Shown piece after piece: positions 1-55,483 of a stretch of DNA of 55,483 bases. The notes under the pieces were generated by a model, which saw nothing but the letters and a program-made list of their open reading frames with translations, was not told the DNA's origin and did no database searches. The DNA is from Candidatus Nitrosocosmicus sp. (GTDB lineage: Archaea > Thermoproteota > Nitrososphaeria > Nitrososphaerales > Nitrososphaeraceae): assembly GCA_031177355.1 (NCBI GenBank), contig JAPSGR010000008.1, positions 1 to 55,483 of the forward strand. Direction: 5' to 3'. The position numbers and the translations under genes are program-made. Within the stretch, counting starts at the first letter, position 1, and each line of letters opens with the position of its first letter.

Positions 1-306
1 TATAATTTATGATAAGTAAAGATGTAAAAATAATTAGATGTGATATCAATAAAAGAATAATTCTTATGTAAGTTTATAATTATTTGATATAACCAAATTT
101 AACTTCAATGATTATCTTGGGTGATAATTGCATACCAAAATAAATTACATGGCTATTGACTATGCTTTCTTCAAATTTGTTAAAGGTTTGAGGATAGTAT
201 ACAATACATCTTATTCAAATAATTGATTTTTCCAAATTATACGAAAATGACTTAATGACTATTTTCACGATTTTGTTATACTGGGATGAAATAAAATAAA
301 AACTAT
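1..306. other. AT-rich stretch without a recognisable gene
   Basis: I see no open frame of useful length and no RNA gene here on either strand. The stretch is very AT-rich, like other intergenic DNA in the window. Confidence 0.4.
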
Positions 307-578
307 TCAATTAACATTAATTACAGGATCAACCCTTAGTGATTTAACTTGAATATTTACAAATAAGAATCTCGAGATTATTAATCTTAATCCATATCTT
401 AATAGTAAATTATAAAAACCTGAAAACTTCGGAGTGAATATTGGATCTTTACTTGTCTCCTGAATCCATTAAAGCTTGAGATACTGGAGTCTTCTAAAAA
501 TGGTTGATACGTCTAGTTTTTTCCAGACATCTTTTCATTGGTGAATGGTAGAATCAATTTACATATTGAATACCTCAA
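307..578 (-). pseudogene. possible decayed winged-helix regulator
   Basis: On the minus strand a frame starting at a TTG (576-578) reads residues ending in FTNEKMSGK. A one-base shift at a run of six A then gives LDVSTIFRRLQYLKL, an in-frame TAA, and WIQETSKDP followed by about 40 further open codons. The VSTIFRRLQYL stretch followed by WI looks like the recognition helix and wing of a winged-helix DNA-binding domain. Reading it needs one frameshift and one stop read-through, so if it is a gene remnant it is broken. In AT-rich DNA such a resemblance can arise by chance. Confidence 0.25.
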
Positions 579-901
579 TTAATTTGATTGATTGATATAC
601 CATCACAAAAAACCAGAATATTGTTGATCAACTTTATTAAAATAGATGTCTTCAATCAAAACTATGATTATATTCCAAAATGTCTAACTATCTGGCGTGA
701 TAAGACAAAGTCGATTGACTCACGTGATATGTCATTTTCATTGAGTCATTGTGAGAATTAGAATAGATAAAGGCTTACCTAATGCTTCGGCAATAATCAT
801 GACGAAATAAATATAACAATTCTCCACTACAAATCAAATGTTGTTTGTTATTAGAAAATTACTGAAAATCGATATATTTTTTTAAAATATACATAATGTA
901 A
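579..901. other. gene-free stretch upstream of the beta-helix gene
   Basis: I see no gene here. The last 40 bases are extremely AT-rich (runs of T and A around 876-895) and are the likely promoter region of the gene starting at 902, but no single TATA box stands out. Confidence 0.4.
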
Positions 902-1939
902 ATGGCAATACAAACCAAGAAAATCTTATCGATTGCAGTACTAGCGTCTTTACTAGTCTTTAGCTTGACGGTTTCATCATCTACTTCCTTGATTTATGCA
1001 AGTGGAGGAAACCAAGCCGCAGCTCAAGACAGTGAAGATGGAGACAACAGTTCACAAAGTGAAATTAGTCAATCCAGTTCAAGTTCTCAAAGTTCTGAAT
1101 GCTTGTCTGAAGGAAGCACAACAGGTAGTTGCAACAACATAAGCTTACAAGCTAATCAAAATGGCAACTCGGATGATGAAAGTCCAACACCAGCTGATGA
1201 AGAAGTAAGACCAGCAAGAGAAGCAAATGGTGTAACAAACGCAGAATCCACTACAGCGGTTCCAACAAGTGCTAGCGTTTCCTGTGGTGAAGTAATCAAA
1301 CAATCCGTAAAATTGACATCTAACTTAGATTGTAAGACAGACGGTATAATCATAGGTGCAGATGGAATTACAGTAGATCTTAATGGTCATACAATATCTG
1401 GCCCAGGAATTTCAACTTCTAAAGTGGGTGTGATGCTCAGTGATATGGACAATGTAAATATTGTTGGTCCTGGTATTATTGAAAACTTCCAAGCAGGTGT
1501 TTTGAATACAGGTGGACAAGATGACAAAATCTCAGCAGTGACTTTCACACAAAATCAAATAGGCTCATTTAACACCGGTTCAGCAAATACGGCAATTGAA
1601 GATAATTTGTTCTTCAGCAATAATATAGGGGTAGCATCGCACTCGTCTACAGCATCAAAGTTGGTAACTAACCTCTTCAAATCAAATGACCTTGCAGGCA
1701 TTACCTTTGTAAATTCTGCCTCAAATGAAGTATCCTTTAACACTATCCAAGGTTCAGTTAGTGGATTGTTCTTTGATGGTCAGAGCCGAGACAACGTAGT
1801 GAATTCAAATAATATATTGGATAATACTGGTGTAGATATCAACAATGCAAACGGACTTCCGTTGAATGTAAACAACAACCTTTTCAATGACAACAACTGC
1901 AACTCATCCGTACCAGTTGGTCTCTGTTTAGGTAAATAG
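902..1939 (+). CDS. secreted right-handed beta-helix protein
   Basis: A 345-residue exported protein. Residues 8-32 form a hydrophobic signal peptide. Residues 40-110 are a low-complexity Ser/Gln/Glu/Asn linker. From about residue 125 the sequence is typical of NosD-like parallel beta-helix proteins: a CGEVI start, DGITVDLNGHTISG, then repeating N-rich rungs such as NxFxxN to the C-terminus. Two cysteines (in SCGE and LDCKT) could form a disulfide. There is no identifiable catalytic site, so it may be a surface or adhesive protein rather than an enzyme. It stands alone, with a T-run just downstream. The gene call is sure; the function is not. Confidence 0.85.
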   Translation: MAIQTKKILSIAVLASLLVFSLTVSSSTSLIYASGGNQAAAQDSEDGDNSSQSEISQSSSSSQSSECLSEGSTTGSCNNISLQANQNGNSDDESPTPADEEVRPAREANGVTNAESTTAVPTSASVSCGEVIKQSVKLTSNLDCKTDGIIIGADGITVDLNGHTISGPGISTSKVGVMLSDMDNVNIVGPGIIENFQAGVLNTGGQDDKISAVTFTQNQIGSFNTGSANTAIEDNLFFSNNIGVASHSSTASKLVTNLFKSNDLAGITFVNSASNEVSFNTIQGSVSGLFFDGQSRDNVVNSNNILDNTGVDINNANGLPLNVNNNLFNDNNCNSSVPVGLCLGK

Positions 1940-1946
1940 AATCCTC

Positions 1947-1956
1947 TAACCTTTTT
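1947..1956 (+). terminator. T-tract terminator after the beta-helix gene
   Basis: A run of six T directly follows the stop of the secreted beta-helix gene. Archaeal RNA polymerase stops at such U-tracts without needing a hairpin. This rests on position and composition only. Confidence 0.35.
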
Positions 1957-2180
1957 TATTATCTTTTCAATATTGATATATATTTAATCAAGTTTTAAGT
2001 TTCGTCCAAAAAAGGAAAATAATTTATTTAGCGGTTCTAGGCCTAGCCGACAAGCGATATAATTTTGACCGTTTTTGAATTTTATAACCTAAATTTGGTT
2101 CTCAGTTAGCATCGACCATTACCTATAATAGGTTTTTTTGAGAGCAATATTAATAGTATTGCTACACAAATCGAATAATC

Positions 2181-3107
2181 ATGAAAGGTCTTAAAGAAGT
2201 CATTTACTTTTTACAGAAAAATCTACCTCAAACCGATTCTATCTTACTCGGATGTCGAGCTGACGAGTCAATCAATGTCCATGAATGCTGTGAATATAAT
2301 ATTATTTCAATTGATGATTCATACTCTTTGAAACAAATCTCCTATTACTTTGATGAATCTGGGCCTTCCAACAGTAACCATAATAAGGTATTCCAAGTTC
2401 GACTTTTATCTCCTAAAGTTCTCTATGAAAATGATAGCATACGATATTCAGACTTTATATATTTCCCACGACCTTTTTTGAGAGGAATAGAAAATGACCA
2501 TTTTAAACAAAAAAACCAGAATTACCGAAAATCCTTTAGATTTGGGTTAAGAAAGGAAATATTTAGCAATATTTGTGATTTAACTTTATTGTCAAATTCC
2601 TTATCAAAAGAGTCCGTTGATGAATACCTGATCTCTTTTAAACTCAAAATGATTTCCCTAAAAACAATTAGAAATTATATTCATTTATACCTAGGTAAGG
2701 AACATAGGCCGTCTCATATTAAATATCAATTAAATTCTGTAATACAAAATCAATCAATAAAAATAAGAGAAAGGATTCATTCGGTTTTGGAAACAATAGG
2801 TATGCATAGAGCTAACAGTTCTACATTAGAGAGGAGTGAAAAATCGTTACGCTTGATCATGGGGGGTAACCAGTCACAAACAAACAGGTTGATTTTGAAT
2901 AAAGTGGTATTTTTTAAGAAGAAATCAATGTATGTAGATGGGTTATTGTTAATATATAATTATCTTGTCGATAATTTCCAAGAAATTGAACAGGTAGTCT
3001 CATACCAGCAACTCCTCAGACGTACAGCTGATATTGATGTTAAAGAGAAAATAACTTTGAAAAACGAATTAAGTCTTCTTTTAGAATGTAATAAACAAAT
3101 GGTCTAA
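2181..3107 (+). CDS. hypothetical protein
   Basis: A 308-residue soluble protein that I do not recognise. It has no signal peptide or membrane segment. The N-terminal 90 residues are mixed alpha/beta-like with clustered cysteines (GCRADES, HECCEY). Residues 100-308 are basic and look largely helical (RKSFRFGLRKE, KIRERIHSVLETIG). It ends six bases before the converging zinc-ribbon gene. The ATG start is the first in the frame. No motif gives a function. Confidence 0.7.
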   Translation: MKGLKEVIYFLQKNLPQTDSILLGCRADESINVHECCEYNIISIDDSYSLKQISYYFDESGPSNSNHNKVFQVRLLSPKVLYENDSIRYSDFIYFPRPFLRGIENDHFKQKNQNYRKSFRFGLRKEIFSNICDLTLLSNSLSKESVDEYLISFKLKMISLKTIRNYIHLYLGKEHRPSHIKYQLNSVIQNQSIKIRERIHSVLETIGMHRANSSTLERSEKSLRLIMGGNQSQTNRLILNKVVFFKKKSMYVDGLLLIYNYLVDNFQEIEQVVSYQQLLRRTADIDVKEKITLKNELSLLLECNKQMV

Positions 3108-3113
3108 ATAAAA

Positions 3114-3353
3114 TTATTGAATCACTATAGCCTGTTCTAGTGGTTCAACTGTTTTGTTTCTTGCTCTTAACTTTGCTTTATACTTTAAGTTTCTTGGTTT
3201 AGTTCTAAGTCTATATCCACAGCACGGACACCATAAACCATCCCACTTAATGAAAATTTCACAAATTTGGCATCGTTTTTGACCGCTTGCATATCGGCCC
3301 GATCCCACCGGCTTTTGAGCTTTATGTCTGATACAAATACCTTTACAAGTCAT
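3114..3353 (-). CDS. small zinc-ribbon protein
   Basis: A basic protein of 79 residues with CKGIC near the N-terminus, then CQIC and CPCCG, a spacing typical of zinc ribbons, and a Lys/Arg-rich tail that could contact nucleic acid. The open frame extends eight codons further upstream, but the second ATG (3351-3353) is preferred because the protein then begins directly with the first Cys pair. It is the last of three small minus-strand genes (3943 to 3114). Inverted repeats and TATA-like sequences lie just upstream. The role is unknown; small zinc proteins of this kind are common in Nitrososphaerales. Confidence 0.7.
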   Translation of the reverse strand: MTCKGICIRHKAQKPVGSGRYASGQKRCQICEIFIKWDGLWCPCCGYRLRTKPRNLKYKAKLRARNKTVEPLEQAIVIQ

Positions 3354-3382
3354 ACTTGAAAACCATATCAATGTCACAAATC

Positions 3383-3426
3383 TTACTTATAAACTTATAT
3401 AAGGTTCAATAGATATTTATAAGTAA
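3383..3426. promoter_or_regulatory. 11-bp inverted repeat over TATA-like sequences
   Basis: Arms TTACTTATAAA (3383-3393) and TTTATAAGTAA (3416-3426) are perfect reverse complements with a 22-nt spacer. The spacer contains a further 10-bp palindrome, CTTATATAAG. Read on the minus strand the proximal arm is a good TATA box about 35 nt before the zinc-ribbon start at 3353. The arrangement could be a promoter with an operator, or simply duplicated TATA boxes. Confidence 0.4.
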
Positions 3427-3445
3427 AGAAAAAAGGGAGGGCTTT

Positions 3446-3703
3446 TTAGCTGGTGACTGAAATATTCTTTGCTTGAAATAATTCATGCATGGTCATGTAT
3501 TCGTCTAATTTCATTCGAATGTCATCTTCGGTCGTATCGTCCATGCCTGAGAACCCAGCTTTAAAAGTGATCTTGTTGTTAGAAATGTTTACATCAGAGA
3601 CTTCCATATCTGCATAAACATTGCCCATTTCATTTACCCATTCTTGTGCTTCATTTGTATCAAATCCTTCGGCATCTATATTCACATTAAACATCTTGGT
3701 CAT
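3446..3703 (-). CDS. small acidic hypothetical protein
   Basis: An 85-residue acidic cytosolic protein beginning MTKMFNVNIDAEGF. It alternates short beta-strand-like and helical segments (VSDVNISNNKITFKAGF, DIRMKLDEYMTMHELF) and has no Cys. I do not recognise the family. It lies between two small zinc-ribbon genes on the same strand with gaps of 75 and 92 bases, so the three may be co-transcribed. The plus-strand frame opposite it is a shadow. Confidence 0.65.
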   Translation of the reverse strand: MTKMFNVNIDAEGFDTNEAQEWVNEMGNVYADMEVSDVNISNNKITFKAGFSGMDDTTEDDIRMKLDEYMTMHELFQAKNISVTS

Positions 3704-3778
3704 ATTATACCACTGCTTTTTTTTTATTTCGCAAGTTTATAAAGGTGACGTAAAAATAATCGGTTTCCAATTATATTT

Positions 3779-3943
3779 TTACTTTTTATCCTCAAATCCC
3801 CAATGCTTCATCAAATCTTTCTCAAATTTTGATGCTTGATCATCACTGAGCGGGTCTCCACAATTTTTGCAAGACGGCACAACTTTCATACTATATAATT
3901 TAAAATCCACGTCATAAAAGTGAATTTTTGAACAACTACACAT
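3779..3943 (-). CDS. 54-residue zinc-ribbon-like protein
   Basis: A short reading frame from ATG (3941-3943) to TAA (3779-3781). It starts MCSCSK and contains PSCKNCGDPLSD, giving CxC and CxxC pairs that could bind one zinc, followed by a charged helical tail ending HWGFEDKK. A second in-frame ATG at codon 19 would give a 36-residue form keeping only the CxxC pair. The clear Cys pattern and charged composition argue that it is coding. It heads a run of three small minus-strand genes. Confidence 0.55.
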   Translation of the reverse strand: MCSCSKIHFYDVDFKLYSMKVVPSCKNCGDPLSDDQASKFEKDLMKHWGFEDKK

Positions 3944-4017
3944 ATTGATGCCTTTATTACATCAGTTACTAATTTAACTTTTGTTCTCATTTACTTGACA
4001 CGAATTGAACTAGTAAA

Positions 4018-4028
4018 CATTTAAAGAG
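4018..4028 (+). promoter_or_regulatory. TATA box of the secreted protein gene at 4052
   Basis: The sequence CATTTAAAGAG ends about 24 bases before the ATG. This is the spacing expected for an archaeal TATA box serving a leaderless or nearly leaderless transcript. Assigned by sequence and spacing only. Confidence 0.4.
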
Positions 4029-4051
4029 TTATAGTCTACATATAATTACAA

Positions 4052-5113
4052 ATGAAATGTAGAAGAAACGCTAAAAAAATTTCAGTATTTTTTCTAATAT
4101 CAATGCTTGCGCTATCAACATTGCAGTTTAATCCTCTGATTGAAACCACGTTTGGTCAATCAAACAATTGGTATGTTGGAAAAGGCGTAAAGGCCGATAC
4201 CTATTACACTTATGAAATAAGAAATGCTGATACAAATCAGGGCCAGCCCTTCACCATGACCATATACTTTAAAGAATATAATTCTACCGGGAAATACTGG
4301 GTTGCCCCTACATATGTCGTAGACAGTGGAAATGTAATTAATGGAACATTCTACTTAAGCAATTTAGATCTCACAGCTTTGGGCAGTTCACCGATACCTC
4401 CAGAAATGAGTGAATACCGCGGTGCATATGCTACTACTTTGGGTTGGCTTACGGCTTTTGTTCCTCAACCTGGACAATCACTAAGTGCACCATCATGGGG
4501 TAAAATAGCCTCAATTGGAGGATCCGAAATTAAACCCTCTGGAAATGCTAAAACAACTACCCCAGCTGGAACATTTGATACAACTGTCATAAGCTACAAA
4601 AAAGGTGCAACTAGCAATATTTATGTCAATAGCAACATGCCTTATCCCGTTAAAGCTGACACGTATGCAGATGTTACTACCGGCGTTGCCCCAATTCAGT
4701 ATGTTTATGAATTACAGGACACCGGAACTGGTCAACCTCCACTACCTGAGACCCAACTTGAAATTCCAGTACCTCCTCTGAGTCTTAAAACACCTCGAGG
4801 AACACACAACATTCAATTATTATGGGAGCCTGTCGAAATTAAAGCTGGTAATAGTACTAATTTCGGAGTTATCTTTACCGATGATCGAAACAATATTGTA
4901 GAGAGAGTAACATATGGTTATACAGTAATGGATGGAAATAGAACAGTTATAGACGAGTTCACCAATCAAAGGGCAAATGAGGGGACAGGTCAGTTCTCCT
5001 ACACCTTTGATACACCAGGACCTAAATCTCTAAGAGTTACCATAGAGACTGCCACTGGAGAAGACCTAGGAATGTTTGTTGAAGCTGCCACTTTCAATCT
5101 GGTAGTTCAATAA
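4052..5113 (+). CDS. secreted protein with Ig-like C-terminal domain
   Basis: A 353-residue exported protein. Residues 10-36 form a signal peptide ending near TTFGQSNN. Residues 40-230 are a Tyr/Thr-rich beta domain beginning WYVGKGVKADTYYTYEI. A Pro-rich linker (PPLPETQLEIPVPPLSL) follows, then a C-terminal beta-sandwich-like domain of about 110 residues with phrases such as SYTFDTPGPKSLRVTIE, as in Ig-like or PKD-like modules. It is likely on the cell surface. I recognise no enzyme motif. It has its own promoter and a T-tract behind the stop. Confidence 0.8.
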   Translation: MKCRRNAKKISVFFLISMLALSTLQFNPLIETTFGQSNNWYVGKGVKADTYYTYEIRNADTNQGQPFTMTIYFKEYNSTGKYWVAPTYVVDSGNVINGTFYLSNLDLTALGSSPIPPEMSEYRGAYATTLGWLTAFVPQPGQSLSAPSWGKIASIGGSEIKPSGNAKTTTPAGTFDTTVISYKKGATSNIYVNSNMPYPVKADTYADVTTGVAPIQYVYELQDTGTGQPPLPETQLEIPVPPLSLKTPRGTHNIQLLWEPVEIKAGNSTNFGVIFTDDRNNIVERVTYGYTVMDGNRTVIDEFTNQRANEGTGQFSYTFDTPGPKSLRVTIETATGEDLGMFVEAATFNLVVQ

Positions 5114-5119
5114 TTTCTT

Positions 5120-5130
5120 AATTTTTTTGC
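5120..5130 (+). terminator. T-tract terminator
   Basis: Seven T in a row begin nine bases after the stop of the secreted protein gene, in the short gap before a converging gene. This is consistent with archaeal U-tract termination. Confidence 0.35.
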
Positions 5131-5141
5131 TTCAAGGTTTG

Positions 5142-5642
5142 TTAATTTTTGATTCGTTTATAATAAACATTTGACATTAACCAGTTGCAAAATTCTTCTA
5201 TCGTTTCATCTATTTTGGCCCAAATATGAAAGGATCCAGGCAATATTTCAAGTCGAGCGCTTTCGCCGAGCTTGTTTCTAAACTTAACTCGAACCCCTTC
5301 TTTTGCTTCATACATATACGCATCAACTACAATACTGTAAGGTCCAAATCTTTTGTTTGCCTCGTCCTTTATACTTTCTCTGGCCACTGGAAATGTTTTT
5401 CTGAATTTGTCAATAATAATGCTCATATTTTCTGTACCATACCTATTTATATCATAAATTTTTTTGTGATCAGGAAAATGAATCTCCAATACTATACTAT
5501 ACCTAGAGCCAACGAACAATGCCAATTCATTAAGCTTCGAATATACCGTAAAAGGATTTTTCTGTACTGTCAGCCTAAAAAATTCGCGATTACTTTGAAT
5601 ATTATCCTTTAAATCACCTATTAATCTTGAGAATTCATCCAT
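5142..5642 (-). CDS. hypothetical protein
   Basis: A 166-residue soluble protein of unknown family. It starts with an amphipathic helix (MDEFSRLIGDLKDNIQ), continues with alternating strands and helices (YSIVLEIHFPDHKKIYDI; YSIVVDAYMYEAKEGVRVKF), and ends with a Trp-containing helix (IEEFCNWLMSNVYY). It converges on the preceding secreted protein gene and is divergent from the 206-residue gene at 5698, with 55 bases between the two starts. The strand-helix pattern suggests a compact alpha/beta domain, but no active site is visible. Confidence 0.7.
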   Translation of the reverse strand: MDEFSRLIGDLKDNIQSNREFFRLTVQKNPFTVYSKLNELALFVGSRYSIVLEIHFPDHKKIYDINRYGTENMSIIIDKFRKTFPVARESIKDEANKRFGPYSIVVDAYMYEAKEGVRVKFRNKLGESARLEILPGSFHIWAKIDETIEEFCNWLMSNVYYKRIKN

Positions 5643-5697
5643 ACAGTATCAGGATATAAGTTTAATAAATAAGCTCAATAAATAAATCTACCCTGTT

Positions 5698-6318
5698 ATG
5701 TTTGCATCTGATAGCGATTCCGAAAGAGCTACCAGTATTGAGGATTATCAATACACTTGTAGTGAATTTATAAAAGATATAAGCAAGGATTATAAGGACT
5801 GGGTCGATAGATATCAGCTTTCAGAGAATGAAACAAAAAGCAGAAAAGCCGATATCGATTTCATAGTAAAAAGTACAAATGATTGGATATCTAAATTCGG
5901 AACTACAATAAAAAAAATCGATATAATTATGAATGACGGGATTAATAAAATGGCTGAAACGACCGCTGGCTACCCGTTTAAAATCGATATTACCTCAGGA
6001 GATCAAAGCAGATACATACTTCACGAACGGAAACCTATAAAATTAAATTTAAAGTCCTATCCAAGACAAAATAGACAAGTGAGATTATGTAATTACGACA
6101 AAGATAGTGTATTCTTGTTGGGTACAAGCACCAAAATTGAGATAAATTATAGCAATAAAAGTTTCGAACCCTCCGATTTATTAGACGAATTTATTGTTTT
6201 AAAACTTGGCGCTTTTGATTCGGAACAGACAATTTCAATAACTGTGAAGATAGAAGAACTAGAAAACAATACTGTGAAAGAAAGCAGAGGTTATACTACT
6301 CTTATAGTTACAAGATAA
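5698..6318 (+). CDS. hypothetical protein
   Basis: A 206-residue protein with no signal peptide or membrane segment. The first 100 residues are charged and helical (SEFIKDISKDYKDWVDRYQLSENETKSRK). The rest is beta-rich and ends ESRGYTTLIVTR, resembling a small sandwich domain. The ATG start lies right after the divergent promoter gap. It ends four bases before the converging nadX stop. Function unknown. Confidence 0.65.
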   Translation: MFASDSDSERATSIEDYQYTCSEFIKDISKDYKDWVDRYQLSENETKSRKADIDFIVKSTNDWISKFGTTIKKIDIIMNDGINKMAETTAGYPFKIDITSGDQSRYILHERKPIKLNLKSYPRQNRQVRLCNYDKDSVFLLGTSTKIEINYSNKSFEPSDLLDEFIVLKLGAFDSEQTISITVKIEELENNTVKESRGYTTLIVTR

Positions 6319-6322
6319 AATT

Positions 6323-7162
6323 TCAAGATCCAATTTGAATATCGTTGACCATGGCTGATCTGAGGCATTCAATTGCGGATAATACAGCAAGGTAACTCGT
6401 CTTAGGATTGAAAGGACTAGGACTGTTATTTACTTTTATATAGAATTCGCCATATTTCCATTTGACGTTTATTTCATGTTGATTTGTTTTTATTAATGGG
6501 TCAATAACTACTTTAACTCTAGTTTTATGAAAACCCACCCCTGCTAGACTTATTAATGCAGAAACGTTAACATTTGACGGAAATTCTTTAATAGCCTTTT
6601 CAGCATTACCTTCAAAAATAGTAGTTCTCTCTTTAATTGAATTGATATTCATTCCACTGTTAATGAAAAAAGGAGCTCCTTTAATTGAATTAATACTTTT
6701 TGTAGTAACTAGTGTAATTTCATCGATGTGCTCTTTCACACTCCTTAAAATGTCTGCGCCTCCTATAGCTCCAGATGGAAGATACACCTTGCGTCCCGTT
6801 TGTCGCATTAAATTAATAATATTCTTACTAAAAATCGGATTAGAAAACGAACCCATGCTCATTATCATTATATCCTTTCCTTTTTCCAGTAAGGTAGGTG
6901 CGTACCGTTGGGCGGCTTCTATTGATGCCGCTTCTATTACGAAATGAATATCTTTAAAATAGTTAGAGGAGATAAAATCATTAAAATTACTAAAAATACC
7001 ATCTGGTTTATTGCTCAATTCTTCGGTAAGTTTGAATATTTTTTTATCATCTTCATCAAACAACATAGAGACTCTACAATTAGAGATATTGTGGAGATCT
7101 ATACTTTTGGCTATTTCGCTCCCTATTGCACCGCAACCAATTAAAGCGATATTCTTAAACAA
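6323..7162 (-). CDS. nadX: L-aspartate dehydrogenase
   Basis: The family oxidises L-aspartate to iminoaspartate with NAD(P)+, the first step of de novo NAD synthesis. The 279 residues begin NIALIGCGAIGSEIAKSI, a Rossmann GxGxxG nucleotide site. They continue with FVIEAASIEAAQRY, MSMGSF and the catalytic-domain segment LPSGAIGGADIL, and end with NPKTSYLAVLSAIECLR, all characteristic of NadX. Length is usual for the family (about 260-280). The start is a TTG just before the Rossmann strand. It lies 30 bases after purE and probably belongs to the purK-purE transcript. Confidence 0.9.
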   Translation of the reverse strand: MFKNIALIGCGAIGSEIAKSIDLHNISNCRVSMLFDEDDKKIFKLTEELSNKPDGIFSNFNDFISSNYFKDIHFVIEAASIEAAQRYAPTLLEKGKDIMIMSMGSFSNPIFSKNIINLMRQTGRKVYLPSGAIGGADILRSVKEHIDEITLVTTKSINSIKGAPFFINSGMNINSIKERTTIFEGNAEKAIKEFPSNVNVSALISLAGVGFHKTRVKVVIDPLIKTNQHEINVKWKYGEFYIKVNNSPSPFNPKTSYLAVLSAIECLRSAMVNDIQIGS

Positions 7163-7192
7163 TTATATCTGTATACTGCGACTCGGCTACAT

Positions 7193-7771
7193 TTATTTTC
7201 TTGTGAGCGGTTTTCGGTACATGTTTAAATATCTATCATGACCCAATTCATCTAATTTTTTGTTCTTTAGTTTTATTTCCTCTCTCAAATTCTCCTTAAA
7301 TTGTCTAATCCTATCAATTAAGACAGGATCAGTTATTGATAAAATTGAGCAAGCTAATATACCTGCATTCCTGGCACCGTTGATTGATACTGTAGCAACT
7401 GGTACTCCGGGAGGCATTTGCACAATAGAATACAAAGAGTCAATTCCATTAGTTGGATTGGTTGGACTGCGGATTGGTACACCGATAACCGGAAGCGGTG
7501 TGAGAGATGCAACCATTCCAGGAAGGTGAGCCGCACCACCTGCTCCGCTTATTATTACTCGTATCCCATTTGATACTGCGGACTCGGCATACTGAAATAA
7601 TTCATAAGGAGTGCGGTGAGCCGACACTATCTTTATCTCGAAAGGAATATTAAACTCACTTAATGCATTAGCTGCTTCAGTCATTATCGGTAAATCAGAA
7701 TCACTTCCCATTATAATCCCAACTTTAGGATTTATCTTCGAATCTATATTGGGGGATTGCTTCCGATTCAT
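7193..7771 (-). CDS. purE: N5-carboxyaminoimidazole ribonucleotide mutase
   Basis: PurE moves the carboxyl group of N5-CAIR to give CAIR in purine synthesis. The core reads [47 protein letters not shown] and [10 protein letters not shown], which are the canonical class I PurE motifs with the phosphate-binding SDSD and catalytic His region. The frame is open to a TTG at 7822. The ATG at 7769-7771 is preferred, which still leaves about 16 residues before the core. It follows purK closely, so the two enzymes act in sequence. Confidence 0.93.
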
Positions 7772-7871
7772 TGCAGTTTCTTTCGACTCATGCCTTATTT
7801 TATTTTGATTTAGTTTTGACAAATACTGGTAGAAATTCTCATAACAAGGATTTGAATTTTTATTCTTATAT

Positions 7872-9041
7872 TTAACTCCCTTTCACCTTGATGGATTGTT
7901 CGACTCTATCTCTGACTACTAATGGATCAATATCAGATACTAATGTTGTTATATGACCGAGTTTTCGCTTAGGTTTTGTTTCCTCTTTCCCGTAAAGATG
8001 AATCCTTGTAGAAGGTATTGTCATTGTCTCTCTAATTCCAGATACTGAATACGGTCCTGACAAGTTTGGGGGACCTAGAATGTTTACCATCACGGCTTTT
8101 GATTTTAGTATTGGCTGCGGCATAGGAAAATTTAATATGGCTCTTAAGTGTTGCTCAAACTGAGATACTGAGCATGCTTCAATTGAATAATGTCCTGAAT
8201 TATGAGGCCTTGGCGCTATTTCATTAATCAATACCTCGTCGTTTTCATCTAAAAACATCTCGATACCAAAAATACCAGATCCTTTAAGTGACTCCATTGT
8301 CCTAACCGCTAAATCTATAGCCTTTAATTCGGTCTCCGTATTGATGCGTGCTGGGGCAATGGTTGTTTTTAGTATATGATCTTCATGAATGTTCTCTACT
8401 ACAGGAAAATGTGATATGCAACCAGAAGCATTTCTAGCAATCATTATAGAAATTTCTTTCTTAAAATTGACAAATTTTTCTAACATACACTCACGTCCTG
8501 AAAATTGATTCATTGCATATTTTATCTCATCTTTTGTACGGATAAGATAATTACCTCGGCCATCGTAAGAATTTTCACATGCCTTTAACAATACGGGATA
8601 TCCAAATCTAGAGCATATCTTAGAAACCTCATCTTCGTCATTAACAAGTTCAAAATCGGGTACATTTATTTTATTCTCCCTCAAGAATTTTTTTTGGCGA
8701 TATTTATTTTGGATAATTGAAAGGGTCCTTGGAGATGGATGGACTATTCTACCTGACTGTTCCAAGTTATCTAACGCTGTAGAATTAGCTGATTCAATCT
8801 CATACGTAATTAAATCAACCTGCTGAGCTAACTGATATATCTTCTGCTCGTCAGAAAAACTCCCTTCGATTACTTTATCTGCAACACTAGAGGCAGGGCA
8901 ATTTATTGTTGGATCTAATATTACTACCTTGATGAACATTCGTTTTGCTTCCATCGCCAACATTTTGCCAAGTTGGCCTCCTCCAATAATTCCTAGTCTG
9001 ATCGGTTCACTAACAGAGAATTCATTATCGTATAACGTCAA
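7872..9041 (-). CDS. purK: N5-carboxyaminoimidazole ribonucleotide synthase
   Basis: PurK uses ATP and bicarbonate to carboxylate AIR, feeding PurE. The protein has 389 residues, normal for the family. The N-terminal preATP-grasp fold starts [20 protein letters not shown]. The ATP-grasp domain includes [50 protein letters not shown] and a C-terminal PurK-C domain ([24 protein letters not shown]). It is the first of the purK-purE-nadX group, and a perfect palindrome sits just upstream. Confidence 0.95.
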
Positions 9042-9057
9042 TTAATTATAATGAAAA

Positions 9058-9078
9058 TTACCTTTATTATAAAGGTAA
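9058..9078. promoter_or_regulatory. perfect 21-nt palindrome before purK
   Basis: Arms TTACCTTTAT and ATAAAGGTAA flank a single central base, so the site is symmetric over 21 bases. It lies in the 59-base gap between the ferredoxin gene stop and the purK ATG, centred about 27 bases before that ATG. There it overlaps the expected TATA box of a leaderless purK transcript. It could be an operator, or the hairpin of a terminator for the upstream gene, since the minus strand continues into TTTT after it. Confidence 0.5.
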
Positions 9079-9100
9079 TAAAGGGTCATCCCATCTTCTA

Positions 9101-10123
9101 CTATTTTTTAAATATCTTAATTGCCTGAGGCGGACATACATTTTCACAAGCTAGACAGAATATACAATCCTTCTCTCTTATCATAAAAGGCTTTCTTTCT
9201 GAGGCAGGATGACCTGGAGTATCTAACCATTCATACACATTGACAGGACATGCATCTATACAAGCACCATCAGAGACACAAATATCAAAATCAACACATA
9301 CATCCGTACCCCAAATTCCAAGTTTGCCTGGTGCATCATATGGACCCCATACCTGGATACCCTGAAATTTACCTACAGGTTGTCTTTTGGACTTGAAACC
9401 TGTATCAATGGGGCCTTCTGCAGCAGCGTGATCTGTGCCTGAGCCTGTGAGTTGTAGAGTTGTACTTTCAGACAGCGGGATTGCAGCAGGAACAGGTGCA
9501 GAGACAGCATGGCTTTCCACTTTACTTTCAGGAATAGATTTGGGAGTAGCTATTTGTGCTGAAGAAGTTAAAGATTTTTTATCATCTTTCAGATCCTTTG
9601 TTGAATCAGCCAATGGAGTTATCTCTTCTAGTTTCTTAACTGCGTCGGCTTGACTTAACTTCTGAATTTTTTGGTAGTAAGAAACTAGTTTTTGACCTAT
9701 CTTTGTGTTCCTTATAACATTATCAATAATTACTTTAGCATTATGATCGGCTTTATGTCTGTAATTCTTAACCCAATATAAGTCACCAAAGGTTTCTAAT
9801 GGTCGGATTTGATATATTATATCCAACACCTCTCCTGTCACTATTTCTACGGTTACGCTGAGTTCTGTCGACTGCTCTTTATTAGTATAGATATCAAAAC
9901 CTTTTTCTGGCCACTTCATGGTGACAAATATTCTGTCTGCATAACTATCCAAAGAATATCCAAGTTTTTTCAGATCGTTCATTATGTTATTCATTTCGGA
10001 TTGGCCTAAGAGGTCAACCGGTAGCCTGAAAATACCTAGCTTTGCTCCGTGAGTTGGATAGACACCTCTTTTTGCGACCTCAGAAAGCATTATCCAAACT
10101 TTATCTGAAAGCAACAGAGACAT
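9101..10123 (-). CDS. ferredoxin-domain fusion protein
   Basis: A 340-residue protein. Residues 1-170 form a domain I do not recognise, beginning LLLSDKVWIMLSEVAKRGVYPTHG. A Ser/Pro/Ala-rich linker covers about 175-235. Residues 240-340 closely match thermoacidophile-archaeal ferredoxins: CVDFDICVSDGACIDACP and CIFCLACENVCP supply cysteines for two [4Fe-4S] clusters, with DTPGHPASERK between them. In those ferredoxins three His and one Asp bind zinc. Here the aligned positions are F, I, W and F (in GKFQGIQVWGP, GIWGT and RKPFMI), so the zinc site is lost. A role as low-potential electron carrier is likely; the N-terminal domain's partner is unknown. Confidence 0.85.
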   Translation of the reverse strand: MSLLLSDKVWIMLSEVAKRGVYPTHGAKLGIFRLPVDLLGQSEMNNIMNDLKKLGYSLDSYADRIFVTMKWPEKGFDIYTNKEQSTELSVTVEIVTGEVLDIIYQIRPLETFGDLYWVKNYRHKADHNAKVIIDNVIRNTKIGQKLVSYYQKIQKLSQADAVKKLEEITPLADSTKDLKDDKKSLTSSAQIATPKSIPESKVESHAVSAPVPAAIPLSESTTLQLTGSGTDHAAAEGPIDTGFKSKRQPVGKFQGIQVWGPYDAPGKLGIWGTDVCVDFDICVSDGACIDACPVNVYEWLDTPGHPASERKPFMIREKDCIFCLACENVCPPQAIKIFKK

Positions 10124-10180
10124 AAATAAAAATACTCTTACCCAAGGATATTAAAACTTATGTGTATTTGTTAAAAGGTA

Positions 10181-10513
10181 TTAAACATTGTCTGGGCAAG
10201 TCATCTCCCTTATTTCTCGATATCTTTTTTCCATTTTTTCGGCGTCACCAACGACTGAGTTGATCTCATATCTTGACTTAGGATAAAGCCATTTTATTGC
10301 TACTTTATGGCCAATCCCATCCATATCGTAGATCATCCCTCTTATAGTTTTAATGCCTGTTTTTTCATCGACAATAATGTCTTTCATCTCCAATCCTCTT
10401 TTGGTCTTGTCAGTTAAAAAGTAAAATTCAGGATTCTCAAAAATAAAGTAAAACCTACCTTTTCTAATCGGATCCTGTGATTCTATATATGAACTGGCTG
10501 GGTTATCCTTCAT
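10181..10513 (-). CDS. conserved-looking hypothetical protein
   Basis: A 110-residue soluble protein with strand-rich sequence (GRFYFIFENPEFYFL, GIKTIRGMIYDMDGIGHKVAIKWLYP) and a Lys/Glu/Arg helix near the end (DAEKMEKRYREIREM). I recognise no family. It lies 17 bases after the sulfurtransferase stop and 57 bases before the ferredoxin-fusion start on the same strand, so all three are probably co-transcribed. Confidence 0.7.
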   Translation of the reverse strand: MKDNPASSYIESQDPIRKGRFYFIFENPEFYFLTDKTKRGLEMKDIIVDEKTGIKTIRGMIYDMDGIGHKVAIKWLYPKSRYEINSVVGDAEKMEKRYREIREMTCPDNV

Positions 10514-10530
10514 GATATCGAGACCAAAGA

Positions 10531-11379
10531 TTATTTTTCGATCGGATTACCAATCATGTTACCCCATTCTGTCCAGGAGCCATCATAATTCTTTACTGAT
10601 GGATACCCAAGTAAATACTTTAGGACAAACCACGTATGAGAAGAACGTTCTCCAATTCTACAGTAACATATAATATGTTTGTCAGGTGATATCCCATTGG
10701 CTTCATATAGTTTCTCTAGCTCTTCGGCGGACTTGAATGTTCCGTCCTCATTTAGAACTTGGATCCAGGGTATATTTTTAGCTCCTGGTATGTGTCCTCC
10801 TCTTTGGGCATGCTCCATGGGATACTCAGGCGGAGCAGTTATCTCGCCTTTGAATTCCTTTGCGGATCGAACATCAACCAACCCTACTTCTTGTTTCCTA
10901 AATGACCTTTTAACATCCTCCAGATATGCTCTGATACCCTCATCTGGTGCTGACGCAATGTACTTGCTTGGTATTGCGGCAGGTTCATCTTTGGTATAAG
11001 GTCTATTTTCCATTTCCCATTTTTTTCTTCCGCCGTTCATCAATCTGATTTTTTCGTGTCCAAAGTATTTGAATACCCAAAATGCAAATGCAGCAAACCA
11101 ATTATTAAAATCACCATAAAGAATTAGTTCGTCATCCTTTTGTACGCCTAGTCGTGACATTAGTTCTTCGAACTGATGTTTACTAATAATGTCCCTAGTA
11201 GAAGGATCGTTTATATCCCTTTTCCACCAGACCATATAAGCATTTGGAAGATGACCCTCCTTATAGGCCTCTTCAATATCATAATCAACCTCCAAGATTT
11301 TGATATGTTGATTGTTTATATTATTATTAACCCAATCAGTCTCACACAATACATTTTGATTGGCGTATTGTTTGGTCAT
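10531..11379 (-). CDS. thiosulfate sulfurtransferase (tandem rhodanese)
   Basis: Rhodaneses move sulfane sulfur through a persulfide on one Cys. This 282-residue protein has two rhodanese domains. The first (about 1-130) has DYDIEEAYKEGHLPNAYMVWW and ELILYGDFNNWFAAFAFW but no catalytic Cys. The second has GLVDVRSAKEF, RGGHIPGAKNIPW and the active loop CYCRIGERSSHTW, the CRIGERS form seen in SseA/CysA-type enzymes. The frame is open 11 codons upstream; the ATG at 11377-11379 is preferred because the domain starts soon after. It is the first gene of the minus-strand run leading to purK. Confidence 0.9.
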   Translation of the reverse strand: MTKQYANQNVLCETDWVNNNINNQHIKILEVDYDIEEAYKEGHLPNAYMVWWKRDINDPSTRDIISKHQFEELMSRLGVQKDDELILYGDFNNWFAAFAFWVFKYFGHEKIRLMNGGRKKWEMENRPYTKDEPAAIPSKYIASAPDEGIRAYLEDVKRSFRKQEVGLVDVRSAKEFKGEITAPPEYPMEHAQRGGHIPGAKNIPWIQVLNEDGTFKSAEELEKLYEANGISPDKHIICYCRIGERSSHTWFVLKYLLGYPSVKNYDGSWTEWGNMIGNPIEK

Positions 11380-11483
11380 GCATAAACTACTCACTATAAC
11401 TATATAATACATTTGTCATATCCTGTAATAGTTTAAAAACAATAAAATAGTACGTGAAGTATGTTTGAATAAAACAGTCTAAT

Positions 11484-11575
11484 GGGCCGGTAGTTTAGAC
11501 TGGTAGAATACCTGCCTTGCATGCTATAGGCAGAGGATACGTAGGTGGTCGTGGGTTCAAATCCCACCCGGTCCA
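11484..11575 (+). tRNA. tRNA-Ala (TGC) with an 18-nt intron
   Basis: Acceptor GGGCCGG (11484-11490) pairs with CCGGTCC (11568-11574), with discriminator A and the G3:U70 pair that identifies alanine tRNAs. The D arm is GTTT/GAAT. The anticodon loop CTTGCA carries TGC at 11518-11520. The T arm is GTGGG-TTCAAAT-CCCAC. The anticodon stem CCTGC finds its partner GTAGG only after skipping 18 bases, giving an intron at 11522-11539 directly after position 37, the canonical archaeal site. The boundary could shift by one base. CCA is not encoded. Confidence 0.95.
11522..11539 (+). other. archaeal tRNA intron
   Basis: These 18 bases interrupt the anticodon loop of tRNA-Ala between positions 37 and 38. 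Removing them restores a normal five-pair anticodon stem with one G-U pair. Such introns are removed by the archaeal splicing endonuclease at a bulge-helix-bulge fold. Part of the intron (GAGG) can pair with CCTT of the 5' exon, which fits that fold. Confidence 0.8.
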
Positions 11576-11816
11576 TATTATAACATCTAATTACAGTTAT
11601 TCTCTATAGATACGGAGACAAAAATCTTAAATGACATGCAAAATGATATTGAATATATTTAACACCTTCTACGGCTAAAATAATGATTTTTGAAATCGTG
11701 TATCAAGGTGTTGACGGAAGTATCTTCGAATTCATCTTCACTTAATAATGCTAAAGTTTTTTTGTTTTCACCACTTTGCACCTAAACCTGCCCGATTTTG
11801 CTATAGTGATCCAGAC

Positions 11817-11939
11817 ATGAAATGTAAACACGAAATTTATATAAAAAGGGATCCAGGGGATGATAAATGTTACCAAGCAGCTCAGATGAAAACAAAATAT
11901 ACCACATTAAAAAGATGCCACCATCATTTAAAGAATTAA
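11817..11939 (+). CDS. possible 40-residue Cys/His peptide
   Basis: An ATG-started frame reads MKCKHEIYIKRDPGDDKC and ends LKRCHHHLKN. Three Cys and several His could bind a metal. The frame is open further upstream, but that part is Phe/Pro-rich and unconvincing. It stands alone in a gene-poor region, so it may be spurious or a remnant. Confidence 0.3.
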   Translation: MKCKHEIYIKRDPGDDKCYQAAQMKTKYTTLKRCHHHLKN

Positions 11940-11986
11940 AGATAAATTTTAAAGTTTTCTGATAGTTCATTTGGTCCTGTATTACG

Positions 11987-12211
11987 TTAAATGTGGTGGT
12001 AGATCGAATTTTTTTGAAGGTTCAATTGTTTAGAAATTTTGGCTTTAAATACTGCAATATTAATTTGCATGGATTTAGTATCTATAGATGCTTCTTTAAT
12101 TGCCTCATCTGAGAGGTCATAATCTACAAATTTGCTGTTAGGTAAATCTTTGTCAACTTGTTGACTGCCCTTCCTCTCCGATGGCCAACATCTAGCGCTA
12201 AAATACAGCAT
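11987..12211 (-). CDS. possible small hypothetical protein
   Basis: A 74-residue frame with charged composition (SERKGSQQVDKDLPNSKF, LSDEAIKEASIDTKSM). No family is recognised. Neighbouring sequence is gene-poor, and the frame may be a fragment of a lost gene. Confidence 0.3.
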   Translation of the reverse strand: MLYFSARCWPSERKGSQQVDKDLPNSKFVDYDLSDEAIKEASIDTKSMQINIAVFKAKISKQLNLQKNSIYHHI

Positions 12212-12332
12212 CTTAATATTGAATCTAATTATGGTACCGAAGGAATATTGTGATCTGATGATCCACCTACTACAGTTTGTTAGATTTCCTCGGCCATTAC
12301 TTCATGAAATCTATTGGATGAAGAATACAATA

Positions 12333-12515
12333 TCACCCTCCTGAATAAAAACAATTTATAATCAGATCTTCGACTTGCGCCAGTATACGGATCCACTGCA
12401 TAGAGACAGAAAAACCATAAACGTTATTTTTTATTATAAGATACTGAGATTTTTCCTTCGATAGATGAAAAGTCTTACCCGAAGGTGGGTAATCAAAAAT
12501 CTTTTTGGTTACCAT
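12333..12515 (-). CDS. short ORF coupled to an upstream fragment
   Basis: Sixty residues starting MVTKKIFDYPPSGKTFHL. The ATG overlaps the last codons of the upstream minus-strand frame (stop at 12509-12511), as in translational coupling. The same pattern would arise if one gene had suffered a frameshift. No family is recognised. Composition is only moderately convincing as coding. Confidence 0.3.
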   Translation of the reverse strand: MVTKKIFDYPPSGKTFHLSKEKSQYLIIKNNVYGFSVSMQWIRILAQVEDLIINCFYSGG

Positions 12516-12679
12516 ATTTCATAACCCTCTTTTTCATAGCGAGATTTCAATTCAGATTTGGCTGAGATATCCTCAACTGTAGGAGGCGGTATTTCGGATA
12601 TGATATCAAATAACTTTGTTCTGTGGTCAATTGAAAGCAGCACAGACAATGACTCTATTATGACATCAATTAAGTAATC
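12509..12679 (-). pseudogene. open fragment without a clear start
   Basis: A minus-strand frame opens after a stop near 12690 and reads DYLIDVIIESLSVLLSIDH and further on PPPTVEDISAKSELKSRYEK, ending GYEIW. The composition looks coding, but there is no ATG; TTG and GTG codons inside could start a protein of about 40-45 residues. It may be the remnant of a longer gene continued in the next frame at 12515. Confidence 0.3.
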
Positions 12680-12928
12680 TAAAAATTTTCACTCAGATAT
12701 TCAGTTTATTTAAAAATATATTAAATGTTTAATTTATACCACTTTTGTAAGTTATGTTATGATTCTTATTGCTCTAATGGAATAGTAAAATAACGTTCAT
12801 TTGTAATCTAATGTGCGTAAAGTGTTTCGAAATCTTAACTTAATTGGGATTTCAAAACAAATAATTAGGAATGTCGGGCTAGCTATTTATCCTGCGTAGA
12901 GATAGTCGAACGTTAGTTTAAAAAAGAA

Positions 12929-12957
12929 TTTTATTTTAGTTTTACTCTAAAATAAAA
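12929..12957. promoter_or_regulatory. 11-bp perfect inverted repeat before the quinoprotein gene
   Basis: TTTTATTTTAG (12929-12939) and CTAAAATAAAA (12947-12957) are exact reverse complements with a 7-nt loop, ending two bases before the ATG at 12960. A TATA-like GTTTAAAAA lies at about 12916-12924. The repeat covers the likely transcription start and any leader, so it could be an operator or a hairpin over the start codon. Confidence 0.5.
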
Positions 12958-12959
12958 CA

Positions 12960-14666
12960 ATGGATTCATATTATTTTGTGTCTCATAGATATTTACTTAT
13001 TCTAGGTTCTCTTATCTTAATTCTATTAATTCCAAACACTTTTCATGTGTTTTCGTCCGATGAATCTTCAAATGCAGGTAGATTAGTCTCGGACCAAATA
13101 GAAATCGAATCAGCTGACGAAAATATTGTTTCTCCTCATAGTAATAATATTTCATTGATTAATTCAGAAACAGGAATGGAAAATGAAAATAAGAATAACT
13201 GGATATTCGTAAATCACGACGTATTTGGAACCCGAAATAGCAATCAAACCGAAATTAATAAATCCAATATTGATCAGCTACAGGTAAAATGGAGGCTAAA
13301 TAATACCTTTGAAATTCAAGAGCCTCCTATAATCGTAAATAAGACAGGTTTTTTTCAAGATTATGTTGGTAATATTGTTTCGTTTGATACCTTAACTGGA
13401 GATATTAATTGGAGATTAGAAACTAATGGAGGTCCAACAATGGGATTATATTATTCAGAAGGGTTAATTTATGCAACGATTGGAACTGAGGCAAAAATAA
13501 TTTCTATTAATTCTACAAATGGAGATATAATATGGGAATCACCTGTATTAGGGAACACTAGTTTAGGGTATGTCATTAATTCCCCTCCACTGTTATGGAA
13601 TGACTATATTTTAGCTGGATCTGGCGGTAGTGGGTTGCCCCCCGGTGAGGGCTATGTAAAGGGCAACATTACCGCTCTCAATAAAACCACAGGCAAGATT
13701 CTTTGGAATATTGATACCACATCCGGTGATTGGATTGAAGATGGAAAGAACCCTCCTAACGGAGGAGCAACAGCATGGTCGGGCGGCTCTATTGATACGC
13801 ATTCTGGAATTGCCTATATCCCTTTAGGTAGCGCATCTCCTAACTTCAATGCCTCAACCAGACAAACTCCTAACCTATACTCTAACCACATGGTTGCTAT
13901 AGATATCCAAGCAGGTAAAATTAAATGGGCAACTCCGTTTATCGCTCATGGAACGGTGCTGGATGTTGATGTTCCTGATACTCATGATTGGGATACATCC
14001 TGGGGAAGTAGTGTTAGTAATGTAAGATTTGATAATGGAACAGTAAAAAAAATCGTCATTGGGCATGACAAAGCAGGAAACGTAATTGCCATGGATGCTA
14101 CGTCGGGAAAGGAAATTTGGTGGACTACACTTGGTACCCAGATAGGTATTGATAAAAAACCATCTCCTAATGGAACAGGAATGATATGGTCATCCGGAGT
14201 ATATAATTACCATGCAATAGATAATGATACACTATACATAACCTCGACAAATAGAGGTTTGAATTTCTTTACTGACGGATTAAGCGGGCACAAGGAAGCA
14301 CCCAAAGAATCAATTGAGCAAGGTTTAGTTAATGGAACAATATATGCAATTGGACTAGCGGACGGAAAGCTAAAGTGGAAGATTGATACAGAGTTTCCGC
14401 CAAGGGTTTCTCCTTTAGTTTCTAATGGCATAGTATACACAGGGATTATAGAATTTGGAGGTAAGGAACGAAATGGGATCGTTTTGGCTCTAGACAAAGA
14501 GACTGGTCAGAAGCTTTGGGAATACAATGTCAATGCGTCAATTTCACCAGTGGGCGGTTCTATCGGTAACGGGATGATATTTATACCAACAGAAAAGGTG
14601 AATACGCCTAACAATGATAAAGTGAAAATTGGAGGCTCGATAGTAGCATTTGGATTAAAGCGATGA
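12960..14666 (+). CDS. secreted quinoprotein-like beta-propeller (PQQ-type)
   Basis: A 568-residue exported protein. Residues 10-32 form a signal peptide or anchor, followed by an Asn/Ser-rich linker. From about residue 80 it follows the fold of PQQ-dependent alcohol/glucose dehydrogenases: repeated propeller blades with the tryptophan-docking motif (FDTLTGDINWRLET, INSTNGDIIWESP, LNKTTGKILWNID, IDIQAGKIKWATP, MDATSGKEIWWTT, LDKETGQKLWEYN). HDWDTSW resembles the Asp-containing catalytic stretch of quinoprotein dehydrogenases. Whether it binds PQQ or is only a structural propeller cannot be decided by eye. Its end overlaps the converging zinc-protein gene by 12 bases. Confidence 0.85.
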   Translation: MDSYYFVSHRYLLILGSLILILLIPNTFHVFSSDESSNAGRLVSDQIEIESADENIVSPHSNNISLINSETGMENENKNNWIFVNHDVFGTRNSNQTEINKSNIDQLQVKWRLNNTFEIQEPPIIVNKTGFFQDYVGNIVSFDTLTGDINWRLETNGGPTMGLYYSEGLIYATIGTEAKIISINSTNGDIIWESPVLGNTSLGYVINSPPLLWNDYILAGSGGSGLPPGEGYVKGNITALNKTTGKILWNIDTTSGDWIEDGKNPPNGGATAWSGGSIDTHSGIAYIPLGSASPNFNASTRQTPNLYSNHMVAIDIQAGKIKWATPFIAHGTVLDVDVPDTHDWDTSWGSSVSNVRFDNGTVKKIVIGHDKAGNVIAMDATSGKEIWWTTLGTQIGIDKKPSPNGTGMIWSSGVYNYHAIDNDTLYITSTNRGLNFFTDGLSGHKEAPKESIEQGLVNGTIYAIGLADGKLKWKIDTEFPPRVSPLVSNGIVYTGIIEFGGKERNGIVLALDKETGQKLWEYNVNASISPVGGSIGNGMIFIPTEKVNTPNNDKVKIGGSIVAFGLKR

Positions 14667-14954
14667 AGATTTCCTACGTTCCTTCTCCTCAGCAGAACAT
14701 TGCAGACAACATAGCGAAACGCTGTTTAATTTGGTATTCTTGTACTTTACCGTACAGCTCTTGCATTGCTCAAAGGCGCAGTATTCGCATTTTGTAACTT
14801 CATTCTCACATACTAGCTTTGAACAAATTCTGCACAAGCTATAGTGTTTGTTACAAATGGTGTTGTTACAATAATAACATCTCTTAATTTCATTTCCCCT
14901 AGTTACGTCTATGTTTTTTTCACAAACAATACAGACCTTTTTAGCCGGAGGCAC
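14655..14954 (-). CDS. multi-CxxC zinc-binding protein
   Basis: A 99-residue protein with CIVC, CYYC, CRIC, CEYC, CKSC and CLQC pairs plus HY in between, a pattern for two or three zinc fingers of B-box/FYVE-like cross-brace type. The tail is Lys/Arg/Glu/Ser-rich. It is on the opposite strand to the quinoprotein gene and their 3' ends overlap by 12 bases. The role may be protein-protein or nucleic-acid binding; none can be assigned. Confidence 0.75.
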   Translation of the reverse strand: MPPAKKVCIVCEKNIDVTRGNEIKRCYYCNNTICNKHYSLCRICSKLVCENEVTKCEYCAFEQCKSCTVKYKNTKLNSVSLCCLQCSAEEKERRKSSSL

Positions 14955-15372
14955 ATCTAATCACCCTATTATTTTTTAACAATTTCTTTAACAAGTGCAA
15001 ATAAGAGCACTAGTATCAAATAAAAATCATTGTCAAATCATTTCATGCTAAACATCAGCATTCTCATGTACTAGAATTTAAAGCGGGTCAATATACTCAA
15101 AAATCAATTGCCTTCCCATATTATTAGTAGACAGGTTATAACAAGTTTCAGAATTCAAATGCTAATTCATCCTTTTGTGGCGATAGGTCATTTAGATACT
15201 TATTAAGAAAACGGGCTTCTAATTAAATGCCTTGTCTTGTTTTCTCGCGTGTTTATCAAAAATACTACTCTTCAATTTACTAGAAAAAGAATTCATTAGA
15301 ATAATTTATGTTAAGAGTACAAATGCATTATAAGAATTACAGATAAATCAAAAAAGCAATGTAACTTTGATT
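14955..15372. other. intergenic stretch, nothing recognised
   Basis: About 420 bases between the divergent zinc-protein and small secreted-protein genes. I find no good frame, RNA fold or repeat. The final 70 bases probably contain the promoter of the plus-strand gene. Confidence 0.4.
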
Positions 15373-15738
15373 ATGAAGATTATTATGATTCTTAGTGTTA
15401 TTACTTTGATTACATTATTTCTTGTTATAAATACCAATTATATATTTGCTGATAACTATGATTCCTCAGAATATTTAGGTCAGACAGACGATGGTTTGGA
15501 TAAAAATCAAATAAATACAGAAAGAGAAATCATTCAAGATAACTATCAGAATAATCAATGTAGAGATAATGCAAAATGCGACAATCAATCATTAGAGCAG
15601 CTAAATAACCAAAACAATCAATGTAAAGATAATGCAAAATGTATAAATGAGTCAGTTTCAAATATTTTTGTTTGTGAGGAAAGATCTTTATGCTTGATAC
15701 AGTACGAGGGGCCTTTTGAGCTGCTCAATCCATATTAG
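15373..15738 (+). CDS. small secreted Cys-repeat protein
   Basis: A 121-residue protein starting at the ATG of 15373; a TTG two codons earlier is less likely. Residues 1-25 are a signal peptide (IIMILSVITLITLFLVI, ending near FADNYD). The mature part is Asn/Gln-rich and contains the unit NNQC[RK]DNAKC twice, then CEERSLC, so six cysteines could form three disulfides outside the cell. I do not recognise a family. It probably belongs to the many small secreted proteins of this lineage. Confidence 0.7.
   Translation: MKIIMILSVITLITLFLVINTNYIFADNYDSSEYLGQTDDGLDKNQINTEREIIQDNYQNNQCRDNAKCDNQSLEQLNNQNNQCKDNAKCINESVSNIFVCEERSLCLIQYEGPFELLNPY
15550..15642 (+). repeat. two 30-bp imperfect direct repeats
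   Basis: Units at 15550-15579 and 15613-15642 differ at only a few bases and encode the NNQC[RK]DNAKC motif twice, 63 bases apart. This is an internal duplication within the secreted protein gene. Confidence 0.7.
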
Positions 15739-15988
15739 ATCCAATTTCTCATAATGTCATAATTGTTTCATTACATTTAACTTTAATTTTAAATTAGATA
15801 ATTCCATGATAAGTCAAACCCGATCTGGGGATTACATATATGGTGTAAAGAAAACCCGGACGCTGTGTCTTATAAGAAGAAAGTTCAATTTATTTAAAAT
15901 AAGTTGTCTGAATAATTGAATCATGCTTTTATTTTGATTGCTGATATATTACCAAACGTTTAAAAAATTTGCTCTCATCATAATATTT

Positions 15989-16159
15989 ATGAAAGTACAG
16001 CAACTAATCTGTGACAAATGCAAAATCGTGTTACTGGAGAAGGATTCTAAACATTTAGATGATGAAAAGTTTCCGATAACAGATGAGGAGGCAAGAATAA
16101 TTGACAAGGAGCACAGAGGACATGAATGTCATATTGAATTGGTAGAAAAATTTTCATAG
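15989..16159 (+). CDS. small metal-site protein
   Basis: A 56-residue acidic protein from the ATG at 15989: MKVQQLICDKCKIVLLEKD, then EEARIIDKEHRGHECHIE. One CxxC pair followed by H, H, C, H suggests a single zinc or iron site. The open frame reaches a TTG 17 codons upstream, but that part is hydrophobic and unlikely to be translated. Function unknown. Confidence 0.6.
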   Translation: MKVQQLICDKCKIVLLEKDSKHLDDEKFPITDEEARIIDKEHRGHECHIELVEKFS

Positions 16160-16346
16160 AATTCCTTTGATTTAAAATCAAATAACTTTAATAATAATTA
16201 AAGTGAAAAATATTTGGCAATGAAGAAGAATTTTTTATGAGATTGATGATTAAAAAATTGTTATCCCTCGGAGCCATTTACCCCTGAAATGCTACCAAGA
16301 CGTTTTAATTCAAGATTTTAGTAATTGTGGTAAGATACTTTAAAAT

Positions 16347-16529
16347 CTATGATCTAAAGTATTCGGACTTGTGTTCTTCACTGCAAAAGTATTCTATTTT
16401 TTTCACACCCAAATTAGAATCCCCATCAATATGTGACCAAGCCTGACTCATGTGTATCTTCATTCCACAAAAAATGCATATGACTCTGTCAAAATCAAAA
16501 TCATCCTCCTCATCATCAAGTCCGGACAC
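16347..16529 (-). CDS. small zinc-finger protein
   Basis: Sixty residues from a GTG start. An acidic N-terminus (GLDDEEDDFDFD) is followed by CIFCG, HMSQAWSH and YFCSEEH, giving a C-x2-C ... C-x3-H pattern like short TRASH/treble-clef fingers. No family member is identified with certainty. It is isolated between two plus-strand small genes. Confidence 0.55.
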   Translation of the reverse strand: MSGLDDEEDDFDFDRVICIFCGMKIHMSQAWSHIDGDSNLGVKKIEYFCSEEHKSEYFRS

Positions 16530-16615
16530 GGATTTTAATTAAGATAACTGACTATTAAGTAATTTAATGTTGGTAAAAGGATTTATTTAATACAACCAAG
16601 TAAGTAAAAAGAACA

Positions 16616-16912
16616 TTGTCGTTCTTTGGGAATGCAGCGGGTAATAAAGGTAAAAAACGAGACAAATACAAGGAATTAACATTAGCCATTAAACAAATTG
16701 TACTTGAAAGGGCAAAACACAGGTGCCAAGAATGCTCAAAAAAATTATCGGGTACGAACTCTCCTCATTTTATTCATATTAATGGATCTAAAAAAGATAA
16801 TAGGCCGGAAAATTTGAGAGCGGTCTGCCCTGAATGCAATGAGGGAAAATCACCTGCAAGCGACAGCGGCACGATGTTTTCTTCATTCAAAAAGATATTT
16901 TCCAAGTCATAA
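16616..16912 (+). CDS. HNH endonuclease-like protein
   Basis: A 98-residue basic protein from a TTG start (no ATG is available early in the frame). It has CQEC, then PHFIHINGSKKDNRPENLRAV and CPEC followed by NEGK. This is the arrangement of HNH nucleases: two CxxC zinc pairs framing a beta-beta-alpha-metal fold with His and Asn. The usual DH pair before the metal site is replaced by IHIN, so cleavage activity is uncertain. It could act in DNA repair or as a nucleic-acid binder. Confidence 0.7.
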   Translation: MSFFGNAAGNKGKKRDKYKELTLAIKQIVLERAKHRCQECSKKLSGTNSPHFIHINGSKKDNRPENLRAVCPECNEGKSPASDSGTMFSSFKKIFSKS

Positions 16913-16952
16913 GATTTGGAAAATACATTCTAAATTTTTTAGTTTATCCCGG

Positions 16953-17768
16953 TTAGCTAAGCTGAAATGTGGCTTTCATGAAAGGATGAAGGGTACAGAA
17001 ATACTCATATTCAGATTCTGACAGAGTTGACGTATCAAGAACATATTTCTCATTAAACATTATCAGAGATGAATCAAATGATTTTCCATCATCAGCAAAG
17101 CTAGTTACAGTGTGCGGAACATTATCTAAGTTTGTCCACTCAATAGCCTCACCTTTTTTTGCCTTAATCACTACAGGTTCATAGCTTGGATTTCCCTGTC
17201 CGGCAGCACCTGCTGGTATAGTGGCAGCAACTATTGTCGTATTGACGACCTTTGGTATGGTGGATTCTTCGGCTGATGTAGACGTTGAGTTATTCTGCCC
17301 CTCTGTATTTGCTGTTGCTGGAACAGCCATCCATATAGTAGATATTAAAATTGCAGAACCTACAATCATAACAATCACACATGCTGCAGAGATCTTTACA
17401 AAATGTGCCATCCTCCTGTGTGATGCTATAATTATGATGAGAGAGGGAATACTAATGGTGAGAACTATTGCTATATAGGAGAAGATAGATGGAACTTTGG
17501 AACTTACTTGTACTGCTCCTATAATACCAGCAGTAATGAATAATATAAGAATTATACCAGCTGCAGTTTTTGCTTTTTTTGATGTTGGAAATCCATCCTT
17601 AAACAATCCTGCAGATAAAAAAATTAAGCCAATAAACATACACAAGATTGAAACAGCATGCATACCATCCATAAAGGTCTTGGCGATTCCAGATAATGAT
17701 ACAGCTACACCTAGTGCACCCACAGTCGTTAATCCAGCTCCAGGCATTAGCAGGTCCCAGTCTGTCAT
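16953..17768 (-). CDS. membrane-anchored blue-copper protein (amicyanin-like)
   Basis: A 271-residue protein with four hydrophobic segments (about 10-30, 38-57, 68-85 and 92-150 holding two), then a Thr/Ser-rich linker and a C-terminal cupredoxin domain (about 195-271). Copper ligands are visible: His in NVPHTVTS and Cys-His-Met in FCTLHPFM, with the tight C-x2-H-x2-M spacing of amicyanin. In ammonia-oxidising archaea such proteins are thought to carry electrons in place of cytochrome c. The membrane part would anchor it at the outer face. It is divergent from the JAMM gene, with 87 bases between starts. Confidence 0.88.
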   Translation of the reverse strand: MTDWDLLMPGAGLTTVGALGVAVSLSGIAKTFMDGMHAVSILCMFIGLIFLSAGLFKDGFPTSKKAKTAAGIILILFITAGIIGAVQVSSKVPSIFSYIAIVLTISIPSLIIIIASHRRMAHFVKISAACVIVMIVGSAILISTIWMAVPATANTEGQNNSTSTSAEESTIPKVVNTTIVAATIPAGAAGQGNPSYEPVVIKAKKGEAIEWTNLDNVPHTVTSFADDGKSFDSSLIMFNEKYVLDTSTLSESEYEYFCTLHPFMKATFQLS

Positions 17769-17855
17769 AAATATATTAAAAGTGTTAGTTGCATAATTAA
17801 TACTTTCTTTATTTCAGATCATAAATGTTAATATGTAAATCCCTAGGAATAGAAT

Positions 17856-18290
17856 ATGAACATTCTATCAATAGTTGTAGAGCCTCATCATATATCAGAA
17901 TTGGAAAACCTAGTCAAAGAAAACGGTTCCTTAGAATCGTGTGCAATATTATTAGGGAAACGAGAGGAGAGTGATTTTTTGCTTAAGGAGGTAGTTCCCG
18001 CCCAGAATAAAGAATTTTCTATTATAAGTTTTACTATAGACGAGGACAGTCTATTTAAAATATACAAAAGGGCAGAGGAAAAAGGTTTGTCTGTAATAGG
18101 AGTATTTCATTCTCACCCTACAGATCCATATCCCTCAGAGACAGACAAGATCTATATGCAAATAAACCCTGTACCTTGGATTATAAAGTCAACAACTACA
18201 AATGAAATACGTTGTTTTGTATATAGCGAGAAAAGGAAGAACAAAAATAATGACCAAATAGAGGAAATTAGAATAAAAATTAAGGACTAA
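17856..18290 (+). CDS. JAMM/MPN metalloprotease
   Basis: A 144-residue JAB/MPN-domain protein. The zinc site is complete: Glu27, then H85-S-H87-P, Ser94 and Asp97 (HSHPTDPYPSETD). Archaeal enzymes of this size remove ubiquitin-like SAMP proteins from targets or from thiocarboxylate precursors. Related bacterial enzymes act on sulfur carriers. No ubiquitin-like gene is near, so the substrate is open. The 3' end overlaps that of aspS by 11 bases. Confidence 0.85.
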   Translation: MNILSIVVEPHHISELENLVKENGSLESCAILLGKREESDFLLKEVVPAQNKEFSIISFTIDEDSLFKIYKRAEEKGLSVIGVFHSHPTDPYPSETDKIYMQINPVPWIIKSTTTNEIRCFVYSEKRKNKNNDQIEEIRIKIKD

Positions 18291-19605
18291 TTCGAGAAGT
18301 ATCCCTAGGATATAACACGGTTTCTCGTATATTGTTTACACCAGTCAACACCATAAGCAAGCGGTCTAATCCTAAACCACACCCTGAATGTGGAGGCATT
18401 CCCCATTCAAAAACCCGCAAATGGTCCCTGAAACTCTCGTAAGATAATCCCTGTAATTCCAATCTGCTCTTGAGCTTTGATACATCATGTTGTCTAGTTC
18501 CACCAGAAACTAGCTCCAAATAACCAAATTGTAGATCAAAGGACTTGGACATTGATGGATTGTCATATTTCTCGTGAATATAAAACGGTTTTAAATCTAA
18601 TGGCCAATCAATTATAAAAAAGAACTTGTCATATTTTTCGCCGAGTTTCTTGAGCGAGGAATCAGAAAGATCTTCACCAAATTCAATCTTTTCACCCATT
18701 TCGTTGAGTTGAGTCAAACAATCTTCATATGTTACTCTAGGAAATGGTTTGTTAATCAGCTCCTCAAACGTTCTTAATTCAAACAAAGGATTTTCCTGCC
18801 CTATACGATTTGATTGCTTTGAAAAATCAAGTATTTTTTTTATTAAACTTTCAATTAGATCCATCATGTCAGTATAGTCAAGATATGCAGCCTCCATATC
18901 CACGCTTTGGAATTCATTTAGATGTCGAAGAGTATGGGAGTTTTCAGCTCTAAAGTATGGGGCAATCTCAAAGACTCTATCTAATGAAAGTACGAGTTGT
19001 TCTTTGTATAATTGTGGACTTTGTGCGAGATAACCTTTTCTCTTAAAGTAATCGAATGAAAAAAGATTAGAACCGCCTTCACTCGCGCTGCCAATGATCT
19101 TTGGCGTGTTTACTTCAATGAATTGATGTTCATAAAAGAAATCACGAATTACCCGAAGAATACCAGAACGAAGTACAAATATATTTTGCACTTTAGGATT
19201 TCGAAGATCGAGTGCTCTACTATCGAGCCGATTATCTAAATTCGACTCGACTCTTCCAGTTGGATCAATAGGTAGAGAAAGAGATGCTTCCGATAGTACA
19301 ATAACCTTATTCACCTTCAACTCCACCGGAAAATTTTTTGATTTTGTATCCTGTACTGTACCAACTATTATGACATTACTCTGTCTAGGAATACTTCGAG
19401 CTGTTTGTAATGTTTCTCCCACTAATACTGTTTGAACTAATCCAGATACATCCCGTAGCATAATGAATCCAAGCTTACCAATATCCCTGATATCTTCAAC
19501 CCAACCTGAGACTACCACTTCAATACCAATATATTTCTTACTCAGCTGTGAAGCATAATGTGTTCTTTTCTTAATATTTTCCTTATAAGCATCATCAGAA
19601 GTCAT
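18280..19605 (-). CDS. aspS: aspartyl-tRNA synthetase
   Basis: Charges tRNA-Asp with aspartate. The 441 residues have the archaeal/eukaryotic AspRS layout: an OB-fold anticodon domain (VVSGWVEDIRDIGKLGFIMLRD), then the class II catalytic core with motif 2 around FRAENSHTLRHLNEFQSVDME and motif 3 GCGLGLDRLLMVLTG. There is no bacterial GAD insertion. Whether it also charges tRNA-Asn cannot be settled from sequence alone. It follows the 179-residue gene on the same strand with a 67-base gap. Confidence 0.95.
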   Translation of the reverse strand: MTSDDAYKENIKKRTHYASQLSKKYIGIEVVVSGWVEDIRDIGKLGFIMLRDVSGLVQTVLVGETLQTARSIPRQSNVIIVGTVQDTKSKNFPVELKVNKVIVLSEASLSLPIDPTGRVESNLDNRLDSRALDLRNPKVQNIFVLRSGILRVIRDFFYEHQFIEVNTPKIIGSASEGGSNLFSFDYFKRKGYLAQSPQLYKEQLVLSLDRVFEIAPYFRAENSHTLRHLNEFQSVDMEAAYLDYTDMMDLIESLIKKILDFSKQSNRIGQENPLFELRTFEELINKPFPRVTYEDCLTQLNEMGEKIEFGEDLSDSSLKKLGEKYDKFFFIIDWPLDLKPFYIHEKYDNPSMSKSFDLQFGYLELVSGGTRQHDVSKLKSRLELQGLSYESFRDHLRVFEWGMPPHSGCGLGLDRLLMVLTGVNNIRETVLYPRDTSRISP

Positions 19606-19672
19606 ACCAAATGAAAAGTATCAATAACCTTTTAATTAAATTACCTATGCGACCTCAATTGCTTTTCTTTTT

Positions 19673-20212
19673 TTAATCATCCACCTCAATTATTAGGTCG
19701 ATTTGTCTGATCGCCATAGATATTTTTTTAATCTTTTCTAATTTGAGCTTGTCCATTTTACTATATGTGGACTTTTCAATTACTATCCTTGTTAGTTTAC
19801 TTCCATCAGGTAACCAAACCAGATTTACACTTTCAAGGTGCATTGGATAAAACAAGTTATCAAGAAATCGTCGATCATTTGAATCAGATTCTAATATCCA
19901 AACCTCCTTTCCAAAGCCTTTATTTATTAATTCTGAGAGACTGTCATTAGAACGAATAAGCCTTACATCGGTATTTTTTAGTAGTAACACCTGTTCTCTT
20001 TCGATTTCTCTAGCAGAAATTAGAGTCATTTTGTTTACAAGTGAATTTTTCTGAGCAAGTCTGGAAAGGACGATTGATGCTTCCACATCGGATTGAGTTA
20101 TTTGTCCTGACCCCAACTTGTTTTCGCACAAATTGCACAAGATACCCGTTTTTGCATCAAAAGTACAAATGGGAGTTTTAAGTACCACTTTAAATCTAAT
20201 AAAGAAATACAC
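19673..20212 (-). CDS. archaeal zinc/RNA-binding-like protein
   Basis: A protein of up to 179 residues. It contains CTFDAKTGILCNLCENKLGSG, a Cys arrangement in an archaeal family sometimes annotated as a NusA/KH-like RNA-binding factor, then repeated strand-helix units (VWILESDSNDRRFLDNL, VNLVWLPDGSKLTRIVIE). The GTG at 20212 starts the frame; a second GTG at 20188 would begin VLKTPICTFD and fits the family better. A translation or transcription role is plausible from its place before aspS. The family assignment is from memory of the Cys motif. Confidence 0.6.
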   Translation of the reverse strand: MYFFIRFKVVLKTPICTFDAKTGILCNLCENKLGSGQITQSDVEASIVLSRLAQKNSLVNKMTLISAREIEREQVLLLKNTDVRLIRSNDSLSELINKGFGKEVWILESDSNDRRFLDNLFYPMHLESVNLVWLPDGSKLTRIVIEKSTYSKMDKLKLEKIKKISMAIRQIDLIIEVDD

Positions 20213-20330
20213 TTAAATATCTTTGATTATATTATTTTCCGAAATTATTGAAGGACAGTCTATAGGTGTGAAGTTACCATTATGATTATCCGTATTGAGT
20301 CTATCCTACAATATTTATTGTAATTAAGTT

Positions 20331-20597
20331 TTACGTTCTGCATTTAGGGAGAAAATTAAGACTGTTGGGTAGCTTTGGATTAGTCGTTGTCGTAAGGTAT
20401 GGTTCATTAGATACTGGATCCCTCATTGCAAATACTCTTACCCTAATACCCATTGCAATAGTAAAATAAGCATTTTCTCTAGCCCATATCTTCTCAGCTA
20501 TTGTTTTTACATCAAATATCTCTCCGTCAATACCAACTTGCATGATATTTCCTTGATTATTTTTTTTTACACAAGTTATCACCAGCTCTGTTGTCAT
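20331..20597 (-). CDS. DUF3892 family protein
   Basis: Eighty-eight residues beginning ELVITCVKKNNQGNIMQVG, followed by AEKIWARENAYFTI, RVRVFAM and a final LPNSLNFLPKC. This matches the layout of DUF3892, a small domain of unknown function found in bacteria and archaea. It is isolated, with its own short promoter region upstream. Confidence 0.65.
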   Translation of the reverse strand: MTTELVITCVKKNNQGNIMQVGIDGEIFDVKTIAEKIWARENAYFTIAMGIRVRVFAMRDPVSNEPYLTTTTNPKLPNSLNFLPKCRT

Positions 20598-20781
20598 ATG
20601 TTTTTATAGCACTTTTACTTTATAAGATAATAAATAAATTCCTAATAGATGCTATTTGAATTATATGCAACTTGTTATCCAGTTGGCTGGTATTAGCAGT
20701 AAACAATAGAATACTTTCACAAATTTTCAATAATTAAAATAGTAATCGGCGGCAAAATATATAGTCTAGAAGATAAGTAAA

Positions 20782-21807
20782 ATGAACAAAGAATCAAAAT
20801 TAGATATGAATCTAAAGGAGAGGGAAATGAACGACAAAATACAAATTGAAGACCTTACGATAAGTTATAAAACCAAATCCGGTACAGTTACTGCAGTTGA
20901 TAAGTTATCGTTTTCAATCAATGATGCAGAAGGAATTGGCATTATAGGAGAATCAGGTTCTGGAAAAAGTACCTTAGGTTATGGCATTATCCGTTCGCTT
21001 CCAGAGAATGGTTTCATAGAATCTGGGAGTGTAAATTTTAAAAATTTAAATCTTTTGAGTATATCCAAGAAGGAATTTGACTCTACTTTCCGATGGAAAA
21101 AGATAGCTATGGTCTTTCAGGGCTCTATGAATAGTCTAGACCCAGTCTTTACAATCAAGAATCAAATGATGGAAATCTTATCGGCACATAGAAGCGACTT
21201 GCCTAAGAAGAAGTATATACAAGTTATCAAAGATATTTTGACAGACGTGGGATTAGATCCAAAGTTAGTTTTAAACAAGTATCCCCACGAATTAAGTGGT
21301 GGGATGAAGCAAAGAGTGGTTATAGCTAATGCACTGGTCGCTAACCCCACCTTGCTTATCGCAGATGAACCAACTACTGCATTGGATGTAGTCATTCAGT
21401 CTCAAATTTTGCAATTATTAAGAAAATTAAAGAGAGATAACAGAATGAGGATTGTAATAATAACCCATGATATGTCACTAATACCGAATTTAGTTGATAC
21501 ATTGATAATAATGTATGCTGGACAAGCAGTAGAAATATCAGATACTAAATCTGCTTTTGAGAAACCACTGCATCCTTATACTCAGGCTTTGATCCAATCT
21601 ATTCCAAAAATTAATTCCACAAAAAAAAGCATACAATTTATAAAAGGAAATCCCCCTAATTTGGCAACAATAGGCGAGGGATGTAGATTTAGAGATAGGT
21701 GTCCAAAAGCCTTTGATAAATGTAGTCGAGATCCTCCAGAGATTTACGTTGATAAGAACATGGTAAAGTGTTGGCTTTATGGCTCAGATTTGGTTACGGA
21801 AAAATAA
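20782..21807 (+). CDS. OppD/DppD-type ABC transporter ATPase
   Basis: A 341-residue peptide/nickel-type ABC ATPase. It has Walker A GESGSGKST, signature LSGGMKQR, Walker B LLIADEPTTALD, the H-loop ITHDMS, and the family's C-terminal domain with GCRFRDRCPKAFDKC, whose cysteines can hold an Fe-S cluster or metal in some members. A second ATG at 20827 (MNDKIQIEDL) begins nearer the ABC domain and may be the true start. No permease, OppF partner or binding protein lies beside it, so it must pair with components encoded elsewhere. Confidence 0.88.
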   Translation: MNKESKLDMNLKEREMNDKIQIEDLTISYKTKSGTVTAVDKLSFSINDAEGIGIIGESGSGKSTLGYGIIRSLPENGFIESGSVNFKNLNLLSISKKEFDSTFRWKKIAMVFQGSMNSLDPVFTIKNQMMEILSAHRSDLPKKKYIQVIKDILTDVGLDPKLVLNKYPHELSGGMKQRVVIANALVANPTLLIADEPTTALDVVIQSQILQLLRKLKRDNRMRIVIITHDMSLIPNLVDTLIIMYAGQAVEISDTKSAFEKPLHPYTQALIQSIPKINSTKKSIQFIKGNPPNLATIGEGCRFRDRCPKAFDKCSRDPPEIYVDKNMVKCWLYGSDLVTEK

Positions 21808-21894
21808 ATATCAAATTGTAAAGAAATTTGTGAGAAAATTATCGGATAATGGATATTAAGTTTATATCTTAAATTAGAGAAGTAATACCTATTA

Positions 21895-23145
21895 ATGCAA
21901 GCTCTTCTCGATGTCTACAAGATTAGACAGGACTTTCCAATACTAAATAGAAGGTTAAATGATGGAAAGAGACTCGTTTATTTAGATAATGCAGCTACGA
22001 CTCAAAAACCAAATGAAGTAATAGATTCTATTAGTAGATACTATAAAGAATATAATTCCAACATTCATAGAGCGGTATACCAGATCGCAGAAGAAGCAAC
22101 AGAAGAGTACGAGAACACCAGAGAAAAAATAAGAAAATTCATCAATGCCAGGTATCCTGAGGAGATTATTTTTACTCGCAATACGACCGAATCTATAAAC
22201 TTGGTTGCATACAGTTGGGGATATTCTAACATCAAGAAGGGAAATAAAATCGTTCTGACTGAGTATGAGCACCATAGTAATATCGTTCCATGGCAAACTC
22301 TGTGTCACAATAAAGGGGCTAGGGTTAAATATTTGGAAGTTGATGCCGACGGATACTTAAAATTAGAAGATTTGTATGATTTGATTTCGCAAAAAGATGA
22401 TGGCAAAACTAAAATAATATCACTTAGCGAAATGTCAAATGTTTTAGGAACAATCTTCCCCGCTAAAGAGATAATTAAAATAGCACATGAGAAGGACATA
22501 CCTGTACTTTTAGACGGTGCTCAATCTGTTCCACATATGAAAACTGATGTTCAACAATCAGGATGTGACTTTCTTGCTTTTTCTGCTCACAAAATGCTTG
22601 GTCCCACCGGAGTTGGTGTTTTATATGTACGAAAGGAAATTTTGGAACAGATGAAGCCATTTATTCTAGGTGGAGACATGATAAAAGAGGTTCACAAGGA
22701 AAACACGATTTTTAATGATCTGCCATATAGATTTGAAGGCGGAACTCCGAACATTGCAGATGTCATTGGCTTTAGCGCAGCAATCGACTACCTTAATAGA
22801 ATAGGGATGGATAACGTTCGAGAGCATGAGCTTGAAATGACCTCATATTTATTAGAAAGAATTAAGGGTTTGAAATCAGTAGTTATCTATGGTCCCAAAA
22901 AAGCCAAAGATAGGGGAGGACTTGTATCCTTTAATATGGATGGAATTCATCCCCATGATTGTGCCACTATTTTGAACGATTTTGGGGTCGCAATTAGGTC
23001 TGGTCATCACTGTGCACAAGTACTCATGGAGAAATTAGATATTGTAGCTTCATCAAGGGCAAGTCTTTATATTTATAATACGAAAGAGGAAATTGATATA
23101 TTAATAGATGCTTTAAATCACGCTAGGAGGATATTCAATACATGA
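21895..23145 (+). CDS. sufS: SufS-type cysteine desulfurase
   Basis: A PLP enzyme that takes sulfur from cysteine for Fe-S cluster assembly. The 416 residues start KIRQDFPILNRRLNDGKRLVYLDNAATTQKP. They hold the PLP lysine in FSAHKMLGPTGVG and the persulfide cysteine in RSGHHCAQVL, both in the SufS (class II) form. The stop codon overlaps the start of the scaffold gene by 4 bases, so the two are translationally coupled and probably work together. Confidence 0.95.
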   Translation: MQALLDVYKIRQDFPILNRRLNDGKRLVYLDNAATTQKPNEVIDSISRYYKEYNSNIHRAVYQIAEEATEEYENTREKIRKFINARYPEEIIFTRNTTESINLVAYSWGYSNIKKGNKIVLTEYEHHSNIVPWQTLCHNKGARVKYLEVDADGYLKLEDLYDLISQKDDGKTKIISLSEMSNVLGTIFPAKEIIKIAHEKDIPVLLDGAQSVPHMKTDVQQSGCDFLAFSAHKMLGPTGVGVLYVRKEILEQMKPFILGGDMIKEVHKENTIFNDLPYRFEGGTPNIADVIGFSAAIDYLNRIGMDNVREHELEMTSYLLERIKGLKSVVIYGPKKAKDRGGLVSFNMDGIHPHDCATILNDFGVAIRSGHHCAQVLMEKLDIVASSRASLYIYNTKEEIDILIDALNHARRIFNT

Positions 23146-23570
23146 GTGAAGATATTTACAGAGAAATGATATTAGATCACTATAGAAATCCAAGGAACAA
23201 GGGTAAAATTGAAGAACCAGATATCAGGATAAACGATAGTAATCCACTATGTGGAGATGAGATTTCAATTGACTTGAAAGTCGAAAATGACATCATCAAA
23301 GATATAAAATTTGATGGTAGGGGATGTGCTATAAGTCAAGCCAGTGCGTCTATGTTAACAGAAATGGTTTCAAATAAGCCATTAACAACCATTAAGGACA
23401 TTACTAAAGATGATGTATTAGAAAACATAGGACTGACAAATTTGGGTCCAGCCAGAATAAAATGCGCATTATTATCATTAAAAGTATTGAAACTAGGTAT
23501 GGTAAAATACTATGTCGACAAAGATCCTTCTTCGATTGAAGAAATGAAAGATCAGTCAAAGGTCTTTTAG
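23142..23570 (+). CDS. sufU: SufU/IscU-like Fe-S scaffold or sulfur acceptor
   Basis: A 142-residue protein beginning EDIYREMILDHYRNPRNKGKIE, with three cysteines in the family positions: NPLCGDEI, GRGCAISQAS and IKCALLS. This is the zinc/Fe-S site of SufU. It lacks the IscU LPPVK motif. Coupled to sufS by an ATGA overlap, it should receive sulfur from it. Confidence 0.92.
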   Translation: MSEDIYREMILDHYRNPRNKGKIEEPDIRINDSNPLCGDEISIDLKVENDIIKDIKFDGRGCAISQASASMLTEMVSNKPLTTIKDITKDDVLENIGLTNLGPARIKCALLSLKVLKLGMVKYYVDKDPSSIEEMKDQSKVF

Positions 23571-23634
23571 GCATTTAGTATTTTATGCTTTTAATGTCAT
23601 TTATAAAAAATCAAAACTATTTTCTAAAATCTTC

Positions 23635-24351
23635 ATGAATCAAATAATACACAAAGACGCTGTAAACCCATTTTGGAATATAAAGACGTCAACTCTCGTT
23701 TTTATTACATTATCCTTTTTAGCAACGAGCCTAATTGCTACATCAGGAATTACCAAAAATATTGATGAATCAATTTCGAATTTTTTTAGCGTCATACAAA
23801 ATCATAGTTTAGACTTGATTTTAATTATTATTACAACCACCTCAGACACTATTAATTTAATTATTGTTGGTTTTGTTTTAACGATAATTAAACGAACTAG
23901 ACGGTTTGGAATGATATTATTGATTTCTCTAGTTGCGATCACAATACTGGTAACATATATCAAGCCATTATTTGGTATTGAACAACCCCAACAGGAATTT
24001 ACACCTTTGGTTTCATTACCGGAAAAATTTACGCTTGAGCAAGATAGCTTTATGCCATTTGCACAAAATTTTTCATATCCTTCAAATCACATAGCATCTG
24101 CCACGGCTTTTGGATTCATTATTGGAGGTTTGTCATATAGATACTCAGTTAAATTTGCAATTACATTTATAATTTCATTTCCTATTCTCATATCCCTCAC
24201 GAAATTGTATTTATTTCAACACCATTTGCTTGACCTGATAGGTGGGTATTTGTTTGGTTTGATGATCGTTATTCTAATAGTAAAAGCACTAAGGGCTAAT
24301 ATCGAAAATCATAACAATGAGCAGGAAAAGAATAGAAAAGAACAAGATTAA
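23635..24351 (+). CDS. PAP2-like membrane phosphatase with altered motifs
   Basis: A 238-residue membrane protein with about six hydrophobic segments and the layout of lipid phosphatases of the PAP2 family. The three motifs are recognisable with correct spacing but changed. KPLFGIEQP stands for KX6RP, with Arg replaced by Gln. PSNH stands for PSGH. TKLYLFQHHLLD stands for SRX5HX3D, with Arg replaced by Lys. The catalytic His and Asp remain. It may act on an isoprenoid or lipid phosphate or be inactive. The C-terminal tail is charged. Confidence 0.75.
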   Translation: MNQIIHKDAVNPFWNIKTSTLVFITLSFLATSLIATSGITKNIDESISNFFSVIQNHSLDLILIIITTTSDTINLIIVGFVLTIIKRTRRFGMILLISLVAITILVTYIKPLFGIEQPQQEFTPLVSLPEKFTLEQDSFMPFAQNFSYPSNHIASATAFGFIIGGLSYRYSVKFAITFIISFPILISLTKLYLFQHHLLDLIGGYLFGLMIVILIVKALRANIENHNNEQEKNRKEQD

Positions 24352-24415
24352 AATAAGAATTAAGGAATGGTAGGCGCATAGTTACCAAATCGGTTTATTT
24401 ATATAATTGTTATAT

Positions 24416-24766
24416 TCATTCAAAATGGTTAGAAAAAGATGGATCTAAAAGTATCCAACCATAATAAGTGTTATCATGTACATAACGAAATTCTTTAATG
24501 TTTGCCTTTAGCTTGGCTTTCCTAATACCAGAGAGGAATTCGTTTTGCAAAAACATGCCCAATTTTTTAGAATTGTTATGTACTTCGTGAGAATCTACTG
24601 CTCTAGGCAAAAGGATTCTATAAGTAAAATTATGATGTGAATAACATTTTACATAGTGATCTAAAATTTTTCTGGATATTTCGGGGACATCCTCAAAGCT
24701 ATCTACTTTGACAGTGAAATCAGTTCGAAAGGATTTTAGCGTTTGCGTGTCTACCAAATAAAACAT
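24416..24766 (-). CDS. hypothetical protein
   Basis: A 116-residue soluble protein: FYLVDTQTLKSFRTDFTVKV, a helix around SRKILDHYVKCYSHH, strand FTYRILLPRA, and a helix with FLQNEFLSGIRKAKLKA. It could be a small alpha/beta domain. I do not recognise it. It converges on the PAP2-like gene and is followed upstream by a gene for a short charged peptide on the same strand. Confidence 0.6.
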   Translation of the reverse strand: MFYLVDTQTLKSFRTDFTVKVDSFEDVPEISRKILDHYVKCYSHHNFTYRILLPRAVDSHEVHNNSKKLGMFLQNEFLSGIRKAKLKANIKEFRYVHDNTYYGWILLDPSFSNHFE

Positions 24767-24880
24767 AGGTAATTACTCTCATTCTTATATAGATTTTAGG
24801 AAAAGGGATCTAAATGATAAACAAAGAATAAAAAGAAAGGTTACTGGAATCTATTTTGGACAACAGGATATCCGCATTGA

Positions 24881-25039
24881 TTACTTTTTATCTTCTGTTT
24901 TTTTCTTAAACATTGATTTGAGTTTGGTGAGGTTAGTCGACATAGATTTAATTGAGGATTCTAATTTCTTTATTTCATTTAATACAGACTCGTCTTTCTT
25001 TTTGTCACTTGGTTTTTTATCTGAATTTTTTGAACTCAT
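24881..25039 (-). CDS. 52-residue charged coiled-coil peptide
   Basis: An ATG-to-TAA frame reading MSSKNSDKKPSDKKKDE, then VLNEIKKLESSIKSM and LTKLKSMFKKKTEDKK. Lys, Ser and Glu dominate, and hydrophobic residues fall every three to four positions across a 30-residue helix, as in a short coiled coil. This organised pattern suggests it is expressed. Role unknown. Confidence 0.5.
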   Translation of the reverse strand: MSSKNSDKKPSDKKKDESVLNEIKKLESSIKSMSTNLTKLKSMFKKKTEDKK

Positions 25040-25221
25040 AGTTAATGCTAAAGCTGAAAGGCTAAATATAGCACGTCTAAATTAATCATAAAAAAAAGGT
25101 GAGATAATAGTACGGTAAAATCCGCAACGATTTTTTACTATAAGATTAATTGTGGATGTATAAAAAGTTCAGACAATCCTCATATAGATTGCTTTAATCC
25201 AATTATATGGCGGATTTGGAG

Positions 25222-25231
25222 CCTTTAAAGG
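25222..25231. promoter_or_regulatory. CCTTTAAAGG palindrome upstream of gdhA
   Basis: A perfect 10-bp palindrome, 17 bases before the TATA box of the glutamate dehydrogenase gene. Its halves resemble those of the larger palindrome before purK (both contain CCTTTA and AAAGGTAA). It could be a regulator site, but at this length chance is not excluded. Confidence 0.3.
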
Positions 25232-25247
25232 TAACTTTTTGATTAAA

Positions 25248-25257
25248 CTTAAATATA
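25248..25257 (+). promoter_or_regulatory. TATA box of gdhA
   Basis: CTTAAATATA lies about 27 bases before the ATG at 25284. Its sequence and spacing fit an archaeal promoter giving a leaderless mRNA. Confidence 0.45.
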
Positions 25258-25283
25258 TCAAAATTTTTCCCTGATATTGTATT

Positions 25284-26558
25284 ATGACAATTGATAATAA
25301 AAACAATCAATCAGTTGATAATCCCTATCAAATGGCTCTAAAACAACTTGAACAAACTGCCAAAATTATAAATTTAGATCCAGGTATTCACAAGATCCTA
25401 TCAAAGCCTAAACGGGTATTGACTGTATCACTACCTGTGAAAATGGATGACGGAAGTGTCGAGGTATTCACAGGATTTAGATCGCAACATAATGATGCTA
25501 GAGGTCCATTTAAGGGGGGAATCAGGTATCATCCGCAGGTTACCGTTGAAGAAGTTATGGCTTTGTCTATGTGGATGACATGGAAGTGCGCCATAGTTGG
25601 AATTCCCCTTGGTGGAGGTAAGGGAGGAATTATTTGTGATCCAAAGAAAATGTCAAAGACAGAGTTAGAAAGACTAACCCGAAGATATGCTTATGCCATT
25701 TCTGACATCATCGGTCCTTATACTGATATCCCAGCACCAGACGTTTATACAGGCGGCCAAGAAATGGCATGGATAATGGACACCTATTCAACTCTAAAGG
25801 GTAATTACGGCGAACCTGGCGTCATCACTGGAAAACCTATAGCAGTTGGTGGATCCCTAGGCAGAAACGAGGCTACTGGTCGGGGACTATCATTTACAGT
25901 AAGAGAAGCTTCGAAGAGAAAAAACATATCCATGAATGAGGCCACTGTAGTAGTTCAAGGATTTGGAAACGCGGGTCAGTTTGCGGCTCAGCTTGTAGAA
26001 GAACAAGGTGCAAAGATTATTGCAGTATCAGATACACAGGGAGCAATAATAAATAAAAATGGATTTTCAGTTAATGAGTTAATAAAATTCAAAAAGGAAA
26101 ACAAAACTATAAAGGGATTTCCCAGTTCAACCGAAACAAGTAACGAAGAGTTATTGACTACAGAATGCACAATATTGATCCCTGCAGCTTTAGAAAATCA
26201 AATTACAGGAGAGAATGCATCAAGAATCAGAACAAAAATCGTTGCAGAGGCTGCAAACGGTCCGACGACTCCAGAGGCCGATCAAATTCTATACGATAAT
26301 GACATATTGGTTATACCAGATGTTTTAGCTAATAGTGGTGGAGTAACAGTATCGTACTTTGAATGGCTGCAAAATTTGAGACGAGAGTATTGGACAGAGA
26401 GAGAAGTTAATGATAGACTAGACGAGATTATGACAAGGGCGTTTGGAGAAGTTTATGATGCCCATATAAGTTACAATACGAACATGCGGACTGCAAGTAT
26501 TGCTTTGGCCGTCAAAAGAGTGGCTGAGGCTACTCAACTTAGAGGTATCTGGCCATAG
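25284..26558 (+). CDS. gdhA: glutamate dehydrogenase
   Basis: Interconverts glutamate with 2-oxoglutarate and ammonia, and is the main ammonia-assimilating enzyme of this lineage. The 424-residue length is typical of hexameric archaeal GDH. Visible are the substrate site GGIRYHPQV, catalytic lysine region PLGGGKGGI, PAPDVYTGGQEMAW, the Rossmann site VVQGFGNAGQFAA, and LANSGGVTVSYFEW. Cofactor preference is not certain. It is a single gene with its own promoter. Confidence 0.96.
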   Translation: MTIDNKNNQSVDNPYQMALKQLEQTAKIINLDPGIHKILSKPKRVLTVSLPVKMDDGSVEVFTGFRSQHNDARGPFKGGIRYHPQVTVEEVMALSMWMTWKCAIVGIPLGGGKGGIICDPKKMSKTELERLTRRYAYAISDIIGPYTDIPAPDVYTGGQEMAWIMDTYSTLKGNYGEPGVITGKPIAVGGSLGRNEATGRGLSFTVREASKRKNISMNEATVVVQGFGNAGQFAAQLVEEQGAKIIAVSDTQGAIINKNGFSVNELIKFKKENKTIKGFPSSTETSNEELLTTECTILIPAALENQITGENASRIRTKIVAEAANGPTTPEADQILYDNDILVIPDVLANSGGVTVSYFEWLQNLRREYWTEREVNDRLDEIMTRAFGEVYDAHISYNTNMRTASIALAVKRVAEATQLRGIWP

Positions 26559-26763
26559 TAGACGTACAACCTCATTCATAGTTATAGTCAAAATCGACAG
26601 GATATTTTTTTCTCTCTTCTCTCTTTTATTGCGGGAAATAAGGATAAAATGAACAGTCACCTGTATCCCTTTAATTTGGATATTAAGACAAGAACAAGTA
26701 AAAAAAACTATGATATACTTTTAAAAAAAATATAACAGACAGGAGTGTGAGAGGAGGAAGTTC

Positions 26764-27114
26764 CTATTCTGTAGAGAAAGAATGTCCACAAGAACAGCTC
26801 TTGGTGACATTTGGATTGGTAATCTTAAATCCAGATCCCATCAAACTTTCAATATAGTCAACTACAGCACCTTTAAGATACTTTTGGCTGTAGTTATCCA
26901 CAAGAATCTTTACATTATTCTGGTCTAATACTATATCGTCCTCATCTGGATTTTCTTCAAATCCCATACCATATGATAAGCCTGAGCATCCACCACCAGT
27001 TACATAGACTCTCAGATACAGATTGTCTTTTCCTTCTTGTTTCATAAATTCTGTAACCTTTTCAGCGGCCTTAGGAGTAACGTCAATAATCTTGGGTTGT
27101 TGTATACTTGCCAT
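26764..27114 (-). CDS. A-type Fe-S carrier (IscA/ErpA-like)
   Basis: A 116-residue carrier that hands Fe-S clusters to target enzymes. The three ligand cysteines are in place: Cys43 in TGGGCSGLSYG and Cys107/Cys109 in SCSCGHSF. The N-terminal IDVTPKAAEKVTEFM is typical. It is encoded alone, about 3 kb from sufS-sufU, and likely works downstream of them. Confidence 0.92.
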   Translation of the reverse strand: MASIQQPKIIDVTPKAAEKVTEFMKQEGKDNLYLRVYVTGGGCSGLSYGMGFEENPDEDDIVLDQNNVKILVDNYSQKYLKGAVVDYIESLMGSGFKITNPNVTKSCSCGHSFSTE

Positions 27115-27207
27115 GATATAATATATTTATGCAGACAAATTTAATAAGGTTTTCCTCTGAATAAACTAAAAAATAGAGAAAAACCTTGTAAAAATTAGAT
27201 TGTTTTT

Positions 27208-29325
27208 CTAACCCTTTGATAGTGCTGCCCACTTGGCTAACGAGCTAGCGGCTATACTCCATGCATTGACAGATTGATAAACTGGTACATTATTGTCCTC
27301 GAGTCTGTTGGCCATTTTTTGAGTAAAAGGTCCACCTAACGCACCCACCAAAATTGGTTTTTTACCCAGTTTATTGAAATCAGCTAGGATATCAACTATC
27401 TTTTCCTCCAATGGATCGTCTTGAAAGACGAACCAAGGCATAATAATATCGACGTTCGAATCTTCCATAAAAGTCTGAATTGCAAATTTATAATCGTCAG
27501 CATTCGCAGATCCAGTAACGTCACAGGGGTTACCAATCACATAAGTAGCAGGGTAGTGTTCCTTGAAGGATTTCATACTCTCTTCACTGAGGTTCGCTAC
27601 TTGTAATCCAAGTTTTTCAAATTGATCAATGGCTGCGATAATCGGGCCGGCACCATTAGTAACCATGGCGACTCTGTTGCCTGAAGGAATTGGTTGCCAT
27701 GACAAAGCCTTTAGAGAAGCTGTCAGTTCGTCATAACTATCTACGGAAATAATTCCAGTCTGTGAAAATGCACCTTTTACAACATTATATGTTCCTCCAA
27801 GAGACCCAGTATGAGAAGCTGCTTGTTTTGCACCTCTTGAAGTTCGGCCATTTTTGAATACAACAATAGGTTTCTTTTTGTCGTGGATTACTCGTTTAGC
27901 TGTATTTACAAACTTTCGTCCGTCGCCCAACCCTTCGACATATAGACCGATGACTTTGGTTTGAGGATCCTCTGCAAGGTACCAAATCATATCAGCCTCA
28001 TCAACGTCTGAACGGTTCCCATACGAGACCATTTTACTCATTCCAAATGGATAAGAGTGCTCCATAAAGGCTATTCCAATCGTACCGCTTTGTGATAAAA
28101 AGGCCACATTGCCATTTTTAGGTCTCAGCATACGCTCATGGCCCTGAAAAGCACAGTCAAGTCTATTTTCACCATTAAACATTCCAATGCAGTTGGGACC
28201 AATGATCCTAATTTTCAACTGTGCAGAAAGATCTTTTACTTGTTGTTCGATCGCAGCTCTCTCTCCTCCAAGCTCTTTGCCGCCGCCAGATATAATTACA
28301 ACATTATGAATAGATTTTTGTCCACAAATCTTCAATAAATCTGGTACAAACTTTAGATCTACTGTCACCACCACAACATCTATCGGATCTTTAACGTCCT
28401 CTAAACTCTTGTATGCAGGGATTCCCATAATATCTGGATAACCTTTAGCATTTACAGGATAAACTTTTCCCTTGTAATCATGCTTTACTAGGGTTTCTAG
28501 TACGGAATTTCCAACCTTCCCCACCTCTGGTGAGGCACCAATTAATGCTACCGACTTTGCGTTAAAAAATTGGTCCATATGGGTAGAATTTGGCTGAGAT
28601 TCCGACACTACATTGTATCTAGGTTGTTCAGAGAGTATAATTTTTGCATCTGCGACAAAGTAGCTATTAGGATACACTATTACAGGATTAAAATCAATGC
28701 TCTCATAATAAGGTGAGATGTCATAACCTAGCTTGCCTATATTTAACAAGGCGTTAGAAAGGTTATCGAGGTCAATAGTTTCTGATCCTCTATAACCTTT
28801 AAGAAGCATCTTGCCCTGCAATTCCTCAATCATCTCTAATGCGTCATCCTTAGAAATAGGGAGCACCCTAAATGAAACATCTTTGAATAATTCAGTGAAT
28901 ATCCCTCCTAGGCCCACCATCATAACAGGGCCAAATTGAGGATCATTTTGTAACCCAACAATCATTTCTACGCCTTTTGGAACCATCTTTTCAAGGAGAA
29001 CGCCCTTTACATCATAATCTTTAGATAATCGGTTATACATATCATTAAAAGCAGATCTGACAGATTCTTCATCTTTTAAATCGACCTTAACACCACCTAC
29101 ATCGGTTTTGTGTAAAATTTGGGGTGAAACGATTTTTGCAACTAAGGGGAATCCAAGTTTCTTTGCTTCAGTGATTGCAGACTCTTCGTCTTTTACCAAA
29201 GCAAATCCGGGTACAGAAATATTATATTCTGAAAGAATTCCCTTTGCAGTTTCTTCCGTTATAACTTTGACTTGATTCTTAAAAGAATCTTCAAACATAG
29301 ATTTAATTTTGTGTTGATCGGTCAA
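27208..29325 (-). CDS. ADP-forming acyl-CoA synthetase
   Basis: A 705-residue single-chain NDP-forming acyl-CoA synthetase. The ATP-grasp part is N-terminal (about 15-235: [52 protein letters not shown]). It is followed by the CoA-binding domain ([19 protein letters not shown]) and ligase domains ([32 protein letters not shown]). In ammonia-oxidising archaea, enzymes of this build activate 3-hydroxypropionate or 4-hydroxybutyrate in the carbon-fixation cycle. Which of these two, or acetate, cannot be told by eye. Confidence 0.88.
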
Positions 29326-29516
29326 TAAAAAGTCATTATTCTAATCGGTTTAAAAATTTTCCTTACAGCAATAATGTAGAATTATGCTGAATTATTAGTA
29401 AATTAAAGATTTAAAGTGAGAGATCAGAAATTAAGATTCAAATATGCTTACAAATGTCCATTAACCTTCATGTCTACCATATCTTTCACGGAGACTATCC
29501 ATCCATTTGTTTGTCT

Positions 29517-30242
29517 TTACTTGTAGGCCACTACGATTATCGCACCACCAAACAATTTTCTACTAAAATCAACTCTTGAGAATTTTTTTAACAAAAGCAA
29601 TTTCAAATCATTATTCTTTGGCCATTTCAAGTAGGTACCATACAAAGTTCTAAACGGCAGTCCCTGCTTTCCCGCAGCCAAATATGCTATTATGACTAAA
29701 AAATACTTTAGGTATAGAGTTACCAATGTACGTGTGATAAAGTTATCTGGTTTTCCCAAGTCCACTATTAAGAAGCGTCCATCAACTTTTAAAACTCGAT
29801 GTATTTCCTCAAAAGCTTTTTCAAGGTCGATTGAATCTCTTATGGAATAACCACATATAACAGCGTCAAAGGTTTCAGATTTGAATGGAATTTTTTCGAA
29901 TATCCCACTGCACATAAAAAAACCCGTGTAGAGCCCTCGGAAATTATCGGAGATGCCCTTGAGCATCTCTGGAATCGGATCGTAAAAATGAATCCTAACA
30001 TCTTTTGAAACATTCTCAAGGACTAATTTTGACATATTACCATAACCGGATCCCGCATCTAGAACATCATTGCCAGGGAAAACAGATTTGATAATGCCTT
30101 CTCTTCTGTACTTGTTATCTTTACCTAACGAAATTGCACTATTTACTTTATCATATACGGGAATAATATTTCTGAGTATTTTTATTACGTCATTCCAATA
30201 TACATTTCCAAGACCATGACTATTCAATGAAAAAATAATCAA
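29517..30242 (-). CDS. class I SAM-dependent methyltransferase (UbiE-like)
   Basis: A 241-residue methyltransferase. Motif I is VLDAGSGYGNMSKLV, followed by HFYDPIPEMLKG, then DAVICGYSIRDSIDLEKAFEEIHRVLKVDGRFLIVDLGKPD, close to the UbiE/MenG quinone methylases (motifs II-III). A C-terminal hydrophobic stretch (TLYLKYFLVIIAYLA) could touch the membrane. A role in menaquinone methylation is plausible but unproven. The start is a TTG; no ATG lies near. Confidence 0.8.
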   Translation of the reverse strand: MIIFSLNSHGLGNVYWNDVIKILRNIIPVYDKVNSAISLGKDNKYRREGIIKSVFPGNDVLDAGSGYGNMSKLVLENVSKDVRIHFYDPIPEMLKGISDNFRGLYTGFFMCSGIFEKIPFKSETFDAVICGYSIRDSIDLEKAFEEIHRVLKVDGRFLIVDLGKPDNFITRTLVTLYLKYFLVIIAYLAAGKQGLPFRTLYGTYLKWPKNNDLKLLLLKKFSRVDFSRKLFGGAIIVVAYK

Positions 30243-30392
30243 TCTAGAGGATATTGAGTTTTTGTATCAAGTCCTGCAGCACCTAACTACCTCAAACCAA
30301 TTTAATTCTATAATAGTTAAACAAATAAAAAGTGCATGGCAGGTCAAATATCGGAAAGATATTAACACACAATTTCCATAACATTATACAAA

Positions 30393-30986
30393 GTGATAGC
30401 CGAAAGCAAAGACAATATTATGCAAGTTGGAAGCTTGAAGGCAAGAATGATCTCCGTTACCTTTTATGATTCTAACGTTAAAGAATATTATAAAAAAATA
30501 AAGACAAAGTCAACATACAAAGAAACTGATATAGTATTTGTAAATCCAATGCTAATCTTTGGTAAAGAGCACCTGATAGGAATAATGAGAATAATAAATG
30601 AGGAAAGAAAAAGAAAGATGATCTCTGAAATCAAAAATCCTGAGGTTGAATTTTTAATGAGGTTATGCTGCACTGATCAAATAAAAGAAGCATTAAACAG
30701 AAATTTTGGTGATAAGGAAAAAAAGGATTATGTAGTCTTTATCATGTCTGACAATAATCAAGTATTACATGATATTGAAATTGAACTTGCATGCTACGGC
30801 TTTGTCCACGTTGATAGTAGCGACTCTCACTTAAGTACTTGTATAGCCAGTACCAAAAACAAGAGAGATTACATAATAAACAGCTTTTTTAAAGACAAGC
30901 TCAAAAACCGGGATTCCACTACACTGGAAAAAAATGTTGAATTTCTAAAATTTCTTATAGAAAGAGCGGCGATTGCTTTAAAATAA
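30393..30986 (+). CDS. cgi121: KEOPS subunit Cgi121
   Basis: Cgi121 binds the Bud32 kinase and tRNA in KEOPS, the complex that puts threonylcarbamoyl on A37. The 197 residues show the family core: FVNPMLIFGKEHLIGIMRIINEE, EVEFLMRLCCTDQIKEALNRNFG and a strand-helix ending. The GTG at 30393 starts the frame; an ATG at 30420 (MQVGSLKAR) is an alternative. It faces the THUMP and Sua5-like genes on the other strand, so three tRNA-modification genes meet here. Confidence 0.8.
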   Translation: MIAESKDNIMQVGSLKARMISVTFYDSNVKEYYKKIKTKSTYKETDIVFVNPMLIFGKEHLIGIMRIINEERKRKMISEIKNPEVEFLMRLCCTDQIKEALNRNFGDKEKKDYVVFIMSDNNQVLHDIEIELACYGFVHVDSSDSHLSTCIASTKNKRDYIINSFFKDKLKNRDSTTLEKNVEFLKFLIERAAIALK

Positions 30987-31031
30987 AAACGCTCAGATTT
31001 ATTTATTTTTATTATCTAATCATTGCATTAA

Positions 31032-31562
31032 CTACTCCGGAACCCTTTTTTCAATCATAGAGCTAAACATAGAATCACTGCGCAGAACAGAGATACCAGA
31101 ATATTTTCCTATTATTTCAACTAAAAAAATCCATTTGGGATTTGACAAGTCTACGGGTAATTTTAGATGCGGGCCCACCGCGTCAATTATGTCCATTTTT
31201 TTTAATTTTGTATGTCTTTTTTCGACATGTATCTTTATAGACTCGTAGATCGGGATGTTTGCATTATCGGCTAATTTCAACAATACATTTTTTATATTTT
31301 CAATTTCGGTCAAAACTACATGTTGAATTGGAATAAACCGAAGTAGATATCGGATTTCCCAAGATGAAGTGTCTAGTTTCGATCTTAAAAACGAGATAAA
31401 TTCCTGTGGATCTTTTGAGGATTTTCCGACTATTAACCCTGATACATTTGTTTCATTTACTTCTAAATCGGTTTCCCCAAATTCATAGAATAAATCCTCT
31501 AGTTCATCCATCAAGTCTTCTTCTCGAAACCTAAAAGTTGTGGCAACGAAATTGAAATCCAT
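31032..31562 (-). CDS. THUMP-domain RNA-binding protein
   Basis: A 176-residue protein with the THUMP layout: N-terminal FNFVATTFRFREEDLMDELEDL and C-terminal IKIHVEKRHTKLKKMDIIDAVGPHL followed by NPKWIFLVEIIG. THUMP domains hold the acceptor end of tRNA. Stand-alone archaeal forms are related to Tan1, the helper of tRNA cytidine acetylation. It begins 11 bases after the Sua5-like gene and is probably co-transcribed with it. Confidence 0.78.
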   Translation of the reverse strand: MDFNFVATTFRFREEDLMDELEDLFYEFGETDLEVNETNVSGLIVGKSSKDPQEFISFLRSKLDTSSWEIRYLLRFIPIQHVVLTEIENIKNVLLKLADNANIPIYESIKIHVEKRHTKLKKMDIIDAVGPHLKLPVDLSNPKWIFLVEIIGKYSGISVLRSDSMFSSMIEKRVPE

Positions 31563-31573
31563 ATCATTAGAAC

Positions 31574-32320
31574 CTAACTAACAACCTTAAGAGCGTCAAT
31601 AATTTTATCTTTTGGAACTGCTCCTTCACGAATAATACGAGGATGGAGTTCATTTGTAACATCCACAATTGTAGATTCGTTTTTCATGTATCTTGTAATA
31701 TCTGCAACTGTCACTTCTGCTGTTGGTGCTTCTAGTGGTTTTCTTATTTTTTTTGGTTTTGTTATTGTTCTCCCACGGTCTAATTTTTTTGTATGATTAT
31801 TATCTACAAAGACAGCATCGCATTTTGAAATCAGCTCTGGATTTATTTTCTTTAATTCATTAGAAGAAGGTTGTTGAGAAAAATTTGCACTAGTTCCTAC
31901 TAAAAACTTGGATTCAGTCGCGCTAATCAAATCCAATAAGCAATCGTTATTAGGAATCCGCAGCGCAATTGATCGGTTAGAAAGGTCAATTACATGTTTT
32001 GACAGTCCAACATTATCTTCTTTTGTTTTCATTACTATTGTCAATTGACCGGGCCAAAACATTTCCATCAAGATCTGGGCAGCCAGATTAATTTGAGCAA
32101 CATTTGATACCATCGATTCTGAAAAAGTCAATAGCGGAAGTGTTTTGTTTAATGGTCGCTTCTTGATGCTGTAAAGTTTCAGCACCGCGACATCGTTAGT
32201 TGGATCACAGCCTATGCCATATACTGTATCTGTAGGAAAAATTATAACTCCTCCCTTGTCTATCAACTTGGCGCAATTCGTCAAATCATCGGGATTATTG
32301 CAATGAAAATTATATGTCAT
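31574..32320 (-). CDS. threonylcarbamoyl-AMP synthase (Sua5/YrdC)
   Basis: Makes threonylcarbamoyl-AMP from threonine, bicarbonate and ATP, the substrate that KEOPS uses on tRNA A37. The 248 residues include GGVIIFPTDTVYGIGCDPTN, KKRPLNKTLPLL, MFWPGQLTIVM, SIALRIPNN and VGTSANFSQQPS, the YrdC nucleotide-binding signature. The length corresponds to the YrdC domain with a short C-terminal extension rather than a full Sua5 domain. Close linkage to Cgi121 supports the role. Confidence 0.92.
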   Translation of the reverse strand: MTYNFHCNNPDDLTNCAKLIDKGGVIIFPTDTVYGIGCDPTNDVAVLKLYSIKKRPLNKTLPLLTFSESMVSNVAQINLAAQILMEMFWPGQLTIVMKTKEDNVGLSKHVIDLSNRSIALRIPNNDCLLDLISATESKFLVGTSANFSQQPSSNELKKINPELISKCDAVFVDNNHTKKLDRGRTITKPKKIRKPLEAPTAEVTVADITRYMKNESTIVDVTNELHPRIIREGAVPKDKIIDALKVVS

Positions 32321-32614
32321 CGATATGAAAACATATGTCTGTTAATTTAACTTAAATGATATTGAGTAGCGAATATGCAAATCCTGTTTAGAAACTTAGA
32401 TAAGGATTAATAAAAATAAGACCCTTAGAAGAGCATATTTGTCAGTATATTCTAATAATTCAACACTCCTTTAAGGAAATGGATTGTTGTTCCGAAATCT
32501 TGTAAATAGACGTAAAGATAAAACCTAGTAATATGCTAACAGATAGATGCCAACAAAAACGAAAGGATTTTTATTTGAATTCCTTTACTAATACTCATAA
32601 TTACATAGATTAAA

Positions 32615-33235
32615 ATGGTTGATAAAGAAAAGATGAAAATAAAAAGCAAGGAATTAAGCAGCGAATTGTTTGTAGGCGAGAGCAGGGATGAGTTTAATGA
32701 TACAATTAACGGTTACTACAGGTTAATTGGAGGAGACAACAGAGACTACGATAAAGAAACAAGCCGTAGACTACGTGCTTTTGGAGAAGAATTGTATCGT
32801 AAAAGATCATATGAAAAATTTACCGCATTTAAGGCAGATCATGATGACATGATAGTTGGAAACCATCTTAGATTATTTTCTTTTTGTGAACATCACCTGT
32901 TACCCTTTTTTGGTGAAGTAGCTATAGGTTACATACCAAACAACAAGATTTTTGGTTTATCAAAATTTCAACGTCTTGTAGATAAGGTTTCCTCGAGACC
33001 ACAACTTCAAGAGAGATTAACGTATCAAATTCTTGAAGAGATTAAAACAAGACTAGAGCCTAAAGGAGTAGGAGTTGTGATAAAAGCTATCCATACGTGT
33101 GTTTTTGCGCGAGGCACACAATCAACTTCGGCAGAATTTACTACATCTGCTGTTGATGGAATATTTAAAGAGAATCATAACACAAAACAAGAATTCTTTT
33201 CAATTATAAACTCTGACGGGAGACTCCGTCTTTAA
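32615..33235 (+). CDS. folE: GTP cyclohydrolase I
   Basis: Converts GTP to dihydroneopterin triphosphate. The 206 residues carry the type I (FolE) zinc site: Cys91 and His94 in CEHHLLPFFG, and Cys162 in HTCVFARG. The substrate segments GLSKFQRLVDKVSSRPQLQERLT and FGEVAIGYIP are also present. In archaea the product can feed archaeosine/queuosine-type or pterin synthesis. None of those partner genes is in the window. Confidence 0.95.
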   Translation: MVDKEKMKIKSKELSSELFVGESRDEFNDTINGYYRLIGGDNRDYDKETSRRLRAFGEELYRKRSYEKFTAFKADHDDMIVGNHLRLFSFCEHHLLPFFGEVAIGYIPNNKIFGLSKFQRLVDKVSSRPQLQERLTYQILEEIKTRLEPKGVGVVIKAIHTCVFARGTQSTSAEFTTSAVDGIFKENHNTKQEFFSIINSDGRLRL

Positions 33236-33390
33236 TAAAACAATTTGAGGGTTTTTTGAATATGCTCAACAATTGGTTCGAAATTACATCTTATCAGATT
33301 AGCAACGTGTTACCAGCTCTTTTAATTGGGCATAGTGTCTATGACTTCGATATATTTTAATTAGATAGAATAGGGATAAAACTTAAATTG

Positions 33391-34206
33391 ATGTCTTCAG
33401 CCAGTGATGCGAATATAGAGTATATTGACTGGAATCACGCTCTTGATATACTAGATAAAGCTTATCAACTTGGAATTTTTGTATTAATCATTGGTCCAAA
33501 GGGTACAGGTAAAACTACACTTGTAAGGAAGTTTGCCACTCAAACACGCAAAGAGTTATCCTCAGTAAACTTTAGTTTAAGAACTAGAGAATCTCACTTA
33601 ATTGGTACCAACACTATAGATAACGGCCAAATTAATTTTGTAAACGGTGTCTTGGTTCATTCGATGACTCAAGGGGATTTATTGTATTTGGATGAACTAA
33701 ATGCAGCAGAACCCGATGTATTGTTAAGGCTTGATGAAGCTCTTGACGACAGAAGACAAATAGTATTAAAAGAGTTTCATGGTCAGACCATAAAGGCAAA
33801 GGATAATTGGTTTGTGATTGGAACTATAAATCCGTTATCTCATGTAGGAACCAAAGAACTCCCACCGCAAATATTAAGTCGTTTTCCAATAAGAATAATG
33901 CTTGATTATCCCCCTGAAGAGACTGAAATGGAAATCATCAGAAAACATGTGAGTGTTAGCAACCTTACACATGAGGAAAATGTCAGAAGTGCAATTAAAT
34001 TAGCAAGTAACCTACGAAAAGCAGCTTCACTAGAAGAAATATTTTATAGCCCCAGTCTGAGAGAAACAATTGCGTATTCCAAACTTGTAACCAGTGGAAC
34101 AAATGCAAAGGAAGCAGCCGAGATAGTGTTTGCAAATGTATATCATCAATGGGGGGAAATCGAATATAGAAAAGTTATGGACATTATAGCTTCTATATTT
34201 ATATGA
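33391..34206 (+). CDS. MoxR/CobS-like AAA+ ATPase
   Basis: A 271-residue AAA+ protein beginning at the ATG of 33391 (a TTG directly before it is also possible). It contains Walker A GPKGTGKT, Walker B LLYLDEL with an Asn/Ala-rich follow-up (NAAEPDVLLRLDEALDDRR), sensor 1 TINP and an arginine finger in ILSRFP. Such MoxR-type ATPases work with VWA proteins as chaperones or metal chelatases. The VWA partner follows after 12 bases. It might be a cobaltochelatase CobS or a protein-activation chaperone. Confidence 0.85.
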   Translation: MSSASDANIEYIDWNHALDILDKAYQLGIFVLIIGPKGTGKTTLVRKFATQTRKELSSVNFSLRTRESHLIGTNTIDNGQINFVNGVLVHSMTQGDLLYLDELNAAEPDVLLRLDEALDDRRQIVLKEFHGQTIKAKDNWFVIGTINPLSHVGTKELPPQILSRFPIRIMLDYPPEETEMEIIRKHVSVSNLTHEENVRSAIKLASNLRKAASLEEIFYSPSLRETIAYSKLVTSGTNAKEAAEIVFANVYHQWGEIEYRKVMDIIASIFI

Positions 34207-34218
34207 TAATGATCCAAT

Positions 34219-36006
34219 ATGTCCATTTTCTGGAATAAAGAAAAATCAGATGAGGAGGATGCGAAGAAAGCCCCCCACTCTCGTTCCCCTATAGCCGTTT
34301 CATACACCAATAACAATGATAATCTCCCCCCTAGAGCCGAGAAGAAGAAAAAGTCTGAACCATCTCTTAAGTTTGAAGACTTGGACCTTGAGAATATTCA
34401 TATTAGAAACGACGTCTTGTTGGAGATTGCTACATTTTTGTCTAGAAGATGGTCAAATAGTCCTGAATCGACTATCCATATTTCACGCGAGGGTAAGACC
34501 TCAAGTAATCTTGAGAAAAAGAGAATAACGCTCCCAGGTTTAGATTATTTTTATGGTAATATATTCCAAAAATACAGACAGTGGCGGACGTTACTATGGT
34601 ATGAATCAATGAGATTAAAATATTCCTTTAAAATCTTTGACACAGATGTAGTGTTTGGATTCATTTTTAATATTTTAGAAACAAAGCGTGTTGAAATTTT
34701 GGGCCTTGAAGAATGGAAAGGAATGATCAAAGAGATTATATTCTATGAGGGCTTATCATGGCATAACAAGCCACTTTTAAACTCACTTCATGGTAGAAAT
34801 AAAGTTTTAGAGGCATTTTCCCAATTCTTTCTAACTGGATATTTTAAAGGAGAACTCTATGGTGGTGAAAATGAAAGGGTCATTAAAGCCTCAGAATATG
34901 CTCATGACTTAATCAAAGAATATGTGAAGAAATTTAACTTTAGAAATAAAACCTATCATTCTGCAGAAGATCAAAAGTGGTTAGAAACAGAAACACGGCA
35001 GATCATAAAAATCCTTCAGGTAGATTCACTCATGTCTGCTCCACCTATCCCTATCCTTATGCCAAAAAGTAAAGTTGGTTTGTCTATGAGACAAGAAGAG
35101 ATATTGTCTCAGATAGAAAAATTAGTAAAAATTAAAACGAAGGAAATTGAAATAGAGAAATTAAAAAAAGAAATAGTTCAAGGTGACTATATTCATGAAG
35201 AATTCAAAATAATAGTAAAGGAGAGTCAAAAAAATGATAACAAAGGTTTTGAATCAACTGAAAATCTGTCTATAGCGATTCCGGATAATACCGGCATAAA
35301 TGAAAATGCAATATATGATTTTAATCTTATAAACAAAATAAAAACCGCACTCAAAGAATGGAAGACCGGCTGGAGAGAAAGATATGATTTTACCGGAGAA
35401 GAAATAGAAATAGAGAACTATATTGAAAGACAGCCCAAAGTTTTCATAAAGGATAAAAAAATTGCAATAAACATAAAGATTTCAATACTGTTAGACCTTT
35501 CGAGTAGCATTGAAGACAACGAGATAGAATACAAAAAGGCCGCTGTAGCACTCTGTGAGGGATTAGATTTCCTAGGTATAAAGTTTTCAATATATGCTTT
35601 TAATACTGAATCTCGCTCTGTTAAATGTTGGATAATAAAACCTCCGTCTATTAAATGGGGAACGTTGTATGCTAGGAGATTAATGCAAGTGAGGCCACTC
35701 GGAGGGACACCTTTAGCTGAAGTATACAAGATACTTAATCCTAGTATCAACTCTTTTAAGCCAGACATTTTTGTAACCTTAACAGACGGTGAACCTTCTG
35801 ATATGGACGCAGTTAGATCAATCGTATTGTCCTACAAAAGAAGCGGGATTGAAATGATAGCAATAGGATTGGGAACCGATTTAGGAGATGCTATAGGTAT
35901 AGGTCATAATCTAAAATATCTTAATTACCAGAGAACGTTAACATTATCTAAAAAGAGATTACAAGACCTTCCCAAAAAAGTCCTTGGGCTGCTGACTGTA
36001 GAGTAA
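34219..36006 (+). CDS. VWA-domain protein, CobT-like partner of the AAA+ ATPase
   Basis: A 595-residue protein. The N-terminus (1-60) is charged and disordered. A helical middle (about 70-330) has aromatic-rich helices and a Glu/Lys coiled coil near 295-320. The C-terminal VWA domain begins about 415 with the metal-site DLSSS (Asp426, Ser428, Ser430) and continues with PLGGTPLAEVY and TLTDGEPSD. The intact MIDAS suggests Mg-dependent partner binding. Directly behind the MoxR-like gene, it resembles CobS-CobT or MoxR-VWA pairs. The target is unknown, as no chelatase large subunit is nearby. Confidence 0.82.
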   Translation: MSIFWNKEKSDEEDAKKAPHSRSPIAVSYTNNNDNLPPRAEKKKKSEPSLKFEDLDLENIHIRNDVLLEIATFLSRRWSNSPESTIHISREGKTSSNLEKKRITLPGLDYFYGNIFQKYRQWRTLLWYESMRLKYSFKIFDTDVVFGFIFNILETKRVEILGLEEWKGMIKEIIFYEGLSWHNKPLLNSLHGRNKVLEAFSQFFLTGYFKGELYGGENERVIKASEYAHDLIKEYVKKFNFRNKTYHSAEDQKWLETETRQIIKILQVDSLMSAPPIPILMPKSKVGLSMRQEEILSQIEKLVKIKTKEIEIEKLKKEIVQGDYIHEEFKIIVKESQKNDNKGFESTENLSIAIPDNTGINENAIYDFNLINKIKTALKEWKTGWRERYDFTGEEIEIENYIERQPKVFIKDKKIAINIKISILLDLSSSIEDNEIEYKKAAVALCEGLDFLGIKFSIYAFNTESRSVKCWIIKPPSIKWGTLYARRLMQVRPLGGTPLAEVYKILNPSINSFKPDIFVTLTDGEPSDMDAVRSIVLSYKRSGIEMIAIGLGTDLGDAIGIGHNLKYLNYQRTLTLSKKRLQDLPKKVLGLLTVE

Positions 36007-36047
36007 TGTAAAGAAAAATACCTCGAATACTAAGAGGAAATGATTTT

Positions 36048-36713
36048 TTAGAATTTAAGATCTGGATGGTCTTTTTCTAATTTCTTCCAATCTGCCGAAA
36101 ATAGATCAAGGCCTTTATCGGTTAATGGATGTCTAATCATCTTGTCGAGAATATCTGGTGGAAGCGTAACCACATCTGCGCCCATTTTTGCGGACTCTAT
36201 TACATGAAGGGGATGTCGTACACTTGCCACCAGAACCTGAGTAGAAATATCATAACTTGCAAAAATTTGAACTATTTCGCTAACAAGATTTAGCCCTTCA
36301 CTTCCTATATCATCCAATCTGCCTATAAACGGGCTTACATATGTGGCACCAGCTTTAGCTGCAAGCAACGCCTGATTTGCCGAAAAAATCAATGTAACAT
36401 TTGTCTTTATACCTTTGTCGCTTAAAGATTTAACGACCTTAAGTCCATCCATAGTCATAGGAACCTTTACAACCACATTTTCTCCATACTTTGCAAGTTT
36501 TAGTGCTTCATCCATCATCTGGTCAAATGTATCAGCGACTATTTCTAAGCTAACAGGTCCCTTTACAAATTCGACTATTTTTTTCATAACCACTATGGGA
36601 TTACCTTTTTCTTTTGAAAGTAATGTAGGGTTGGTTGTAATGCCATCAATAACCCCCATTTCGTTGTACTTTACAATAGAATCCAGATTGGCGGTATCTA
36701 AAAATATCTTCAT
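36048..36713 (-). CDS. tal: transaldolase (small, TalC/FSA-like)
   Basis: A 221-residue transaldolase of the short class. It has KIFLDTANLDSIVKYNEMGVIDGITTNPTLLSKE, the Schiff-base lysine region NVVVKVPMT, NVTLIFSANQALLAAKAGATYVSPFIGRLDD and VLVASVRHPLHV. It exchanges three-carbon units in the non-oxidative pentose phosphate pathway, or acts as a fructose-6-phosphate aldolase. The start overlaps the transketolase C-half stop by 4 bases, so it is the last gene of that operon. Confidence 0.92.
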   Translation of the reverse strand: MKIFLDTANLDSIVKYNEMGVIDGITTNPTLLSKEKGNPIVVMKKIVEFVKGPVSLEIVADTFDQMMDEALKLAKYGENVVVKVPMTMDGLKVVKSLSDKGIKTNVTLIFSANQALLAAKAGATYVSPFIGRLDDIGSEGLNLVSEIVQIFASYDISTQVLVASVRHPLHVIESAKMGADVVTLPPDILDKMIRHPLTDKGLDLFSADWKKLEKDHPDLKF

Positions 36714-37678
36714 TTCTTGTCCCTTTTCTTTAATTCTAAAGCGTTCCTTACTATTTCTTTCGGAGACAGTCCATATTTATCTAATAGAGAATCTATTTCC
36801 TCGTCTCTTGCGGATTCTCCGAATTTATCTCTAATACCAATTTTTTTTACAAACGTAGGGCAAATCTCAGATGTAACCTCAGAAATAGCAGAACCTAGAC
36901 CGCCTACAATATTGTGTTCTTCAACAGACAATAAGGAACCGGTTTCCTTTGTGCATTTATAAATCAAGTCAGAATCAATTGGCTTTATTGAATACATATC
37001 AATAACTCGGCAAGAAATATCATGATCCTTTTTTAACATATCACTTGCCTTTTGGGATGCAGAAACCATTGTTCCACAAGCAAACAAGCTCAAATCGGCA
37101 CCATCTGTTACTACCTTCCCTTTACCTATTTCAAAATCTGAATCTTCCATATGAATCTCTTCCGTAGAGGGCCTCGCCAGTCTAACATAAAAAGGCCCAG
37201 GAATTTGTACAATTTTTTCCAAGAGCTTTTTCACCGAAGGTGCATCTGCTGGAACAAGGACTCTCATATTAGGCAAAGATCTCATTATAGAAATGTCTTC
37301 AATTTGTTGGTGGGATGCCCCATCTGGACCAACAGACAAACCTGCGTGAGAAACAACTATTTTTACATCAAGATTTGGATAGCATATTGCATTCCTTATT
37401 TGGTCTAGACATCGACCAGGAATAAAAGCTGCGTAAGTGCTTGCAAAGGATATTTTTCCTGCTATCGCAAGTCCGGCCGCAATTGAGACTAAGTTTGCCT
37501 CAGCGATACCTACGTTAAATAACCTTTCAGGAAATTTCTCACCAAATTTCTTGGTTTTAAGAGAATCAGTAGTGTCACCACCAACACATACAATGTTAGA
37601 ATATTTTTGACCCAAGTTTACAAGAGCGTCGCCATATGCAGACCTCATATCAGAGAAACGAATTTCATTAGCGTTCAA
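36710..37678 (-). CDS. tktB: transketolase C-terminal subunit
   Basis: The 322-residue second half of a split transketolase, containing the pyrimidine-binding and C-terminal domains: MRSAYGDALVNLGQKYSNIVCVGGDT, FNVGIAEANLVSIAAGLAIAG, THE conserved catalytic region VGPDGASHQQIEDISIMRSLPNM, and VEEHNIVGGLGSAI. It must pair with the N-terminal half, which here is the fusion protein encoded 92 bases upstream on the same strand. It is coupled to transaldolase by an ATGA overlap. Confidence 0.93.
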   Translation of the reverse strand: MNANEIRFSDMRSAYGDALVNLGQKYSNIVCVGGDTTDSLKTKKFGEKFPERLFNVGIAEANLVSIAAGLAIAGKISFASTYAAFIPGRCLDQIRNAICYPNLDVKIVVSHAGLSVGPDGASHQQIEDISIMRSLPNMRVLVPADAPSVKKLLEKIVQIPGPFYVRLARPSTEEIHMEDSDFEIGKGKVVTDGADLSLFACGTMVSASQKASDMLKKDHDISCRVIDMYSIKPIDSDLIYKCTKETGSLLSVEEHNIVGGLGSAISEVTSEICPTFVKKIGIRDKFGESARDEEIDSLLDKYGLSPKEIVRNALELKKRDKK

Positions 37679-37770
37679 AGAATACAGATCCTATTTCACC
37701 TAGACATTATATTTTTTCGTATAGAATCAAAAAAACAAATACCCAAAGTCAGATTATTTTTATTCATCCA

Positions 37771-39420
37771 CTAAACACCTTTGATCTCCAGACGATCCAA
37801 TATACTTTTTCTGCCCTTAATCCAATCTTCTTGAATATTTAATTCTCGAGATTTGTCAAGTAATGTCTGTTCTAAATGTAAATCAATCTTAAGTTTAGCC
37901 TCAGAAATATTCTTTTCTACATCATTTGAACCAAAAATTGCATTTCCCATCACAAATATTCTACAACCTGCGTCATAGCAGCTTATTAAGGTAGATTGAT
38001 CAATCCCTCCGTCAGCTTCTATGTATCCTTTGTAACCATGTTCTCTCAACGTTGGTATTAACGCACTCATTTTAGGTAACACTTCTGGAATAAACTTTTG
38101 GCCAGCAAAACCAGGATTCACGGACATAATAATCAGGACATCAAGATTGTCTAAATGTGAAAAAATCCAATCAGGTAGATTAGTTGATGGATTTATAGCC
38201 AGTCCGGGACTCACACCAGCAGAAATTAGCTTTGAAGACATGTCTTCAAATTCTTTTTCACTGTCGCATACTTCGGCATGTAATGTAATAATATCACATC
38301 CCGCATCTATGTACGAGTCAAGGTCCGAACCTGGATTTCGGATCATCAAATGAGTATCAAACGGAAGTCGGGAAATTCCTCTTAGATTCTTTATTATATC
38401 AAAAGAAAAGGTAGTGTTTGGAACAAATTTGCCGTCCATTACGTCCAGGTGGATCATTTCTGCACCATATTTTTCTGCCAGTTCAATCTTTTGTATCAAG
38501 CTTTTCTCTTCTATTCCCGTAGCACCTGCTATTATAGAAGGCGATATCATATACTCTCCTTCCAGTTCTTCGATTAACAATGGTAAATGTTTTTTTGATG
38601 GAGCTTTTCCATGCCATTGGGGATTATTAGCCATGTGTTTTATACCGTTTCCCTTTATGGTATTTGCAATGATGATTTTGGGTTTTCCTTTAGGCCTATT
38701 TAAGAGCTCTGGTATTATTTGCTCTAATTTGTGACCATTAATTTCTACAACGTCCCAATTAAAGGAACTCCATTTTTCTCTAATCGGATCTATAGGCATG
38801 ATGTCCTCTGTAAAGCCGTCTTGCTGTATTTTGTTTCTATCCAATATAGCTACCAAGTTGTCAAGTTTAAATTTTGCAGCAGCCATCGAAGCCTCCCAGA
38901 CCTGCCCCTCGTTCGTTTCTCCATCACCCAAAAGGCAATACACCGTATTTTCTTGTTTATCCAACCTATTGGCCAAACATACACCTATAGATACAGATAG
39001 ACCAATGCCTTCCGAACCACCTGAATATTCAATACCCGGAACGCTATGGTGTTTTTGAAGTTCACTATACCTAACAGGATGTCCCTGAAGTCTCGATTCT
39101 AGTTTTCTTAAAGTCTTTATTTCCTCTTTTGGAAAAGATCCTGCTAATGACAATGTTGCATAATATCCGGGTGCAGAGTGAGCCTTTGAATTAATAAAAT
39201 AATCTCTATGTCGCAAATTGGGATTAGCAATATCTATATTCATTATTTGAAAATAGAGTGAACCCATTATTTCAGCTGCAGAAAAAGAGGCACCTGGATG
39301 TCCAGATCCGGCTTCTGCGATACCGGTCAAGGCCAATATACGAACTTCCTTAATTTTTTCTTTTAATCTCAAATATCTATTTACAAAGTACATTTTGCCG
39401 TCCTCACAAAACCGAACCAT
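37771..39420 (-). CDS. transketolase N-subunit fused to ribulose-5-phosphate 3-epimerase
   Basis: A single frame of about 550 residues joins two enzymes. The first 290 residues are the thiamine-diphosphate half of transketolase (AEAGSGHPGASFSAAEIMGSL; cofactor site GDGETNEGQVWEASMAA ending ILDRN; NTIKGNG). The second part, from ISPSIIAG, is a complete epimerase: HLDVMDGKFVPN, DTHLMI, VNPGFAGQKF and EADGGID. About 35 extra residues follow. At the joint lies an in-frame ATG (38548-38550) preceded by GGAGAG, so the epimerase might also be made alone. Starts at 39426 (TTG), 39420 (ATG) or 39393 (ATG) are possible. Confidence 0.92.
   Translation of the reverse strand: MVRFCEDGKMYFVNRYLRLKEKIKEVRILALTGIAEAGSGHPGASFSAAEIMGSLYFQIMNIDIANPNLRHRDYFINSKAHSAPGYYATLSLAGSFPKEEIKTLRKLESRLQGHPVRYSELQKHHSVPGIEYSGGSEGIGLSVSIGVCLANRLDKQENTVYCLLGDGETNEGQVWEASMAAAKFKLDNLVAILDRNKIQQDGFTEDIMPIDPIREKWSSFNWDVVEINGHKLEQIIPELLNRPKGKPKIIIANTIKGNGIKHMANNPQWHGKAPSKKHLPLLIEELEGEYMISPSIIAGATGIEEKSLIQKIELAEKYGAEMIHLDVMDGKFVPNTTFSFDIIKNLRGISRLPFDTHLMIRNPGSDLDSYIDAGCDIITLHAEVCDSEKEFEDMSSKLISAGVSPGLAINPSTNLPDWIFSHLDNLDVLIIMSVNPGFAGQKFIPEVLPKMSALIPTLREHGYKGYIEADGGIDQSTLISCYDAGCRIFVMGNAIFGSNDVEKNISEAKLKIDLHLEQTLLDKSRELNIQEDWIKGRKSILDRLEIKGV
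38548..38559 (-). promoter_or_regulatory. possible internal ribosome-binding site and start for the epimerase
   Basis: On the minus strand GGAGAGTATATG occurs exactly where the transketolase part ends and the epimerase begins. GGAG matches a Shine-Dalgarno core and ATG is the natural epimerase start. It is in frame, so both a fusion and a free epimerase could be produced. Confidence 0.4.
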
Positions 39421-39509
39421 TCCCAATCCATCCTCAACTTACACATTTTACAATACACTGATCTTTCATTCACAAATAGATAAAAAGGTAACTTCACCCA
39501 GCTCATAAT

Positions 39510-39842
39510 TTAAGTGGTATGCCCAAGACTAGACAATATCGATTCTAAATCCCTCTGGGCCAGCCCCACCCCCATCTTAGCATCTTTTCTAGCCAATATT
39601 GAGCCATTTGAAAATGCAATCATAGTTGGAACCGCGTTGACTTTGAATCTGTCCCATAGTGGGTTATCATCCTCATTTAACTTTACACCACCTGCAAGAA
39701 TACTTGAATCTAATTGTTCTATAGATTGAGAAAATGAGTTAATAAAACTTTTACAATATCCGCACCAATCGGCATAAAATAACAGCAGCGATTTCGGACT
39801 AGATATAACAGAATCAATCTCGCCGGGCAAAAAATCCTTCAT
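39510..39842 (-). CDS. thioredoxin-like protein
   Basis: About 110 residues with the redox motif WCGYC in LLLFYADWCGYCKSF, cis-proline region NAVPTMIAFSNG, and the usual thioredoxin strand order. The ATG at 39840-39842 (MKDFLPGE) is preferred over one six codons upstream. It lies 89 bases before the transketolase fusion on the same strand and may share its transcript. The active site WCGYC differs from the classic WCGPC, so its redox potential may differ. Confidence 0.88.
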   Translation of the reverse strand: MKDFLPGEIDSVISSPKSLLLFYADWCGYCKSFINSFSQSIEQLDSSILAGGVKLNEDDNPLWDRFKVNAVPTMIAFSNGSILARKDAKMGVGLAQRDLESILSSLGHTT

Positions 39843-39999
39843 ATTGATTAATAAAAACAAGCAGTAAAAAATTGTTTCTATTTAAAAGTATGCATGTGTA
39901 TAAATTAAATTAAATTATTTGATTTTCGCTCAAGCGATATTAAGCGTCGGCTTACTTTTTGCCTGTTTTCTGATACAAGTATTATATATAAATGTGTAC

Positions 40000-40230
40000 T
40001 TAGGTGCTCTGCTGATGAAGGGCTAGACTGCTGTGATTACTTGATATTCTGCCAAATTCATCATTATCTGCAGCTCCCTTAAACACCTTATCATAACAAA
40101 CTTCCGCATTTTCTAGTAATAAAGATCTGTTGATATTAGCTGCTCTTGTTACACAATTAAAGTATCTTGTTAGTGCATTTGCCGGGTCCCCGATAGAAAT
40201 TTGAGCCAATATCAAAAGTGAAATCCTCAT
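40000..40230 (-). CDS. possible small secreted or truncated protein
   Basis: A frame of 76 residues from the ATG at 40228-40230: MRISLLILAQISIGDPANAL, then a helical part with NCVTRAANINRSLL and AEVCYDKVF. Two Cys spaced as in a small helical disulfide domain follow a hydrophobic N-terminus that could be a shortened signal peptide. The open frame extends 16 codons upstream without looking better. It could be a small secreted protein or the remains of one. Confidence 0.4.
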   Translation of the reverse strand: MRISLLILAQISIGDPANALTRYFNCVTRAANINRSLLLENAEVCYDKVFKGAADNDEFGRISSNHSSLALHQQST

Positions 40231-40403
40231 GCAAAATATTTGTGGTATATTTTTATTATTTATAATGTCTGGATTCATTTTAAATTACTTCCCATTATAC
40301 TAAACTTTGGTACTACCTATCTGATAGCGTTTCTCTCATTGGGACTTTATTATAAGAGCTTGTTATCATGTATCACTGTAATTCCTTGGAGAAATAACAT
40401 AAA

Positions 40404-40598
40404 TCATTTTTTTGATTCCGTTACTGCTATATTTGAATCGCCTTTCTGATCTATGCGACCATAATATTTGAGTAGTACGTTATCAAGTAACCAGTTTTCA
40501 GTTTTAGTATTAACTAAATTTATATCCTCGTGATGCAGTCTCTCGTAGCGAATAGGTATATCTTGGCTACTATAAAAGTTGATCAAAGATAATGACAT
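40404..40598 (-). CDS. possible small hypothetical protein
   Basis: A 64-residue frame (MSLSLINFYSSQDIPIRYER ... LLKYYGRIDQKGDSN). No family is recognised and no partner is obvious. It lies in a gene-poor kilobase, so it may be a fragment. Confidence 0.3.
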   Translation of the reverse strand: MSLSLINFYSSQDIPIRYERLHHEDINLVNTKTENWLLDNVLLKYYGRIDQKGDSNIAVTESKK

Positions 40599-40881
40599 GG
40601 AAAATGAATTTATCTAAAGATATTTTAACCTAAAATCCTATATTAAGTTATTTAACGCATACTTCATACTTTACATGGCAATTTTTTAACAGCAAAGTTA
40701 CTTTGTAACCGGTTGGCTTCTTAAATTAATTTTGTCTAGGTTGTTAGATACCGTTATTATCAACCAATAGTAATAAAAGAGATAATACTTGCAAAAAGCC
40801 TATCTGACTTTTTCATAATTTGAAAAATCAAAGTATACAATATATAAATATAATATTGAGCATAGTAATCTAGGGATTTTT
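40599..40881. other. intergenic stretch before the HtrA-like gene
   Basis: AT-rich with no convincing gene on either strand. TATA-like strings near 40840-40860 (ATATATAAATATAATATT) lie 20-40 bases before the TTG start of the protease and are a likely promoter. Confidence 0.35.
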
Positions 40882-42195
40882 TTGTATAAGAGGAGCTTAT
40901 TGTGTTTAATACTTTTTTTTTCAGCATGTTTTTTTCTTTCTCAACAATCAGTATTCTTATCTGCACATGGTCAAAATCAAAGTCTAGGACAACATTTAGG
41001 CCTGTTTGGAAATGGAAATGCATCATTGCTAAATAACGTTTTTAACAAGGTTAAAGATTCGGTGGTTCAGATTAGTACAGAGTATCAAGATCCTAACTTT
41101 CCTGCTGGGCTTTATGACTCTACGAACAGCAATCCATTTCCTACAAAATTTGGATCGGGATTTATTTATGATAATTCAGGTGTAATAATAACAAACTACC
41201 ACGTTGTAAGCTCTGCTACTAATATCATTGTTACATTTAACAATGGTAATAGTTACACAGCTAAAGTTGTTGGTGTAGATCCATATGGGGATATTTCAAT
41301 ATTAAAATTAGACAACCCCAGTGATGAAAAGCTTGTCCCCGTAACTTTGTCAAATTCATCGGATCTTAAGGTAGGAGACCCGGTACTGGCTATAGGAAAC
41401 CCATATGGGCTTGATAATACATTGACATTTGGTATTGTAAGTCAAATTGGTAGGTTGTTACCCAATTCGGACTTGGGATATTCAATTCCTAATGTCATCC
41501 AAACCGATGCCGCAATAAATCCAGGCAACTCAGGTGGACCATTAATTGATTTGAATGGAAATGTAGTTGGTATGAATACGGCAATATTTTCGAATACCGG
41601 AGCATACACAGGAGTTGGGTTTGCAATTCCATCTAATGATATAGTCCGCATAATCCCGTCATTAATACAATCTGGAACATACGAACATCCTTGGCTTGGT
41701 ATTTCTGGCTCAAAACTAACACCTACCCTGGCCGAAGTCTTTGGGCTAGCTCCTAACTATAAGGGTGTTCTAATAGAAGATGTAGTACCAAATGGTCCAG
41801 CTGACAAGGCTGGACTACAAGGTATACTAATTCAAGGAAACCGATACGGGCAGCAACAAATAATTGATAAAGACATTATAATTGAAATTGACGGAAAGCC
41901 CGTTTCTAGGATAGATGATATTATTTCTTATTTGGATATTTATAAGAAGGTAGGGGACAAAGTAACCTTGACGGTAAACCGAAATGGTCAAATAATCAAT
42001 CTTGTCGCAACTTTAGATGCCAGACCTGACTTGCCTCTTCAAGAAATTCAATCTCAATCTGATCCTGATAATAACGATATCCAACCTAATACTCCTTTCC
42101 CTAATTTCAAACTTCCAGAGTTGCCAGATTTCAAACTTCCAGAGTTGCCAGATTTTAGTATACCAGGCCTGACAATTCCTTTACCGATGCACTAA
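40882..42195 (+). CDS. secreted HtrA/DegP-like serine protease
   Basis: A 437-residue exported protease from a TTG start. Residues 5-28 are the signal peptide. The trypsin-like domain has its full triad: His107 (TNYHVV), Asp137 (YGDISILKLD) and Ser217 (NPGNSGGPLID). A PDZ domain follows (about 285-385: GVLIEDVVPNGPADKAGLQG, IIEIDGKPVSRIDDI). The tail is Pro-rich with a duplicated FKLPELPD. HtrA enzymes degrade misfolded proteins outside the cytoplasm. It stands alone on the plus strand. Confidence 0.93.
   Translation: MYKRSLLCLILFFSACFFLSQQSVFLSAHGQNQSLGQHLGLFGNGNASLLNNVFNKVKDSVVQISTEYQDPNFPAGLYDSTNSNPFPTKFGSGFIYDNSGVIITNYHVVSSATNIIVTFNNGNSYTAKVVGVDPYGDISILKLDNPSDEKLVPVTLSNSSDLKVGDPVLAIGNPYGLDNTLTFGIVSQIGRLLPNSDLGYSIPNVIQTDAAINPGNSGGPLIDLNGNVVGMNTAIFSNTGAYTGVGFAIPSNDIVRIIPSLIQSGTYEHPWLGISGSKLTPTLAEVFGLAPNYKGVLIEDVVPNGPADKAGLQGILIQGNRYGQQQIIDKDIIIEIDGKPVSRIDDIISYLDIYKKVGDKVTLTVNRNGQIINLVATLDARPDLPLQEIQSQSDPDNNDIQPNTPFPNFKLPELPDFKLPELPDFSIPGLTIPLPMH
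42105..42152 (+). repeat. 24-bp perfect direct repeat in the protease tail
   Basis: Two adjacent copies of a 24-bp unit (42105-42128 and 42129-42152) encode FKLPELPD twice near the C-terminus of the HtrA-like protease. This looks like a recent slippage duplication that keeps the frame. Confidence 0.75.
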
Positions 42196-42394
42196 TTGAT
42201 CTTCAACACAGACAAACAGTTTTCAGAATAATTAAAATTATTTATTTGTCTTTGAAAAGAAGCGATATAAAAAACGATGGAGATAAATATATTCTTTTAT
42301 AGAGACGGAGTTGACAACATATACTTTATCAGAGACGTAGCGCATTTAAACAAAATGTTAAATACACTTGGTGGTTTTATGGATCACAAAAGCC

Positions 42395-43165
42395 ATGTCC
42401 GAGTCTACTAATTCGATCTCGTCGAATCAAGCACCCTTAGTGATTCTTGAGAATGTAACCTATACGAATAACTCGGATGTGATTTTGGATAACATTTCAT
42501 TTAGAATTAACAAAGGAGATTTTTTGGGAATAATCGGACCTAATGGAGCTGGCAAAACAACACTCTTCAAGTGCTTGCTTGGACTAAACAAAGAGTTCAA
42601 AGGAACTATAAAGATATTTGATAAAGACATTAGAACCAGTGCTAAAGAAATTTACAAGAAAATAGGCTATATTCCTCAATCAAACAGTTTTGATCCTAGA
42701 TTTCCTGCTACCGTTAAAGAGATAATTCATCTTGGAACGCCAAAAAATAAATCCTTTAGTAGAGAAAAGCTGGATGAGTTGGTACAGTTGACAGGTATTG
42801 GAGATTTTTTACATAAAAGAATAGGGGATCTTTCAGGTGGACAACAACAGAGGGTTATGATTGCAAAAGCTCTGATCCACGAGCCAGAATTACTTATTTT
42901 AGACGAGCCCGATACAGCAATTGATGCAGGCGTTTTGAAGATATTTTACAAACTTCTCATTAAATTAAACAAAGAGAAGAATATCACAATTATATGGTCA
43001 TCTCACGACCTAGATTCTGTTAATATGGTATCTAATAAGGTTGCATGTTTGTACAAAAAACTGTTCTTTCATGGAGACACTCAAGAATTTTTTAGTAATG
43101 AAGTCAACCTCAAGACCTTCAATGAATATTCCATGCATATTCATATAAAGAGTCATTCTCATTAG
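42395..43165 (+). CDS. metal-type ABC transporter ATPase (ZnuC/MntB-like)
   Basis: A 256-residue ABC ATPase from the ATG at 42395; a TTG nine codons earlier is less likely. It has Walker A GPNGAGKTT, the Q-loop region YIPQSNSFDPRFPATV, signature LSGGQQQR, Walker B LLILDEPD and H-loop SSHDLDSV. The FDPRFPATVKEII segment is typical of Zn/Mn transporters. A His-rich end (HIHIKSHSH) could bind metal. No permease or metal-binding lipoprotein is next to it, so partners must be elsewhere. Confidence 0.88.
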   Translation: MSESTNSISSNQAPLVILENVTYTNNSDVILDNISFRINKGDFLGIIGPNGAGKTTLFKCLLGLNKEFKGTIKIFDKDIRTSAKEIYKKIGYIPQSNSFDPRFPATVKEIIHLGTPKNKSFSREKLDELVQLTGIGDFLHKRIGDLSGGQQQRVMIAKALIHEPELLILDEPDTAIDAGVLKIFYKLLIKLNKEKNITIIWSSHDLDSVNMVSNKVACLYKKLFFHGDTQEFFSNEVNLKTFNEYSMHIHIKSHSH

Positions 43166-43174
43166 ATTTTTTTG
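43166..43174 (+). terminator. T-tract terminator after the ABC ATPase gene
   Basis: Seven T follow the stop codon directly, fitting archaeal termination at U-tracts. Confidence 0.35.
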
Positions 43175-43431
43175 ACAAAAACAAGTGTCTAAGTTTATTA
43201 TAAAAGAGTCATCTTATCTAACAGGTATGACAGAATAGGGATAAAAGGTCGCATCAATTGATTGGTATATGTGTATGGGACTTTTCAGGTCATCTATAGT
43301 ACCAGGGTAAGCAAGAAGTAAATCCTTTGTTTTTTATTAAATATTCTCTAATCCATCATACAAATGTATTGATAGAATATAAAAGACATAATAACTGATA
43401 ATTCATAATAGTTTAAAGATAAGTAATAGAA

Positions 43432-44031
43432 TTGAAAGAAAACGAAGTCTATGATAACAAGCCTAGTAAAACAAGAAGCATAACTTTCAGACTAGAGAGC
43501 TCAGTGATTGAGGAGCTACAATTTGAAGCAGATTATAGGGAAACTTCTCTAAATGTATTGATTAACCAGATTCTTCGAAGATATTCTAACTGGGAAAGGT
43601 ACGAGAATAAGATCGGGATGATACCAATTCCAAAAATAATTTTGTTTAATGTAATGGACCAAGTGATTAAATCTGGGTCAGAAAATGGCATCGAAGATAT
43701 GGCAAAATTCAAAGAATCATTGGTAAAAGACCTTTCTCAAACTGCATTTAATTTTTTAAAAGATTCAGTTTTGTTAATAAAGAAAAATTATAATTTATTT
43801 TCGGTACTCGAAGTATTAGAACAATATATGAAAGTTATAGGCATTAATTCTGATCATAGAGTAGAAGAAGATGGAAAACATGTGTATGTTATCCAACACA
43901 AATTGGGAGAGATTTGGTCTTTATTTATAAAAGAAGTTTTGATACTTATATTTGAGAATCTAGGTAAAGTCAAAGTAGATATATCAAGCACACCAAACAC
44001 TACTGTAGCCAGGGTTTTCATCAATTCTTAA
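43432..44031 (+). CDS. ribbon-helix-helix-like DNA-binding protein
   Basis: A 199-residue protein from a TTG start. Residues 14-52 (TRSITFRLESSVIEELQFEADYR ... LNVLINQILRRY) fit a ribbon-helix-helix fold: one strand, then two helices, as in MetJ/Arc-type repressors. Residues 60-199 form a helical-then-strand domain (FNFLKDSVLLIKKNYNLFSVLEVLEQYM; HVYVIQHKLGEIWSLFIKEV) that may sense something or dimerise. It is upstream of the Gln-rich membrane protein and the AAA+/VWA pair and might control them. I know of no characterised relative. Confidence 0.7.
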   Translation: MKENEVYDNKPSKTRSITFRLESSVIEELQFEADYRETSLNVLINQILRRYSNWERYENKIGMIPIPKIILFNVMDQVIKSGSENGIEDMAKFKESLVKDLSQTAFNFLKDSVLLIKKNYNLFSVLEVLEQYMKVIGINSDHRVEEDGKHVYVIQHKLGEIWSLFIKEVLILIFENLGKVKVDISSTPNTTVARVFINS

Positions 44032-44308
44032 ATTGTCTGATTTTTCATATATTCTTTTATACAATTTACCTACTCCACAGCTAGATTTTAAGGTCATTTT
44101 TTTGGTGGAGTAGAATAAGAATTTGATAAAAGGAGGTGATATACTAGCTATATCAATTCAGCATCTAATGTTTGAGTTTCCTGTTAATGTACCTTTGTCA
44201 ATATTTTTCTAGTAGCTATATTTGAAATGAATGTAAAAAGAGTCCAGGGAACGTAACATATGATTTAAGACATTTTGATTTTTATATGATAGTAATTATG
44301 ATAAATTA

Positions 44309-44767
44309 GTGGTTTGGAAAGCAGTATTTTATCTGATAAAAAAAGATAATTACCTCAAGGCATCATCCTTGTTAATAATTATTTGCTCTATATCTGCAAT
44401 CGCTTTAAACATTGAAGGGACCAATTGCATTAGACAGGTTAACTCTCTAGTTATTACTGAAAACAGTCTACTCGAAGAGCAGCAGCAACAGCAACAAGAA
44501 AATAACTCTGAAAATAATAGCGTATTCTCAAACCAATTTCAGCGACAGCAAGAGGAGCGCCGACTACAACAACTACAAGAAGAAAGACTAGCACAGGATG
44601 CATTATTACAGCAATCGTATGAGTTAAGAAAGTATTGTTTTTTGATTACAAACATGTATGTTTATTCACTCTTTGGTATCATAATTGGTTTCATACTCCT
44701 TGTGGTATGGTATATAAGGTACAAACAAATCTGGGCGTGGAGGAAGAATAAAAATAATAAGCCCTAG
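44309..44767 (+). CDS. two-TM protein with Gln-rich coiled coil
   Basis: A 152-residue protein from a GTG start. A first membrane segment spans about 19-36 and a second about 118-137 (SLFGIIIGFILLVVWYI). Between them lies a Gln/Glu-rich stretch with a run of six Gln and QQEERRLQQLQEERLAQDALLQQ, a strong coiled coil, probably outside the cell. A short basic tail (RKNKNNK) would be inside. It sits 86 bases before the AAA+/VWA pair in the same direction. Function unknown. Confidence 0.6.
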   Translation: MVWKAVFYLIKKDNYLKASSLLIIICSISAIALNIEGTNCIRQVNSLVITENSLLEEQQQQQQENNSENNSVFSNQFQRQQEERRLQQLQEERLAQDALLQQSYELRKYCFLITNMYVYSLFGIIIGFILLVVWYIRYKQIWAWRKNKNNKP

Positions 44768-44853
44768 CAAAACCTTCAATAATGTGAAATATTTCATTGT
44801 TATAGATTGCATAGATTTTTAAAGAAAAGAAACCTACTTCATCCCTACAAAGA

Positions 44854-46617
44854 TTGTCCCGCGCAGATACTATTCTTGAACTGGTAAAGACTTCGTATTC
44901 ATCTAAACCGTCATTCACAGATGCTTATTACTTTGGAGTACCCAAAAATTACAAAGAAATAAAGACGCTCAGAGATCTTTTAGAGATAAATTACAAATAC
45001 AATTCCACGAAAAACCAACTTAGAGAAAATCTCATTACCAGAATCAAAAATAATGATAACCCTTTTATTGGAATAATAGGGTTTGACGATACTGTTATAC
45101 CCGCTATAAAGAGAGGACTGCTTGCAGGACACGATATCCTATTTGTGGGTCATATTGGACAAGGCAAAACTAAATTAGCAGAACTCGTGTCAGAACAACT
45201 CCTTTCTCCGATTCCGATCGTTGAAGGAACCTTGACAAATGATATACCCACCGAGATGCCATACACACAACTTGTTGATTTGATAAATGGAAAAGATATC
45301 GATAAGAAAGCACCAGAATTCTTTGTCTCAAAAGACTGTGAAGAAATAATCAAAAACAATGGACTGGATACTAAAATCAGATGGATTGACGGAAAGCAAA
45401 GATACAGGTATGTATTAGCAACACCAGATATCTCAGTAAAAGATCTGGTCGGTCAAATAGATGTAGTAAAGATAATAAAAAAAGGAATAGAATTATACGA
45501 TATCGACTCTTATTCTCCAGGTTACCTCTTACAAGCACGGTATGGAATCCTTTGCCTCGATGAACTGCCTGTGCTTGATCCTAGAAAACAAGTTACCTTG
45601 CTGAGTGTATTGCAAGAAGGAAGATTTACTACCGGAGCGTATCCAGTGTTTTTTAAACCTGACGTCAAAATCATTGCTACTGCAAATCCCATGGATTATA
45701 CTCATTCAGGAAAAATTATCGAACCTCTGGCCGATAGGCTGAAGAGTCATATAGAAACCCACTATCCCAATACTATTGAAGATGAAACATTGATTTTATT
45801 ACAGGAAATGGATATGCTAAATAGAAATCAGAAAAGCACATTTCTCCCAATTTTTATACTAAAAACAGTTACCAAAATTTTTCAAAAAATTAGAAACCAC
45901 CCAGATATAAATAGCGATAGAGGAGTAAGCGTCAGGTCAACAATTCATTCATTAGAAGCAATAGTTGGTGAGGTTGAAAACAGACGGTCTCTTATTAATA
46001 ACGTTATTTCTATACCCAGGTATTCTGATTTACACTGTATATTTCAGTCCTCAAAATTTGAACTTGATGAGATTGAGGACACCTCTGAGAATAGAGCAGA
46101 ATTTCTCGATAATATAATTAATCAAGTAATCCAAGAAACATCTTTGAATTTTTTCAACGGCTTTTTTAAGTCGCCTGAACTTGTGGATATAAAAAATGAC
46201 TTTAAGGGTAAAACATTTACCATTCTCCAAAATCAATATAAAAACGACAATACTAATTTACAGAATGGTCTAGAATCAAAGTCAACTAAGTCACCTAAAT
46301 CATTACTTTATAGTGAGCAGTTAAAACAATTTCCCTTGCTAAAAAAGGTTGTCAAAAGAACAGTACAACAAATAAAAAAAGAACAAAATGATTTTACATA
46401 TTTGGCTAAACATTATGGTATCAAAAAGAATTTGGAATACATAGAGTTCAAAGATCTTTTTGAAGAAAGTGGTGATAAAGATAGCAAAAATGCCGCTGTG
46501 ACAGTAGAAGAAGAAGAGATTTGTGCGGCGGCAACTGAACTGCTTCTAGAGTATCTAAGGTTTACATCCCCGCCCATATTAGACAAAAAAGAAGATACTT
46601 TTGAAATCAGTGTGTAA
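44854..46617 (+). CDS. ChlI/MoxR-like AAA+ ATPase
   Basis: A 587-residue AAA+ protein from a TTG start, larger than usual for the class. It has an N-terminal helical part (1-70), Walker A GHIGQGKT (99-106), Walker B GILCLDE with LPVLDPRKQVTLLSVLQEGRFTTG (231-260), sensor 1 ATANPMDY and arginine finger LADRLKSH. The inserts between Walker A and B resemble Mg-chelatase ChlI. A long C-terminal part (about 400-587) is charged and unlike ChlI. A VWA partner follows after 5 bases. It is the second AAA+/VWA pair in the window. Confidence 0.83.
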   Translation: MSRADTILELVKTSYSSKPSFTDAYYFGVPKNYKEIKTLRDLLEINYKYNSTKNQLRENLITRIKNNDNPFIGIIGFDDTVIPAIKRGLLAGHDILFVGHIGQGKTKLAELVSEQLLSPIPIVEGTLTNDIPTEMPYTQLVDLINGKDIDKKAPEFFVSKDCEEIIKNNGLDTKIRWIDGKQRYRYVLATPDISVKDLVGQIDVVKIIKKGIELYDIDSYSPGYLLQARYGILCLDELPVLDPRKQVTLLSVLQEGRFTTGAYPVFFKPDVKIIATANPMDYTHSGKIIEPLADRLKSHIETHYPNTIEDETLILLQEMDMLNRNQKSTFLPIFILKTVTKIFQKIRNHPDINSDRGVSVRSTIHSLEAIVGEVENRRSLINNVISIPRYSDLHCIFQSSKFELDEIEDTSENRAEFLDNIINQVIQETSLNFFNGFFKSPELVDIKNDFKGKTFTILQNQYKNDNTNLQNGLESKSTKSPKSLLYSEQLKQFPLLKKVVKRTVQQIKKEQNDFTYLAKHYGIKKNLEYIEFKDLFEESGDKDSKNAAVTVEEEEICAAATELLLEYLRFTSPPILDKKEDTFEISV

Positions 46618-46622
46618 CCAAA

Positions 46623-48329
46623 TTGTTTAATAAAGAAATCCAATCCCCTGACTCTGATTCAAAAAATAGAAAACAGCCGTCAGTGCTAAAACCGAAACAG
46701 TTCGTGAAATCTTATCCCACTAAAGGCCAAAGAAAAAAGAACCGGACTACAATATATTATCCAAAATCATTTGAGAATGATTCTAATGATGAAAAAAATA
46801 AGAACAATGACTCAAAATATAATACTGAAGAAATACAGCCACCAGAATACCGACAAGACAACCAACAGACAAAACAGGATATAAAGTCAAGAAATGATTT
46901 ATTAAAAAGGTTTTTTCCTGATATACTCAAGGCAATTGGTAATAAGGCCATAAAGGAAACTCCACCAACTCTTTTAGAGCTAGAAGGTTATTTACAGCAT
47001 TATATTACAGATTTAAATAATAATAATGGCCCTGGGAGAGATATTATAAACTGGCAAAACGGCGCTAACTTGAATGATAGAAGACATGCAAATGTCTCTG
47101 GCACTAAAATGGATACGTCCTCATTATCAACAACTACTTCAAACACTAATTTACGTCAAAGCGGCAGAAGATTTAATCTTGAATTTGAAGGCTCTGATCC
47201 TGCAGAGAACAGCCTTCCAATAGTTACTGAACTGATTAAAAAAGGTTATTTAACAGACTCTGATAAATGGTTAAACAAGAAAGGATTTGTAAAAATGGGA
47301 GAACAAATCCTTGTTGAAATCATAAAATCACTAAAGGCCGACAAACTTGGAATGCATGAAACAAGGTTTACTGGTTATGGTAGCATTATTCAAGAAAGCT
47401 CGAGGAGATTTGAACATGGAAATGAAATTGCAAATATCAACATTAATTCAACAATAAGAAACTTTATAGAAAGATTTCATGATGATGAGAAAAATAAAAG
47501 AGATCAGTTTTCCCCGAGGAAGATTGAATTCCCCCTGGATATATCTTATGAAGACATTGAGATTTACGATACACTAGAAGAGATTCAAATTTCTACAGTA
47601 TATTGCATTGATTTGAGTTCCACTATGAAATATTCTTCAATGTATAATGAACTTAGCAGAATAGAAGCTTCAAAACGAGCTCTTTGGAGTTTGTATATAC
47701 TTAATAAAAAATTCTTTCCGTTGGATTTGGTTCATACCATTGGATTTGGATCAATAGCGACACGAATAGACTCGATAGATATTCCATTCTTAAAGACTTT
47801 TGAACCTAATTCGGATTTTTTACACTACACTAACTACCAATCCGCCTACCGGCTAGCAAAAAAGATTCTAAAGAAAGATGGGGTTAAAAATAAAAGGATA
47901 GTAATGATTACGGATGGGCATCCAAGTGCCTGCTTTATCAATGAAAAGAGTGAACGAGACAAACTATTGAAACAGAGACCATATTCGCACTTTTACAAAC
48001 CAGATCCCGAAAGAATTGGTTCTCAAAATTCCGAAAACAATAGAGTAAGGTTTGACATACATGAAACTCAAACTGTTTACTTATGTTATAGATACAGACA
48101 AATAGACCAGTACATTGGAGAGCAAACTATAATGGAAGCAAAGAAGTTAAAAAGAGATGGAATAGATATCGACACCATTATGGTTAGTGAAGAAGATGCG
48201 TTACTTGATTTTGTAAATGAACTAGCAAAGTCAGTTGATGGAAAATCAATATACATAAACCCAAGAGAGATTGATAAAGTTTTGATTACAGATTATTTGT
48301 CAAACAAAAAGAAATTGATAAAAAGATAA
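46623..48329 (+). CDS. VWA-domain protein, ChlD-like partner
   Basis: A 568-residue protein from a TTG start, five bases behind the AAA+ gene. The N-terminal 110 residues are charged and disordered. A middle domain (about 110-310) includes LLELEGYLQHYI and a helical stretch (SDKWLNKKGFVKMGEQIL). The VWA domain starts near 320 with CIDLSSTMKYS (Asp330, Ser332, Thr334) and MITDGHPSA, so the metal site is intact. Its length and arrangement recall ChlD and bacterial MoxR-VWA partners, but no BchH/CobN-type chelatase is present here. Confidence 0.82.
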   Translation: MFNKEIQSPDSDSKNRKQPSVLKPKQFVKSYPTKGQRKKNRTTIYYPKSFENDSNDEKNKNNDSKYNTEEIQPPEYRQDNQQTKQDIKSRNDLLKRFFPDILKAIGNKAIKETPPTLLELEGYLQHYITDLNNNNGPGRDIINWQNGANLNDRRHANVSGTKMDTSSLSTTTSNTNLRQSGRRFNLEFEGSDPAENSLPIVTELIKKGYLTDSDKWLNKKGFVKMGEQILVEIIKSLKADKLGMHETRFTGYGSIIQESSRRFEHGNEIANININSTIRNFIERFHDDEKNKRDQFSPRKIEFPLDISYEDIEIYDTLEEIQISTVYCIDLSSTMKYSSMYNELSRIEASKRALWSLYILNKKFFPLDLVHTIGFGSIATRIDSIDIPFLKTFEPNSDFLHYTNYQSAYRLAKKILKKDGVKNKRIVMITDGHPSACFINEKSERDKLLKQRPYSHFYKPDPERIGSQNSENNRVRFDIHETQTVYLCYRYRQIDQYIGEQTIMEAKKLKRDGIDIDTIMVSEEDALLDFVNELAKSVDGKSIYINPREIDKVLITDYLSNKKKLIKR

Positions 48330-48436
48330 TATAACAAAGTCTATGATTCCTTTCGGAAGAATTGCAGCATATTCATTATATCAAGCATGGAATTATCCAT
48401 GGCATTAGAACATAAAGAATGGTTTTGAAGTCGACG

Positions 48437-49975
48437 CTAATCTGTACTATTTGTACCGAATAGAGCTTTAAATGGATTAAAGATAGAGCCATTTCCCAAG
48501 GTTAGTAGGTTGCCGCTATTACTAATATTATTATTACTAGTGTTCTTATTTACAATATCATTATTTAGAAGCAGCTGATTAAGCAGTAGCGCAGCTGATT
48601 GATTAGGAGAAGTGGTATTAGTGGTAGGAAGGGAGGATGAAAATAATGATGAGAGATTAAAATCACCCAAAGGACCGGATGCATTCTCTGAAGAGTCAGA
48701 TGAAGAAGAAGAAGGTGACGAAGATGATGACATTGCAAATGGGCCCAAAAGACTCTTCAACTCCAATAGGTTAAATCCTTCTCCTATTGCTCGCGTGTCT
48801 CCTACTGTAGTATTGTCTCGTGAGAGGTTAAACAGATCACCAATTCCAGAGATTGAGCTCTCATTACTTGAAAATGGTGCAAAAGTAGGCTGAGATAAGA
48901 TATTTCCCTTACAAAGACTAGACAATATTTGAATACTGCACAAGGTTTCAGGATTTATAGATCTAAGGTCAGAATTCAATAAGGAACTAAAATTTGTTTG
49001 CATAGAACCTGGTGATGGTATTGATGAATTTGTTAAGAAGTTCTCTATTGTAGATCGGGTTGTTTCATTGAGGCCTAATATATTTAGTATACCGTAGGGA
49101 TTGTTTGTCAGGTTCTTTAAACTCAAAGAAGACAGCAAATCTCCTAGTATTGGCACTTTTTCTTGAATCGTTGCAAAGTCAGTTGAATTGGTTAGGTCTT
49201 TGAGGGATTCGGCCAGACTCATCGTATTAATTTTAAATGAATAGATCATCTTATTTGCAACGGGCAAAGAATTCTGAACGTCATTTGTGTTGACCTCGTA
49301 ATTAAGTATAAATAATTTATTACCAATAATTGTTCCAATCTCGATATCATCGATGCTAGTATTTCCAGAATAGCTCCTTGTTACAAGCTTGTATGCTGGA
49401 TGACCTGAAAGCATAGCATCAGTGGAGGTTTCAACTATGGTAACATCCTCATTCTCCTCTTGTATCGCGTTTGCTTGATCTTCCAAATAAGAACTAAAAT
49501 TTATAGGGCTATCAGATATTGGTGGGTACAATTCCTCAACGTATATGTTAAACCAAGAGATGTAAGTTTGGGGGTAATCACTTCCATCATCGTATGCTGG
49601 AAAGAACGTAACCTGTTTCACAGTTTCATTGGAGTTACTTTCATCAATCAAAAAAGTAGAAGGGTATTTTATTGAAATTCCTATTTCACTATTTTCATAA
49701 TTATTAAAAACTAAGCTATTATTAGTATTAGAAGCAGAACTTGCTAAAGTTGCAACAGAACTTTGTGCAAATGCTGCGCCGAAATTAATTTGAAGACTTT
49801 TGCTGCTGCTAATGTCGCTGCTCTTTGTACTAAAACTGCTTATTTGATTATCATAGTGGCTATTTGCTGGGATCATAGCTCCCAAAATCAACAATGACGA
49901 CAAGAAAAATACTGTTGCAAACGTAATAACAAAAAGAAACGATGAAGAAACAAGTGTCTGTTTTGACTCTACCAT
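48437..49975 (-). CDS. secreted Ser/Asn-rich protein with PsbP-like domain
   Basis: A 512-residue exported protein. A signal peptide or anchor spans about 10-36 and a second hydrophobic patch ends in AAFAQSS. Residues 90-255 resemble the PsbP/MOG1-like fold seen in many archaeal surface proteins: YENSEIGISIKYPSTFLIDE, VTFFPAYDD, LSGHPAYKLVTRSY, NKLFILNYEVN. The rest is Ser/Asn/Leu-rich low complexity, including a long run of Ser and a tail of SNSGNLLTLGNGS. It is likely a cell-surface protein of unknown role. It converges on the VWA gene. Confidence 0.78.
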   Translation of the reverse strand: MVESKQTLVSSSFLFVITFATVFFLSSLLILGAMIPANSHYDNQISSFSTKSSDISSSKSLQINFGAAFAQSSVATLASSASNTNNSLVFNNYENSEIGISIKYPSTFLIDESNSNETVKQVTFFPAYDDGSDYPQTYISWFNIYVEELYPPISDSPINFSSYLEDQANAIQEENEDVTIVETSTDAMLSGHPAYKLVTRSYSGNTSIDDIEIGTIIGNKLFILNYEVNTNDVQNSLPVANKMIYSFKINTMSLAESLKDLTNSTDFATIQEKVPILGDLLSSLSLKNLTNNPYGILNILGLNETTRSTIENFLTNSSIPSPGSMQTNFSSLLNSDLRSINPETLCSIQILSSLCKGNILSQPTFAPFSSNESSISGIGDLFNLSRDNTTVGDTRAIGEGFNLLELKSLLGPFAMSSSSSPSSSSSDSSENASGPLGDFNLSSLFSSSLPTTNTTSPNQSAALLLNQLLLNNDIVNKNTSNNNISNSGNLLTLGNGSIFNPFKALFGTNSTD

Positions 49976-50079
49976 TAGAGAGGGTATAAATTAGAGGCAT
50001 ATAAAATATTTTGCTGTATCAATCCTTAATCTAGTCTATTATAACTTTTTAAAATCGTTCTGATAAATTAGAGTGAGAA

Positions 50080-50769
50080 ATGTCAGATAAAAAGCCTAAT
50101 TTTATTACAGATATTACAAATGAGGATGAACTAGATGAGATAAAAAAGATTGCCGAAATGTTAAATCCTGATGAGAAGGTGCTTGTTGTGGCTAGACAAT
50201 CGAGATTCAAACCCGGCGGATCCCAATTTTCTCCAAATGTTATCTATGCTACAGACAGAAGAATAATATTAAGAGATCCAAGTATGCTTGGATTAAAGCA
50301 GGAAATAATCGATATCCCTTATAACGTAATTACCAATGCAAAAATAGAAAAGGGGTTGTTATCTGCGTCAGTGATCTTTAATGCACCAGGGTTATTCAAT
50401 CCCAATCTTACTAGTAGAGTGCCTTGGGTAAAAAGACTTGAAACTGATGAACATGGAGAAAATGGAGTAATTGATGCAATTCCAAAGAAAAAGGCTGAAG
50501 ACCTAATTGAGGTTATTAGAAATGGAATAACCCAATCAAAGTCTCCCACATCTTCATTTCCTAGTGGTACACCTTCAGTTTACCATCTTCCGGCTGGTCA
50601 CACCCCTGGAAGCCACACCCCCATCTCTCATGCTGATGAATTAAAAAAATTAGCTGATCTGAAAGAAAAGGGTATCATATCTGAAGAAGAGTTTAACAAA
50701 ATGAAAAACAAGATAATTCACGGCGACGTAGGCAACAGTAGCAGTAATAACATTGATGAGGGTAAATAA
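50080..50769 (+). CDS. PH-like and SHOCT domain protein
   Basis: A 229-residue cytosolic protein. Residues 20-150 form a bacterial PH-like domain (LNPDEKVLVVARQSRF, VIYATDRRIILRDPS, IPYNVITNAKIEKG). A Pro/Ser/His linker follows (TPSVYHLPAGHTPGSHTP). A short SHOCT motif closes it (DELKKLADLKEKGIISEEEFNKMKNKII). SHOCT segments mediate oligomerisation and often accompany PH-like or membrane proteins. The role may be membrane or stress related, which I cannot narrow down. Confidence 0.82.
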   Translation: MSDKKPNFITDITNEDELDEIKKIAEMLNPDEKVLVVARQSRFKPGGSQFSPNVIYATDRRIILRDPSMLGLKQEIIDIPYNVITNAKIEKGLLSASVIFNAPGLFNPNLTSRVPWVKRLETDEHGENGVIDAIPKKKAEDLIEVIRNGITQSKSPTSSFPSGTPSVYHLPAGHTPGSHTPISHADELKKLADLKEKGIISEEEFNKMKNKIIHGDVGNSSSNNIDEGK

Positions 50770-50806
50770 CCAAGAACTCTGGAGTCTAAATTTCAGGTGA
50801 ATAGGT

Positions 50807-50850
50807 AAAAAGAAAGGAGGAGGAGAAGGAGGAGAAGGAGAAAAAGAGGG
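50807..50850 (+). other. 44-base polypurine tract
   Basis: Every base from 50807 to 50850 is A or G, with GGAGGA and GAAGGAG units repeated. It lies in the 145-base gap between the PH-SHOCT gene and the membrane-protein/regulator pair. Such mirror-like purine tracts can form triplex DNA, and the GGAGG cores could mimic ribosome-binding sites. Confidence 0.8.
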
Positions 50851-50914
50851 CAGGCAATAAATCAAAGGAATTGACTACTATTAATGAGTTTAACAAAAGA
50901 GCTAGTCACCTTTA

Positions 50915-51448
50915 GTGGGTAGTTATAGATACCTAAGTAATTATTTCTTTTATTATCTTCAATGTTTGTTTTATCTTTGTACCAAATTATTTTTAAACGA
51001 CAATCCCGATAGTCTATGTAAATTGCTTAAAGGAGAAAATAACATCTTTAGAGACAGTTTTTTACGTCTTTTGAGTAACAAGTCCAATCTGTTTTTAATC
51101 TTGTCAATTTCAGTTCTCACTATTGTGATTTATCCTATTATTATGCCCCATTTAACCCACCCTTCGATGATTTACCACATTATCTTACACATGATTAGTT
51201 TTGATGTGGCACTTTTTTTGACGACTATTTCATTTATTTCTTTTAAAAAGACAAAGAGTAAAAAAATACTCTTTACTGCACTAAGCTTTGGATTCTTATT
51301 ATGTACAGAATTACTTTATCTGCTCCAATCAAGTAACCTGCTTGGAGCTTTCTATATACCTCTAATAGAAGTTGAATTCCCTCATGTATTACTGTTAATC
51401 ATGTTGGGTTTGTTTGCTGCGGGTGTTTTGAGGATAGAGAGAAAATGA
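50915..51448 (+). CDS. membrane protein paired with wHTH regulator
   Basis: Up to 177 residues from a GTG start. Four hydrophobic segments span about 58-80, 85-108, 118-137 and 150-172; the N-terminal 55 residues also hold a Tyr/Phe/Leu-rich stretch. It contains HLTHPSMIYHIILHMI, with several His at a membrane edge, and ends LRIERK. Its stop overlaps the start of a two-wHTH regulator by 4 bases, so the two are co-translated and may form a membrane sensor/regulator pair. The family is not known to me. Confidence 0.65.
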   Translation: MGSYRYLSNYFFYYLQCLFYLCTKLFLNDNPDSLCKLLKGENNIFRDSFLRLLSNKSNLFLILSISVLTIVIYPIIMPHLTHPSMIYHIILHMISFDVALFLTTISFISFKKTKSKKILFTALSFGFLLCTELLYLLQSSNLLGAFYIPLIEVEFPHVLLLIMLGLFAAGVLRIERK

Positions 51449-51993
51449 AGGTAAATTCCGTCTACAAGGATAAGGAAATTGGATTTGATGGGGATAACAG
51501 AAGCACAATATTAAAAATTATTAACTCGTTTCCTGGTATAAGATATAGAGATATTCTGAGGTTAACTAATCTTAACAACGGGACTCTATCTCATCATTTG
51601 TCTACTTTGGAGAAACGGGCAATGATAAAGATTGGAAGAACTGAAAATAGTAATATTACCAGATATTATCCAGCCTCTACACCTTCTAATGAGACGCTTA
51701 TTTTGAATTATTTGAAAATAAAGACGACAAAAAATATAATTTTGATGCTTCAACAAACCGATCAAGCCACTTTTAATGAAATTGTAGATCATATTAAGAA
51801 GGCTCCATCTACTACATCATGGAATTTAAAACGGTTGGTTGATTCAAAAATTGTAGGAAGAAAAAGAGGCCAAAACGTTTCCTTATTTTTTCTTTGCAAT
51901 AAGGAGTTAGTTAAAAAGTTGGTTGCAGAGAATAATAAGAGTTTACTTGACAGGAGCATTGACAATTACATTTCCATAATTGATGATTTGTAA
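51445..51993 (+). CDS. two-domain winged-helix transcriptional regulator
   Basis: A 182-residue DNA-binding protein. Residues 22-75 form a winged helix (STILKIINSFPGIRYRDILRLTNLNNGTLSHHLSTLEKRAMIKIGR, read across helices and wing). Residues 95-150 form a second one (IILMLQQTDQATFNEIVDHIKKAPSTTSWNLKRLVDSKIVGRK). The HLSTLE and NLKRLV helices are the presumed recognition helices. Two-wHTH proteins of this kind are frequent in Nitrososphaerales. It is coupled to the membrane protein by an ATGA overlap. Confidence 0.85.
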   Translation: MKVNSVYKDKEIGFDGDNRSTILKIINSFPGIRYRDILRLTNLNNGTLSHHLSTLEKRAMIKIGRTENSNITRYYPASTPSNETLILNYLKIKTTKNIILMLQQTDQATFNEIVDHIKKAPSTTSWNLKRLVDSKIVGRKRGQNVSLFFLCNKELVKKLVAENNKSLLDRSIDNYISIIDDL

Positions 51994-52047
51994 TAATTAG
52001 ATATATTATCAGGCGAGCAGGATGCAGGCTCAACTATACGCATAAGC

Positions 52048-52078
52048 ATCATAGCAGAGGTTGTGCTGCTGCCATGAT
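52048..52078 (+). other. possible stem-loop in an intergenic region
   Basis: Arms ATCATAGCAG and CTGCCATGAT pair over ten positions with one mismatch and an 11-base loop. The region is GC-richer than the surrounding DNA and lies in a 200-base gap with no gene. It could be a structured RNA, a terminator for the regulator gene or chance. Confidence 0.3.
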
Positions 52079-52194
52079 CGGCCAATTGACAAATTATTCT
52101 ATTAATGTTATGTTAGTTAGGGTTGAACAGTGACTAATATAGATAAAGGGGTCGGTGACACACATATTAATGTCATCTGTAACAGACCTATTTT

Positions 52195-52626
52195 ATGACT
52201 CATAAATCTATCCGAGACGATGATGACGATAAGTTAACAGGCGACAAACTAGAATATCTATTCAAACAGCAAAAATCCCTTATCAGCCAGGACTATTCTC
52301 AATACGATTACGATAAAAATGGCCAACTTCCAGAAAATAAGATGAAGAGACTATATGACGTTAGTGAACCATTTTCCGGTTACAGGATCTTTATGCTTTC
52401 CTCTGCACTACTGCATGAAGTTGTAGAGCTCCAGAGAGAGACGGGCTGGAAATGGTGGAAAACAGATAAAGGAATAAAAGACCAAAGAGTCAAAGAAGAA
52501 GTCATTGATCTATGGCATTTTTTAATCCAATTATCAATTGAAGTTGGACTAGACCCCGAGCTTTTAGTATCAAAATATATTGAAAAAAACAAAGAAAATA
52601 CCAAAAGACAGCAACAAGGTTATTGA
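52195..52626 (+). CDS. dUTPase/MazG-like nucleotide pyrophosphohydrolase
   Basis: A 143-residue helical protein. Helix motifs LLHEVVELQRETGWKWWK and EEVIDLWHFLIQLSIEVGLD carry paired Glu and Asp in the order found in the all-alpha NTP pyrophosphatases (dimeric dUTPase, MazG). These Glu/Asp clusters bind Mg for hydrolysing dUTP or related nucleotides. The first 55 residues are charged and variable. The dUTPase branch is favoured by DLWHFL, which corresponds to the D-x-LHF pattern. Confidence 0.7.
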   Translation: MTHKSIRDDDDDKLTGDKLEYLFKQQKSLISQDYSQYDYDKNGQLPENKMKRLYDVSEPFSGYRIFMLSSALLHEVVELQRETGWKWWKTDKGIKDQRVKEEVIDLWHFLIQLSIEVGLDPELLVSKYIEKNKENTKRQQQGY

Positions 52627-52723
52627 TTTGACTTAAATTGGAATGCAAAAAACATTAAGGTTGATCAGAATTGTGAAACAAAGTTTGGGAGACCCAATCA
52701 CTACAACAATATAGTTTGGCATA

Positions 52724-53119
52724 TTAACCTAAAATTTCTATTTCTTCATATTGTCCTTTAACAGCTAAAAAAAACAGATCGTCTTCAAAGATTAAGAGCC
52801 AATCACTCAATCCAATAACAGGTAATTTTCTTACCAAAAGGCGTGAATCCTTTAGAGTCGTTTGAATGAATATATGTGGAGGATACTCCTCTCCTGACCT
52901 TAGGCGGCTGAGGTCACCTTGTAACTTAATTCCTCTACTTCCAGATTGAATGTTTAATTTTCTTATGTTACCCTCTCTATCCGCGATTTTAGCAGTAACA
53001 TAACTTTGACCAATGTCAAAATCTAAATTAAAAGACAACTTTACCTTACAATTCTTACTCTGGGGGACATGTTTGTGAAGAATTTCAGATTCTTCATCAA
53101 AATAAAGGTTATTGCTCAA
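52724..53119 (-). CDS. hypothetical protein
   Basis: A 131-residue, beta-rich soluble protein with regularly spaced strands (CKVKLSFNLDFDIGQSYVTAKI; RKLNIQSGSRGIKL; HIFIQTTLKDSRLL; WLLIFEDDLFFLAVK). This suggests a small barrel or sandwich. I do not recognise a family. It converges on the dUTPase-like gene with about 100 bases between the stops. Confidence 0.6.
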   Translation of the reverse strand: MSNNLYFDEESEILHKHVPQSKNCKVKLSFNLDFDIGQSYVTAKIADREGNIRKLNIQSGSRGIKLQGDLSRLRSGEEYPPHIFIQTTLKDSRLLVRKLPVIGLSDWLLIFEDDLFFLAVKGQYEEIEILG

Positions 53120-53468
53120 TAATAAGTTGAATCATTAATCATTTAAAAGAACTTTCATAGACAATGTTATAATAACCAGCGCTATTCAATTCCTAAACCA
53201 TGATTATAATTCAAATATTGATAAGAACAACGACATTAGGAATAAAAGTTTGGAGAGATTATCAATTCCCGAGGCATTTATTTTAAATAATGTATGCATG
53301 AAGCATTAATTTATTAAATAAGGGAAGAGCTAAAAACCATTACACCTTATTTGCTGACAATATTTTCTATCTAGTGATTCCCAATGTTAATATTTGCATC
53401 CATATAAATAGAAAATAACTAGAGGAATAGAGAGAGGGGAATAAGAAGAGGGCATGCTGTGAGTAAAA
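53120..53468. other. gene-free stretch upstream of the GNAT gene
   Basis: About 350 bases with no convincing gene. The last 40 bases are purine-rich (AGAGAGAGGGGAATAAGAAG). The promoter of the GNAT-amidohydrolase pair should be in this gap. Confidence 0.4.
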
Positions 53469-54107
53469 ATGCCAGATAATGAAGTATTGATTAGGAATTT
53501 AACTTTCCAGGATATAAAAGGCGTAATCGAATTACAAATAGAATCATTTCCTTCAATGTTAGAAGAAGGTAGTGTCTGGAGAGATTATCATCTCAAAAGC
53601 CATATCGAAATCTTTCCAGAGGGTCAATTTTGTGCGATATACAACGGCAAGATCATCGGCTCTTCAAGCAGCCTTATTGTAAAGTTAGAGTCAAATTACG
53701 AAACTCATACATTTGGACAAGTTTCTGGAAATAGTTTATTTACTACGCATTCTCCCGCTGAAGGTGATTCTCTGTATGGAGCCGATGTTTCGGTGCATCC
53801 ATCTTTTAGAAGGTTAGGAGTTGCCTCAAAGTTATATAACAAAAGAAAAGAGCTGGCAATTAAATTAAATCTACGAAGGATAATCGCAGGTGGCAGACTT
53901 ATCAATTACTACAAATACGCTGACAAACTATCTCCCGAAGAATACGTTCAAGAAGTCCTAGATAAAAAACTCACAGATCCGGTACTGACTTTTCAATTAA
54001 GAAATGGGTTTAAATTCATAAAGATCCTACCTAACTACATCAAAGATTCAAGATCGTTAAACAATGCAACATTTATTGAATGGATTAATCCATACTACAA
54101 AAAGTGA
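53469..54107 (+). CDS. GNAT family N-acetyltransferase
   Basis: A 212-residue acetyltransferase. It has NLTFQDIKGVIELQIESFPSM at the N-terminus, then the acetyl-CoA site in GADVSVHPSFRRLGVASKLYNKRKELA (R-x2-GxA form), and a closing strand-helix with FQLRNGFKFIKILPNYI. The V-H-P-x-F-R-R-x-G-V-A motif is complete. The substrate is unknown. Its stop overlaps the amidohydrolase start by 4 bases, so the two enzymes are probably made together and may act in one short pathway. Confidence 0.88.
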   Translation: MPDNEVLIRNLTFQDIKGVIELQIESFPSMLEEGSVWRDYHLKSHIEIFPEGQFCAIYNGKIIGSSSSLIVKLESNYETHTFGQVSGNSLFTTHSPAEGDSLYGADVSVHPSFRRLGVASKLYNKRKELAIKLNLRRIIAGGRLINYYKYADKLSPEEYVQEVLDKKLTDPVLTFQLRNGFKFIKILPNYIKDSRSLNNATFIEWINPYYKK

Positions 54108-54907
54108 CTCAAACTATCATCGACTGTCATGTCCATATTAATGCCTATGAAAGTTTGAAAAATCTCACCCTAGCTGAAAGAATAAAAGCACTATCAGATA
54201 CTATGCAGGCTAATAATGTTAATCAGGCTATAATCATTTCTTCTTACAAGATCAATGAAGAGAGGCCCTCAACGTCTGACATATTAGCATCTGTGAAAAA
54301 TCATGATAACATTCACGTGGTTGCAGGTTTTTCAATCAATAATCATGATGACAAGAGCATAGAAGAATACCGAGAATATCTTAAAAATGGTAAAATCAAG
54401 GGCTTAAAGATTTATCCAGGTTATGAACACTATTACCCATATGATCCAAAGTATCAAAAAGTAATTGACTTGTGTATTGAATATGATGTTCCCTTAATGA
54501 TACACACAGGAGATACTTATACACCTCAAGGTAAAGTCAGATTTGCACATCCCATAAATGTGGATGATGTAGCGGTCGATAATCCAGATTTAAAGATAAT
54601 TATTTGTCATCTTGGAAATCCATGGTTTTTAGATTGTCAAGAAGTAATTTATAAAAACAAGAATGTTTATGCAGATATCTCTGGATTAGTACTGGGTGAA
54701 TTTACAGAGTTCTATGAAAAATATCTTGTCGGCAAAATTGCAGACTTTCTAAACTATGCAGGTGAACCGGAATACCTTTTGTATGGAACAGATTGGCCTA
54801 TATCAAGTATGAAATCTTATCTAAATTTTGCTTCAAAATTAGATTTAGATGATCAAGAAAGGGACCTGATAATGTACAAAAATGCACAAAGGTTGTTTAA
54901 ATTATAA
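54104..54907 (+). CDS. amidohydrolase-2 family metal-dependent hydrolase
   Basis: A 267-residue TIM-barrel hydrolase from a GTG start inside the GNAT stop. It begins with the metal motif DCHVHIN and continues with KGLKIYPGYEHYYP, DVPLMIHTGDTY, KIIICHLGNPWFLD, DISGL and YGTDWPISS. The His and Asp positions match Amidohydro_2 enzymes (decarboxylases, lactonases, hydrolases). The reaction cannot be named from sequence. Coupling to the acetyltransferase hints at N-acyl compound turnover, as an inference only. Confidence 0.88.
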   Translation: MTQTIIDCHVHINAYESLKNLTLAERIKALSDTMQANNVNQAIIISSYKINEERPSTSDILASVKNHDNIHVVAGFSINNHDDKSIEEYREYLKNGKIKGLKIYPGYEHYYPYDPKYQKVIDLCIEYDVPLMIHTGDTYTPQGKVRFAHPINVDDVAVDNPDLKIIICHLGNPWFLDCQEVIYKNKNVYADISGLVLGEFTEFYEKYLVGKIADFLNYAGEPEYLLYGTDWPISSMKSYLNFASKLDLDDQERDLIMYKNAQRLFKL

Positions 54908-54916
54908 TTTTTTGAT
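54908..54916 (+). terminator. T-tract terminator
   Basis: Six T begin two bases after the amidohydrolase stop, consistent with archaeal U-tract termination. Confidence 0.3.
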
Positions 54917-55138
54917 TCGTAAGAGATCAACAACTGATGACTTTTATATTCAATGTAGATATTAGAGTAAGTTATCTATTGTATTATTGATCAAGTTTAA
55001 AACGTTATTTTAATTACGGTAATATACAGAACTTGCTTTTATAGAATAAATTCCTTGTGCATTTTGCAAATGTTCCTATTAAATATCACATCATTATTGA
55101 GTTTACGTAAAAACCAATATTATATTTGTGATTTTGTA

Positions 55139-55483
55139 TCAGGGTATAGAAATGTTATTTAGTAAATTAATGGATGTTGAAGTAGTATTTGGAGAGGTAT
55201 CACTTGATTGGCTAGTCTGACTGCCAGTTTCGCCAGCGCCTGTTGAACTAGAGCCAGAGCCAGAGCCTGTGCTACCGGATTCACCAGCGCCTGTTGAACT
55301 AGAGCCAGAGCCAGAGCCTGTGCTACCGGATTCACCAGCGCCTGTTGAACTAGAGCCTGAGCCTGAGCCTGTGCTACCGGATTCACCAGCGCCTGTTGAA
55401 CTAGAGCTAGAGCCTGAGCCTGTGCTACCAGAGGAAGAACTGTCGCTTCCACTACCAGAGCCTGTGCTACCAGAGCCTGTGCT
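55139..55483 (-). CDS. C-terminal part of a Ser/Gly/Thr-rich repeat protein (partial)
   Basis: A minus-strand frame enters from the right edge and runs 114 residues to a TGA at 55139-55141. It reads STGSGS-type sequence with the unit STGAGESGSTGSGSGSS repeated, followed by a unique tail (QTSQSSDTSPNTT ... NNISIP). The composition is that of a flexible stalk or glycosylated surface protein. The alternative minus frame, Ala/Gln/Val-rich, also lacks stops, but it gives an unlikely protein. The start lies outside the window. Confidence 0.65.
   Translation of the reverse strand, partial: STGSGSTGSGSGSDSSSSGSTGSGSSSSSTGAGESGSTGSGSGSSSTGAGESGSTGSGSGSSSTGAGESGSTGSGSGSSSTGAGETGSQTSQSSDTSPNTTSTSINLLNNISIP
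55232..55440. repeat. 51-bp tandem repeats
   Basis: About four near-identical 51-bp units, with the marker TGTTGAACTAGAG at 55241, 55292, 55343 and (one base changed) 55394. Spacing is exactly 51. The units keep the frame of the Ser/Gly-rich protein at 17 residues per copy, and differences between copies are mainly synonymous (TCT/TCA). Copy number probably varies by slippage. Confidence 0.88.

Follow-up and report, generated by a model that had tools for sequence, protein, structure and literature searches.

Organization of the tktN-rpe locus

The window, i.e. the whole analyzed stretch of 55,483 nt from Candidatus Nitrosocosmicus sp., contains on its minus strand a single open reading frame (positions 37771-39426; 551 codons and a stop codon) encoding the N-terminal half of a transketolase (TktN) and a ribulose-phosphate 3-epimerase (Rpe), with no internal stop between them. 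The long reading of this frame begins with TTG. Since homology to related proteins starts at approximately Met12 (codon 39391-39393), this residue is probably the native start, which would give a protein of about 540 aa. The two domains recognized in the product are (i) the thiamine-diphosphate-binding domain of the transketolase N-half (residues 23-275; 38602-39360, minus strand; PF00456, E 2.1e-40) and (ii) the epimerase barrel (residues 294-498; 37933-38547, minus strand; PF00834, E 2.5e-50), which covers positions 2-198 of the 198 positions of the Pfam model and scores 171.1 bits against a cut-off of 21.1. The epimerase half falls below the cut-off of the NCBIfam equivalog model for rpe, TIGR01163 (188.2 versus 212.6 bits), and passes that of the subfamily model NF004076, ribulose-phosphate 3-epimerase (191.3 versus 165); we therefore use the name Rpe at the level of the subfamily and not of the equivalog. 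The closest named relatives of the fused protein, sharing 74-85% identity, belong to Candidatus Nitrosocosmicus. In the genome of origin (97% complete) there is a single match each to the whole fused protein, to PF00456 and to PF00834.

The fused gene is followed on the same strand by tktC (36710-37678), encoding the C-terminal half of transketolase, with the pyrimidine-binding and C-terminal domains (PF02779, PF02780). Its best match in the PDB is 6yaj, the C-terminal chain of a split transketolase (E 5.4e-92). The locus thus has the layout of a split-chain enzyme, with the TPP-binding half in the fused gene and the pyrimidine-binding half in an adjacent, separate one. Next comes a gene of the transaldolase/fructose-6-phosphate aldolase family (FSA/TalC type; 36048-36713, minus strand), whose product scores above the cut-off for both PF00923 and TIGR00875. 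It overlaps tktC by 4 nt, and gene maps of related loci place tal beside tktC in most cases. An earlier note, made from the letters of this DNA, had given exactly the coordinates 37771-39426 (the strand was not stated) and had read the frame as a transketolase N-half and a complete epimerase, followed by the C-half and transaldolase; the domain matches confirm this reading and gene order. The fused gene is immediately preceded, on its own strand, by an ORF for a thioredoxin-like protein (39510-39860), which stays beside it in several Nitrosocosmicus-type loci.

Active sites and predicted structure

The predicted model of the fusion (544 residues) has a pTM of 0.87 and a mean pLDDT of 83.8. A Foldseek search with the two halves gave as best matches 6yak for TktN and 2fli for the epimerase (TM-score 0.93), and the top 50 PDB matches listed included no TktN-Rpe fusion. 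Chain AAA of 6yak, the N-terminal component of a split-chain transketolase, is also the best PDB sequence match of TktN.

In all 41 aligned fusions, TktN residues His43, His83, His116, Asp168, Glu173, Asn198 and His272 are invariant, as are epimerase residues His326, Asp328, Met330, His359, Met361 and Asp472. The metal and acid-base motifs of the epimerase (H-x-D-x-M, H-x-M and D-G-G) are likewise present and invariant in the 41 sequences. Roles in the binding of TPP, Mg or another metal and substrate, and in catalysis, are assigned to these residues on the assumption that they correspond to those of E. coli transketolase and of solved epimerases. As judged from these sequence features, the gene very probably encodes a bifunctional alpha subunit, composed of a TktN half and a complete, catalytically competent Rpe.

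The protein ends in a helical tail (approximately residues 515-551; 37774-37884, minus strand) that is confined to the fused clade. Counted from the DGG motif, the fused proteins extend for 80-90 residues to the C-terminus, the unfused epimerases for 47-69. The tail contains an invariant Trp and an invariant Leu, has predicted helices and gives no Pfam match above the cut-off. It might conceivably dock on TktC or form oligomers.

Two further length differences were observed within TktN. The proteins of Nitrososphaeraceae carry about 8 extra residues (the VRYSELQKHH region) just after His116, corresponding to approximately 39051-39085 in the window; this insert is of low confidence in the predicted model. 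The proteins of the second fusion-bearing family (f2, see below) are devoid of it, and in most of them about 20 additional residues occur farther along the chain, in the EELIGDDISEMW region.

Conservation of the fusion

Named genomes of Nitrososphaeraceae, among them Nitrosocosmicus and Nitrososphaera, contain the whole query as one frame. In the samples of the phylum and the class, the fused frame occurs in two families: that of the window (f1, which is Nitrososphaeraceae, as judged from its named members) and f2, which we take to be Nitrosopumilaceae, judging by the size and number of its genomes and by its kinship. The best-scoring 150 epimerase matches of the class sample comprise 107 in genomes of f1 and f2 and 43 elsewhere. 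Of the former, 106 have a frame of 490-628 aa that includes the epimerase; the exception (G709) has a short frame located 95 bases from the end of its contig. Every listed f1 or f2 genome whose contig reaches both domains thus carries them in one frame (106 of 106), with no case of fission. The 43 other listed genomes, of families f3 (presumably Nitrosocaldaceae, on the same grounds), f4, f67, f69 and f74, contain unfused frames of 222-304 aa.

The fusion is therefore real. The earlier note had considered that close relatives might possess two separate genes, joined in the window by a sequencing error. This has been ruled out, since the close relatives are all fused and two genes occur only in other families. 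Such an error, in sequencing or in assembly, or the recent loss of a stop codon in one strain, would be facilitated by the arrangement in the unfused families, where tktN and rpe overlap or nearly touch and, for some of the pairs, one altered base would be enough to join them. However, the fusion recurs in many independent assemblies, including single-contig ones, which rules out chance and misassembly; among the listed genomes of the two families, all that are not truncated are fused, and the joint between the domains is of identical length in 66 loci. Moreover, where the overlap has the form ATGA the two genes lie in different frames, and simple stop loss is insufficient there. We consider this explanation practically inconceivable, and a missed stop is likewise ruled out by the conservation.

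Joint between the two domains

The joint comprises the 20 residues from the WHG motif to [VI][AS]PSII (38548-38607, minus strand), and leads from the C-terminal helix of TktN into the first strand of the epimerase barrel. All 66 fused loci tested have a joint of exactly 20 residues, with no change in length despite a sequence divergence of about 50%. In the predicted model (alignment numbering) a helix spans residues 271-282 and the strand 286-290 begins three residues further on, the pLDDT of this block being 86-94. The constant length, together with the predicted helix and strand, suggests a short, stiff joint and not a floppy linker.

The joint might also serve for the production of a second protein, a free epimerase initiated internally at residue 293 and made alongside the full-length fusion. 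The codon at this position is ATG, GTG or TTG in 46 of the 66 fused loci, including that of the window, where the ATG is preceded, at a distance of about 3 nt, by a GGAGAG sequence. Against this, the remaining 20 loci have no start codon at residue 293, and, since the bases upstream of it also code for conserved amino acids, their richness in purines could be fortuitous. A dual product of this kind is very improbable, and obligatory internal initiation at the joint was rejected because the start codon is not conserved.

Origin of the fusion

Five other families (f3, f4, f59, f67 and f74) possess separate tktN, rpe and tktC genes in that order, in most cases followed by tal. In f3, f59 and f67 the stop codon of tktN and a possible start codon of rpe overlap by 4 nt, as ATGA or TTGA, and in f4 and f74 candidate rpe starts are located 1-45 nt downstream of the tktN stop.

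In phylogenetic trees the fused sequences form one clade, with a support of 99 for TktN and 97 for Rpe, and with a support of 100/100 in the combined TktN+Rpe+TktC tree, where the clade was recovered in 200 of 200 bootstrap trees. In the Rpe tree and the combined tree this clade adjoins f3 and f67. Lateral acquisition and multiple fusions within f1 and f2 were ruled out, since a single clade was obtained in every tree. The single clade and the overlapping genes of the same order in sister families point to one fusion that arose from a pre-existing operon with coupled genes. The sequences place this event in the ancestor shared by f1 (Nitrososphaeraceae) and f2 (presumably Nitrosopumilaceae). 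The fusion is ancient, and its likely precursor is represented by the separate genes of the same order that survive in the sister families: a tktN-rpe-tktC-tal operon whose first two genes overlap or nearly touch.

Reverse-order fusion and other transketolase arrangements

Two genomes of genus g64 (family f5, outside the order of the window; G321 and G328) encode the same pair of enzymes in the opposite order, in a single 537-538-aa frame where the epimerase occupies residues 8-196 and TktN approximately 268-520 (L082:2596-4212 and L083:2684-4297, both on the minus strand). In both loci the fused gene is followed by tktC and tal. The two Rpe-TktN proteins are 83% identical and retain the key motifs; a match spanning both halves was detected in no other genome among the 163 of the order to which g64 belongs. 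In the trees, long branches separate both halves from the f1/f2 clade, so that Rpe-TktN is recognized, from its sequence, as a fusion that arose independently, with the domains the other way round.

Some further arrangements of transketolase genes were observed. One f2 genome with the fusion (G303, contig C32, locus L086) contains an additional, unfused tktN and tktC pair (41% and 36% identity), and two genomes of the same genus (G180 and G342) gave two matches each. Single-chain transketolases of 612-640 aa are encoded in loci L099-L103 and L105-L109 (mostly of family f14), within an order that otherwise has split ones.

Pathway context

The genome of origin contains one gene for RpiA and one for FBP aldolase/phosphatase; being about 97% complete, the assembly could lack another gene of the pathway. 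A search of this genome detected no match to G6PD_C (PF02781) or 6PGD (PF00393), nor was hexulose-phosphate synthase found, the single gene of the OMPdecase family being nearest to PyrF. This gene content, considered together with established biochemistry, indicates that in a gluconeogenic autotroph such as this the net flux probably starts at fructose 6-phosphate, which transketolase uses to make xylulose 5-phosphate; the epimerase would then convert the latter to ribulose 5-phosphate. With fructose 6-phosphate as its starting point, the non-oxidative pentose phosphate pathway would yield both ribose 5-phosphate and erythrose 4-phosphate, and the epimerase would act on the xylulose 5-phosphate made by transketolase. 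The earlier note had linked the two enzymes through this metabolite, with the epimerase feeding transketolase. The shared metabolite stands, and the direction is probably the reverse in this organism, given that G6PD, 6PGD and hexulose-phosphate synthase were not found. A published study of soil ammonia oxidizers (PMC11131427) likewise links the expression of transketolase with the gluconeogenic FBP aldolase/phosphatase.

Comparison with known systems

The fusion is not new. It was published in 2024 as a Tkt(N)-Rpe fusion, cluster 341.1, present in 73 of 98 Thaumarchaeota assemblies (PMC11237513, mSystems 2024, e00948-23). The gene of the window shows no difference in kind from cluster 341.1 as described there, with the same pair of enzymes joined in one polypeptide and a host of the Thaumarchaeota (Nitrososphaerota). 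The accessible text of that article was found to contain no description of four features that the present analysis adds: (i) the precursor with overlapping genes, (ii) the joint of fixed length, which is probably rigid, (iii) the C-terminal helical tail confined to the fused clade and (iv) the fusion in reverse order. The same article cites the archaeal Hps-Phi fusion, in which two consecutive sugar-phosphate enzymes of archaeal ribose synthesis are likewise joined, although the enzymes and the pathway (reverse RuMP) are different from those of TktN-Rpe.

The N and C subunits of the split-chain transketolase of Carboxydothermus hydrogenoformans (6yak and 6yaj) match TktN and TktC of the window, with 44% identity between 6yak and TktN in the structural match. 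Unlike TktN of the window, the N subunit of C. hydrogenoformans carries no epimerase. 6yak has been described as an active alpha2beta2 heterotetramer. Stand-alone Rpe proteins (2fli and 1rpx) have the complete barrel and the catalytic residues, as in the window, but are neither preceded by TktN nor followed by a helical tail.

Possible role of the fusion

By analogy with 6yak, the fused alpha subunit would pair with the separate TktC (beta) to form a transketolase of the alpha2beta2 type carrying epimerase barrels. We infer that the most likely benefit of such an arrangement is a fixed 1:1 dosage of the two enzymes and their co-localization.

Alternatively, the fusion may be neutral, a frozen accident that befell overlapping genes and fixed the dosage with no kinetic advantage. 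The genes already lay side by side and overlapped before they were joined, and one event accounts for every case in f1 and f2. Nevertheless, none of the 106 listed genomes shows fission, the length of the joint is maintained across a divergence of about 50%, the tail is specific to the clade, and the same pair of enzymes was fused independently, in reverse order, in the two g64 genomes. We regard a frozen accident as a substantial possibility, albeit with chances short of even.

True channeling, i.e. the movement of xylulose 5-phosphate between the active sites without equilibration with the bulk solvent, is unlikely. In its favor, one enzyme uses what the other makes, the joint is short, probably rigid and invariant in length, and a convergent fusion exists. 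However, the predicted model lacks TktC, on which the transketolase site depends, and shows neither a tunnel nor facing active sites. The g64 proteins support selection for joining the two enzymes, but their different geometry, with a longer linker of approximately 60-70 residues, counts against one precise channel.

Besides the benefit in dosage and co-localization, we tentatively propose, as a rather speculative extension, that archaea have undergone selection for the covalent tethering of the epimerase to TktN on two or more occasions, with the domains in opposite orders. In f1 and f2 the fixed joint, and a tail docking on a partner such as TktC, might hold a rigid complex that steers xylulose 5-phosphate to ribose.

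The fusion is common to two widespread families of ammonia-oxidizing archaea and sits in the only ribose route found in the genome from which the window derives. The passage from overlapping genes to a fusion with a tail, together with the fusion in the opposite order, constitutes a good natural test of whether fusions of enzymes are selected for tethering or simply become frozen.
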